From Planctomycetia bacterium (GTDB lineage Bacteria; Planctomycetota; Planctomycetia; Pirellulales; UBA1268), in the NCBI GenBank assembly GCA_009924545.1, contig RFRL01000008.1, forward strand, positions 1 to 38,966: DNA of 38,966 bases, given 5' to 3'. The notes beneath the pieces are model-generated. The model saw only the letters and a program-made list of their open reading frames with translations, did no database searches and was not told the DNA's origin. Shown here piece after piece: positions 1-38,966 of the stretch. Positions within the stretch are counted from its first letter, which is position 1. Each line of letters opens with the position of its first letter. The position numbers were made by a program, and so were the translations under genes.

Positions 1-1
1 G

Positions 2-655
2 GTCCGGCTGCGGCAGTCGCGCGCCACCGGCGCCCTGGAGCCGACGCGGCCCCAGCCCCGGATGTTCATCCCCCAGGGCTACGAGCCGGGCTACGCCTAT
101 CCGCTGCTGGTGTGGCTGCCCGGTACGCGCCGCTTCGACCTCGGCCGCGCGATGCCCCGGTTGAGCACCCGCAACTACCTCGCCGTGGAACCGGCGCGCC
201 CCGCCACCGGCGGCAGCGGGATCGAAGACGCCGTGTGGGAGGCCATCGACACCGCCGGCAACCGGGCCAACGTCCACCCGGACCGGGTGTTCCTCGTCGG
301 TCGGGGCAGCGGCGGCACCGACGCCTTCCGGATCGCCTGCCGCCATGCCGACCGATTCGCCGGCATGGTGTCGCTCGGAGGTGCCTTCCCGCACACCGAG
401 GCCCTCTTCGCCCGCCTCGCGGCGGTGCGCCGCCTCCCGGTGCTCCTCTGCTGCCGTCGCGACGCCAAGGCCGACGTGGTGGTGACGACGGCGATGACCC
501 TGCGGCTGTTCCACGCCGCCGGGGCCCACCTGTCGATGCGCATCTACCAGGAACCGCACGATCTGGCGGTGCCGATCCTCCGCGACGTGAACCGTTGGCT
601 GATGGACGAGGTGTGCGGCGGCGTGCCGGTGGCCACGCCAGTGTGCCCCGCCTGA
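2..655 (+). CDS. Esterase-like alpha/beta hydrolase, 5' end outside window
   Basis: The reading frame is open from base 2, and the sequence before the first internal ATG (62) already reads like family sequence, so the true start lies upstream. The C-terminal 217 residues are visible. The segment FIPQGYEPGYAYPLLVWLPG is the typical opening strand of planctomycete phospholipase/carboxylesterase-like proteins. The expected nucleophile elbow lies in VFLVGRGSGGTDAF. Aligned to GxSxGG, the serine position is glycine and a serine follows one residue later, so the canonical nucleophile is missing or displaced. A possible acid (CRRDAKAD) and a late histidine (YQEPHDL) are present. It could be a catalytically altered esterase or a non-catalytic relative; the substrate cannot be inferred. 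A 41-base gap separates it from the next gene on the same strand. Confidence 0.75.
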   Translation, partial: VRLRQSRATGALEPTRPQPRMFIPQGYEPGYAYPLLVWLPGTRRFDLGRAMPRLSTRNYLAVEPARPATGGSGIEDAVWEAIDTAGNRANVHPDRVFLVGRGSGGTDAFRIACRHADRFAGMVSLGGAFPHTEALFARLAAVRRLPVLLCCRRDAKADVVVTTAMTLRLFHAAGAHLSMRIYQEPHDLAVPILRDVNRWLMDEVCGGVPVATPVCPA

Positions 656-696
656 GCCCGCCACCCTTGCCGGCCGTACCCCTGCGGAACCCACCG

Positions 697-1173
697 ATGC
701 ACGCCCCCGATGCCCGACTCGCCGAGACGATGATCCTGCCGCTGCGAGCGGGCGCCGATCCGGCTCGTCCCACCTGGATCTCCGCCCGGCGCGTCGTCGA
801 TGCAGCCGTCTCCGGAGCGGGCACCGCGGTCACCGTCGACGTGCCCGACGGACATGTCATTCACGCCGACCCGGGCCTCCTTGGCGCGATGCTCGCCGAC
901 CTCGTGGCCCGGGCCTGCCGGGCCACCGGCGCCGCGCTGGGCGTGGGGCGCCGCGAAGTGGTCGTGACGAGCGTGCTCCTCCCCGATGCGATCGAGTTGG
1001 AGGTCGCCGACTCCGGCCCGGTGCCCTCGGCCACCGATCACGTGTGGCTCGAGCAGCAGGCCCACGCGGCACGGCGGCTCGGCGGCACGCTCGACGTGCG
1101 CCCGTGCCCCGAGGGGGGGACGGCGGTGACGCTCCGCTTCCCCCGGCGGCTCACCGCACGTCGCGCGGCCTGA
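697..1173 (+). CDS. Small HATPase-like (histidine-kinase-type ATPase) protein
   Basis: Predicted 158-residue soluble protein. The C-terminal half resembles a degenerate GHKL ATPase fold: a helix where the N-box should be (LLGAMLADLVARACRATG), a G1-like IELEVADSGPVP, and a final strand GGTAVTLRFPRR. The canonical N-box asparagine is not visible, and there is no dimerisation/phospho-acceptor histidine domain, membrane segment or receiver domain. It could be an anti-sigma-type or orphan kinase ATPase module, or a non-binding relative. ATG 697 is chosen because homology-like sequence begins shortly after it; longer in-frame extensions run antisense-like through the esterase gene. It lies directly upstream of fliF, but no functional link to the flagellar genes can be shown. 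Confidence 0.6.
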   Translation: MHAPDARLAETMILPLRAGADPARPTWISARRVVDAAVSGAGTAVTVDVPDGHVIHADPGLLGAMLADLVARACRATGAALGVGRREVVVTSVLLPDAIELEVADSGPVPSATDHVWLEQQAHAARRLGGTLDVRPCPEGGTAVTLRFPRRLTARRAA

Positions 1174-1258
1174 TTTCCCCGTCCCTCCGCACAGCCCCCG
1201 CGCCGCACAGTGTCGTCCCGGTGCCGTGTCCCCTTCGTCGCGTGCGAGCCGCCCCGCC

Positions 1259-2731
1259 ATGGACCAGGAAACCCGGAACGTGCCCCAAAGTCGGACCCCC
1301 GGCTCGAGTCCGTGGCAGGCGATGGCCCTGGGCGTGCTGGCACTGATCCTCGGCTGGGCGGTGTGGACGCTCCGCGATCGGCCCGCCAGCGAGGAGATGG
1401 AACTGCTCCCCGGGTCGGTGCTCCCCCAGTCGGAGCTGGCGATCATGGAAGCGGCCTTCGATCGCGCGCAGCTCACCGATCATCGCACCGAAGGGGGCCG
1501 GGTCTACGTGCCGCGGGCGCGCCACAGCGCCTACATGCGGGCCCTGGTCGATTCGGAGGCGTTGCCCCGCGAGTTCGGTGCCAGCCTGCGGCGTGCCCTG
1601 GCGAACAACGGCCCGTGGACGAGCACCGCGCTGCGCGCCGATTCGTTGCGGGTGGCCATCCAGGACGAGCTCTCCCTGGTCCTCTGCTCGATGCCGGGCA
1701 TCGAGCGCGCCGCGGTGCTGTACGACGACGCGCCCCGGCCCGGCCTCGCCGGTGGACATGAACGGACGGCGAGCGTCAGTATCCGCACGCAGCCCGACAC
1801 GGAACTCGATCCGGGGCGTGTCCAGGCCATCCGCGTGCTGGTGGCCTCCGCCATCGCCGGTCTGCCGGTGGAGCGGGTCGCTGTCACCGACCTGCGCAGC
1901 GGCCGCGTGTTCGCCGGACCCGTCGAGGCGACCGAAGGCACGACCGACCCGACGCGTGTCGCGCGGAGCGTGATGGAGCGGGCCACGGCGGCGAAGATCC
2001 GCCAGTCGCTGGGCTTCATTCGCGGGGTGATGGTCGACGTGACCCTCGGCGCGGCGTCCCCACCGGGTACCGCCCAGGCTGTCGACGCCGCCGCCAGCCC
2101 CGCCGGTGTCAACGCGCCCGCCGCGGTCAGTGGCCCCGGGGCGGTCAGCCCCACGGCCGCGGCTCCCTCCGCCACGCGGTCAGGGGAATCGCTCCACGTG
2201 CTGATCGCCGTTCCCGACACCTATTTCGCTTCGGTCGTGTCCGCCGCCCGCGGTCGCCATCAGCGGCGCGGCGCGGCAGGTGGCCCGTGGACCGAGGAGG
2301 ATGCCGAGCGGGCCGAGGTGGCGGAGTTGGAGCGACTCACCACCCTCGTGGCCACCATGCTGCCGGACGTCGCCGACCCTTCACGGACCCGGATCGTCGT
2401 CGCCCCGTTCACCACCGGGATGGCCGGTGCCGGTCGCGAGCCGGCCGCGGAGGGAGCCGAACCGCTCCTCGGGCCGCTGCTGGACTGGATCGGCGGCTCC
2501 TCCACCGATACCGCGACCGGGACGGCGCTCCGCCGCGGGGTGCTGCTGGCGACGTTTGCGGCCGTGGCGCTGGGGCTCGCCGCCGTCCTGTGGCGGGCCG
2601 GGGGTGCGAGCGGCCGTGGCAAACAGCCCGGCTCCGCGCGCGGTGAGCAACCGCCCCCGGCCACCGACCCCGACCACGCGATCGCACTTCCCACCGCGGG
2701 ACCACCGCAGCGGTGGCGGGAGGCGGCCTGA
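1259..2731 (+). CDS. fliF: Flagellar MS-ring protein FliF
   Basis: Predicted 490-residue inner-membrane protein of the FliF/YscJ family, which builds the MS ring around the export gate. TM1 is at about residues 21-38. It is followed by ring-building-motif sequence: a segment ending GGRVYVPRARHSAYMRALV, then an RBM2-like LSLVLCSMPGIERAAVLYDD, a strand ERTASVSIRT, and VLVASAIAGLPVERVAVTDL. A proline/alanine-rich insert follows, then TM2 near residues 425-447 (VLLATFAAVALGLAAVLW). Only about 41 residues follow TM2, so the usual FliG-binding tail is short and not recognisable. ATG 1259 is preferred over GTG 1226, which adds a low-complexity extension. It overlaps the next ATG by one base and so heads the operon. 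Confidence 0.85.
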   Translation: MDQETRNVPQSRTPGSSPWQAMALGVLALILGWAVWTLRDRPASEEMELLPGSVLPQSELAIMEAAFDRAQLTDHRTEGGRVYVPRARHSAYMRALVDSEALPREFGASLRRALANNGPWTSTALRADSLRVAIQDELSLVLCSMPGIERAAVLYDDAPRPGLAGGHERTASVSIRTQPDTELDPGRVQAIRVLVASAIAGLPVERVAVTDLRSGRVFAGPVEATEGTTDPTRVARSVMERATAAKIRQSLGFIRGVMVDVTLGAASPPGTAQAVDAAASPAGVNAPAAVSGPGAVSPTAAAPSATRSGESLHVLIAVPDTYFASVVSAARGRHQRRGAAGGPWTEEDAERAEVAELERLTTLVATMLPDVADPSRTRIVVAPFTTGMAGAGREPAAEGAEPLLGPLLDWIGGSSTDTATGTALRRGVLLATFAAVALGLAAVLWRAGGASGRGKQPGSARGEQPPPATDPDHAIALPTAGPPQRWREAA

Positions 2732-3321
2732 TGGGCGAATGGCTGCGGACACGCCGGGGCGGACTGCTGGTGATGCTGCTCCTGGCCCTGATCACGAGCC
2801 CCGCCGGCCTCCGCGCCGACGACGATCGGGACGACGACCCCACCGCCGTCCCGCCGGGACGCCTCGCCGATCCCGCGCCGTTCGACCTGGAGCGTCATCC
2901 GATCCGCGACATCGGTCGGGCGGAGCGGGTCGGCCCGACCCCGTGGGGATGGCAAGTGGCGGCGTTCCTCGCCGCGCTCTCGGCCGCCGTGGCGATCCTC
3001 CGCGGCATCGGCGCGCGCCGCGAGGCGTCCCCGTCGGGCGAGGCCGTGCATCTTCTCGGCTCCCTTCCGCTCGGCGGGCAGCATGGCCTGCGCGTCGTCC
3101 GGTTCGGCCGCCGGACGCTGCTCATCGGCATCTCGCCGGGGGGCTGCCACCTGCTGGCAGAAACAGACGAACCGCCCGAGGGCATCCGCCCGGAGCCCGC
3201 CGCCGGCAGCACCGCTCCCCGTGTCCCGGAACCACCGCCGGCCGTGACGCCCGCACCACTCGCGGTCGATGCCGGTGCCGGCACTCTCTGCGTCTCCCCC
3301 GCGTCACGGGGTGCCGCATGA
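2731..3321 (+). CDS. fliO: FliO-like flagellar biosynthesis protein
   Basis: Predicted 196-residue membrane protein. The N-terminus has a signal-peptide-like hydrophobic stretch (about residues 10-27, ending GLRAD). A second hydrophobic segment follows at about 70-90 (WGWQVAAFLAALSAAVAIL). After it comes a small FliO-type domain with the pattern LLGSLPLGGQHGLRVVRFG...LLIGISPGGCHLLAE, which matches the cytoplasmic beta-rich domain of FliO/FliZ proteins. FliO helps assemble the FliP ring. The call rests on this pattern plus its place between fliF and fliP. Start ATG 2731 overlaps the fliF stop (TGATG), and its own stop overlaps fliP (ATGA), implying translational coupling. The proline/alanine-rich tail looks disordered. 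Confidence 0.75.
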   Translation: MGEWLRTRRGGLLVMLLLALITSPAGLRADDDRDDDPTAVPPGRLADPAPFDLERHPIRDIGRAERVGPTPWGWQVAAFLAALSAAVAILRGIGARREASPSGEAVHLLGSLPLGGQHGLRVVRFGRRTLLIGISPGGCHLLAETDEPPEGIRPEPAAGSTAPRVPEPPPAVTPAPLAVDAGAGTLCVSPASRGAA

Positions 3322-4202
3322 CCAACCCCGTCCGCTGCCGGGTGCCGGTGGCCCTCGTGGTCGCGGCAGCCCTCTGTTTGACCGCGGCCGGCGTCGGCAC
3401 GGCATGGGCCGAGGGCCTGCCGCCGGGCACCGGTGGCAGCGTCCCCACCGTGATCGGCGCCACCCCGGGGGATGGGGACACGGGCTCCGTTCCCACCGCG
3501 GTAGAGTCAACGGTCGTCGCCGCCGCCCTCCGCCTCCTCGGCGGTCGCTCGCTCGACGCCTCGCTGTCGGCCGCGGTGCTGTTTGGCGTGGTGAGCCTGG
3601 CGCCGGCCTTGCTCCTGATGACCACATCGTTCGTGCGGATCTCCGTGGTGCTGACGCTGTTGCGCCAGGGTCTCGGCACGCCGCAGCTTCCCTCGAACCA
3701 GATCGTCACGAGCCTGGCGCTGTTCCTCTCCGCCCTGGTGATCTGGCCGGTGTGGACGGCCGCCTGGCGGGAGGGTGTCGAACCGTACCAGGCCGGGAAG
3801 ATGGAACTGGCCACGGCGGTGGACCGCGGCAGCCTGCCGGTGCGCCGCTGGATGGCGACACAGATCGAGGAGGCCGGCAACCGCGACACGATGCTCTTGT
3901 TCCTGGAGCGGCATCCGGCCCGACCGACGGGGATCCGCAGCTACGACGACGTCCCGCTGGAGAGCCTCCTGCCCGCCTTCCTCGTCAGCGAACTGGACGT
4001 CGCCTTCCGCATCGGCTTCCGGCTCCTGTTGCCGTTCCTCGTCATCGATCTGCTGGTGGCCACGCTCGTCTTGTCCACGGGGCTGGTGACCCTGCCCCCG
4101 GCGGTGGTCGCCCTGCCGCTGAAGCTCATGGTGTTCGTCATGGCCGATGGCTGGACGCTCGTCGTGCAGGCCCTGCTCGACGGCCTACGGGCTTCCGGCT
4201 GA
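3318..4202 (+). CDS. fliP: Flagellar export-gate protein FliP
   Basis: Predicted 294-residue polytopic membrane protein, the pentameric core of the flagellar type III export gate. It has an N-terminal signal peptide (cleavage near GTAWAEG), as is usual for FliP. Family-defining blocks are clear: SLAPALLLMTTSFVRISVVL, LLRQGLGTPQLPSNQIVTSL, a periplasmic region containing EPYQAGKMELATAVDRG, the LLPAFLVSELDVAFRIGF block, LPFLVIDLLVATLVLS, and the C-terminal LPLKLMVFVMADGWTLVVQ. All regions expected of a functional FliP are present, in order and at normal length. The start overlaps the fliO stop as ATGA. Confidence 0.95.
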   Translation: MTNPVRCRVPVALVVAAALCLTAAGVGTAWAEGLPPGTGGSVPTVIGATPGDGDTGSVPTAVESTVVAAALRLLGGRSLDASLSAAVLFGVVSLAPALLLMTTSFVRISVVLTLLRQGLGTPQLPSNQIVTSLALFLSALVIWPVWTAAWREGVEPYQAGKMELATAVDRGSLPVRRWMATQIEEAGNRDTMLLFLERHPARPTGIRSYDDVPLESLLPAFLVSELDVAFRIGFRLLLPFLVIDLLVATLVLSTGLVTLPPAVVALPLKLMVFVMADGWTLVVQALLDGLRASG

Positions 4203-4221
4203 CCCCCGGAACGGAGGAACG

Positions 4222-4473
4222 ATGGCCGAACTGTGCGATCTCGTCCGGCAAGCCGTGTGGACCGTGATGCTCGTCGCGGCACCGATGCTCGTGGTGGGTG
4301 TCCTGGTCGCGGCGGTGGTCGGACTGATCCAGGCTGCGACCGGGATCCACGATCCGGTGCTGGCCCTCATCCCCCGGCTGGCGGCAATGGCGGCGGTGCT
4401 GGTGATCACGCTTCCCTGGATGGCGGAACGGCTGGTGGACCTGTTCGTTCACGCTGCGGTGCCCCCCTCCTGA
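4222..4473 (+). CDS. fliQ: Flagellar export-gate protein FliQ
   Basis: Predicted 83-residue protein with two transmembrane helices (about residues 14-37 and 50-70) separated by the conserved loop GLIQAATGIHDPVLALIPRL. This is the FliQ signature (GxxQAxTxIxDxTLxFIPKL). FliQ packs around the FliP/FliR core of the export gate. ATG 4222 is chosen over upstream in-frame codons because an unusually good Shine-Dalgarno, GGAGGAAC, sits at 4213-4220 just before it. Length matches the family (about 85-90 aa). Confidence 0.93.
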   Translation: MAELCDLVRQAVWTVMLVAAPMLVVGVLVAAVVGLIQAATGIHDPVLALIPRLAAMAAVLVITLPWMAERLVDLFVHAAVPPS

Positions 4474-4507
4474 CCCGTGCACCCGTGATGCACCCCCGCT
4501 CGTTACC

Positions 4508-5329
4508 ATGCCCGTGCCACCGCTCCCCGCCGACGCCCTCGTGCTCGCCTGCCTGGCGGGTGGTGCCGCGGTGCGGATCGGCGCCGCCACCCTGGCCCTC
4601 GCCCGGGGCACCCTGCCCGACCTACCGCTCCGAGTGACCTTCGGCAGCGCCGCGGCCCTCGCGGTCGCCGCCGTGCCGACGCTCACCGGCGTCCCGAACG
4701 TGGCCCGGCTCCCTGCCGGAACGGCCACGGGGAACTGGCTGTACCTACCGCTGGTACTCGGGGGCGAGGCGGTGTGTGGGTGGGCCCTGGGTATGGTGGC
4801 CGTCGCGGCGATCGGGATCGGCGGGTGGAGCGGCAGCCTCCTCGCGGGTGCCACGAGCCTCGGGTGGGACGACGACCTTCCGGCGGGCGATCCGCAGTCC
4901 GCCGGCATGGCGCGCCTCTGTTGGTGGATGGGTGCCGCGGCATTCCTCGCCACGGGAGGGACGGGCTTCCTCGTGGCCGCGCTGTTGGGGAGCCTGACGC
5001 GGCTCCCGGTGGGGGCGGTTGCCGGTGGTGCGACGGCACCGTGGTCGACGGTCGCGATCGATCTCGCCATCCGCCTCCCGGGGGCGGTACTCGAACTGGC
5101 GGCGGGCCTCGCCCTGCCGGCGCTGGTCGCCGTGATCGCCTTCCACCTGACGATGGCGATCTGCCTGCGCACGATCCGCTTCATCCCCGGCCCCGGTCTG
5201 ATTCCGGGACTGGTGGCGGCGATGGTGCTGGCCAGCCTGATGCTCACCGCACCGGCATGGAGCAGCCGGTCAGCCACCGCCGCCGCCACCGTCCTGGGGC
5301 TGGTCGATGGCGGTTCCCCGGCCGACTGA
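4508..5329 (+). CDS. fliR: Flagellar export-gate protein FliR
   Basis: Predicted 273-residue polytopic membrane protein with about six hydrophobic segments, including a first helix ALVLACLAGGAAVRIGAATL, GGEAVCGWALGMVAVAAIGI, LPALVAVIAFHLTMAICLRT and a final helix near LIPGLVAAMVLASLMLTAP. The arrangement, length (family about 260 aa) and the position immediately after fliP and fliQ identify FliR, the subunit that completes the FliP5-Q4-R1 gate. Sequence conservation is lower than in FliP, as is usual. The 34-base gap after fliQ and 21-base gap to flhB fit one transcript. Confidence 0.85.
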   Translation: MPVPPLPADALVLACLAGGAAVRIGAATLALARGTLPDLPLRVTFGSAAALAVAAVPTLTGVPNVARLPAGTATGNWLYLPLVLGGEAVCGWALGMVAVAAIGIGGWSGSLLAGATSLGWDDDLPAGDPQSAGMARLCWWMGAAAFLATGGTGFLVAALLGSLTRLPVGAVAGGATAPWSTVAIDLAIRLPGAVLELAAGLALPALVAVIAFHLTMAICLRTIRFIPGPGLIPGLVAAMVLASLMLTAPAWSSRSATAAATVLGLVDGGSPAD

Positions 5330-5350
5330 CACCCGCTCCACGACGCAACC

Positions 5351-6160
5351 ATGGCCGACGGTACCGCCGAACGCCGCTTGCCCCCCACACCCCGGCGCCG
5401 CGAGGCAGCCCGGCGCGCGGGGCTCCTGCCCACCGCCGCGTGGCCGGCCTGGGGAGCGTCGTCCCTGGTCACGATCCTGCTGCTGCCCGGGTGGCTCGAA
5501 GCCACCGGCCGCGCGGGCGCGGGTTTCCTCCAGGATGCCCTCCCGGCCGCCGTACACGCGGCGCAGGCCGGACGCGGTGGCGACACGGGCGCTCCGTGGG
5601 GCGCTGCCGCGATGGTGGTGTGGCCCACCGTGTCGCTCGTCGTCGCGGCGATCGCTGCGGCCCTGGCGGTCCGGGTGGCCTGCGACGGCCTCCACTGGCA
5701 ACCGGGCCGCGCCGCCTTCGATCTCCGCCGTCTCGACCCGGGGGCGGGCCTGACACGGATCTTCTCCGCCGCCACCCTGACCACGATCCTCGGGGGTGCC
5801 CTCGGCCTCGCCGTCGCGACCGCCGTCGTGGCGTGGGCGGGGCGCGGCCTGCTCACCCTCTGGGACACGGGGGCCCTGGCCACTCCTCAGGGGAGTCTCG
5901 AAGTGGGGCGCGGGATCCTGGTGCCGGTGGCCATCGTGGCCGCCGGCGTCGCCCTTGCCGACTGGGCCCTGGCCCGCCGCCGGTTGGAACGGCGGCTGCG
6001 GATGACGCCGGAGGAGTTCGCCGCGGAGCAGCGGGCCCTCGAGGCGGGTCCGCGCGTGCGGTTCGACCAGCCCCGTCAGCGCGGCGCGCCGGCACGGGGG
6101 CGGGCGGCGGTGCCGCCGGAGGAGACCACGCCCGGCGTTCAGACCGGGGGCGCGCGGTAG
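5351..6160 (+). CDS. flhB: FlhB lacking its C-terminal switch domain
   Basis: Predicted 269-residue protein with the FlhB N-terminal signature (TPRRREAARRAGLLPTA, compare TPRRLREAREKGQV). Four hydrophobic segments follow near residues 35-50, 76-105, 137-165 and 190-212, then a short cytoplasmic linker RRLRMTPEEFAAEQRALEAG that matches the region preceding the autocleavage domain. The chain ends shortly after this linker. There is no NPTH motif and no FlhB-C domain, and the length is about 270 rather than 350-380 residues. No FlhB-C sequence appears in another frame downstream, and the end overlaps a convergent sulfotransferase gene by 22 bases, so this looks like a genuine early end rather than a frameshift. 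It probably still wraps the export gate but could not perform the normal substrate-specificity switch. Confidence 0.85.
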   Translation: MADGTAERRLPPTPRRREAARRAGLLPTAAWPAWGASSLVTILLLPGWLEATGRAGAGFLQDALPAAVHAAQAGRGGDTGAPWGAAAMVVWPTVSLVVAAIAAALAVRVACDGLHWQPGRAAFDLRRLDPGAGLTRIFSAATLTTILGGALGLAVATAVVAWAGRGLLTLWDTGALATPQGSLEVGRGILVPVAIVAAGVALADWALARRRLERRLRMTPEEFAAEQRALEAGPRVRFDQPRQRGAPARGRAAVPPEETTPGVQTGGAR

Positions 6161-7323
6161 CCGTAGCGTTCGATGAAGCCCCCCCAGCGCCGTCCGATCT
6201 CGGCCACGACGCGCGGGTCGTGCTGGTAGGTGTTGGTGCGGTAGTCGCGCATCGAGCGGGCCTCGGCCTCGAGCGCCGGCCGCAGCGCGGAAAAGTCGCC
6301 GAGCTCGAGACGCTCATAGACCCGTGCCAGACTCCCCACCGGATCGGCTACCAGGTCCTCGTAGCGCAGCTCGTGCAGCGACCCCGGCGGCAGACCGGTC
6401 CGGTCGCGCTCGAAGGCCCGGTACATCTCTTCGAAGGCGGCGAACACGTATTCCTCGATGTGGGACCCGGGATCGACCTGCAGGCCCTGCGTGTGGTGCA
6501 ACGATCGCCACAGCCGCACCGTGGAGGGGAAGACCACGAACGGATCCCGGACCACGTGGATGAAACGGGCCCCCGGGAACATCTCCGCGAGGAGCGCCAT
6601 CCGCGCCGTGTGGGGCGGGCTCTTGAGCACCGGCCGCCGGGCATCCCGCAACGCGAGGGCGGCGAGGAACCAGCGCATCAGCCGTTGCCAGCGTTGCCGT
6701 TCGGCTGGCGCCAGCTTCGTCAGATCGAGCGCCTCGGGCCAGGGCGGGCTGGTCACCGGAAAGGCCATCCGCCGGTAGGGCGACGGGGCCCCGAGATTGG
6801 CGAGGGCAAACTCGTCCTCCTGGGGCCGGTCGGGCCCGGCCACCACGTCGTCCATCGGCCGCTTTGCGGGCATCAGCCAGCCGACGGCCGGCGCCAAAAA
6901 ACCCTCGGTGAGGAGGAAGTGCGCCGGGGCGATGCACTGGAACGTGTTCGGACAGCAGAACCGGTCGTCGAGCATCATCAATTCGTGGAGGAGCGTCGTC
7001 CCGCTCCGCCAGTGCCCGATGATGAACACCGGCGGCGGCGTCGGCGCCGCCCGGCGCAGGCGCCGGCCCTGGGTCAGGGTGGTGAGCGCCCCGGCCGCGG
7101 AGTTGAACACCGTCGCCAGGCTCACCGTCGCCAGCAGCCCCCACCGGCTGGGTGAGCAGCGGCAGCGGTGTTCGGCCACCAGCCGCGCCCAGACCGAGAT
7201 GGGCATGCCGTGCCAGAAGCGCGGGGTCCACACCGGGTACGGATGGAACGGCTTCTCGCCCGCCGCCGGGTGGCTGGCCGACGCCGTGACGGGGATGGCC
7301 TTCGTCCGCTGCTGGTCCGCCAT
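6139..7323 (-). CDS. Sulfotransferase
   Basis: Predicted 394-residue PAPS-dependent sulfotransferase. The 5'-phosphosulfate-binding loop is at about residues 99-112 (VFIIGHWRSGTTLLH). The 3'-phosphate-binding segment is FIHVVRDPFVVFPSTVRLW, and LRYEDLVADP is also family-typical. KSPPHTARM contains the lysine usually near the active site. No signal peptide is evident; the acceptor, perhaps a polysaccharide or lipid, is unknown. ATG 7323 is chosen because sequence upstream in frame is low-complexity and arginine-rich. It overlaps the end of flhB convergently by 22 bases and follows the thioredoxin-like gene by 77 bases on the same strand, so those two may be co-transcribed. Confidence 0.9.
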   Translation of the reverse strand: MADQQRTKAIPVTASASHPAAGEKPFHPYPVWTPRFWHGMPISVWARLVAEHRCRCSPSRWGLLATVSLATVFNSAAGALTTLTQGRRLRRAAPTPPPVFIIGHWRSGTTLLHELMMLDDRFCCPNTFQCIAPAHFLLTEGFLAPAVGWLMPAKRPMDDVVAGPDRPQEDEFALANLGAPSPYRRMAFPVTSPPWPEALDLTKLAPAERQRWQRLMRWFLAALALRDARRPVLKSPPHTARMALLAEMFPGARFIHVVRDPFVVFPSTVRLWRSLHHTQGLQVDPGSHIEEYVFAAFEEMYRAFERDRTGLPPGSLHELRYEDLVADPVGSLARVYERLELGDFSALRPALEAEARSMRDYRTNTYQHDPRVVAEIGRRWGGFIERYGYRAPPV

Positions 7324-7400
7324 CGGTCGTCCTCGCGCCCTGCCACCGCCGGGTCCCATCCGCAGGCCGATCGTACCAGGGGCCCCGTCGCAGCCGCCCC

Positions 7401-8018
7401 TCACCGAGCCAGGGCGCCGGTGCCCGTGGCGACGCGTTCCGTGCGTGCCGCACCGTCGCCCGACTGCAACACTGCCACCAAGTCCGCCGTCGACGGCCGC
7501 CCCACGGTGTGCCGCCCCGCGTGGCCGTCGGCAGCGACCACGACGAGGGTGGGAAAAACGGTGACCGCGTACCGCCGGCAGATGTCCGGCTCGCGGTCGG
7601 CATCGATCGCCACGCAGACATACCGCCGCGACAGTTCGACGACGCGCGGGTCGCGGAGCGTGCGTTGGAGGAGCATGCCGGAGTGCCGGCACCACCCCGC
7701 CTTGAAGACCAGGATCATCGGCCGCCCCTCGGCGCGGGCACGGCGCACGCCTGCCGCGAATCCCTCCACGAATTCCACCGTGGCGCCGCCGCGCGGCTCC
7801 GCCGGGCCGGCCACCACCGGCTGGCGGCCACCGCCCCCCCGTTCGAGGAGGCGGGCCAATCCGGCGTCGTGGCGTGCCCCGCGCGGCTCGGCCGCCGCCT
7901 CGTCCCGGACGTCGCAGCCGAAGACCAGCAGACCGACCGCGGCCGCGACCAGGGGCGGGATCGCCCGGGCACAGCGGTGGCGGCGGGACGGCGATATGGC
8001 GGCGGGATGGCGCGGCAT
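7401..8018 (-). CDS. Thioredoxin-like lipoprotein with CxxS site
   Basis: Predicted 205-residue exported protein. An N-terminal hydrophobic segment ends in the lipobox-like LLVFGC, so it is probably a lipoprotein. The C-terminal half is a thioredoxin fold: GRPMILVFKAGWCRHSG has the active-site position as CxxS (Cys-Arg-His-Ser), followed by an RYVCVAIDAD strand and VFPTLVVV with the cis-proline. With one active-site cysteine, ordinary dithiol oxidoreduction is unlikely; monothiol isomerase, glutaredoxin-like or binding roles are possible. ATG 8018 is chosen because it starts directly before the signal sequence; a longer in-frame start at 8135 adds a non-signal extension. It is divergent from the TPR lipoprotein gene at 8155. 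Confidence 0.75.
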   Translation of the reverse strand: MPRHPAAISPSRRHRCARAIPPLVAAAVGLLVFGCDVRDEAAAEPRGARHDAGLARLLERGGGGRQPVVAGPAEPRGGATVEFVEGFAAGVRRARAEGRPMILVFKAGWCRHSGMLLQRTLRDPRVVELSRRYVCVAIDADREPDICRRYAVTVFPTLVVVAADGHAGRHTVGRPSTADLVAVLQSGDGAARTERVATGTGALAR

Positions 8019-8154
8019 GAGACGGGGTTGGTACGGGCGCGGCAGCTCCGCGGGCAAGGGCAGAGCAGGCGCACCACGACCGACAAGCTGGGTGGCCTGC
8101 GCGGGTTCGGCAGCGATTGCCGTCGTGCGCCGCAACCGCTACCCTCCGACCACC

Positions 8155-8982
8155 GTGATCCCCAAGCCACTTCCCGTCGTGTCACTCATAGCGGGTGCCC
8201 TCCTGGGCCCCGGCACGCTCAGCGGTTGCCGACTCCTGCCCCGCACGACGCCGGCACCGGCCGAGTTGGCCCAGGCCAGGCGGCTGGCCAACGAAGGGCT
8301 GGCGGCCGCCGATCGCAACGAGTTGGAGCAGGCCGAACGGCTGCTCGACAGCGCGGTCCGCAGTTGCCCGGCCGATGTCGAGGCCCGCCAGCACTACGCC
8401 GAGGTGCTGTGGGAACGCGGGGAACGCCTGGCCGCCATCGACCAGATCGCCACGGCGGTGCGCCACAGCCCCGGCGACGCCGAGCTGTGCATCGTCGCCG
8501 CGGGGATGTACGTCGAGATCGGACTCCTCGACGACGCCCGGCGCCTCGCGGACGAAGCCACCCGGCTGGCCCCCGGTTCGGCGGCGGCGTGGCACGTGCA
8601 CGGTCAGGTCGCGCTGGCCCGCGGTCAGGACCGCGAGGCGCTGGCCGACTACCACCGCGGACTCGCCCTCGATCCGGATGACCGGGGCCTGCTCCTCGAC
8701 ACCGCCACCGTCTACCGGCGGCTGGGACGCCCCCAACGCGTCCTCGCCACGCTGGCGATCCTCGGCGAGACCTACGGAGCCGACAAGGTGCCGGCCGACG
8801 TGCTGGTGTTGGAAGGCATGGCCCAGGAATCCCTGGGGCGGACCGGTGACGCGATCGCCAGCTACCGCCGCGCCGTGGAGACGGGCGGGGCGCCGCAGGC
8901 GGCGGAACGGCTCGCGGCCCTCACCGCGCCGGCGCCCGCCGTCGTCGCTGCTTCACCCCCCCCGGGGGAAGCCCGCCGCTGA
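8155..8982 (+). CDS. TPR-repeat lipoprotein
   Basis: Predicted 275-residue protein starting at GTG 8155. The N-terminal hydrophobic stretch ends in the lipobox-like GTLSGC (Cys about residue 24). The rest is helical TPR repeats from about residue 37 to 255, with typical unit sequence such as GLAAADRNELEQAERLLDSA, DAELCIVAAGMYVEIGLLDD, HVHGQVALARGQDREALADY and GMAQESLGRTGDAIASYRRA. The tail is alanine/proline-rich. Such proteins usually scaffold envelope complexes; no partner can be named. It is divergent from the thioredoxin-like gene (136-base gap) and convergent with the ABC permease gene. Confidence 0.8.
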   Translation: MIPKPLPVVSLIAGALLGPGTLSGCRLLPRTTPAPAELAQARRLANEGLAAADRNELEQAERLLDSAVRSCPADVEARQHYAEVLWERGERLAAIDQIATAVRHSPGDAELCIVAAGMYVEIGLLDDARRLADEATRLAPGSAAAWHVHGQVALARGQDREALADYHRGLALDPDDRGLLLDTATVYRRLGRPQRVLATLAILGETYGADKVPADVLVLEGMAQESLGRTGDAIASYRRAVETGGAPQAAERLAALTAPAPAVVAASPPPGEARR

Positions 8983-9030
8983 ACGGCGATGCCCGGCCGG
9001 AAAGTGCCGAAGGCAGGCCTGCCGCAGCCG

Positions 9031-10704
9031 TCAGTCGGAAGCCGTGGTCCGCCCGGTGAGCAGGTCGAAGGCACCGATGGCCGGCACCAGCAGGGCAGTC
9101 GTGGCGAAGCCGTAGGCGACCACGACCACGAGCAACACCTGGAGGCTGTTACCCTGCAGGAAACCGGTGATGGCCACGAAGGTCAGGGCCGGCAGGAGGG
9201 CCGAAGCCCAGGCGATGGCCGGGGAGGGGTTGCGGGCCGAGAGGGCCGCGTAGAGCCCCACCGCCCCGCCGACGATCACCGCCAGGAAGGGGGCCAATTG
9301 CAGCTCGAAGCTCGATCCGAACGCCACCATGATCCGCATCGCCGTGGCGACGCCGATGAACAGGAAGGCGACGGTGCCGAGGGCCACCGCGATCGCCTGC
9401 CGTGACGCGGTGTACGAGAGCCCGACATGGAACCCGAGCACCGCGGCGAAGAACAACAGGGCCGCCATGCCCACCGCCAGGTAGATGCCGTTCTCCAGCG
9501 TGGTGATCCCGGTGGCCACCAGCACCACGCACAGGAGCAGGGGCAGGAGCACGATTTCGCGGGCCACGACGAGCACGCCGAGCAGTTTGCCCCACACGAA
9601 CTCCCCCGGCTCCAGGTCGCTCACCAGGAGCAGGTCGAGCGCCCCGCGATCGCGCTCCGTGGTGATGCTCGTGACCGCCAGGGCGGCCACCGCGACGAGG
9701 CTCGCCAGCGCCATCGGCACCACCGCCAGCGCCACGGCCAGGCGGTCGGGCCGGGCGGCCGTCGCCTCACGGACGATGCCCGCCACCGCCACGGCGAACA
9801 GGGCCAGCCACGCCAGCCGGACGAGGATGATCATCCGGCCGTAGGCCCGGGTGCAGGTCTCACGCCACAGGATCGGATTGCTCCACACCTTCCGCGCCGG
9901 CCGGAAGGCAGCGTCGGCCTGCTCCGCGGTCACCGGCCGCCGGACCTCGCGGGCGACGTTCCAGCGGCGCAGGCACGCCACCGCCACCGCATTGGACCCC
10001 ACGATGACCGCGGCACAGACGCCGAGGAACGGCAGCAGGGTGTGCCCCGCGTCCGGCGCCAGAGCGGCGAACACGGCCCGCGCCGGCGACACCGCCGCGC
10101 CCGCCAGCGGCCCCCGTGCGGCAGCCAGCATCTCGCCACCCCCGACCCAGCTCGCCAGGAGGAACAGCGTGATGGCGAGCGTCTGGAAGGTGGTGTCCTT
10201 CCAGAAGGCGACCGTGGTGGCGATGCTCGCCGCCGCGAGGGCCGCGGCCACCGTGACGACGAACAGCCGCGCCAGCTGGGGAATGGTCACCCCCCCGAAC
10301 AGCGCCGCGATGGCGAACATCGGCACCGCCGCAACGAGGAGGAGGAGGACACGGACCAGACTGCCGGAGAGCTTGCCGAGAACCAATTCCCGCTCGGTGA
10401 GCCGGCTGACGAGGAGCAATTCCAGCGTGCGCCGGTCCTTCTCGGCACTCACGGCGACCGCCCCGGCCAGCGCGGCAGCGAGCACCGCCAGCGACAATTG
10501 CAGCGGAGCGAGGATCCGCAGGAGCGTGGCACCGAAGCGCGCGGTGTCGCCAGCGGTCGTCACCGACTGCGTGCCGGTGACCACCAGCCAGCAGGTGGCG
10601 ATGATCGCGAGCAAGGCTCCACAGTACACGGCCCGGGCCACGAACCAGCCCCGGGCCCGCGGGGCACAGGAAACCTCGCGTTCGAACACCGCACCCAGGA
10701 ACAT
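9031..10704 (-). CDS. ABC-2 type transporter permease, double-length
   Basis: Predicted 557-residue integral membrane protein with about twelve hydrophobic segments. It has two similar halves, each with the ABC-2 signature of a charged loop: ERKDRTL-like SAEKDRRTLELLLVSRLTER in the first half and TERDRGALDLLLVSDLEPGE in the second, each followed by LGKLSG/WGKLLG. This internal duplication suggests fused half-permeases. No ATP-binding partner is encoded next to it in this window. Start 10704 is chosen because MFLGAVFEREV resembles the usual cytoplasmic start of this family and upstream in-frame sequence is low-complexity. The substrate is unknown. Confidence 0.85.
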   Translation of the reverse strand: MFLGAVFEREVSCAPRARGWFVARAVYCGALLAIIATCWLVVTGTQSVTTAGDTARFGATLLRILAPLQLSLAVLAAALAGAVAVSAEKDRRTLELLLVSRLTERELVLGKLSGSLVRVLLLLVAAVPMFAIAALFGGVTIPQLARLFVVTVAAALAAASIATTVAFWKDTTFQTLAITLFLLASWVGGGEMLAAARGPLAGAAVSPARAVFAALAPDAGHTLLPFLGVCAAVIVGSNAVAVACLRRWNVAREVRRPVTAEQADAAFRPARKVWSNPILWRETCTRAYGRMIILVRLAWLALFAVAVAGIVREATAARPDRLAVALAVVPMALASLVAVAALAVTSITTERDRGALDLLLVSDLEPGEFVWGKLLGVLVVAREIVLLPLLLCVVLVATGITTLENGIYLAVGMAALLFFAAVLGFHVGLSYTASRQAIAVALGTVAFLFIGVATAMRIMVAFGSSFELQLAPFLAVIVGGAVGLYAALSARNPSPAIAWASALLPALTFVAITGFLQGNSLQVLLVVVVAYGFATTALLVPAIGAFDLLTGRTTASD

Positions 10705-10904
10705 GCACGCCCTCCCGCTCGACCACCGCCCCGTGCCGGAGCGCCCGGAAGCTAACACATTTCGCCGTCCGGAGCCCGGCGAACGGCCGTGCCCAACCCG
10801 CTTTCCGGGCCCGCCGGCGGAGGCTTGAGGCCCGGCGACGAACGTGTATCGTGGGGAGTCCGCCCCGTTGCGAACCCGAGGATTTTCCCGTAGGAGCCGA
10901 CACC

Positions 10905-12317
10905 ATGATCCGCCATCGACACCCGCTCGCCTCCGGCCGGCTCGCCTCCGGACAGGCGGTCGGCACGCTGGCCGCCGCCCTCTGCCTGGTTGCCGCCCTC
11001 GGGGTGGTGCAACCGGCCCGGGCCCAGACTGCACCGACGGCGCAGATGCTGATCGGCAAGGCGGTGTCGGACGACGATCAAGCGGGGGAGGTGACCAACG
11101 CCATCAACCGCTTCCTCGCCAGTGACATCGATGGCGCCAGTGCGATCCTTGAACGGGTGAAGTCGAACAACGCCAAGCTGCCTCCCCCCGGCGTGATGAT
11201 GTCGATGCTGTGGATGAACGTGAACCGCGTCGCCGAGGCCCGCAGCGCGCTCGAGGAAACCGTCAACAAGTTTCCCGCCGACCCCGAACCCTTCCTGATG
11301 CTCGGCGATCTCGCCTTCCAGGACCGCCGGATCACCGAGTCGAGCCTCCTGTTCAACAAGGCTGCCGACCTCACCAAGTCGTTCATGGAGAACCCCAAGC
11401 GGAAACGCGACTTCGAGATCCGCAGCAACGCCGGCCTGGCCGCCGTGGCCGAGGCCCGTCGTCAGTGGGACGTGGCCCGCAAGCACATCGAGGCCTGGAT
11501 GGCCCTCGATCCCGACAACGCCAGCGCCCGGCAGCGTTTGGGGATCGTGCTCTTCCAACTCGGCGAGGAGGAGAAGGCCCTGGAGCAGTTCCGCGAGTCG
11601 AAGAAGCTCGACCCCAAGTCGCTGCAGCCGGAATTGTGGATGGCCCGCCTGTACAGCGATGCGAAGAAACGCGACGTGGCCCGGAAGCAGATCGAGGCGG
11701 CGGTCAAGGCCGCCCCCAAGGACGTGGGTGTGCTCCTCGGCGCCGCCGAATGGTTCCTCGCCCAGAACGACCTCGAGGCCGCCAAGGCCAACGCCGATGC
11801 CGCGCTCGCGGTGGACGAGAAGAACCTGGGGGCGAAGCTCATCCGCGGCACCGTGGCCCGTGTGTCGCGTGACTACCGGGCCGCCGAGAAGTATCTCAAC
11901 GACGCCCACGTGCAGTCGCCGGGCAACTTCCCCGCCTCCAACTCACTGGCCCTCGTACTCGTCGAATCGGAGGAGAAAGAAGGGCGGCAGCGGGCCGTGG
12001 AGATGGCCGAGGCCAACGTCGCGATGTACCGCGACAACAGCACGGTCGGGCCCAACGCCCTGACGACCCTGGCGTGGATCTACTATCGCTTGGGGCGCCG
12101 GGAGGATGCCGAGAAACTCTTCGCCCGCGTCACCCAGAGCAACACCCTGCCCACCGACGGTGCCTACTACCTGGCCCGCGTCCTGGCCGATCGCGGTGAC
12201 GCCGACAAGGCACGCTCGATCCTCGAGCAAGTCCTGGCGGGTGAACCGTTCTTCGCCACCCGCGCCGACGCCGTCGATCTGCTGGAGAAGCTCAAGTCGA
12301 CCCCGCCGAAGAAGTGA
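10905..12317 (+). CDS. Exported TPR-repeat protein
   Basis: Predicted 470-residue secreted protein. The signal peptide spans about residues 1-41 (hydrophobic GTLAAALCLVAALGVV, then QPARAQ). The mature chain is a series of TPR-like helix pairs, for example PEPFLMLGDLAFQDRRITES, ASARQRLGIVLFQLGEEEKA, GVLLGAAEWFLAQNDLEAAK, NALTTLAWIYYRLGRREDAE and GAYYLARVLADRGDADKARS. The protein is unusually lysine-rich for this window, giving lower-GC codons there. Start ATG 10905 has a Shine-Dalgarno AGGAG at 10892-10896. It is divergent from the ABC permease. A periplasmic scaffold or chaperone-like role is possible. Confidence 0.85.
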   Translation: MIRHRHPLASGRLASGQAVGTLAAALCLVAALGVVQPARAQTAPTAQMLIGKAVSDDDQAGEVTNAINRFLASDIDGASAILERVKSNNAKLPPPGVMMSMLWMNVNRVAEARSALEETVNKFPADPEPFLMLGDLAFQDRRITESSLLFNKAADLTKSFMENPKRKRDFEIRSNAGLAAVAEARRQWDVARKHIEAWMALDPDNASARQRLGIVLFQLGEEEKALEQFRESKKLDPKSLQPELWMARLYSDAKKRDVARKQIEAAVKAAPKDVGVLLGAAEWFLAQNDLEAAKANADAALAVDEKNLGAKLIRGTVARVSRDYRAAEKYLNDAHVQSPGNFPASNSLALVLVESEEKEGRQRAVEMAEANVAMYRDNSTVGPNALTTLAWIYYRLGRREDAEKLFARVTQSNTLPTDGAYYLARVLADRGDADKARSILEQVLAGEPFFATRADAVDLLEKLKSTPPKK

Positions 12318-12404
12318 CCACCCGGAGCGGCCCGTGACGCAGCGGCGTGCGCGCCGAGACATCGGCTTCGCCATCACGCCGGCCCGGCACGACTGCCGCG
12401 GTGG

Positions 12405-12815
12405 CTACCGTCCGGTGGCGGCCGGTGCGATCGCGGTGGTAGCGGAACCGGGTGTCCACGGCGGTGCGGGAGCGGCCGTCGGAGCTGACACGCGCACGCG
12501 CCCGCCGGCCGGGGGCTGGCCAGGGACCCCGGCGGTGACCGGGGCCCCCGGGGCGCGTGCCGACCGGGCGATCTGTCCGCGCGTCGCGGGCACACGCCAG
12601 CCGCGGCGGGCACGGAGCCGATCGCTCCGCAGCGGAATCCCCGGGTAGGCCTCGATCGGCACTTCGAGGCTGGGCAGCCCGATGCGACTCCCGTCACCGA
12701 AGAAGGTGAACATCTCGATCGCCGGAACGGGCGTGCACGCCAGGCCGCACACCACGGCGACGAGGCTGGTCGCCACCCTGACCAGGACGCGCGATCGATT
12801 CGTGGGGACGGACAT
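12405..12815 (-). CDS. Small predicted lipoprotein, unknown function
   Basis: Predicted 136-residue protein. An N-terminal hydrophobic segment (VLVRVATSLVAVVCGLAC) ends in a lipobox-like site. The next about 40 residues contain a well-formed, non-repetitive block (EMFTFFGDGSRIGLPSLEVP, then IEAYPGIPLRS) that looks conserved rather than random. The C-terminal half is proline/alanine-rich. The family is not recognised. It is convergent with the TPR gene at 10905-12317 and divergent from the membrane-protein gene at 12997. ATG 12815 is chosen over a GTG three codons upstream. Confidence 0.5.
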   Translation of the reverse strand: MSVPTNRSRVLVRVATSLVAVVCGLACTPVPAIEMFTFFGDGSRIGLPSLEVPIEAYPGIPLRSDRLRARRGWRVPATRGQIARSARAPGAPVTAGVPGQPPAGGRVRVSAPTAAPAPPWTPGSATTAIAPAATGR

Positions 12816-12996
12816 GACGATCACTCCGGAGGCCGACGGTGGGCGGCGGAAGACCCGGGAAACGCGGTGTCACCACCGGGAATCCGCTCGCCAGGGAGAT
12901 CGGCTCCGGTCCCACCACAGGTCCGCCGTGAATCGCCCGGCCCGCGCCGCCGTCACCACCGCTCCAGCCAGCGCCTCGATGGGGTAGCCTGGAAGG

Positions 12997-13938
12997 ATGG
13001 ACTGGGCGGCGGTCATCGACATGGTGGCGGGGTTCGTCGTGGCGCTGGCCGCGGCCGTGGGTATCCATCGGGTGCGGGGCACCACGGCGGTGCCCGCGGC
13101 ATGGTGGGCCGTGGCTGCCGGAGTGGCGCTGGCCGCGGACGGCTGGGCCACCGTGCCGGAGGATGGTGCCGAGGCGGCCCTGACCTGCCGCCGCCTGGGC
13201 GTGGTGGCGATCGGTCTGTGCCCCGGGATGTCATTGCTGGGCGCCAAACGCCCACAGCACGGGGTCTGGCAGGCGATCGTGGCATCCCTCGCCGTCGTGA
13301 TCCTCTTGCCTGCAGCCAGCGCCGTGCTGATCCGCCCCGGATCCCCCCCCGACGTCCACCTGGTGACGCGGTGCCTGGTGGGGGCGCTGTTGCTGTTGGG
13401 TTGGCTCAATCACGCCGCGACGCACCGGGCGATCCCGGTGGCGGGCCTGGTGATCGGCCAAATGCTCCTGGCCCGCACGTTCCTGCCGGGCGGGGCCGGC
13501 GTCGTGATCAGGGGCGATGCCCTCGACATGGTCGCCGCGGTGCTCCTCGCCAGCGCCGCGGCGGCGGCAGCCGCCTGGCCCGGCTCCCCGCGCCGGAAGG
13601 CGGGGGGTGCGCGGGAGCGCTCCGCCGCGTCGTCGTTCGCCACGCTGGTGGCGCCGGCCTGGGAGGCCTTCCGCGAGACCTTCGGGGCCGCCTGGACCCT
13701 CCGCGTGGCGGAGCGCTTCGATGCCGCGGCCCGGGAACATGGCTGGCCCTGCCACCTCGGATGGCGCGGCTGCGAGGCGGGGCAGGGAGGCCCTCCGGAT
13801 TGGCCGCGGGACGCGCGGCGGACCTTCGTGGCGCTGCTGCGGAGGTTCGTGACCACCGCCTGGCTGGAGCGGCACGGCCTGCCGCCGCGCGGGGCGCCCA
13901 GCACGGCCGACGCGGGTCCACACGGGACCCCCGACTGA
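12997..13938 (+). CDS. Polytopic membrane protein, planctomycete-type, unknown function
   Basis: Predicted 313-residue protein. Six to seven hydrophobic segments occupy about residues 5-195 (for example VIDMVAGFVVALAAAVGIH, AIVASLAVVILLPAASAVLI, LVGALLLLGWLNHAATH, ALDMVAAVLLASAAAAAAAW). A cytoplasmic or lumenal domain of about 100 residues follows, containing WEAFRETFGAAWTLRVAERF and REHGWPCHLGWRGC. That second block, an amphipathic helix then a short tryptophan-rich strand, looks conserved. No catalytic motif or named family is recognised. It is followed after 160 bases by the DUF3467 gene on the same strand. Confidence 0.7.
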   Translation: MDWAAVIDMVAGFVVALAAAVGIHRVRGTTAVPAAWWAVAAGVALAADGWATVPEDGAEAALTCRRLGVVAIGLCPGMSLLGAKRPQHGVWQAIVASLAVVILLPAASAVLIRPGSPPDVHLVTRCLVGALLLLGWLNHAATHRAIPVAGLVIGQMLLARTFLPGGAGVVIRGDALDMVAAVLLASAAAAAAAWPGSPRRKAGGARERSAASSFATLVAPAWEAFRETFGAAWTLRVAERFDAAAREHGWPCHLGWRGCEAGQGGPPDWPRDARRTFVALLRRFVTTAWLERHGLPPRGAPSTADAGPHGTPD

Positions 13939-14099
13939 TCGGTCGGTGAAAGCGCCGGAGCCGATGGCTCCGCTGGAGGGCCGCCGGTAGACTCCGGCAC
14001 GTGGAGGGGTTCCCATCGTGGGTCTGACGCCACACGTTCCGGTGCCAGGACCCGTCCCCACCCACCGCAGCCCATCCCATCAACCCCGTCGGAGCTTCC

Positions 14100-14438
14100 A
14101 TGTCCGAAGAACCCCGCGTCGCCCCCCAGGCCCGTCCCGCCGGCGAGCCGATGCCCGTGCCGGTGGACGAATCCCACATCCTTGCGACCTATGCCAACTT
14201 CTGCCGAGTGACCGGCACGCCCGAGGAATTGATCGTCGACTTCGGTCTCAACAAGCAGGTGGCCGGCACGACGCCGGAGACGATCCAGTTGACCCAGCGG
14301 ATCATCGTCAACTTCTTCACCGCCAAGCGTCTCGCCTATGCCCTGCACATGGCGGTGCAGCGCTACGAGCAGGCGTTCGGCGTCCTCGAGACCGATGTCC
14401 AGCGGCGCGTGATCCACCAGCAGGCCACCAAGGCCTGA
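14100..14438 (+). CDS. DUF3467 family protein
   Basis: Predicted 112-residue protein matching DUF3467: ILATYANFCRVTGTPEELIV, DFGLNKQV, then a strand-helix unit TQRIIVNFFTAKRLAYALHM and a C-terminal helix AVQRYEQAFGVLETDVQRR. These match the conserved pattern YANxxRVxxTPEExxxDFG ... R(I/V)xxxxxxAKRLxxAL. The family is small and soluble, and its molecular role is not established. A strong GC-rich hairpin lies 20 bases after the stop codon. The N-terminal 25 residues are proline-rich. Confidence 0.9.
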   Translation: MSEEPRVAPQARPAGEPMPVPVDESHILATYANFCRVTGTPEELIVDFGLNKQVAGTTPETIQLTQRIIVNFFTAKRLAYALHMAVQRYEQAFGVLETDVQRRVIHQQATKA

Positions 14439-14738
14439 TCCGCGACCACCAGTCCATCTCCCGCCGGGGGCGAGACTCCCGGCGGGAGTCGCTGGTATCG
14501 GTAGGCGGGTCCACGGAACCCCCGCGCCTCGGGGTCGGACCGGCGACCACACCCGCCGGCGGGGGGTTTTCCGCACAGTCCCCCCGGTTCGACGTAGTAT
14601 GGAGATCGTGTCCGTCCGGGCGCGGCCCGGCGGTCCCTTCCGGCCGGCGCCGGGCTGGCGGATGTGGTGGTGAACCTCCGGCTGCCGCGCGGGGACGGCT
14701 CCCTCGCGGGTGATGGCCCACACGGTGTGGTGGATCGC
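14439..14738. other. Intergenic region with hairpins
   Basis: This 300-base gap separates the DUF3467 gene from the GAF-HlyD gene. Besides the 14458 stem-loop it holds a 12-bp palindrome CCCGCCGGCGGG (14552-14563), followed by GGG and a TTTT run, which could be a second, weak terminator. No convincing coding sequence is seen, and the promoter of the downstream cassette was not identified. Confidence 0.4.
14458..14488 (+). terminator. GC-rich stem-loop after DUF3467 gene
   Basis: A perfect 11-bp inverted repeat, CTCCCGCCGGG (14458-14468) and CCCGGCGGGAG (14478-14488), encloses a 9-base loop 20 bases after the DUF3467 stop. No T-run follows, so it may act as a pause or RNA-stability element rather than a classic intrinsic terminator. 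Confidence 0.5.
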
Positions 14739-15662
14739 ATGAGCACTGTGGATCAGCGGGCAGTCGAGGAATCCCGGCAGCAAATCCGCGCCATCATCAC
14801 CGAGATCGATCAGCTCGGCCGCACCGATCTGGCCGAGGCCGACTTCTTCCGCGGGCTCCTCGACCGGGTCATCGAGGCGATGGGGGCGGTCGGGGGCCTG
14901 GTCTGGCTGGTGGGTGATCAGGGGCGGTGCGAGCCGGTGTGCCATGCCGGCATGCAGGCGACGGGGCTCGCCGCGCCGGGGGAGGCGCAGGAGACGCACG
15001 GGCGCCTGGTGCAGTCGCTGCTCTCCACTCCGCAGGCGATGCTCGTGCCCGCCCGGGCCCAACTCAACGGCCCCGATGGCCGGCCGGTGTCGAACAACCC
15101 CACCGAATTGCTCGTGATCACGGCACCGCTGGAACGCAGCGGCACCCGCGCCGGGCTACTGGAGGTGTTCCACCACCACAACCAGCCGGAGGTCGAGCAG
15201 GGCTACCTCGTGTTCGTCGATCAGGTGGCGGCAGTGGCGGGCAGCTACCTGGTACGCCGCCAGGTGAAGGCCCTCGACAGCCAGCAAGCGGCCCTCGTCC
15301 AGGTGGATCGTTTCAGCCGGCAAGTCCACGAGTCGCTCGATCCGGTGGCCACCGCCTTCACGCTGGCCAACGAGGCTCGGCGCATCATCGGGTGCGACCG
15401 GGTGAGCGTGCTGGTCCGCCGCGGCCGGCGGCTGCGCTTGGAGGCGGTGAGCGGCCAGGAGTCGGTGGAGCGTCGGGCCACCGCGGTGCAGGCCATCGAG
15501 GCCCTGGCCCGGGTCGTGCCCGCGATCCGCTCTGGCACCCCGACCCGGGCCGGGAACTGCCGCCGCAGATCGAGGAGGAACTGGAGCATTACATCGACGA
15601 GTCGCATGCCACCGGCTTGGCGATCCTCCCGCTCCTGCGGCCGCGGAAAACGCCCGTCGTGA
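14739..15662 (+). CDS. GAF-domain part of a GAF-HlyD membrane protein, frame-broken
   Basis: This is the N-terminal part of what should be one 693-residue protein spanning 14739-16818. Residues 1-60 are a helical lead-in (MSTVDQRAVEESRQQIRAII). Two GAF-like regions follow: EAMGAVGGLVWLVGDQGRCE...LLVITAPLE, then FTLANEARRIIGCDRVSVLV with RLRLEAVSGQESVERRATAV. After ALARVV (codon ending 15518) the sequence becomes arginine-rich nonsense. The expected continuation DPLWHPDPGRELPPQIEEEL appears in another frame from 15524 to the stop at 15763, as if one base were missing near 15518-15519. Real homologous coding in this frame therefore ends near 15518. ATG 14739 is preferred over 14664. See the HlyD part at 15760. 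Confidence 0.75.
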   Translation: MSTVDQRAVEESRQQIRAIITEIDQLGRTDLAEADFFRGLLDRVIEAMGAVGGLVWLVGDQGRCEPVCHAGMQATGLAAPGEAQETHGRLVQSLLSTPQAMLVPARAQLNGPDGRPVSNNPTELLVITAPLERSGTRAGLLEVFHHHNQPEVEQGYLVFVDQVAAVAGSYLVRRQVKALDSQQAALVQVDRFSRQVHESLDPVATAFTLANEARRIIGCDRVSVLVRRGRRLRLEAVSGQESVERRATAVQAIEALARVVPAIRSGTPTRAGNCRRRSRRNWSITSTSRMPPAWRSSRSCGRGKRPS

Positions 15663-15759
15663 AGCCGGGCGGTGTCGATGCCGTCGCGGTGGCGAAGGCG
15701 GAGGCCGCACCACCGGCGGACGTCGGGGCGACGGAGCCGATCGGCGTGCTGGTGGCCGA

Positions 15760-16818
15760 ATGAGCACCTTCGACGGGGGGCGCCGGGCGCGCGTCGAGGT
15801 CTGTGCCGAGCACGGCAGCATCGCCCTGGCCAACGCGCTCGACCACACCGGGCTGCCGCTGTTCCGGGCGATCGACCTCCTGGGCCGCTCCCGGGCCCTG
15901 ACGACGGCGCGGAACCTGCCCAAGACGGTGCTGGCCGCGCTCGGGAGCCTGGCCGCCGTGGCGGCACTGGTGCTGATCCCGGCCGAACTGCGGTTGGAAG
16001 GGAAGGGCACGCTCGAGCCGGTCCACAAGCGTGACGTGTTCGCCGGGGTGGATGGCGTCGTCAAGGAGATCGCCCCCGGCATCGCCCACGGTGTCGAGGT
16101 GCGACAGGGACAACTCCTCGTCACCCTGCGCAACACCGATCTCGAGGTGGCCCTCACCGACGTCCTCGGCCGGAAAGCCTCGTCCGAGGAACAACTCGTC
16201 TCCACCCGCCGGGCGCTCCTCGAGGACAAACGGATCTCCGCGGAAGAGCGCACGCGGATGGCCGGGCGGGCAGCGCAGCTGCAACGCGAGATCGAGAGCC
16301 TCGACGCGCAGCAAAAGCTCTACGAAGACAAAAAACGAGATCTCGAGGTGCGGAGCCCGATCGACGGCGTGGTCGTCACCTGGCAGGTGGCCGACCGGCT
16401 CCTCCTCCGCCCGGTGGAGAAGGGGCAGGTGCTCCTCACGGTGGCCGACAAGGAAGGCCCCTGGGAGCTCGAGCTCCACATGCCCGACGATCGCCTCGGG
16501 CACGTCAACGAGGCGGCCCTGGCGGCCCGCGCCGCGGGACGCGAATTGAGCGTCGACTACATCCTGGCCACCGATCCCGGCACGCGCCACCGCGGCACCG
16601 TCAAGGAGATCCACGAGCAGGCCGAGGTCCGCGGCGAGAGCGGCAACGTGGCCCTCGTGCGCGTGGCGATCGATCCCGAGCGCCACGAGAAACAGGAGCT
16701 CGGCGCCGGGGCCACGGTCACCGCCCGGGTCGCCTGCGGGCGCCGGTCGCTGGGGTATGTCTGGTTTCACGACGTGCTGGCTTTCATCCAGTCGCAGATC
16801 CTGTTCCGGCTGTTCTGA
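15760..16818 (+). CDS. HlyD (membrane-fusion) part of the GAF-HlyD protein
   Basis: Predicted 352 residues as read. A hydrophobic helix (TVLAALGSLAAVAALVLIPA, about 55-75) is followed by a biotinyl-lipoyl-like half (LEPVHKRDVFAGVDGVVKEI), a helical hairpin (about 125-195), the second half with SPIDGVVVTW, a beta-barrel (GQVLLTVADKEGPWELELHM) and the C-terminal GRRSLGYVWFHDVLAF. This is membrane-fusion/HlyD architecture on the outer face of the cytoplasmic membrane. The ATG overlaps the stop of the preceding out-of-frame GAF tail (GAATGA), so either the two chains are translationally coupled or a second single base is missing here. Related planctomycete proteins, as I recall them, carry both parts in one chain, which favours a missing base. 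Confidence 0.8.
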   Translation: MSTFDGGRRARVEVCAEHGSIALANALDHTGLPLFRAIDLLGRSRALTTARNLPKTVLAALGSLAAVAALVLIPAELRLEGKGTLEPVHKRDVFAGVDGVVKEIAPGIAHGVEVRQGQLLVTLRNTDLEVALTDVLGRKASSEEQLVSTRRALLEDKRISAEERTRMAGRAAQLQREIESLDAQQKLYEDKKRDLEVRSPIDGVVVTWQVADRLLLRPVEKGQVLLTVADKEGPWELELHMPDDRLGHVNEAALAARAAGRELSVDYILATDPGTRHRGTVKEIHEQAEVRGESGNVALVRVAIDPERHEKQELGAGATVTARVACGRRSLGYVWFHDVLAFIQSQILFRLF

Positions 16819-16877
16819 CCGACGCCTCCCCGCGGCGCCACGGCGCGGTGGGCGGCGTCCCTGCGGAGGACGTGGTG

Positions 16878-17942
16878 ATGGTGAAGCAGCGGTGCAGGGG
16901 TCGGTCGATCGGCACGGCCCGTGGGTTTCGGGCCACACGGACGGTGGTGCTCATGGCCGCGGCGCTGGCGGCTAGCGGCGGTCGGGCCCGGGCCGACACC
17001 CCGGCCCCACCGGCGCGCCCCCGCTCGGTCGAAAGTGAATCGCCAGCCAACGAGCCGATCCTCGCCAATTGCCTGGTGTCGCTGGTAGAGGAGGCGAAGG
17101 TGCCGGCCCGGGAGGCGGGGGTGCTCGTGGCGCTCGACATCCGCGAGGGGGACACCGTCACCCGCGGGGCGGTGATCGCCAAGATCGACGACAGCCAACC
17201 GCAGTCGGAACGCCGCAAGGCCAAGGCCGAGCACGACCAGGCCCTCGCCAAGGCGGAGAGCGACGTCGACATCCGCTACTCCGTGGCCGCGGAGGCCGTC
17301 GCCCGCGCGGAACTGGAGAAGGCCAACGATGCAAATGTGCGCGCCCTCGGGGCGATCACCACCGTGGAGATCGAACGGTTGCGGCTCAACCAGCAGAAGA
17401 GCGAACTGTCGATCGAGCAGGCGCGGCTCGAGCAGAAGCTCGCCGGGCTGACCGCCACCGCCAAGGAGGTCGAGGTCGAAGCGGCCGGCGACGCCATCGC
17501 GCGACGTCTGGTCACCGCACCGCTCGACGGCGTGGTCGTGGAGGTCTTCCCCCACCGCGGCGAGTGGATGCAGCCGGGCGATCCGCTGGCGCGCGTCGTC
17601 CGGGCCGACACGCTCCGCGTCGAGGGCTACGTCGACTCCGCCCGCCACGATCCCGAGGCGGTCCGGGACCGGCCGGTGACGGTGGAGATCACCCTCGCCG
17701 ACAAGCGCGTGGAGACCTTCTCGGGAAGGATCGTGTTCACCAGTCCGATCGTGGAATCGGGCGGGGAATACCGGGTGTGGGCGGAGGTCCCCAACCGGGT
17801 CGCTCCCGGCTCCGGCACCTGGCTCATGCGCCCCGGTCAGACCGCCCGGATGACGATCCACTCCACCCAGGCGGCCCTCGCGCCGGTCCGCCGCGAGCTC
17901 ACCGCACCGGTGCCGGCCGACGGGCCCGCGCCGACGCGCTGA
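16878..17942 (+). CDS. HlyD-family periplasmic adaptor protein
   Basis: Predicted 354-residue membrane-fusion protein. The N-terminal signal sequence (TRTVVLMAAALAASGGRARA) ends near residue 40. Then comes the first lipoyl half (REAGVLVALDIREGDTVTRG), a long coiled-coil hairpin (about 105-200, rich in E/K/A: KAKAEHDQALAKAESDVDI), the second lipoyl half (RRLVTAPLDGVVVEVF) and a beta-barrel (LRVEGYVDSARHDPEAV), ending in a domain that includes MRPGQTARMTI. ATG 16878 is preferred because GGAGG at 16865-16869 gives good spacing. It lies 59 bases after the GAF-HlyD gene and 47 before the M50 gene, all co-directional, so it is probably the adaptor of that complex. Confidence 0.85.
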   Translation: MVKQRCRGRSIGTARGFRATRTVVLMAAALAASGGRARADTPAPPARPRSVESESPANEPILANCLVSLVEEAKVPAREAGVLVALDIREGDTVTRGAVIAKIDDSQPQSERRKAKAEHDQALAKAESDVDIRYSVAAEAVARAELEKANDANVRALGAITTVEIERLRLNQQKSELSIEQARLEQKLAGLTATAKEVEVEAAGDAIARRLVTAPLDGVVVEVFPHRGEWMQPGDPLARVVRADTLRVEGYVDSARHDPEAVRDRPVTVEITLADKRVETFSGRIVFTSPIVESGGEYRVWAEVPNRVAPGSGTWLMRPGQTARMTIHSTQAALAPVRRELTAPVPADGPAPTR

Positions 17943-17989
17943 CACACCGCCGGCCCCCCCTTGGGCGCCTCATTCGCTCCGGGATTCCC

Positions 17990-20224
17990 ATGTCCACCGC
18001 CGCCGACGCCTTCCGTTCCAGCACCACCCGGCCGATCGGATTGCGCCGCCGCGGCGATCTCGTCGCCAACCGGCAGGTCCACCAGGGCCAGGCCTGGTGG
18101 GTGGTGAAGGACCCGATCTCGCTCGCCTACTACCGCTTCCGCCCCGAGGAATACGCCCTCCTCGGCATGCTCGACGGCAAGGCGAGCCTCGAGGCGCTGC
18201 AGGCCCGCTTCGAGGAGAAGTTCCCGCCCCGGCGGATCGGCCTCGACGAACTGTCGCGCTTCGTCGCCACGCTCCACCGCAGCGGGCTGGTGATCGGCGA
18301 CCGTTCGGGACAGGGGCCGCAACTCTTCGAGCGCCGCCGCCAACGGCTGTGGCGGCAGTGGCAGGCGTGGCTGGCCAACATCATGGCGATGCGCTTCCGG
18401 GGCATCGACCCCGACCGCCTCCTCGAGCGCCTCGACCCGTGGTTCGGCTGGTTGTTCGCCCCGCCGGCGATCATGGCGATGATGGTCTTCGTGGCCTCCG
18501 CCGTGGCCCTCGTGCTCGTCAACTTCGACGACTTCCGCAGCCGCCTCCCCGCCTTCCAGGAGTTTTTCGCCTCGGGCAACTGGATGTGGCTCGCCGCCGC
18601 CCTGGCGTTCACCAAAGTGCTCCACGAGTTCGGCCACGGCCTGTCGTGCAAGCACTACGGCGGCGAGTGCCACGAGATGGGGGTGATGCTCCTGGTGTTC
18701 ACCCCCTGCCTCTACTGCGACGTGTCCGACAGTTGGATGCTGCCGAGCAAGTGGAAACGGGCGGCGATCGGCGCGGCCGGGATGTACGTCGAGCTGATCA
18801 TCGCCTCGATCGCCACCTACCTGTGGTGGAACTCCCACGCCGGCACGTTCAACCAACTGTGCCTCGACGTGATGTTCGTTTCGAGCGTGTCGACGATCCT
18901 GTTCAACGCCAATCCGCTGATGCGCTACGACGGCTACTACATCCTCTCCGACGTGCTCGAGATCCCCAACCTGCGGCAGAAGGCGAGCTCGATCCTCGGC
19001 CGAGTGACCAGCCACTGGTGCCTGGGGATCGAGCAGCCCGAGGATCCGTTCCTCCCGCGGCGCAACCGCTGGGCCTTCGCCACCTATGCCGTGGCCAGCA
19101 ATCTCTACGGTTGGATGGTGACGGCGTCGATCTTCCTGTTCGTGTGGAACGTCTTCAAACCCTACCGCCTGGAGGTGATCGGTCAGGTCCTCGCGGCCGG
19201 CGCCCTGTGGGGGCTGGTGGTCCGCCCGGTCCATGGCATGATCAAGTTCCTCAACGTGCCCGGGAGACGCGACGAAGTGAAGCCCCGCAACCTGGCCATC
19301 ACGCTCGCCGTCGTCGCGGCGGTGGTCGCGGCCCTCGCCTTCGTACCGCTGCCGCACCGCGTGTGGTGCCCGGTCGAGCTGCGGCCCCGCGGGGAAGAAA
19401 CGGTCTACGTGGCGGTGCCGGGGAGGCTCGAACGGATCGCGATCCGCCCCGGCGACCAAGTCAGCCGCGGGCAGGAATTGGCTCTCTTGTCGAGCGTCGA
19501 TCTCGATCTGGCGATCGCCGAACTGGAGGGTCGGGCCACCCAGCAGCGGACCCGGCTCACCAGCCTGCGCCGCGAGCGCTTCGAGGACCCGGCCGCCGGG
19601 CTCGAGGTGGGCACCGCCGAGGAGACGCTCAAGAGCCTCGAGGAGCAGCTGGAAGAGAAGCGGCGCGACCGCCGCGACCTGGTGCTGACGGCACCGCGGG
19701 ATGGCGTCGTCCTCCCCGCGCCGGCGGTGCCGCCCCCGGGAGACGATGGTGACCGCCTGCGCGGCTGGTCGGGGCACGTCCTCGACGAAACCAACCTCGG
19801 CGCCACCTTCGCCGAGGGCACGGTGCTGTGTCACGTGGGCGACAGCGGCGCGTTCGAGGCCGCGATGGTGATCGACCAATCCGAAGTGGAATTCGTGGAT
19901 CGCGCCCAGCCGGTGGAACTGAAGCTCGATGCCTTCCCCTGGAAGACCTTCACCGGGAGGGTCGAGGAACTGGCTGTCATGCAGTTGGCGGGCGGTGCCG
20001 AGCGCCTCAGCGTGAAGGCCGGCGGCCAGGTGCCCACGCAGACCGACGCCGCGGGGCGCGAGCGGCCGATCTCGACCAGCTACGAAGCCCTCATGCACCT
20101 CGACGACCCCGACGGCGTGCTCACGCCGGGAATGCGCGGCACGGCCCGGATTCGCGTCGGGGGCCGCACGGTGGGGCAGTGGCTGGTGCGCCTCCTCTGG
20201 CAGACGTTCAACTTCCGGATGTGA
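17990..20224 (+). CDS. PqqD-like / M50 metallopeptidase / HlyD fusion membrane protein
   Basis: Predicted 744-residue protein. Residues about 20-105 form a PqqD-like (RiPP recognition-type) winged helix: WWVVKDPISLAYYRFRPEEY, LLGMLDGKASLEALQARFEE. Residues about 155-390 form an M50/site-2-protease-like membrane domain with HEFGH (His212, Glu213, His216) and the second motif NPLMRYDGYY (Asp314 as likely third zinc ligand). Conserved cysteines lie in CLYCDVSDSW. After a further helix (about 425-445, LAITLAVVAAVVAALAFVPL) there is a HlyD-type lipoyl/coiled-coil/barrel region (ELRPRGEETVYVAVPGRLER, VLTAPRDGVVLPAPAV). It is related to annotated putative peptide zinc metalloproteases. Active-site residues are intact, so it may cleave or bind a membrane peptide, but no substrate is visible. 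ATG 17990 is chosen; the frame is open further upstream only as an antisense-like extension. Confidence 0.85.
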   Translation: MSTAADAFRSSTTRPIGLRRRGDLVANRQVHQGQAWWVVKDPISLAYYRFRPEEYALLGMLDGKASLEALQARFEEKFPPRRIGLDELSRFVATLHRSGLVIGDRSGQGPQLFERRRQRLWRQWQAWLANIMAMRFRGIDPDRLLERLDPWFGWLFAPPAIMAMMVFVASAVALVLVNFDDFRSRLPAFQEFFASGNWMWLAAALAFTKVLHEFGHGLSCKHYGGECHEMGVMLLVFTPCLYCDVSDSWMLPSKWKRAAIGAAGMYVELIIASIATYLWWNSHAGTFNQLCLDVMFVSSVSTILFNANPLMRYDGYYILSDVLEIPNLRQKASSILGRVTSHWCLGIEQPEDPFLPRRNRWAFATYAVASNLYGWMVTASIFLFVWNVFKPYRLEVIGQVLAAGALWGLVVRPVHGMIKFLNVPGRRDEVKPRNLAITLAVVAAVVAALAFVPLPHRVWCPVELRPRGEETVYVAVPGRLERIAIRPGDQVSRGQELALLSSVDLDLAIAELEGRATQQRTRLTSLRRERFEDPAAGLEVGTAEETLKSLEEQLEEKRRDRRDLVLTAPRDGVVLPAPAVPPPGDDGDRLRGWSGHVLDETNLGATFAEGTVLCHVGDSGAFEAAMVIDQSEVEFVDRAQPVELKLDAFPWKTFTGRVEELAVMQLAGGAERLSVKAGGQVPTQTDAAGRERPISTSYEALMHLDDPDGVLTPGMRGTARIRVGGRTVGQWLVRLLWQTFNFRM

Positions 20225-20250
20225 CCGGCCGCCGCGCGCCCGGGTGCCCC

Positions 20251-21126
20251 ATGGCCGATCCTGCCGGTAGGCTCGCCCGGATCACGCTCTATCCCGTCAA
20301 GAGCCTCGATGGCGTCGACGTCGGGTCGGGGCTGGTCCAGGCCGGTGGTGCGCTGGCCAACGACCGCCGCTGGCGCTTGGTGGATGCCGAGGGGCGGGTG
20401 GTCAACGCCAAGCGGACGCCGTGGCTCCACGCCGTCCGGGCGGAATACGATCTCGCCGCCCGGCGGATCCGCCTCCGCGTCGACGGCGCCGCTCCCCTGC
20501 CACCGGAGCGCCGGCCGGCCGCCGCCGAGTTTCCCCTCGTGCCGGGCCCCGCGGGCCCCTGCGCCTGGCTGGCGGAGGTACTGGGGCTCGACCTGCTCCT
20601 CGAGGAGCGGGCGGAAGGGGGCTTTCCCGACGACCGCGACGCCCCGGGGCCGACGCTCGCCGCGGCCGCCACCCTCGACACGGTGGCGGCGTGGTTCGGG
20701 CTGACCGGCGCGGAGACGCGACGGCGCTTCCGCGTGAACCTCGAGGTGGCCGGCCCCGACGCATTCTGGGAAGACACGCTCGCCTGCCCAGCGCGATCCG
20801 TGGCCCCGACGAACGCCGACATGGTCGCCGATCCGTACGCCGCGGCCGACCCGGTCGGACCGCGGTGCTTCGCCGTGGGGCAGCAGCAGTGGCGGGCCAC
20901 GGGCGTCTGCCGGCGCTGCCCGGTGCCGGGGCGCGACAGCGGCACCGGCCAGGAACACCACTTGTTCCGTGAGGTGTTCGAGGCCCGGCGCCGGGCGGCG
21001 CTCCGCCCCGACGTCGACAACTCCACCTGGACCCACACCTACCGGCTGGCGATCAACACCGTTGGTCTGTCGGGCCCGGGCCCCATCCACTGTGGCGACC
21101 CGGTGATCGTCCTCGCCCGCCGCTGA
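20251..21126 (+). CDS. MOSC domain protein
   Basis: Predicted 291-residue soluble protein with MOSC_N (ITLYPVKSLDGVDVGSGLVQ, then NDRRWRLVDAEGRVV) followed by a MOSC domain. The latter has RRRFRVNLEVAGPDAFWEDT and the cysteine-containing segment ATGVCRRCPVPGRDSGTG, matching the conserved RCxxPxxDxxTG pattern of this family. MOSC proteins bind molybdenum cofactor or act on N-hydroxylated compounds (mARC/YcbX types). No ferredoxin domain is fused. It follows the M50 gene by 26 bases on the same strand and ends 9 bases before the convergent beta-helix gene. Confidence 0.9.
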   Translation: MADPAGRLARITLYPVKSLDGVDVGSGLVQAGGALANDRRWRLVDAEGRVVNAKRTPWLHAVRAEYDLAARRIRLRVDGAAPLPPERRPAAAEFPLVPGPAGPCAWLAEVLGLDLLLEERAEGGFPDDRDAPGPTLAAAATLDTVAAWFGLTGAETRRRFRVNLEVAGPDAFWEDTLACPARSVAPTNADMVADPYAAADPVGPRCFAVGQQQWRATGVCRRCPVPGRDSGTGQEHHLFREVFEARRRAALRPDVDNSTWTHTYRLAINTVGLSGPGPIHCGDPVIVLARR

Positions 21127-21135
21127 GGGCAAGGC

Positions 21136-22476
21136 TCACTGCGGCGGCAGCGGCACCACCAGGGCGGGATCGTAGATCGGCTGCGGCGGGATGTAGGTGA
21201 TGTCGTCCCAGGTGAACTGACCCGGGACCTCGAAGATCCGGGCGTTGTTGTTGATCGCGCTGAGGTTGGCGCTGTCCGATGCCTTGATGTAGATGTCGCC
21301 GAAGCTCGGGTCGTAGACGACCGTGTCGGGGTCGGTGGCGGTGATCACACCCCAGGCGGCGCCGGTGTTGGTGAGGCGGATCGTGCCGCCGCTGATCGTC
21401 GTGCCGTCGCCCGACACGAGGCGATTGCCCACCATGTTGGCGTTGATGATCGCCCCCACCTGGTCGGCCACGGAGAGGCTGATACCGTCGCCACCGGTGA
21501 CGGTGCCGATGCGGTTGTCGGTGAGGGTGATGTCGAGGGTCTGACCGCCCACGGTGTAGCCATTGATCCCGATCGTCTCGCGCTCGAACGACGACTGCAC
21601 GACCTGGACCACCGAGTTGCCCGTCGCCGAGACACCGGCGTTGCCGTTCTGCTCGAAGCTGCTCTGGAACACCGCCAACTGGCCGCTGTCGACGGAGATC
21701 CCGGCGGCCCCCGAGTGGCTGATGCTCGAGTTGGTGACGTACACGCGGCCGTCGTTGTAGAGGTCCTTGACGAAGATGGCCGAGTTGGAGTTGTTCACGA
21801 ACGTCGAGTTGGTGACGTTGACCCTGGGATCGCCGCCGGCGCTGGTGATGACGGCGAGGCCGTCGTTGGTCATGTTCTGGACGGAAAGGTTCGAGAAGTT
21901 GAACTGGGCGCTGCCGCCGGCGAGATCCTGGATGAGGATGCCGCGCTGGTTGGGACCGCTGCCCAGCAACTGCACGTCGTTGACGATGCTGAAACCGCCG
22001 GCCGGGAGCCCCGCGCCGTCGGAGATCCCGATCGCGCTGCCGGTGACCGCGAGGTGATCGACGACCGCGCCGTTGCGGAGGGTGATCGCCGTCCCGGCAC
22101 CGTTGGCCAAGAGCGGATACTCGCTCGACGGGGTGGTGCCCCACAGCGGCACCAGGCCGCATTCGCTGGGCAGCCGCATGGCGGTGCCCTGACCGACCAG
22201 ATACTGGTTGTCGGCGGCGAAGGTGTAGCCGCCGCTGTAGGGGGTGACGGCACTGTTCCCCTGGTGGACGAAGATCACGTCGAAGGGCTGGTTCGCCACC
22301 GCCTGGGCGCCGGCGAGCGAATTGACAGGCGCCTCCGCCGTGCCCGCACCGCTGGTGGCCACCGAGTTGTCGACGTGGATCACCCGCCACGGGCTGCCGG
22401 TGAGCGGGTTGATCGCCTGCTCGGCCGCCTGGTACGCGCGGACGATGTGCTCGTTGCGCATCATCGGCTGTTCCAT
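21136..22476 (-). CDS. Beta-helix part of a surface protein, frame-broken
   Basis: This is the C-terminal part of a barrel/helix protein that spans 21136-23465. After the linker (MEQPMMRNEHIVRAYQAAEQ, VIHVDNSVATSGAGTAEAPV) come repeated parallel beta-helix coils of the form SxFxNNxNxGIxVxG, such as VNVTNSTFVNNSNSAIFVKD, VYVTNSSISHSGAAGISVDS and AVFQSSFEQNGNAGVSATGN, ending near LPPQ. These are typical of right-handed beta-helix passenger domains. No catalytic residues are recognised. The open frame continues upstream as RLTYRMGGSRRRTVAD, which is the expected end of the barrel encoded in another frame. The likely role is surface attachment or polysaccharide binding. Confidence 0.75.
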   Translation of the reverse strand: MEQPMMRNEHIVRAYQAAEQAINPLTGSPWRVIHVDNSVATSGAGTAEAPVNSLAGAQAVANQPFDVIFVHQGNSAVTPYSGGYTFAADNQYLVGQGTAMRLPSECGLVPLWGTTPSSEYPLLANGAGTAITLRNGAVVDHLAVTGSAIGISDGAGLPAGGFSIVNDVQLLGSGPNQRGILIQDLAGGSAQFNFSNLSVQNMTNDGLAVITSAGGDPRVNVTNSTFVNNSNSAIFVKDLYNDGRVYVTNSSISHSGAAGISVDSGQLAVFQSSFEQNGNAGVSATGNSVVQVVQSSFERETIGINGYTVGGQTLDITLTDNRIGTVTGGDGISLSVADQVGAIINANMVGNRLVSGDGTTISGGTIRLTNTGAAWGVITATDPDTVVYDPSFGDIYIKASDSANLSAINNNARIFEVPGQFTWDDITYIPPQPIYDPALVVPLPPQ

Positions 22477-23465
22477 CTGGTCGGCGACGGTGCGCCGCCG
22501 CGACCCGCCCATGCGGTAGGTGAGGCGAAGCCGGTCCAGTCGAAGTAGCTGTCGTTGTTGGCCTGGAGGGAGAAGTCCCAGTTCTCCATGAACGTCAGGT
22601 CGAGGCGGGTGTAGACACCGCCGAAGTACGGGACCACGTCCTTGCCGCTGGGGAGGTTGTAGCGAGCGTTGCCGAACGTGTAGCCGCCCACGCTCACCAT
22701 GCCGGCCCAGTCCGACAGGCCGGGCACGTACGCACCCACTTCGAGGTCGGCTCCGGCCAGGGCCGCAGTGATGCCCAGGTCGCACAACAGCGAGCTGCCC
22801 ACGTAGGGCCCGCTCACCGACGCGGTGGTGCCGACGGGGATGTAGCCGTTGCTGCGGAGGTTGCCCCAGTCGGTGAGGAACTCGCCCGAGATGCCCACCT
22901 GCTGGTACGCCTGGCCCCCGTTGACGAGATACGTGCCGGTGGTGTCGGTGATGACACTGTCGGCGTACATGTTCTGGTCGCCGTCGTAGTCCCAGTAGAC
23001 GCCGAGCCCCGCCAGGGCCCCGCCCCAGAACTGCTTGCGGACGAACCCGACGTTGGAGAAGAACCCGCCGTAGTTCGACAGGTGGCTGCGGAGGTCCGCC
23101 GACCAGAAGCCGCCCAGATCGTCCTCGGCGTAGGGGATGAAGGCCCCCAGGGTCATGTAGCTCCCCTGGTAGCCGAGGCCGCGGTCGGCGGCGTTGAGGC
23201 CGTAGTAAAACCAACCGGGCCCGTTGTTGTTGAGGTTGTTGAACCCGGCCGCCGCCCGGTTGACCACACCGCCGGCCGGAGCCATCGCCATCTGCCCGCT
23301 CTGCGCCTGGGCCCGGGCAGCCATGCCTCCCGCCCCGGTGAGGGCAAGGAGCAGGGCGGCGAAGGCCCGGCGGCGACGCTGGCGGCGCCGGCGTTCCCGG
23401 GAACCCGGGTTCTCCGTCCGCTCGTGGCCGACCGCGCTGACCGGATCGATGTCTGCGGTGCTCAT
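22461..23465 (-). CDS. Beta-barrel part of the same surface protein, frame-broken
   Basis: This is the N-terminal 776-residue-protein fragment. An arginine-rich signal region (RERRRRQRRRRAFAALLLAL...ARAQAQ) is followed by aromatic and glycine-rich alternating strands typical of an outer-membrane beta-barrel (GWFYYGLNAADRGLGYQGSY, LSNYGGFFSNVGFVRKQFWG, GLGVYWDYDGDQNMYADSVI, MENWDFSLQANNDSYFDWTG). At 22526/22527 the frame breaks: TGF should be followed by RLTYRMGGS, seen one frame over, if a C is missing in TTCCGCC. In this frame the ORF ends at 22461 in meaningless residues. The architecture is inverse-autotransporter-like, with barrel first and passenger second. ATG 23465 is chosen just before the signal sequence. 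Confidence 0.75.
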   Translation of the reverse strand: MSTADIDPVSAVGHERTENPGSRERRRRQRRRRAFAALLLALTGAGGMAARAQAQSGQMAMAPAGGVVNRAAAGFNNLNNNGPGWFYYGLNAADRGLGYQGSYMTLGAFIPYAEDDLGGFWSADLRSHLSNYGGFFSNVGFVRKQFWGGALAGLGVYWDYDGDQNMYADSVITDTTGTYLVNGGQAYQQVGISGEFLTDWGNLRSNGYIPVGTTASVSGPYVGSSLLCDLGITAALAGADLEVGAYVPGLSDWAGMVSVGGYTFGNARYNLPSGKDVVPYFGGVYTRLDLTFMENWDFSLQANNDSYFDWTGFASPTAWAGRGGAPSPTRWNSR

Positions 23466-23773
23466 GGCGCCTTGTTCCCGACGGTGGCCGGTTGTCCGGG
23501 CAGCAATGTCCCCGGCGAAGGTGCAACCGGCATGATCGTCAGGAGTGATCGACCCCACGCCACGGGATCCATGAGCATTTCCCGGACAAAGCCCGGAACC
23601 GAGGGAAATCGCCCCGTTTACCCCGTCCTCCCGGCCGCCGGACCGGTCCTGTCTTGCCCCGCATCCGGCCGAAGTGAACCGGATGGTGGGCACCTTCGTA
23701 CCCGGTTGTGGCGTGGTTGGCCGGGGCGCGATACCCTGAATCCTGGGAAAAATGGGGCGAGGAGGGGATTTCC
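23466..23773. other. Divergent intergenic region
   Basis: About 308 bases lie between the divergent surface-protein and subtilase genes. It contains an inverted repeat ATTTCCC (23577-23583) / GGGAAAT (23603-23609) and, near the subtilase start, a Shine-Dalgarno GGAGG at 23761-23765. No coding sequence is supported. It presumably holds both promoters, but clear -35/-10 elements were not recognised. Confidence 0.4.
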
Positions 23774-25705
23774 ATGCGTGCAGATCGGCGGCAACGGCGT
23801 CTCGACAAGCAGCGGCACCCCGGCCTCGAGGCCCTCGAACAGCGCGTCGTGATGGACGCCGGAGCCCCCTGGTCCGATCTCGTCGAGAGCGGATCCTTCT
23901 CCGGCACCCTCTCCCTGACCGCGGCCGCTGACGTCTCGGCCGTCGACTTCACCACGGGCACGTCGGGTGGTTTCACGGGCGGCGCCGGACTGGTCACCAC
24001 GCCGCCGGCCGCCCCTCCCACCCTGCAGATGACGGTGCAGCAGACCGTCACCCGCGGCTCGGCGGCGGCGTTCATCCTCACGCTGCCCGGCCCCGCCGGC
24101 CCCGGTGGGGCGAGCGTGTCGTTCCGCACCGCCGACATCGGCGCCAAGGCGGGGGTCGACTACCGGGCGAAGACCGGCCGGGTCACGTTCGCCCCGGGTG
24201 AATCGGTCAAGCAGGTCGCCGTCGAGACAATCGCCGGCCTGCCAGCCAGTTCGAAGCCGCTGACGATGGGCTTGGTGCTCTCGGAGCCGGTGGGAGTGAA
24301 GTTGGGAACCTCCCTCGCCGTGACCACGATCGTCAACCGTGAGCAGCAGTTCAACCGCATCTTCGGCTACGGACTGGTGAACGCGGCAGCGGCGGTGGCC
24401 CAGGCCTCGGGCCGCGTCGAGCCGTTTGCTCCGGTGCCCAACCTGGGGGGCAACGCCTGGGGCGAGGATCTCGTCAACGCCCCCGAGTCGTGGGCCAGTT
24501 CGTACACCGGCCGTGGCGTGGTGGTGGCGGTGATCGACTCCGGGGTCGATTACCGGCATCCCGACCTGGCGAGCAACATCTGGGTGAATCCGCGGGAGAT
24601 CCCGGGCGACGGCATCGACAACGACGGCAACGGGTTCGTCGACGACGTCCGCGGCTGGAACTTCAACGGCAACCTGGGCCGTGGCAGCAACGACCCGATG
24701 GACGACGACGGCCACGGTACCCACGTGGCCGGCACGATCGCCGCCCTGCGCAATGGCATCGGCGTGACCGGCGTGGCGCCCGACGCCAAGATCATGCCCC
24801 TCAAGGTCAAGAACCCCACTCCCCCCACCTTCGACGACTATCACAACTCCGTCGCCCAGGCGATCCGCTACGCCGTCGACAACGGGGCGCGCGTGATCAA
24901 CATGAGTATCCGCACGTTGCCCGACCTGTTCAGTCCGACGATCTACTTCGGCTCGCGGCCGGTCGCCGCGATCCAGGATGCGTTGGCCTACGCCGCCTCC
25001 CGCAACGTGATCGCGGTCATGGCTGCCGGCAATTCCCAGCAGAGTGCCAGCTTCTCCGGCTACCCCGAGGAAGCGGCCGTGCCGCTCTACCCGGCCCGCT
25101 ACTCGACGACGTACGGGCTGTCGGTCGGGGCCCTCGACCGGAACGGGCAGATCGCCTCGTTCTCCAACTATGCCGGCACGTCGCCGAGCCAGCACCAGGT
25201 GATGGCTCCGGGCGTCGACGTCTACTCGACCCTCCCCGGCGGCACCTACGGCGAGCTGAGCGGCACGTCGATGGCGTCGCCGCACGTGGCGGGAGTGGTC
25301 GCCTTGATGGTGGGCGCCAACCCGCGGATCACCTCCAACCAGGTGCGGTCGATCGTCACCAGCACGTCCCAGCGGCTCACCGGGGCGATCATCACCGCAC
25401 GGCCCAGCCGGGCGGCTTCGCTGCCGTTGCTCGCCGCAGCCCCCGGGATCGACCAGCCGATGTGGGTGGTACCGGGGAGCCCGGTGGCTGCCGCGGAGCC
25501 GACCCGACCGGTCGTGGCCCCGGTCGCTGCGACCGGAGCGGCGACCATCTCCCGGGCGGCGTTCGCTGCCGTGGGGGGTGACGACCTGTCGACCGCCCGC
25601 CGCCTGCGGCCGGGCAGCACCGCGGCGACGGTGGATCGGTCCACCGCGGCCGACGGTGGCCGCGTGGCCGATGGGTTGCTGCCGCGAACCGGGCTGAAGA
25701 ACTGA
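23774..25705 (+). CDS. Extracellular subtilisin-like (S8) serine protease
   Basis: Predicted 643 residues. There is no classic signal peptide; residues 18-28 (LEALEQRVVMD) are a variant of the LEPR-type N-terminal motif of planctomycete exported proteins. Residues about 80-188 resemble a Calx-beta domain (FRTADIGAKAGVDYRAKTGR, VTFAPGESVKQ). The S8 catalytic triad is intact: Asp255 (VIDSGVDYRHPDL), His314 (DGHGTHVAG) and Ser499 (GTSMASPHVAG), with the oxyanion Asn420 (MAAGNS). An IDNDGNGFVDD insertion (281-291) looks like a calcium-binding loop. A proline/alanine-rich tail follows the catalytic domain (about residue 540 onward). ATG 23774 is supported by GGAGG at 23761-23765. It is divergent from the surface-protein gene and could process exported proteins. 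Confidence 0.9.
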   Translation: MRADRRQRRLDKQRHPGLEALEQRVVMDAGAPWSDLVESGSFSGTLSLTAAADVSAVDFTTGTSGGFTGGAGLVTTPPAAPPTLQMTVQQTVTRGSAAAFILTLPGPAGPGGASVSFRTADIGAKAGVDYRAKTGRVTFAPGESVKQVAVETIAGLPASSKPLTMGLVLSEPVGVKLGTSLAVTTIVNREQQFNRIFGYGLVNAAAAVAQASGRVEPFAPVPNLGGNAWGEDLVNAPESWASSYTGRGVVVAVIDSGVDYRHPDLASNIWVNPREIPGDGIDNDGNGFVDDVRGWNFNGNLGRGSNDPMDDDGHGTHVAGTIAALRNGIGVTGVAPDAKIMPLKVKNPTPPTFDDYHNSVAQAIRYAVDNGARVINMSIRTLPDLFSPTIYFGSRPVAAIQDALAYAASRNVIAVMAAGNSQQSASFSGYPEEAAVPLYPARYSTTYGLSVGALDRNGQIASFSNYAGTSPSQHQVMAPGVDVYSTLPGGTYGELSGTSMASPHVAGVVALMVGANPRITSNQVRSIVTSTSQRLTGAIITARPSRAASLPLLAAAPGIDQPMWVVPGSPVAAAEPTRPVVAPVAATGAATISRAAFAAVGGDDLSTARRLRPGSTAATVDRSTAADGGRVADGLLPRTGLKN

Positions 25706-25709
25706 CCGC

Positions 25710-25736
25710 CCGCCGCCCCCCCACGGGGCGCGGCGG
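25710..25736. terminator. Possible bidirectional hairpin terminator
   Basis: CCGCCGCCCC (25710-25719) and GGGGCGCGGCGG (25725-25736) form a GC-rich stem with a two-base bulge, in the 38-base gap between the convergent subtilase and chemoreceptor genes. No T-run follows. The position between convergent genes is the main support. Confidence 0.35.
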
Positions 25737-25743
25737 CAGGGAT

Positions 25744-26985
25744 TCACGCTGATTGAGCGACGGCCGCGGCCTGCCCAGGGTCACCATCCGGCGGATCCCC
25801 ATCCGTCGGCTCCCCTTCGACGCGGAACCGGCTCACCGCCCCCGTCAGGCCCTCGACCGCCTGCACCATCTGCCGGGCCGCGTCCTGGAACTCGCGGAGC
25901 GTGTCGGCCGCCGACTGCGTGCCGTCGGTGAGGGTGAGCAGGGCCTCGGTGATCTGCTGGGCGCCCGTGGCCTGGGCCTGCATGCCCTGGTTGACGTACT
26001 CGAACCGGGTGCTCAGGCCGTGCACCTTGTCGATGACCTCGACGAACTGGCCGCTGATCCCCGATACGCGTTCGACGCCCGTCTTCACATCGGCGCCGAA
26101 GCGGTCCATCTCCCCGACCCCGGCGCTGACCGCCTCGTGCATCTGGGCCACGAGGCGCTCGATGTCGAGCGTGGCCACGGCGGTCTGATCGGCGAGGCGG
26201 CGGATCTCGCGGGCGACGACGATGAAGCCCTGGCCGTACTCCCCGGCCTTCTCCGCCTCGATCGCGGCGTTGATGGAGAGGAGATTCGTCTGGTCGGCGA
26301 CCTTGGTGATCGTGGTGATCACCATGTTGATGTCCTCCGCCCGCTGCCGGATCACCGCCAACCGCTCGGTGAAATCGGCCGTGGACTGTTCCAACCGCGC
26401 CATCGTCGCACCGATGCCGGCCAAGTCGGACCGCCCGGCGCTGGCCACCTGGGCGGTTTCGGCGGCGACGGTGGCCACCTCGTTCATGGTCCCCACCAAC
26501 TCGGTGCCGGTGACGGCGATCTGCCGGCTGGCGACGGCCGCCTGACTGGTGCTCGCCCCCAGTGACTGGATCGCCCGCTCCTGCCGCTCCCCGGCGGCGG
26601 ACAGGCTCCGCGCGGTGCCGTCGAGCTCGTGGCCGGCCCGTTTGACCTCGCCGACAAGCGACCTCAGGCTGCCGGTCATCTGGCCGATGTCGCGGAGCAG
26701 TTGCCCCGATTCATCGCCGCCACGGGCATCGAGCCGACCGGTCAGATCCCCCGCAGCCACCCGTCGGGCGATGGCGGTGGCCCCGTCGATCCGGCGTGTG
26801 AACCGGGTGGCCAGCCAACCGAGGAGCCCCAGCAGGGCACCGAGCAGGAGCGCTGTGATTCCGGCCAAGCGGAGGAGCGCTTGCCGCCCCCCGGCGAGGA
26901 CCGCTCGTTCCGCGACCATGGTGAGGACCGTCCACCCCGCCGTCTCGGCCCGCGCCGCGGCGGCCAGGCAAGTCCCCCCACGCAC
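25744..26985 (-). CDS. Methyl-accepting chemotaxis protein, C-terminal (HAMP and signalling) part
   Basis: This is the C-terminal 413 residues as read. A hydrophobic second transmembrane helix ([20 protein letters not shown]) is followed by a HAMP domain ([20 protein letters not shown]) and a long cytoplasmic coiled coil. The signalling tip contains [40 protein letters not shown] and the TLDIERLV repeat. The C-terminal tail ([11 protein letters not shown]...SRFRVEGE) is rich in charged residues; no pentapeptide receptor is evident. Its N-terminal sensor half is in a different frame (see 26711..27811). Joined after removing one extra base it is a 688-residue receptor spanning 25744-27811. Confidence 0.85.
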
Positions 26986-27811
26986 CGGATCGATCGTGGT
27001 GAGGGCTTCGCCCCGGGGCCGATCGGCCGTGACGCAACGGACCGTACACCGTTTCGTCGACCGGACGGCCGTCGGCTCCCTCGGGATCGGCCGTGGTCGC
27101 GAGGATCCGGCCGGCGCGGCTCACCAGGATGATGTCGGCCCGGGCCAGCGCCCCCGTCTGCTCGTCCTGGAGACGGTGCAGTTCCTCACGGATGCCGACC
27201 AACGACCGGTCGATCCCCGCGCGGCCCACGACCCGACCGTCCCGGACGATCGGGTGGATGTGCTCCACCACGCCCCGCCCCCGGACCGTGCGCGGCTCCG
27301 TGACCACCGTGGTGTCGCCCCGGCCGGGATCGAACGACCGTTCGCGCCGGGCTGCGGCGGGGCCCGTGGCGGCCAGCGCCACCACCTCGCGATCGATCCG
27401 CGTGGCATCCACGGGGGAGCGGCTCCAGCGGATGCCGGCAGGTTCGCTCCGGGATTCCCCCGCCTTGGCCTCCGTGTCCGGGCCCCCGAGCAGGACCGCC
27501 GCCGCCTCGAAGCGGGGATTCGAGAGAAGGATGTCGCGACCGATCCGCTCGGCCACCGTCCGATCCGCCGCGGGGAGCTCCTGCACGGCCGTGGCCAGCG
27601 TCCGGGCGGCCGTGGCCGCCTCCACGGTCGAGCGCTCGATGCCGGCGGCGATGGCCTGCGCCCGCGCGGCCAGGGCGTCGGCCGCCGCCTCCAGGAGCAG
27701 CGTGTGCACCTGCCACGCCGTGAGCCATGCCAGCCCCCCGAGGACGAGCGCGGCGGGAAGAAGACCGAGGAGGACGAATCGCTGCCGGATGCCGAGAGGG
27801 GGGAACTGCAT
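26711..27811 (-). CDS. Sensor (Cache-like) N-terminal part of the chemoreceptor, frame-broken
   Basis: Start ATG 27811 opens a short cytoplasmic stretch, then TM1 ([20 protein letters not shown], about residues 12-32), then a periplasmic sensor resembling dCache: [98 protein letters not shown]. After PVDETVYG (about 27043-27050) the frame turns to arginine/histidine-rich nonsense. The expected continuation ([20 protein letters not shown]) is in the neighbouring frame, which needs one base fewer. Past that point this ORF is meaningless until its stop at 26711. The ligand is unknown. Confidence 0.75.
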
Positions 27812-28150
27812 GATGGACCCAACCGTGACGCGTCATCCGATGCTCCACCAGAGACTACCCGGAGAGTGTCCGCCGGTGGCCAAACAGCCGCCGCGGTTTC
27901 GGGCCCCGGGAAAACCTGCGGTTTTTCCCGGGAGTCGCCCTTCCCGGCACCGCGTCCCACGGGGCGCGGCCTGCCGCGCGGCGCTGCCCGGCGCGGTCCG
28001 GGTCCGTCCCCCGGACTCCCGCGCGGGCGAATCGGCTCTGGCACGGTCCGCGCGGCCGACCGCGGCCTCCCTCCGTGGACAAACCGCCGCGTGCACGGCA
28101 GGATCACCGATCTCCCGGCGCCTCCGCCGCACCTCTGGAGCCCCCCGCCG
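27812..28150. other. Intergenic region with a strong stem-loop
   Basis: About 340 bases lie between the divergent chemoreceptor and HAD phosphatase genes. The stem-loop at 27905-27932 pairs CCCGGGAAAACC with GGTTTTTCCCGGG (one extra T) around a three-base loop TGC. It is the strongest hairpin of the region and could be an operator, attenuator or terminator-like element. No gene is supported. Confidence 0.45.
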
Positions 28151-28747
28151 ATGTGGCACCGCCGCCGGCACGACGCCCTCCTCTTCGACTGTGACGGCAC
28201 GCTCGCCGACACGATGCCGTCGCACTACCGGGCCTGGCTGGAAGTGACCGGCGCCCACGGCATCGACTTTCCCGAGGACCGGTTCTACGCCCTCGGTGGT
28301 CGCCCCACGCGCGACATCGTGGCCCGACTGGCCGGGGAGGCGGGCATCGCCCTCGACATCGAAGCGGCGGTGATGCGCAAAGAGGCGACCTTTCTCGCGG
28401 CGCTCGACGGGGTGGCGGCGATCGAGGCCGTGGTCGACGTCGTGCGGCGCAACCGCGGGCGGGTGCCGATGGCGGTGGTCACCGGTGGGCACCGCGCGGT
28501 GTGCCAGCGGATCCTCTCCCGCATCGGCCTCGACGACGCCTTCGCCGAGCTGGTGGCCAGTGAGGACACCGCGCGGCACAAGCCCGACCCCGATCCCTTC
28601 CTCGAGGCGGCGCGGCGCCTTGGCGTGGAACCGCGGCGCTGCGTGGTGTGGGAGGACAGCGACCTGGGCATCGCGGCGGCGCGAGCCGCGGGCATGGACT
28701 GGGTGGACGTCCGCCCGATCCACCTTCCAGCACGGGTGTGCGGATGA
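28151..28747 (+). CDS. HAD-family phosphatase/phosphoglucomutase-like hydrolase
   Basis: Predicted 198 residues. HAD motif I is LLFDCDGTLAD (nucleophile Asp13, Asp15), motif II is AVVTGGH, the motif III lysine lies in ARHKPDPDPFLEAARRLGVE, and motif IV is VVWEDSDLGIAAARAAGM. The helical cap between motifs I and II resembles beta-phosphoglucomutase-like members. The substrate is probably a sugar or phosphorylated metabolite but is not determined. It overlaps the start of the threonine dehydratase by four bases (ATGA), so the two are co-translated. ATG 28151 is the first after an open in-frame stretch without family sequence. Confidence 0.88.
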   Translation: MWHRRRHDALLFDCDGTLADTMPSHYRAWLEVTGAHGIDFPEDRFYALGGRPTRDIVARLAGEAGIALDIEAAVMRKEATFLAALDGVAAIEAVVDVVRRNRGRVPMAVVTGGHRAVCQRILSRIGLDDAFAELVASEDTARHKPDPDPFLEAARRLGVEPRRCVVWEDSDLGIAAARAAGMDWVDVRPIHLPARVCG

Positions 28748-29967
28748 CCCGGCGGCCGGCGCTCACGCTCGACGACATCCGCGCGGCCCGGGAGCGGATC
28801 CGCGGGGCGATCTACCACTCCCCCTGTCCCCCGAGCGTGCCGTTGTCGGACCTCACGGGGGTGACGGTGTTCTGCAAACTCGATCTCCTGCAGCGTACCG
28901 GGTCGTTCAAGGAACGGGGCGCCCGCAACGCGCTCCTGCTGCTTGACGCCCCGGCCCGGAGCCGGGGTGTGGTGGCCGCCTCGGCCGGGAACCACGCGCT
29001 CGGGCTTGCCTGGCACGGCCGTCTCCTCGGCATCCCCGTGACCGTGGTCATGCCGCGGTTCGCACCACTGGTGAAGGTCGCCACCTGCCGCCGGCTGGGG
29101 GCCACGGTCATCCTCCACGGCGACTCCTTCGACGAAGCCCGGGCCGAGGCCGCGCGGATCGCCGCCACCGAGGGGCGGGAACGGATCCACGGGTTCGACG
29201 ACCTGCGGGTGATCGCCGGGCAGGGCACGATGGCCCTCGAGGTGCTCGACGACGTCACGGATGCCGAGGCGATCGTCGTCCCCACCGGTGGCGCGGGGTT
29301 GTTGGCCGGTGTCGCCACCGCGGCCAAGGCGATCAATCCGCGGCTGCGCATCGTGGCGGTGGAGCCGGCGGCCGCCCCGAGCCTCAGCGCTTCGCTGGCC
29401 GCAGGCCACCCCGTGGCGGTGCCGGCGCGGCCGACCCTCGCCGACGGTCTCGCCGTGGGGCGCGTCGGCGACGTGGCGTTCCCGATCGCCGCGCCGCTGG
29501 TCGACCAGGTGGTCACCGTCGACGAGGAAGCGCTCGCCCTGGCGGTACTGCGGTTGGCGGAACTGGAGAAGACGGTCGTCGAAGGCGCCGGGGCCGCGGC
29601 CCTCGCCGCGCTCCTGACCGGTGCCTGCCCCGACCTCCGCGGCCGGCGCACGGTGCTCCTCGTCTGCGGGGGAAACATCGACCTGTCGATCCTCGGCCGG
29701 GTCATCGACCATGGCCTCGCGGCCGACGGTCGACTGTGGCGGTTCACGACGCGCGTCACCGACCGTCCCGGTGGCATCGCCCGGCTGGCCGCCGTGATCG
29801 CCGCCGTCGGCGCGAGCGTCCTGGAAATCACCCATGACCGGACGTTTGCCGGTCCCGACGTCTTCTCGGCCCGGGTGGCTGTGACGGTGGAAACCGCCGA
29901 CCGCGGTCAGGTCGAGGCCCTGGCCAGCGCCCTCGCCGCAGCCGGGTTTCCGGTGACGACCGGCTGA
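28744..29967 (+). CDS. ilvA: Threonine dehydratase (ammonia-lyase) with ACT domain
   Basis: Predicted 407-residue pyridoxal-phosphate enzyme converting threonine to 2-oxobutanoate, the first step to isoleucine. The PLP lysine is Lys56 in RTGSFKERGARNAL, the ASAGNHALGLAWHG block holds the substrate/phosphate loop, PTGGAGLLAGVATA is the glycine-rich PLP-phosphate loop, and CGGNIDLSILGRVI is also conserved. Residues about 330-407 form an ACT regulatory domain (RFTTRVTDRPGGIARLAAVI, SVLEITHDR). Length and the single ACT domain fit the shorter IlvA/TdcB type, so biosynthetic versus catabolic assignment is open. The start overlaps the HAD gene stop (ATGA). Confidence 0.9.
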   Translation: MTRRPALTLDDIRAARERIRGAIYHSPCPPSVPLSDLTGVTVFCKLDLLQRTGSFKERGARNALLLLDAPARSRGVVAASAGNHALGLAWHGRLLGIPVTVVMPRFAPLVKVATCRRLGATVILHGDSFDEARAEAARIAATEGRERIHGFDDLRVIAGQGTMALEVLDDVTDAEAIVVPTGGAGLLAGVATAAKAINPRLRIVAVEPAAAPSLSASLAAGHPVAVPARPTLADGLAVGRVGDVAFPIAAPLVDQVVTVDEEALALAVLRLAELEKTVVEGAGAAALAALLTGACPDLRGRRTVLLVCGGNIDLSILGRVIDHGLAADGRLWRFTTRVTDRPGGIARLAAVIAAVGASVLEITHDRTFAGPDVFSARVAVTVETADRGQVEALASALAAAGFPVTTG

Positions 29968-30114
29968 CAGCGCCCACGGCCCCGACCGCACGGGCCGTGC
30001 CGGCGGTGAGGATCACGCCGCCGAGGCGGTCCCGGACCCTTTTTCCCCGGAGCAGGCATGGAGAAATGCCGATCTCGTACACGGCAGCGCTCGCGCATGC
30101 GCCGGGATGGAGGG

Positions 30115-30258
30115 ATGATGGTGACGAATTCGGGAAACACCCATCGCCCTTCGGCCACCGACCTCGAGCGGGAGCGGCGGCGCCTCCGCCGGGAGCTGCT
30201 TCGGAGGATCCTCGACCGCGAGACGCGCCGGCGGCGGGTCCGCGGTGCCGTCAGGTGA
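30115..30258 (+). CDS. Possible small basic helical protein
   Basis: An ORF of about 47 codons (MMVTNSGNTHRPSATDLERE followed by an Arg/Leu-rich helix) has a GGAGG at 30109-30113, close to the start. It ends 25 bases before the protease start at 30284. Strongly basic and amphipathic, so it could be nucleic-acid binding, but the high GC can create such ORFs by chance. The rest of the 316-base gap after ilvA holds nothing recognisable. Confidence 0.3.
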   Translation: MMVTNSGNTHRPSATDLERERRRLRRELLRRILDRETRRRRVRGAVR

Positions 30259-30283
30259 ACCGGCCACGGCGCGGAGGCTTCCG

Positions 30284-31375
30284 GTGCCGATCCCTTTCCG
30301 GATCATCGTCGCCACCTGCATCGCGGTCTGGCTGGCTCTGGCGGCACTGACCGCCCAGGGACAGTGGTGGTGGCCCCAGCCGCGGTCGTCGGGAGGGGCG
30401 CCGTGGCAGCCGGAGTTGTTCTCCGACTACCTCGCGTCGGGTCAGCCACCCCACCCGTCCGTGCCCCGCATCGTGGCCGCCGAGCGGGATGGCGCGTCGC
30501 TGGGGTCGGGGGTTCTCGTCGATGTCAATGGCACCCAGGGGCTGGTGCTCACCAACTGGCATGTGGTGCGTGACACGCGATCGGCCGTCCTCGTACAGTT
30601 CCCCGACGGCTTCCAGTCGGCCGGCACGGTGATCCAGCAGGATGAAACCTGGGATCTGGCGGTGATCGTCGTCTGGCGGCCGCCAGCGCCGCCCGTGCCG
30701 CTCGCCGACGCCCCCCCGGCGATCGGCGAGCCCCTCACCATCGCCGGTTGGGGGCGCGGCACGTTCCGCGCCCAGACCGGCCCCTGCACGCAGTACCTGT
30801 CGCCCGGTTCCGGTCAGCCCCAGGAGCTGGTGGAACTGTGGGCCACCGCGCGGCAGGGGGATTCCGGAGGACCGATCCTCGACGCCCGCGGGCGGTTGTC
30901 TGGCGTGCTCTTCGGGCAAAACGAGGGTCGGACCATCGGCAGTTGCTGCACGCGGCTGCGCGCCATGCTCGCCCGGGTCGGATCGGTCGGCGTTCCGCTC
31001 GCGACCATGTCGGCGGCGCCGGTGATGCCCCAGGCGGTGCCGGCCCCCACCGGTCCATGGGGAACCACCAACGCCGCCGTTCCATCGGGCCTGGCGCCGC
31101 CGGGGGAGACGACCCCATCCGCCACACCGCTGACAAACCCGACAGACCCGTCGCGCGCCGAGTCCATCTCCGCCGCCGCCTCGCCCACGGCTGGTGCGGC
31201 CGTCGCCGGACGGCAGACGCGCGGCGCCGCGTCCGGCAGGACGATCGATCCGGGAACGTTGCTCGATCGGCTCCGAACTCCGGCGGGCAGGGAAACGGCA
31301 CTCCAGGTGGCCGGAGGATTGGCTCTGGCCGTCCTCGGCCTGCGGACGGTGTTCACGAGGCGCAGTCGCGGCTGA
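30284..31375 (+). CDS. Membrane-anchored trypsin-like serine protease
   Basis: Predicted 363 residues. An N-terminal hydrophobic segment (PFRIIVATCIAVWLALAALT) serves as signal anchor. The trypsin-fold catalytic triad is visible: His93 (LTNWHVV), Asp124 (ETWDLAVI) and Ser194 (ARQGDSGGPI), with SLGSGVLVDVNGTQGLVLTN before the histidine. After the catalytic domain (to about residue 240) comes a Ser/Thr/Pro/Ala-rich linker, then a second hydrophobic stretch near the C-terminus (ETALQVAGGLALAVLGLRTV) with positive residues behind it, so both ends may be in the membrane. GTG 30284 is preferred over GTG 30245 because GGAGG sits at 30273-30277. There is no PDZ domain, so it is not a standard DegP/HtrA. 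It is followed by the kinase gene after 132 bases. Confidence 0.8.
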   Translation: MPIPFRIIVATCIAVWLALAALTAQGQWWWPQPRSSGGAPWQPELFSDYLASGQPPHPSVPRIVAAERDGASLGSGVLVDVNGTQGLVLTNWHVVRDTRSAVLVQFPDGFQSAGTVIQQDETWDLAVIVVWRPPAPPVPLADAPPAIGEPLTIAGWGRGTFRAQTGPCTQYLSPGSGQPQELVELWATARQGDSGGPILDARGRLSGVLFGQNEGRTIGSCCTRLRAMLARVGSVGVPLATMSAAPVMPQAVPAPTGPWGTTNAAVPSGLAPPGETTPSATPLTNPTDPSRAESISAAASPTAGAAVAGRQTRGAASGRTIDPGTLLDRLRTPAGRETALQVAGGLALAVLGLRTVFTRRSRG

Positions 31376-31507
31376 TGGCAAGGAGGCCACGGCGGTGACG
31401 TGCCCCCCGGGGCCGGGCCACCGCTCCCTTCCGGCACGGCCTCGGGGGCCGCCACGTTGCCCGGGAGCACCGGCGGGTCGATACTGGTTCTTTTCCCAGG
31501 CGCCGGC

Positions 31508-32683
31508 ATGGAATTGCGATCTCCCCTCAATCCCGCCCCCGACGATCTCTCCGGCCGGAGGTTGGGGGGATACCGCCTCCTGCGCCTCCTCGGCCGGGGG
31601 GCGATGGCCGACGTCTATCTCGCCGAGCAGCAATCCCTCGATCGCCGCGTGGCGGTCAAGGTGCTGCGGAGCCGCACGGTTTCCCAGCCTGCGGCGGTGC
31701 AGCGGTTCACGCAGGAAGCCCGGGCGGCCGCCGCCCTCGTCCACGGCAACATCGTGCAAATCCACGAGGTGGCCTGCATCGACGGCATCCACCTCCTCGC
31801 CGAGGAATACGTCGCCGGCCCGACGCTGCGCGCCTGGCTCGACCGGCGTGGCCCGCTCGATGCCCGCCAGGCCCTCTCTGTCCTCGGGCAGGTGGGCTCG
31901 GCCCTGGAGCGGGCGGCCTCGCAGGGCGTGGTCCACCGCGACATCAAGCCGGAGAATCTCCTCGTCGCCCCCACGGGCGAGGTGAAGGTGGCCGATTTCG
32001 GCCTCGCCCGCGTCCTCACCGACGGCGTCGGCACCGACCTCACGCAGGATGGCACCACGCTCGGCACCCCCCTCTACATGAGCCCGGAGCAGGCGGAGGG
32101 GAAACCGGTTGACACTCGTAGCGACCTGTACTCGCTCGGGGCCACGCTCTACCACCTCCTCGCCGGTCGGCCCCCGTTCTCCGGACCGACACCGCTGGTG
32201 GTGGCGATGGCCCATGTCACCCAGCCCTGTCCGCCGCTGGAGCAACACCGTCCCGACCTCCCCTCCGATCTGACGGCGGTGGTGACGCGGCTCCTGGAAA
32301 AGGCTCCCGAGCACCGCTTCGCCGGTCCGGGCGACATGCTCCGTGCCGTGGAGGCGGCTGAACAGGCGGTCGCCCCGTCGTCGCGCCGCCACGATCCCTC
32401 GCCGCTGGCCTGGTCGGTGGACGGCGCCCCGTGGGACGACAGCGCCGACGTGCCGCTGCAAGCTCCCGCGCCAGGGCGCAGTTGGCTGCAGACGCGGACG
32501 GTGGAGATGCGCGACGCCACCCAGCGGCTCCAGGATGCGATGGAGCGTGAGCAACTGCGGCGCGACAGCGAGCGCCGCTACTGGCTGGCGGTGGTGGCGG
32601 CGGGGTTGGCCCTTGCCGCCATCGGCTTCGCGGTGGGGCGCACCCGGCCGCGTACGAGCCGGCTCTTCCGTCAGCCGCGCTGA
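31508..32683 (+). CDS. Membrane Ser/Thr protein kinase (Hanks type)
   Basis: Predicted 391 residues. The N-terminus DLSGRRLGGYRLLRLLGRGA is characteristic of planctomycete kinases. Kinase motifs present: the glycine loop GRGAMADVYLAE, Lys51 (VAVKVL), HRDIKPENLL, DFGLARVL, GTPLYMSPEQAEG and the DVYSLG-like SDLYSLGATLYHLLAGR. The kinase domain ends near residue 285. A linker follows, then a single transmembrane helix (YWLAVVAAGLALAAIGFAVG, about 358-377) and a short basic tail, so the kinase faces the cytoplasm with almost nothing outside. ATG 31508 is chosen over a 36-codon low-complexity GTG extension. No PASTA or sensor domain is present. Target proteins are unknown; the trypsin-like protease upstream may be functionally linked. 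Confidence 0.9.
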   Translation: MELRSPLNPAPDDLSGRRLGGYRLLRLLGRGAMADVYLAEQQSLDRRVAVKVLRSRTVSQPAAVQRFTQEARAAAALVHGNIVQIHEVACIDGIHLLAEEYVAGPTLRAWLDRRGPLDARQALSVLGQVGSALERAASQGVVHRDIKPENLLVAPTGEVKVADFGLARVLTDGVGTDLTQDGTTLGTPLYMSPEQAEGKPVDTRSDLYSLGATLYHLLAGRPPFSGPTPLVVAMAHVTQPCPPLEQHRPDLPSDLTAVVTRLLEKAPEHRFAGPGDMLRAVEAAEQAVAPSSRRHDPSPLAWSVDGAPWDDSADVPLQAPAPGRSWLQTRTVEMRDATQRLQDAMEREQLRRDSERRYWLAVVAAGLALAAIGFAVGRTRPRTSRLFRQPR

Positions 32684-32762
32684 GACCGTCGCACGGCAGA
32701 GCGTGTCGCGGGGCACAGGGGGCCGCCGCCGACGTGGCTGGCTCGAGCCCACTTCCCGCCTG

Positions 32763-32804
32763 GATGAACCGCTTGCCGGTCGGGACGAACCGCTTGCATG
32801 TCGG
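32763..32804. repeat. Tandem 21-bp repeat, two copies
   Basis: Two head-to-tail 21-bp copies, 32763-32783 and 32784-32804, share GAYGAACCGCTTGC, then two variable bases, then GTCGG; three positions differ. They lie in the 266-base non-coding stretch between the kinase stop and the tRNA promoter, where nothing else is recognised. The function is unknown and may be only a local duplication. Confidence 0.55.
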
Positions 32805-32949
32805 GTTTACCCGATGGGCATGATCGGACCGCGTCGAGCGCCACTGGTGCCGTGGGCGGAGGCCTGCCGACAAGAGGGCTGTGGCCGTGGGGCAGCGGGC
32901 GAAAACACCGGCAGACCCATGGCTGCGGTGTCGGCCCGACCGTCAAATC

Positions 32950-32977
32950 TTGACACTCCGGCGGCCTCTGTTAGAAG
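32950..32977 (+). promoter_or_regulatory. Sigma-70-like promoter of tRNA-Glu
   Basis: A perfect -35 TTGACA at 32950-32955 and a -10-like TAGAAG at 32972-32977 are separated by 16 bases. The predicted start would be about three bases before the tRNA's first base (32987). Confidence 0.6.
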
Positions 32978-32986
32978 AAAAGTCAC

Positions 32987-33059
32987 GCCCCCATCGTCTA
33001 GTGGCCCAGGACGTCGGGTTCTCAGTCCGAAAACCGGGGTTCGACTCCCCGTGGGGGTA
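32987..33059 (+). tRNA. tRNA-Glu (CTC anticodon)
   Basis: Folds as a full cloverleaf. The acceptor stem GCCCCCA pairs with TGGGGGT (first pair G-T), followed by discriminator A at 33059. The D arm GTCTAGTGGCCCAGGAC closely matches known tRNA-Glu. The anticodon stem TCGGG/TCCGA (last pair G-T) encloses loop TTCTCAG, giving anticodon CTC. The variable region is AAAC and the T arm is CGGGG TTCGACT CCCCG. The CCA end is not encoded in line after the discriminator. It is flanked by the promoter at 32950 and a terminator at 33068. The integrase remnant lies just downstream. Confidence 0.95.
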
Positions 33060-33067
33060 CTTCGACG

Positions 33068-33110
33068 GCCGTGTCTTCCGGAATCCCGGGAGATACGGCT
33101 GTTTCTTTTT
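33068..33110 (+). terminator. Rho-independent terminator of tRNA-Glu
   Basis: The stem GCCGTGTCTTCC (33068-33079) pairs with GGGAGATACGGC (33088-33099) over 12 positions (two G-T pairs) around an 8-base loop. It is followed by the T-rich tract TGTTTCTTTTT (33100-33110). It lies 8 bases after the tRNA. Reading its reverse complement gives the lysine/glutamate-rich end of an antisense ORF, which should not be mistaken for integrase sequence. Confidence 0.85.
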
Positions 33111-33124
33111 CCATCTGCCGCTGC

Positions 33125-33434
33125 TTGTGGACGGGGCGCGGCCAGGCCGGGAGCGAGGCATCCTCGAGAATGCGGAGCAACTGGGTGCGGAGGTTGGCGT
33201 TGGCCGACCGGTAGCGGGTGATCACGTGGACCGCGCCCTCCTCGGCCGCCTCGAAGGCCGCCTCCAGGTGCGGGCGGATCTCGTCGTACAGCGGAATGGT
33301 CTTGGGCTTGGTCTTGCCGCCCCGGGCCAAGATTCGGCCGCGGTCCCAGTCGATGTCCTGCCAGCGGAGTTCCACGGTCTCGGACGGGCAGCGCAGCCCC
33401 CCGAATCGAATCAGCGACAAGATCAGCGGGAAAG
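33125..33434 (-). pseudogene. Remnant of a tyrosine-recombinase/integrase gene
   Basis: About 103 codons on the minus strand read LSLIRFGGLRCPSETVELRW, QDIDWDRGRIL, IPLYDEIRPHLEAAFEAAEE, VITRYRSANANLRTQLLRIL and SLPAWPRP. This matches the start of the catalytic domain of planctomycete site-specific integrases, including the first catalytic arginine (FGGLR). The chain stops being integrase-like before the conserved HxxR and tyrosine: beyond 33125 the frame runs through the tRNA terminator and the tRNA itself. Upstream of 33434 the frame is not recognisable. It is a truncated, non-functional remnant beside a tRNA gene, a usual integration site. The rest of 33060-33637 shows nothing further. Confidence 0.7.
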
Positions 33435-33637
33435 AGAACGAACTGGCCGAGCCGGACGCAGGACAGGCCCTCTTGCTTCGTCCGCTCTCGAGCAGCCGGG
33501 CGCTGCTGCCTCGGGCGACGGTGGTGTCACGGAGCTGACGACGAGGGGGCGATCGCTTCCGGGAGCCAGCGGTTTGTGCCTGGCTTGCTCCGTGGTCAAA
33601 TGACGGTGTCCCGAACGACGAGCCGCGGGTCCCGGCC

Positions 33638-34423
33638 ATGCACGGATTGATCTTCTTCTATCTGCGGAAGTTCCTCGCGGTCGCCGCCCCCGGGACGGTG
33701 TTCGACGGCGCGGCGCCCTCCGAAGGGAGCTCGACGTCGGTCGTCGCGAGAACCTCGCGCTACCTGCCCACCGGCGTCTATCCCGACGCCGATGCCGTGG
33801 CGCAGCTCCAGGAGGCCAGCCAGGCCACGGGCGCCCCCCTCGACGACATCGTGGAACGGTTCGGCGAGTTCCTCGCCCCGCACCTCCTCAAGGTGGCCCG
33901 CGCGGAGATCGATCCCGCCTGGACGCTCCTCGATCTCGTCGAGCACACCGAGTCCATCATCCACGCCATGGTCCGGATCAAGAATCCCGGCGCCACGCCG
34001 CCGGTCCTCGAGACCCTGCGCGTCCACGATCGGGAAATGCAGCTCATCTACCGCTCGCCGCGGCGGCTATGCCGGCTCGCGGCCGGCCTGATCCGCGGGA
34101 TGGCGGGGGGGCTCGGCGAGACGGTCGAGATCGAGGAGACCTCCTGCCTCCACAACGGCGATCCGTTCTGCACGTTCGTGATCCGCGTCCCCATGGAGAA
34201 GACGCACCGCGACCGAGGCGACGGGGACACCGTGATGTGTTCGCCCGACGACATGGGCTCCGGTGACGCCGTCGACGTCATCGTCCGCGGCGACGCCACC
34301 GCTCCGCCGATGCCCCACTCGATCGGCGACCACCGCGTCGTCCGGCTCCTCGGCAGCGGCGGGATGGGACGGGTGTGGCTGCGCACGACGACCGCCTCGA
34401 CCGCGACGTGGCGATCAAGGTGA
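33638..34423 (+). CDS. Heme-NO-binding (H-NOX-like) N-terminal part of a sensor kinase, frame-broken
   Basis: Part of a predicted 500-residue protein spanning 33638-35139. Residues 1-185 resemble a heme-NO-binding domain: MHGLIFFYLRKFLAVAAPGT, YPDADAVAQLQEASQATGAP. The likely proximal histidine is His109 (ESIIHAMVRIKNPGATPP), Pro121 is conserved, and Tyr138-x-Ser140-x-Arg142 (LIYRSPRRL) is the signature propionate-binding motif. CLHNGDPFCTFVI follows. A linker leads to the kinase glycine loop GSGGMGRVW at about 34373-34378. Then the frame is wrong (LRTTTASTATW...), and AHDDRLDRDVAIKVM continues in the next frame from 34381, as if one base (for example G of CTGGCG) were missing at 34380/34381. 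It would be a soluble gas- or heme-sensing kinase. Confidence 0.75.
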   Translation: MHGLIFFYLRKFLAVAAPGTVFDGAAPSEGSSTSVVARTSRYLPTGVYPDADAVAQLQEASQATGAPLDDIVERFGEFLAPHLLKVARAEIDPAWTLLDLVEHTESIIHAMVRIKNPGATPPVLETLRVHDREMQLIYRSPRRLCRLAAGLIRGMAGGLGETVEIEETSCLHNGDPFCTFVIRVPMEKTHRDRGDGDTVMCSPDDMGSGDAVDVIVRGDATAPPMPHSIGDHRVVRLLGSGGMGRVWLRTTTASTATWRSR

Positions 34424-35139
34424 TGCTCCCCGAGACGGCCGCCAACGCGGCGAGCCGGGAGCGCTTCCTGCGCGAGAGCCGGGCGGTCGCCCAGATCGAC
34501 CATCCCCACGTCGTCCCGATCCATGACGTGGGGATCGACGGGGGCCTGCCGTACCTCGTCATGCCGTACCTCGACGGCGGGTCGCTCGCCGACCGGCTCT
34601 CCGCGGATGGCCGTCTGCCGTGCGACGAGGCCCTGCGCCTCGCCGGCGAGATCGCCGCCGGCCTCGGCGCCGCCCATGCCCGCGGACTCGTCCACCGCGA
34701 CGTCAAGCCGGACAACGTGTTCCTCGTCGGCCCGGGCCGGCACGCCCGACTCATCGACTTCGGGCTGGCGCGAGACACCCTCGAGTCCGGGTCGAACCTG
34801 ACCCTGGCCGGCTCGATCCTCGGAACGCCGGCGTACATGGCGCCGGAGTGGATCGTCGACGGGACCGTCGACCGCCGCTGCGACCTCTTCGGCCTCGGGG
34901 TCATGCTCTACAAGATGCTCTCCGGCCGCGTCCCCTTCGAGGGGCGCACGGTCGCGGCGGTGCTCACCGCAATCGCCAACGGCAATCCCGTGCCGCTCAC
35001 GGCGCTGGCGCCCGACGTGCCGGCGGAGGTGGCGGCGTTCGTGATGCGCCTCATCGCCCACGCTCCGGACGACCGACCGGCCGACGCCGACACGGTGGTG
35101 CGCACGATCGCGTCGCTGCGGTCGGCGCTCGGACGCTGA
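34375..35139 (+). CDS. Ser/Thr kinase part of the heme-sensor kinase
   Basis: C-terminal kinase of the protein begun at 33638. True homology starts at 34381 (AHDDRLDRDVAIKVM, with the catalytic lysine), and the ATG at 34375 is not a convincing start because it removes the glycine loop. Motifs: VHRDVKPDNVFLVG, LIDFGLARDT, GTPAYMAPEWIVDGTV, DLFGLGVMLYKMLSGRVPF, DDRPADADTVVRTI. The C-terminus ends shortly after the kinase domain with no membrane segment, unlike the kinase at 31508. The stop codon is followed by a strong hairpin and then a convergent amidohydrolase gene. Confidence 0.85.
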   Translation: MAAHDDRLDRDVAIKVMLPETAANAASRERFLRESRAVAQIDHPHVVPIHDVGIDGGLPYLVMPYLDGGSLADRLSADGRLPCDEALRLAGEIAAGLGAAHARGLVHRDVKPDNVFLVGPGRHARLIDFGLARDTLESGSNLTLAGSILGTPAYMAPEWIVDGTVDRRCDLFGLGVMLYKMLSGRVPFEGRTVAAVLTAIANGNPVPLTALAPDVPAEVAAFVMRLIAHAPDDRPADADTVVRTIASLRSALGR

Positions 35140-35149
35140 AAACGGCTCC

Positions 35150-35173
35150 CGGCACCTCATCCATGAGGTGCCG
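35150..35173. terminator. Stem-loop between convergent genes
   Basis: Perfect 10-bp stem CGGCACCTCA (35150-35159) / TGAGGTGCCG (35164-35173) with a four-base loop TCCA. It sits in the 56-base gap between the convergent heme-kinase and amidohydrolase genes. Its symmetry and location fit a bidirectional terminator, although the flanking T-runs are short. Confidence 0.65.
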
Positions 35174-35195
35174 CAGGCTGTTTGTCCACGGCCTG

Positions 35196-36378
35196 CTACA
35201 CCACTCCGCCCGGCGCCGCCGGCCAAGCCCCCGACCGCGCGAGCCTCCCAGCCTTGACGGCTCCGCCCTGCATCACGGCGATGAACCTGCGGCGGTCCTG
35301 GAGGAGGGCGATGTCGGTGAGCGGGTCGCCATCGACGACGAGGATATCGGCGAGTTTGCCGGGCTCGATCGTCCCCAGGTCATCGCCGCGGCCCATGATC
35401 CCGGCCCCGGTCTTCGTGGCGCACACGAGGACCTCCTCGGGGGTCAGGCCGACATCCTTCACGAAAAACTCGAGCTCCCGGGCGTAGTCGCCGTGGGGAT
35501 TCCAGGCAAATCCGTAGTCGCCCCCCATCCCCAGCCGGCCGCCGGCACGGAGGATTCGGCGGGCGCTCTCGGCGCCACCCTCGAGCGTCTCCTGATGGCC
35601 GTCGATGACGCGCTGCGTGAGGCCGAACTCCTTGCCCCGCTCGACGCTCACCTTCTCGAAGTAGAGCGCCGGCACGCAAGGAACGTCGCGGGCGAGAAGG
35701 AGCTCCAGCCCCTCGTCGTCGATGAACGTGCCGTGCTCGATGCAGTCGTAGCCCGCCTTCAGGGCGTTGGTGATCCCGGCGGTGGCACGGCAGTGACCGG
35801 TGACCTTGAGACCGTGGTTGTGAGCGGTGGCGACCACGGCGCGCATCTCGTCGAAGGTCATGCACAGGGTGTGGTGGTCGTTGACGTCCGGGGCGGCGGC
35901 GTCGCCGGTGGGGTAGGTCTTCACCCACTCGACGCCGTCCTTGACCAGCTTCCGCACGGCGGCCCGGGCCTCATCGGGGCCGTTGACGAGGAGGACGAGC
36001 CCCTCCATCCCGATCCGGCGGAAGTCGGGATTCCAGTCCATCAATCCGCCGACGCCGCAGATCTCCCGTCCGCTGGCGGAGAGGCGCGGGCCCGTGGCCA
36101 CCCCGCTCTCGATCGCCTTCTTGAGCCAGACGTCGATGTTGAACAGGCTCCCGCCGCTCCGCGCGGCGGTGTAGCCGCACTCGAGCGCGAGCCTGGCGTT
36201 GGCTGCCGCGAGGAGCGTGACGTACTCCACCGGATACTTGATGTCGAGGTCCTCGAGCGCTGCGACGTCGAAGTAGGTGGGGTGGAAGTGGGCCTCCACG
36301 AGCCCCGGCAGGATCGTCCCGCCGCCGGCGTCGACGCGCCGCACGTCCGACGCCTGTGGCGGGAGGTCGCGCGCCGCC
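35196..36378 (-). CDS. Amidohydrolase, main catalytic part
   Basis: Main part of a predicted 431-residue metal-dependent amidohydrolase (spanning 35196-36490). Residues as read begin VDAGGGTILPGLVEAHFHPT, where HFH is the HxH metal motif after a PG(L/F)-type strand. Then ALECGYTAARSGGSLFNIDV, AHNHGLKVTGHCRATAGITN (metal histidines), GYDCIEHGTFIDDEGLELLL, AGGRLGMGGDYGFAWNPHGD with the active-site aspartate region, and the closing strand LGTIEPGKLADILVVDGDPL. The family includes imidazolonepropionase-, prolidase- and organophosphate-hydrolase-like enzymes; substrate unknown. The N-terminal part is in another frame (36041..36490). Confidence 0.85.
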
Positions 36379-36490
36379 CCGAGATCCGCCCGTCGGTGAC
36401 GATCACCGCCGCATCGGCCAGCGTCCCCGTGCCGGTGCCGTCGAAGAGCCGGCCACCGCCGATGACCGTCGTCCCCGGTTCGGTTCGCAT
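36041..36490 (-). CDS. N-terminal fragment of the amidohydrolase, frame-broken
   Basis: ATG 36490 begins MRTEPGTTVIGGGRLFDGTG and TGTLADAAVIVTDGRIS, the typical first beta-strands of an amidohydrolase composite domain (LFDGTG, AVIVxDGRI). After GRISG (about 36377-36380, a run of four C on the plus strand) this frame becomes arginine-rich and is meaningless until 36041. The other frame supplies AARDLPPQASDVRRVDAGGG. One missing base in that run restores the gene. Confidence 0.7.
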   Translation of the reverse strand: MRTEPGTTVIGGGRLFDGTGTGTLADAAVIVTDGRISGRRATSRHRRRTCGASTPAAGRSCRGSWRPTSTPPTSTSQRSRTSTSSIRWSTSRSSRQPTPGSRSSAATPPRGAAGACSTSTSGSRRRSRAGWPRARASPPADGRSAASAD

Positions 36491-36535
36491 CGCCCCCTCC
36501 GTCGTTCTGCCGTCGCGTCGATCGGCGGTGCGAGC

Positions 36536-37435
36536 CTACGACGCCCCCCGCCCCCCGACAACCGTCGAGAGGAGAAACGGGATCACGTACCGCGGCAGGA
36601 TTTCGGGAGCCTCGGCGAGGATGTTGTGTCCCGCGTGCCCCCAGGGCGATCCGGCGGAGAAGTCGACGACCGTGGGGTCGGCGAGCACCCCGACGAGCGC
36701 CGTGGCGTCGGCGTCGACGAGCATTCCCCCGAGGGCCGGGTCGGCCCGCAGGAGGAGCACCGGGCAGGCGACCGACCGTGCCGTGCCGAGCCAATCGACG
36801 CCCTCCAGCCATCGTCCCGCCAGGAGCGGATCGATCACCGCCGGATCGAGCGACTTCAGGCAGGCGGCCGTGAGCCGGATCCCTGCGGCGTCGCGGATGT
36901 CGCCGAAGCGGCGCCGCGCCCCCCCGCGCGGGCTCTCGAGCGGGGCGTCGGCGAGGAGGCGCGCCAATTGCCCGACCGGCAACCCGCTGCCGGCGTGGCG
37001 GCGGTAGAGATCGAACACCGCCGCGTAATCCCCCGTCGCGACCGTCGCCAGGAAGGAGGGCCCCGGCGGATCTTCGACCACCACCGCCGCGACGTTCGCC
37101 GGCAGGGCCGCCGCGGTCGCCAGCGCCACCAAGGCACCGAGCGAGTGGCCGTAGAGGACGAGAGGCCCGTCGAGGCGCGCCGCGACGTGTGCCGCGTCGG
37201 CGGCGTAGTCGCGGACCAGATAGCTCCCAGCCCGGTCCGAGGCCCCGTGGCCACGATGGTCGAGGGCGTGGACACGGAAATGGGGGACGAGTGCCGGCAC
37301 CGCCGGGGCGAATGAGCAGCCACGCCGCGACACGCCGTGGAGGAGGAGGATCTGCGGGGTGGAGGGGTCGCCTCCGGCCCATGTCTCGAGCGCCAGCGAG
37401 CCGCCCGCCCCCGCCACTCGCTGGACGGCGCTCAT
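36536..37435 (-). CDS. Alpha/beta hydrolase
   Basis: Predicted 299-residue soluble protein. The HG motif of the oxyanion region is ILLLHGVSRRG, the HRGHGASD block follows, and the nucleophile elbow is LYGHSLGALVALA (Ser in GHSLGA). The likely acid lies in LLLRADPALGG and the catalytic histidine in WGHAGHNIL. The family is broad (esterases, haloperoxidase-like, epoxide hydrolase-like), so the substrate cannot be given. ATG 37435 overlaps the stop of a small upstream ORF (ATGA). It lies 45 bases upstream of the amidohydrolase start and may be transcribed with it. Confidence 0.88.
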   Translation of the reverse strand: MSAVQRVAGAGGSLALETWAGGDPSTPQILLLHGVSRRGCSFAPAVPALVPHFRVHALDHRGHGASDRAGSYLVRDYAADAAHVAARLDGPLVLYGHSLGALVALATAAALPANVAAVVVEDPPGPSFLATVATGDYAAVFDLYRRHAGSGLPVGQLARLLADAPLESPRGGARRRFGDIRDAAGIRLTAACLKSLDPAVIDPLLAGRWLEGVDWLGTARSVACPVLLLRADPALGGMLVDADATALVGVLADPTVVDFSAGSPWGHAGHNILAEAPEILPRYVIPFLLSTVVGGRGAS

Positions 37436-37644
37436 GCAATCACGGCCAGCGCAGCGGGCTCGGGCGAGCGTATCGACCAGCCGCGGATTTTCTTTCGGTG
37501 GCCGTCGCCGGAGTGCTGGCAAACGGAGTGCACGCCCACGTACCAGTTGCCGTCCTCGGTGGACACCGCAGTGGTGTCATGGAGGAGAAACGAGCGGATG
37601 GACTCGAGTTCCTCGCGCGTGGTCAACGTGTCGAGGACCGGCAT
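37432..37644 (-). CDS. Small hypothetical protein overlapping the hydrolase start
   Basis: Predicted 70 residues from ATG 37644 (a longer start at 37674 exists), with the chain MPVLDTLTTREELESIRSFL and WYVGVHSVCQHSGDGHRKKI. The stop overlaps the hydrolase ATG by four bases (ATGA), which suggests translational coupling and gives weak support to a real gene. No family is recognised. Confidence 0.35.
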   Translation of the reverse strand: MPVLDTLTTREELESIRSFLLHDTTAVSTEDGNWYVGVHSVCQHSGDGHRKKIRGWSIRSPEPAALAVIA

Positions 37645-37674
37645 GGCAGCGGCTCCCGGGGGCGGCAGGCGCAC

Positions 37675-38161
37675 AATCTACGCCCCGCGCTCTCCGCCGC
37701 CAAACGCCCGGCGGCACCGCGATCCCCGGATACCGGAACGAACTGCGTTCCCGACACGCCCAGGGTGGCACGCCACGCTGGCGAACGTGGCGATGGCCTT
37801 TTCCGTGTCGCACGACAGTCGACGTTTCATCGTGCCCAGATGAGTGCCCCCGGATACCACCGCGTCTTCGACAGCGAGCCCGGCATGCGCCGCACCGTCG
37901 GCACGCTTCTACGGGATTCCCCCGGCCCCGCTGCGTGGCCCGCGTGGCGAAGTTGTCCGGGCACTGGCGGCCGTACCGGAATTTCGACTGCCGCTGCCTG
38001 TGGTGCTGGCTCGACGCCGCCGCGAAGGGGGTAGGCGGGCGCGGCCCCCTCGTCCCGCGGGCGCGCCCGGGTATCCTGCCGTGCCGTACCATGTGCGGGC
38101 CGGCCGCAACCGCCTCCGGGCCGGGCGTGGTGCGTCGCGGTTCGCGGTCGACGAGGGTTCG
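37675..38161. other. Mostly uncharacterised stretch before yqgE
   Basis: About 490 bases without a convincing plus-strand gene. A minus-strand ORF at 37678-37860 (containing MKRRLSCDTEKAIATFASVA) ends just before the small ORF at 37644/37674 and might be a short gene, but no family is recognised. A 7-bp inverted repeat CGCCACG (37771-37777) / CGTGGCG (37786-37792) is present. Confidence 0.25.
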
Positions 38162-38713
38162 ATGGGCGCGCTCTCCGGAAAACTCCTGGTCGCCTCCCCC
38201 GACCTGACCGACCCCAACTTCGCCCGGACCGTGATCCTCGTCGTCGAGCACGGGCTGGGCGGGGCGCTAGGGCTCGTCCTCAACCGCGCCGGTCCGGTGC
38301 GGCTCGAGGCCATCTGGGATGAAACGGCAGACGGGCCGTGCCCGGCGGGGATCCAGGCGATGGCGGGCGGCCCACTCGCGGGGCCGCTGATGGTGGTCCA
38401 TGGCCCGGCCGCCGACGCCCAGCGCGAGATCGTCGCGGACGTGGCGTTCTCCATGGGTCCCGATCGGTTGGTCGCGCTGGTGGCCGAGGGGTGCCGGCCG
38501 GTGCGCGTGTTCGTCGGCTACGCGGGCTGGGGCGGAGATCAGCTCGAGGACGAGTTACGTGCCGGTGCCTGGACCGTCACCACGGCCACCGCCGACTTCG
38601 TGTTCGCCGATCCCGACACGCTGTGGCACCGCGTCACGAGGCACGTGGCCGACACGCGCCTCGCAGCGGCGCTCCGCATCCGGCACGTCCCCGCGGAGCC
38701 TTGGCATAATTAG
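38162..38713 (+). CDS. YqgE/AlgH family protein (DUF179)
   Basis: Predicted 183-residue protein with the family opening SGKLLVASPDLTDPNFARTV, then VILVVEHGLGGALGLVLNRA and a centre MAGGPLAGPLMVVHG. VRVFVGYAGWGGDQLEDELR and AGAWTVTTATADFVFAD complete the conserved DUF179 pattern (G.aGW...QLe.El..g.W). The fold is known from structures, but the molecular role of the family is not settled. ATG 38162 is chosen because the conserved SGKLLVASP follows at once. Confidence 0.9.
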   Translation: MGALSGKLLVASPDLTDPNFARTVILVVEHGLGGALGLVLNRAGPVRLEAIWDETADGPCPAGIQAMAGGPLAGPLMVVHGPAADAQREIVADVAFSMGPDRLVALVAEGCRPVRVFVGYAGWGGDQLEDELRAGAWTVTTATADFVFADPDTLWHRVTRHVADTRLAAALRIRHVPAEPWHN

Positions 38714-38726
38714 GTGGGTTGGCCGC

Positions 38727-38752
38727 GGAAAAAGTCCTCCGGACGTTTTTCC
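38727..38752 (+). terminator. Hairpin downstream of yqgE
   Basis: GGAAAAAGTCC (38727-38737) pairs with GGACGTTTTTCC (38741-38752), one bulged G, around TCC. The second arm ends in a T5 run, so it fits an intrinsic terminator 14 bases after the stop codon. The remaining bases to 38895 show nothing recognisable. Confidence 0.55.
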
Positions 38753-38895
38753 ATGGGCGAAAACCTCCGGCGAGTGGCGGCGGAAGACTGCGGGCTTGGG
38801 GCGAAGCGCCAGCGGCTTGTCGGGGCAGGGCAGGGTCGATTCTGATCATGCCGACCGGACCAGGCCCCCGGTCGCCCACTTTTCCGGAACCGCCC

Positions 38896-38966
38896 ATGCG
38901 CACGAGCCTCGCCGTGGTCTCCCTCGCCCTCGCCCTGCTGGTCGCGGCGCGGCCGGCGCCGGCCGC
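38896..38966 (+). CDS. Start of an exported protein, cut by the window end
   Basis: Only 23 codons are visible. ATG 38896 opens a classical signal peptide, MRTSLAVVSLALALLVAARP followed by APAA, that continues past the window edge. The mature product is not visible. Confidence 0.6.
   Translation, partial: MRTSLAVVSLALALLVAARPAPA

Follow-up and report, generated by a model that had tools for sequence, protein, structure and literature searches.

The known outputs of bacterial H-NOX domains are histidine kinases, c-di-GMP enzymes and chemotaxis receptors. The H-NOX proteins of Shewanella oneidensis (SO2144), Vibrio cholerae and Caulobacter (2KII, 4U99) are standalone and act on a separate histidine kinase. 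In soluble guanylate cyclase beta and the H-NOX-MCP of T. tengcongensis, the H-NOX domain lies in cis with its output, which is a cyclase or a chemotaxis domain; to our knowledge, both lack the three-cysteine site found in the standalone proteins. In S. oneidensis this site binds zinc through Cys139, Cys164 and Cys172, with His161 as the fourth ligand; the fourth ligand in the described H-NOX groups is His or Gln (PMC7108781). The corresponding cysteines bind zinc in V. cholerae and Caulobacter H-NOX, and in V. cholerae their oxidation activates the protein (PMC7108781). Caulobacter H-NOX is activated by cysteine oxidation instead of NO; only this oxidation switches its partner kinase, and the protein is inactive in its Fe(II)-NO form (PMC12329717).

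The window analysed here is a stretch of 38,966 nucleotides from a Planctomycetia bacterium (contig RFRL01000008.1). Positions 33638-35139 encode an H-NOX (HNOB) domain and, after it, a PknB-like Ser/Thr kinase. Among solved proteins, the sensor is closest to S. oneidensis H-NOX by both sequence and structure, and it has the fold, proximal histidine, YxSxR motif and three cysteines in common with the Shewanella, Vibrio and Caulobacter proteins. It differs from them in carrying a Ser/Thr kinase in the same chain and in having Glu or Asp as the candidate fourth zinc ligand. Soluble guanylate cyclase beta and H-NOX-MCP also have their output in cis, but in the fusion this output is a Hanks kinase. 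The kinase has the full catalytic motif set of PknB/Stk1-type kinases; unlike these, the fusion has no transmembrane helix or PASTA domains, and its sensor, which should be cytosolic, lies at the N terminus. No H-NOX-Ser/Thr-kinase fusion is reported in the open literature searched. Both domains are known individually; as far as the open literature shows, it is their fusion that is new.

The window gene, its frame break and its history

A preliminary description of the window proposed an H-NOX domain running into a Hanks kinase, with a frame problem at 34380. Both points are borne out. The first open reading frame (33638-34423, forward strand) matches Pfam HNOB (E 5e-19; 69.2 bits, the cut-off being 25.5), and its C-terminal part also matches V4R (1.3e-08); the second (34375-35139, forward strand) matches Pkinase (E 8.4e-42). 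In relatives the two parts share a single frame. The nearest relative, L036, is 77-81% identical and has both domains in one frame; the window is one base shorter than L036 at ~34381, and after ~34380 the kinase domain is read in a different frame from the sensor. L037, aligned in the wrong orientation, was left out of this comparison. Features are listed in Table 1; residue numbers throughout are those of the window protein.

Table 1. Positions of the fusion gene and adjoining features in the window
Feature	Position	Strand	Basis or remark
tRNA-Glu(CTC)	32987-33060		
Integrase fragment, truncated tyrosine recombinase	33025-33639	-	Pfam 8.1e-05, under curated cut-off
H-NOX (HNOB) sensor domain, residues 1-184	33638..34189	+	Pfam HNOB, nearest solved relative, model
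H109 codon	33962-33964	+	Within H-NOX domain
Candidate zinc/redox-type site C145, E167, C170, C178	within 33638..34189	+	Alignment
Linker, length varies	34190..34330	+	Alignment; low pLDDT in L032 model
T198 codon in linker	34229-34231	+	Alignment
PknB-like Hanks Ser/Thr kinase domain	34331..35139	+	Pfam, conserved motifs, fold match for L032
One-base deletion site, GGCT-GCGCAC vs GGCTCGCCCAC in L036	34378..34388	+	Comparison with L036
Palindromic dispersed repeat, ~54 bp, directly 3' of kinase stop	35145..35198	+	

The break is peculiar to this assembly; L036 and dozens of other relatives have one unbroken frame of ~500 aa. Between the window and L036, dN/dS is ~0.33 on the 5' side of the break and ~0.30 on the 3' side, while GC3 is 0.92 and 0.94, respectively; by these measures purifying selection is equal on both sides. 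Because codon constraint is the same across the break, it is either recent or an assembly error.

An alternative with close to an even chance is that the window copy yields no functional kinase, being a pseudogene within a decaying island gained by horizontal transfer, the family being functional elsewhere. This would fit the deletion itself, the missing ancestral neighbours (the upstream gene and hisS), and the adjoining tRNA-Glu and integrase fragment. However, dN/dS and codon bias are equal across the break, the gene has no other disabling change, and draft assemblies often contain single-base breaks; the fusion gene of the relative G408 (L060) is broken at another place. The initial view of one broken gene is accurate in that the break is real in the window, but this copy is an unusual member of a widespread intact family.

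The window copy is nearest to that of G413, from another genus (81% identity in the sensor and 77% in the kinase), compared with 55% and 50% for the same-genus G404. From ~33.6 to 37.6 kb the window is collinear with G413, except that it lacks ~1.3 kb in which relatives have hisS sequence; from 1 to 33.1 kb it follows the order of genomes of its own genus. At the ancestral site, on another contig of the window's genome, the fusion gene is missing: the end of hisS comes immediately after a lipoprotein-like gene. The simplest reading is that the fusion gene was horizontally acquired at tRNA-Glu, and the tRNA-Glu/recombinase region (32987-33639) is likely to be the integration site at the edge of the segment resembling the other genus.

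The likeness to G413 also raises contig contamination or a chimeric join. Horizontal transfer is preferred because the repeat adjoining the gene is native and the first 33.1 kb share their gene order with same-genus genomes; a misjoin at ~33.1-33.6 kb is possible. The repeat has more than 40 copies in the window's genome and dozens in G404. It folds into two stable hairpins and possibly doubles as a terminator.

In relatives, an orphan lipoprotein-like gene lies immediately upstream of the fusion gene and hisS lies downstream; a MoxR/DUF58/BatA block and DUF4159 and Zn peptidase genes are also conserved neighbours. These neighbours indicate no pathway and were rejected as a clue to function. 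The orphan gene (L095:9687-10859) is conserved, encodes 390 aa without a Pfam match and, in L095, overlaps the start of the fusion reading frame; it is absent beside the window copy. Upstream of the tRNA, the window contains a trypsin-like protease (30245-31372) and, after it, a second PknB-like kinase of 427 aa (31400-32683), whose C-terminal segment is hydrophobic.

Heme motif and three-cysteine site of the sensor

Conservation was assessed in a first alignment set of 42 fusions and a wider set of 59 fusions from several families. H109, P117, P121, P122, Y138, S140 and R142 are invariant in the first set; in the wider set, H109, Y138, S140 and R142 are kept in 57 sequences and P122 in 53. 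The histidine and YxSxR residues lie where the preliminary description placed them, and their conservation among relatives, on which it had staked the assignment in advance, holds in both sets. It also cited Pro121; this residue is invariant among the 42 fusions, but the canonical second proline aligns with P122 instead.

By sequence, S. oneidensis H-NOX is the nearest relative of known structure (1e-13). H-NOX structures, with 2KII/4U9B among the first, are also the top Foldseek matches of the predicted sensor fold (E 1.4e-08, TM ~0.6); the model is of modest confidence (mean pLDDT 68), with residues 18-48 predicted at low confidence. By homology, the sensor domain would contain a His109-ligated heme. 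Leu is present in 41 of 42 fusions at the position which we take to match the distal Tyr of O2-binding H-NOX proteins, counting from the T. tengcongensis sequence; this favours NO or CO over O2 as the presumptive ligand.

C145, C170 and C178 are invariant in the first set, and in the wider set C145 and C178 are each kept in 57 of 59 sequences and C170 in 58. They align with Cys139, Cys164 and Cys172 of S. oneidensis, and so correspond to the zinc/redox site of the Shewanella/Vibrio/Caulobacter class. The fourth position differs from that of the described groups: residue 167 is Glu in 40 of the first 42 fusions and, in the wider set, Glu in 47, Asp in 5 and Gln in 2. Zinc binding by the fusion is uncertain because Glu or Asp (52/59) replaces the His or Gln ligand, and occupancy of the cysteine site by zinc is presumptive. 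Since the three conserved cysteines lie at a zinc/redox site, NO is not necessarily the signal; the sensor may read NO, thiol oxidation or both. The gas- or redox-sensor reading first put forward thus agrees with the conserved heme motif, but had overlooked the cysteines.

Two homologues, L079 (G107) and L113 (G556), have lost the histidine, YxSxR and the three-cysteine site and have retained the kinase. This joint loss suggests a single sensory function shared by the heme and cysteine sites. At its C terminus, L079 also carries repeats resembling TPR.

It is rather unlikely that the fusion is mainly a thiol/zinc redox-sensing kinase in which heme is structural or not an activating input. Such a role would be consistent with cysteines as strongly conserved as the heme histidine, and has a precedent in Caulobacter H-NOX with its inactive Fe(II)-NO form (PMC12329717). 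However, H109 and YxSxR are conserved to the same degree, so that selection apparently acts on heme binding too, and the Glu at the fourth position is no more than a putative ligand.

Kinase domain and distribution of the fusion

The Hanks kinase motif set is complete (G-loop, K262, HRD, N361, DFG and GTxxYxAPE) and invariant in all 42 fusions of the first set. In the wider set, K262 is kept in 59/59 sequences and D356 in all 57 rows that cover that position; D356, N361 and D375 are found in every covering row except for one X. In a full-length model of the relative L032, the kinase fold matches M. tuberculosis PknB; the model is of modest confidence (mean pLDDT 65) and does not predict the interdomain arrangement. 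The linker has a pLDDT of 21-41 in this model. It contains a conserved threonine, T198, present in 42/42 and 52/59 sequences of the two sets.

No transmembrane anchor is evident in the sequences examined (19-residue windows, Kyte-Doolittle >1.6); a stretch above this value occurs in just one of them, within the kinase. The fusion protein is therefore expected to be cytosolic, which supports the likely solubility of the sensor, as originally suggested.

A survey of genomes for the same fusion, proposed in the preliminary description, found a homologue in 46 of the 72 genomes of the same family, in most cases with an open frame of ~500 aa. L032 (499 aa) and L033 (508 aa) encode both parts without interruption; the L034 homologue is broken by a masked stretch. 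Full-length members were found in 2 further families at the order level, and class and phylum searches added 17 sequences matching both parts. In total, the fusion is present in at least five planctomycete families beyond the window's own, and the fused protein is conserved in many planctomycetes. A plasmid search gave distant matches; among those listed none exceeds 36% identity, and most are annotated as heme NO-binding proteins. The H-NOX domain tree places every kinase-fused domain in one group (support 100/100) with a single standalone protein, which is compatible with one origin of the fusion.

A standalone H-NOX gene beside a separate kinase gene, as the differing frames of the window alone might suggest, is highly improbable: the H-NOX frame passes the linker and enters the kinase glycine loop (GSGGMGRVW) upstream of the shift, and dozens of relatives from several families, each with one continuous frame, reject it for the family.

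Proposed mechanism

The fusion is probably a soluble one-component sensor kinase in which the state of the heme and/or the cysteine-zinc site gates the kinase. In intact members, NO would bind the His109-ligated heme and break the Fe-His bond, and/or the Cys145/Cys170/Cys178 zinc site would be oxidised. The change at the heme or cysteine-zinc site would shift the C-terminal subdomain of H-NOX; the flexible linker would couple this subdomain to the kinase N-lobe, changing the activity of the tethered kinase. Autophosphorylation of T198 in the linker is a possible output. The comparisons above establish the fusion, its fold, the constraint on it and the conservation of its heme, cysteine and catalytic residues; from these we infer the heme and zinc occupancy, the ligand, the sign of control and the substrates.

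A broader proposal, possible but decidedly tentative, is that widespread planctomycete H-NOX-Ser/Thr kinases integrate NO (through heme) and oxidant (through a Cys3-Glu zinc site) into Ser/Thr phosphorylation, which would be a new H-NOX output. Because sensor and kinase share one chain, both heme-to-kinase coupling and the question of NO versus thiol can be addressed directly in one purified protein. Through this fusion, planctomycetes probably turn an NO or oxidation signal directly into protein phosphorylation; the covalent Ser/Thr kinase output, if true, would show NO/oxidant sensing feeding eukaryotic-type phosphorylation in bacteria.
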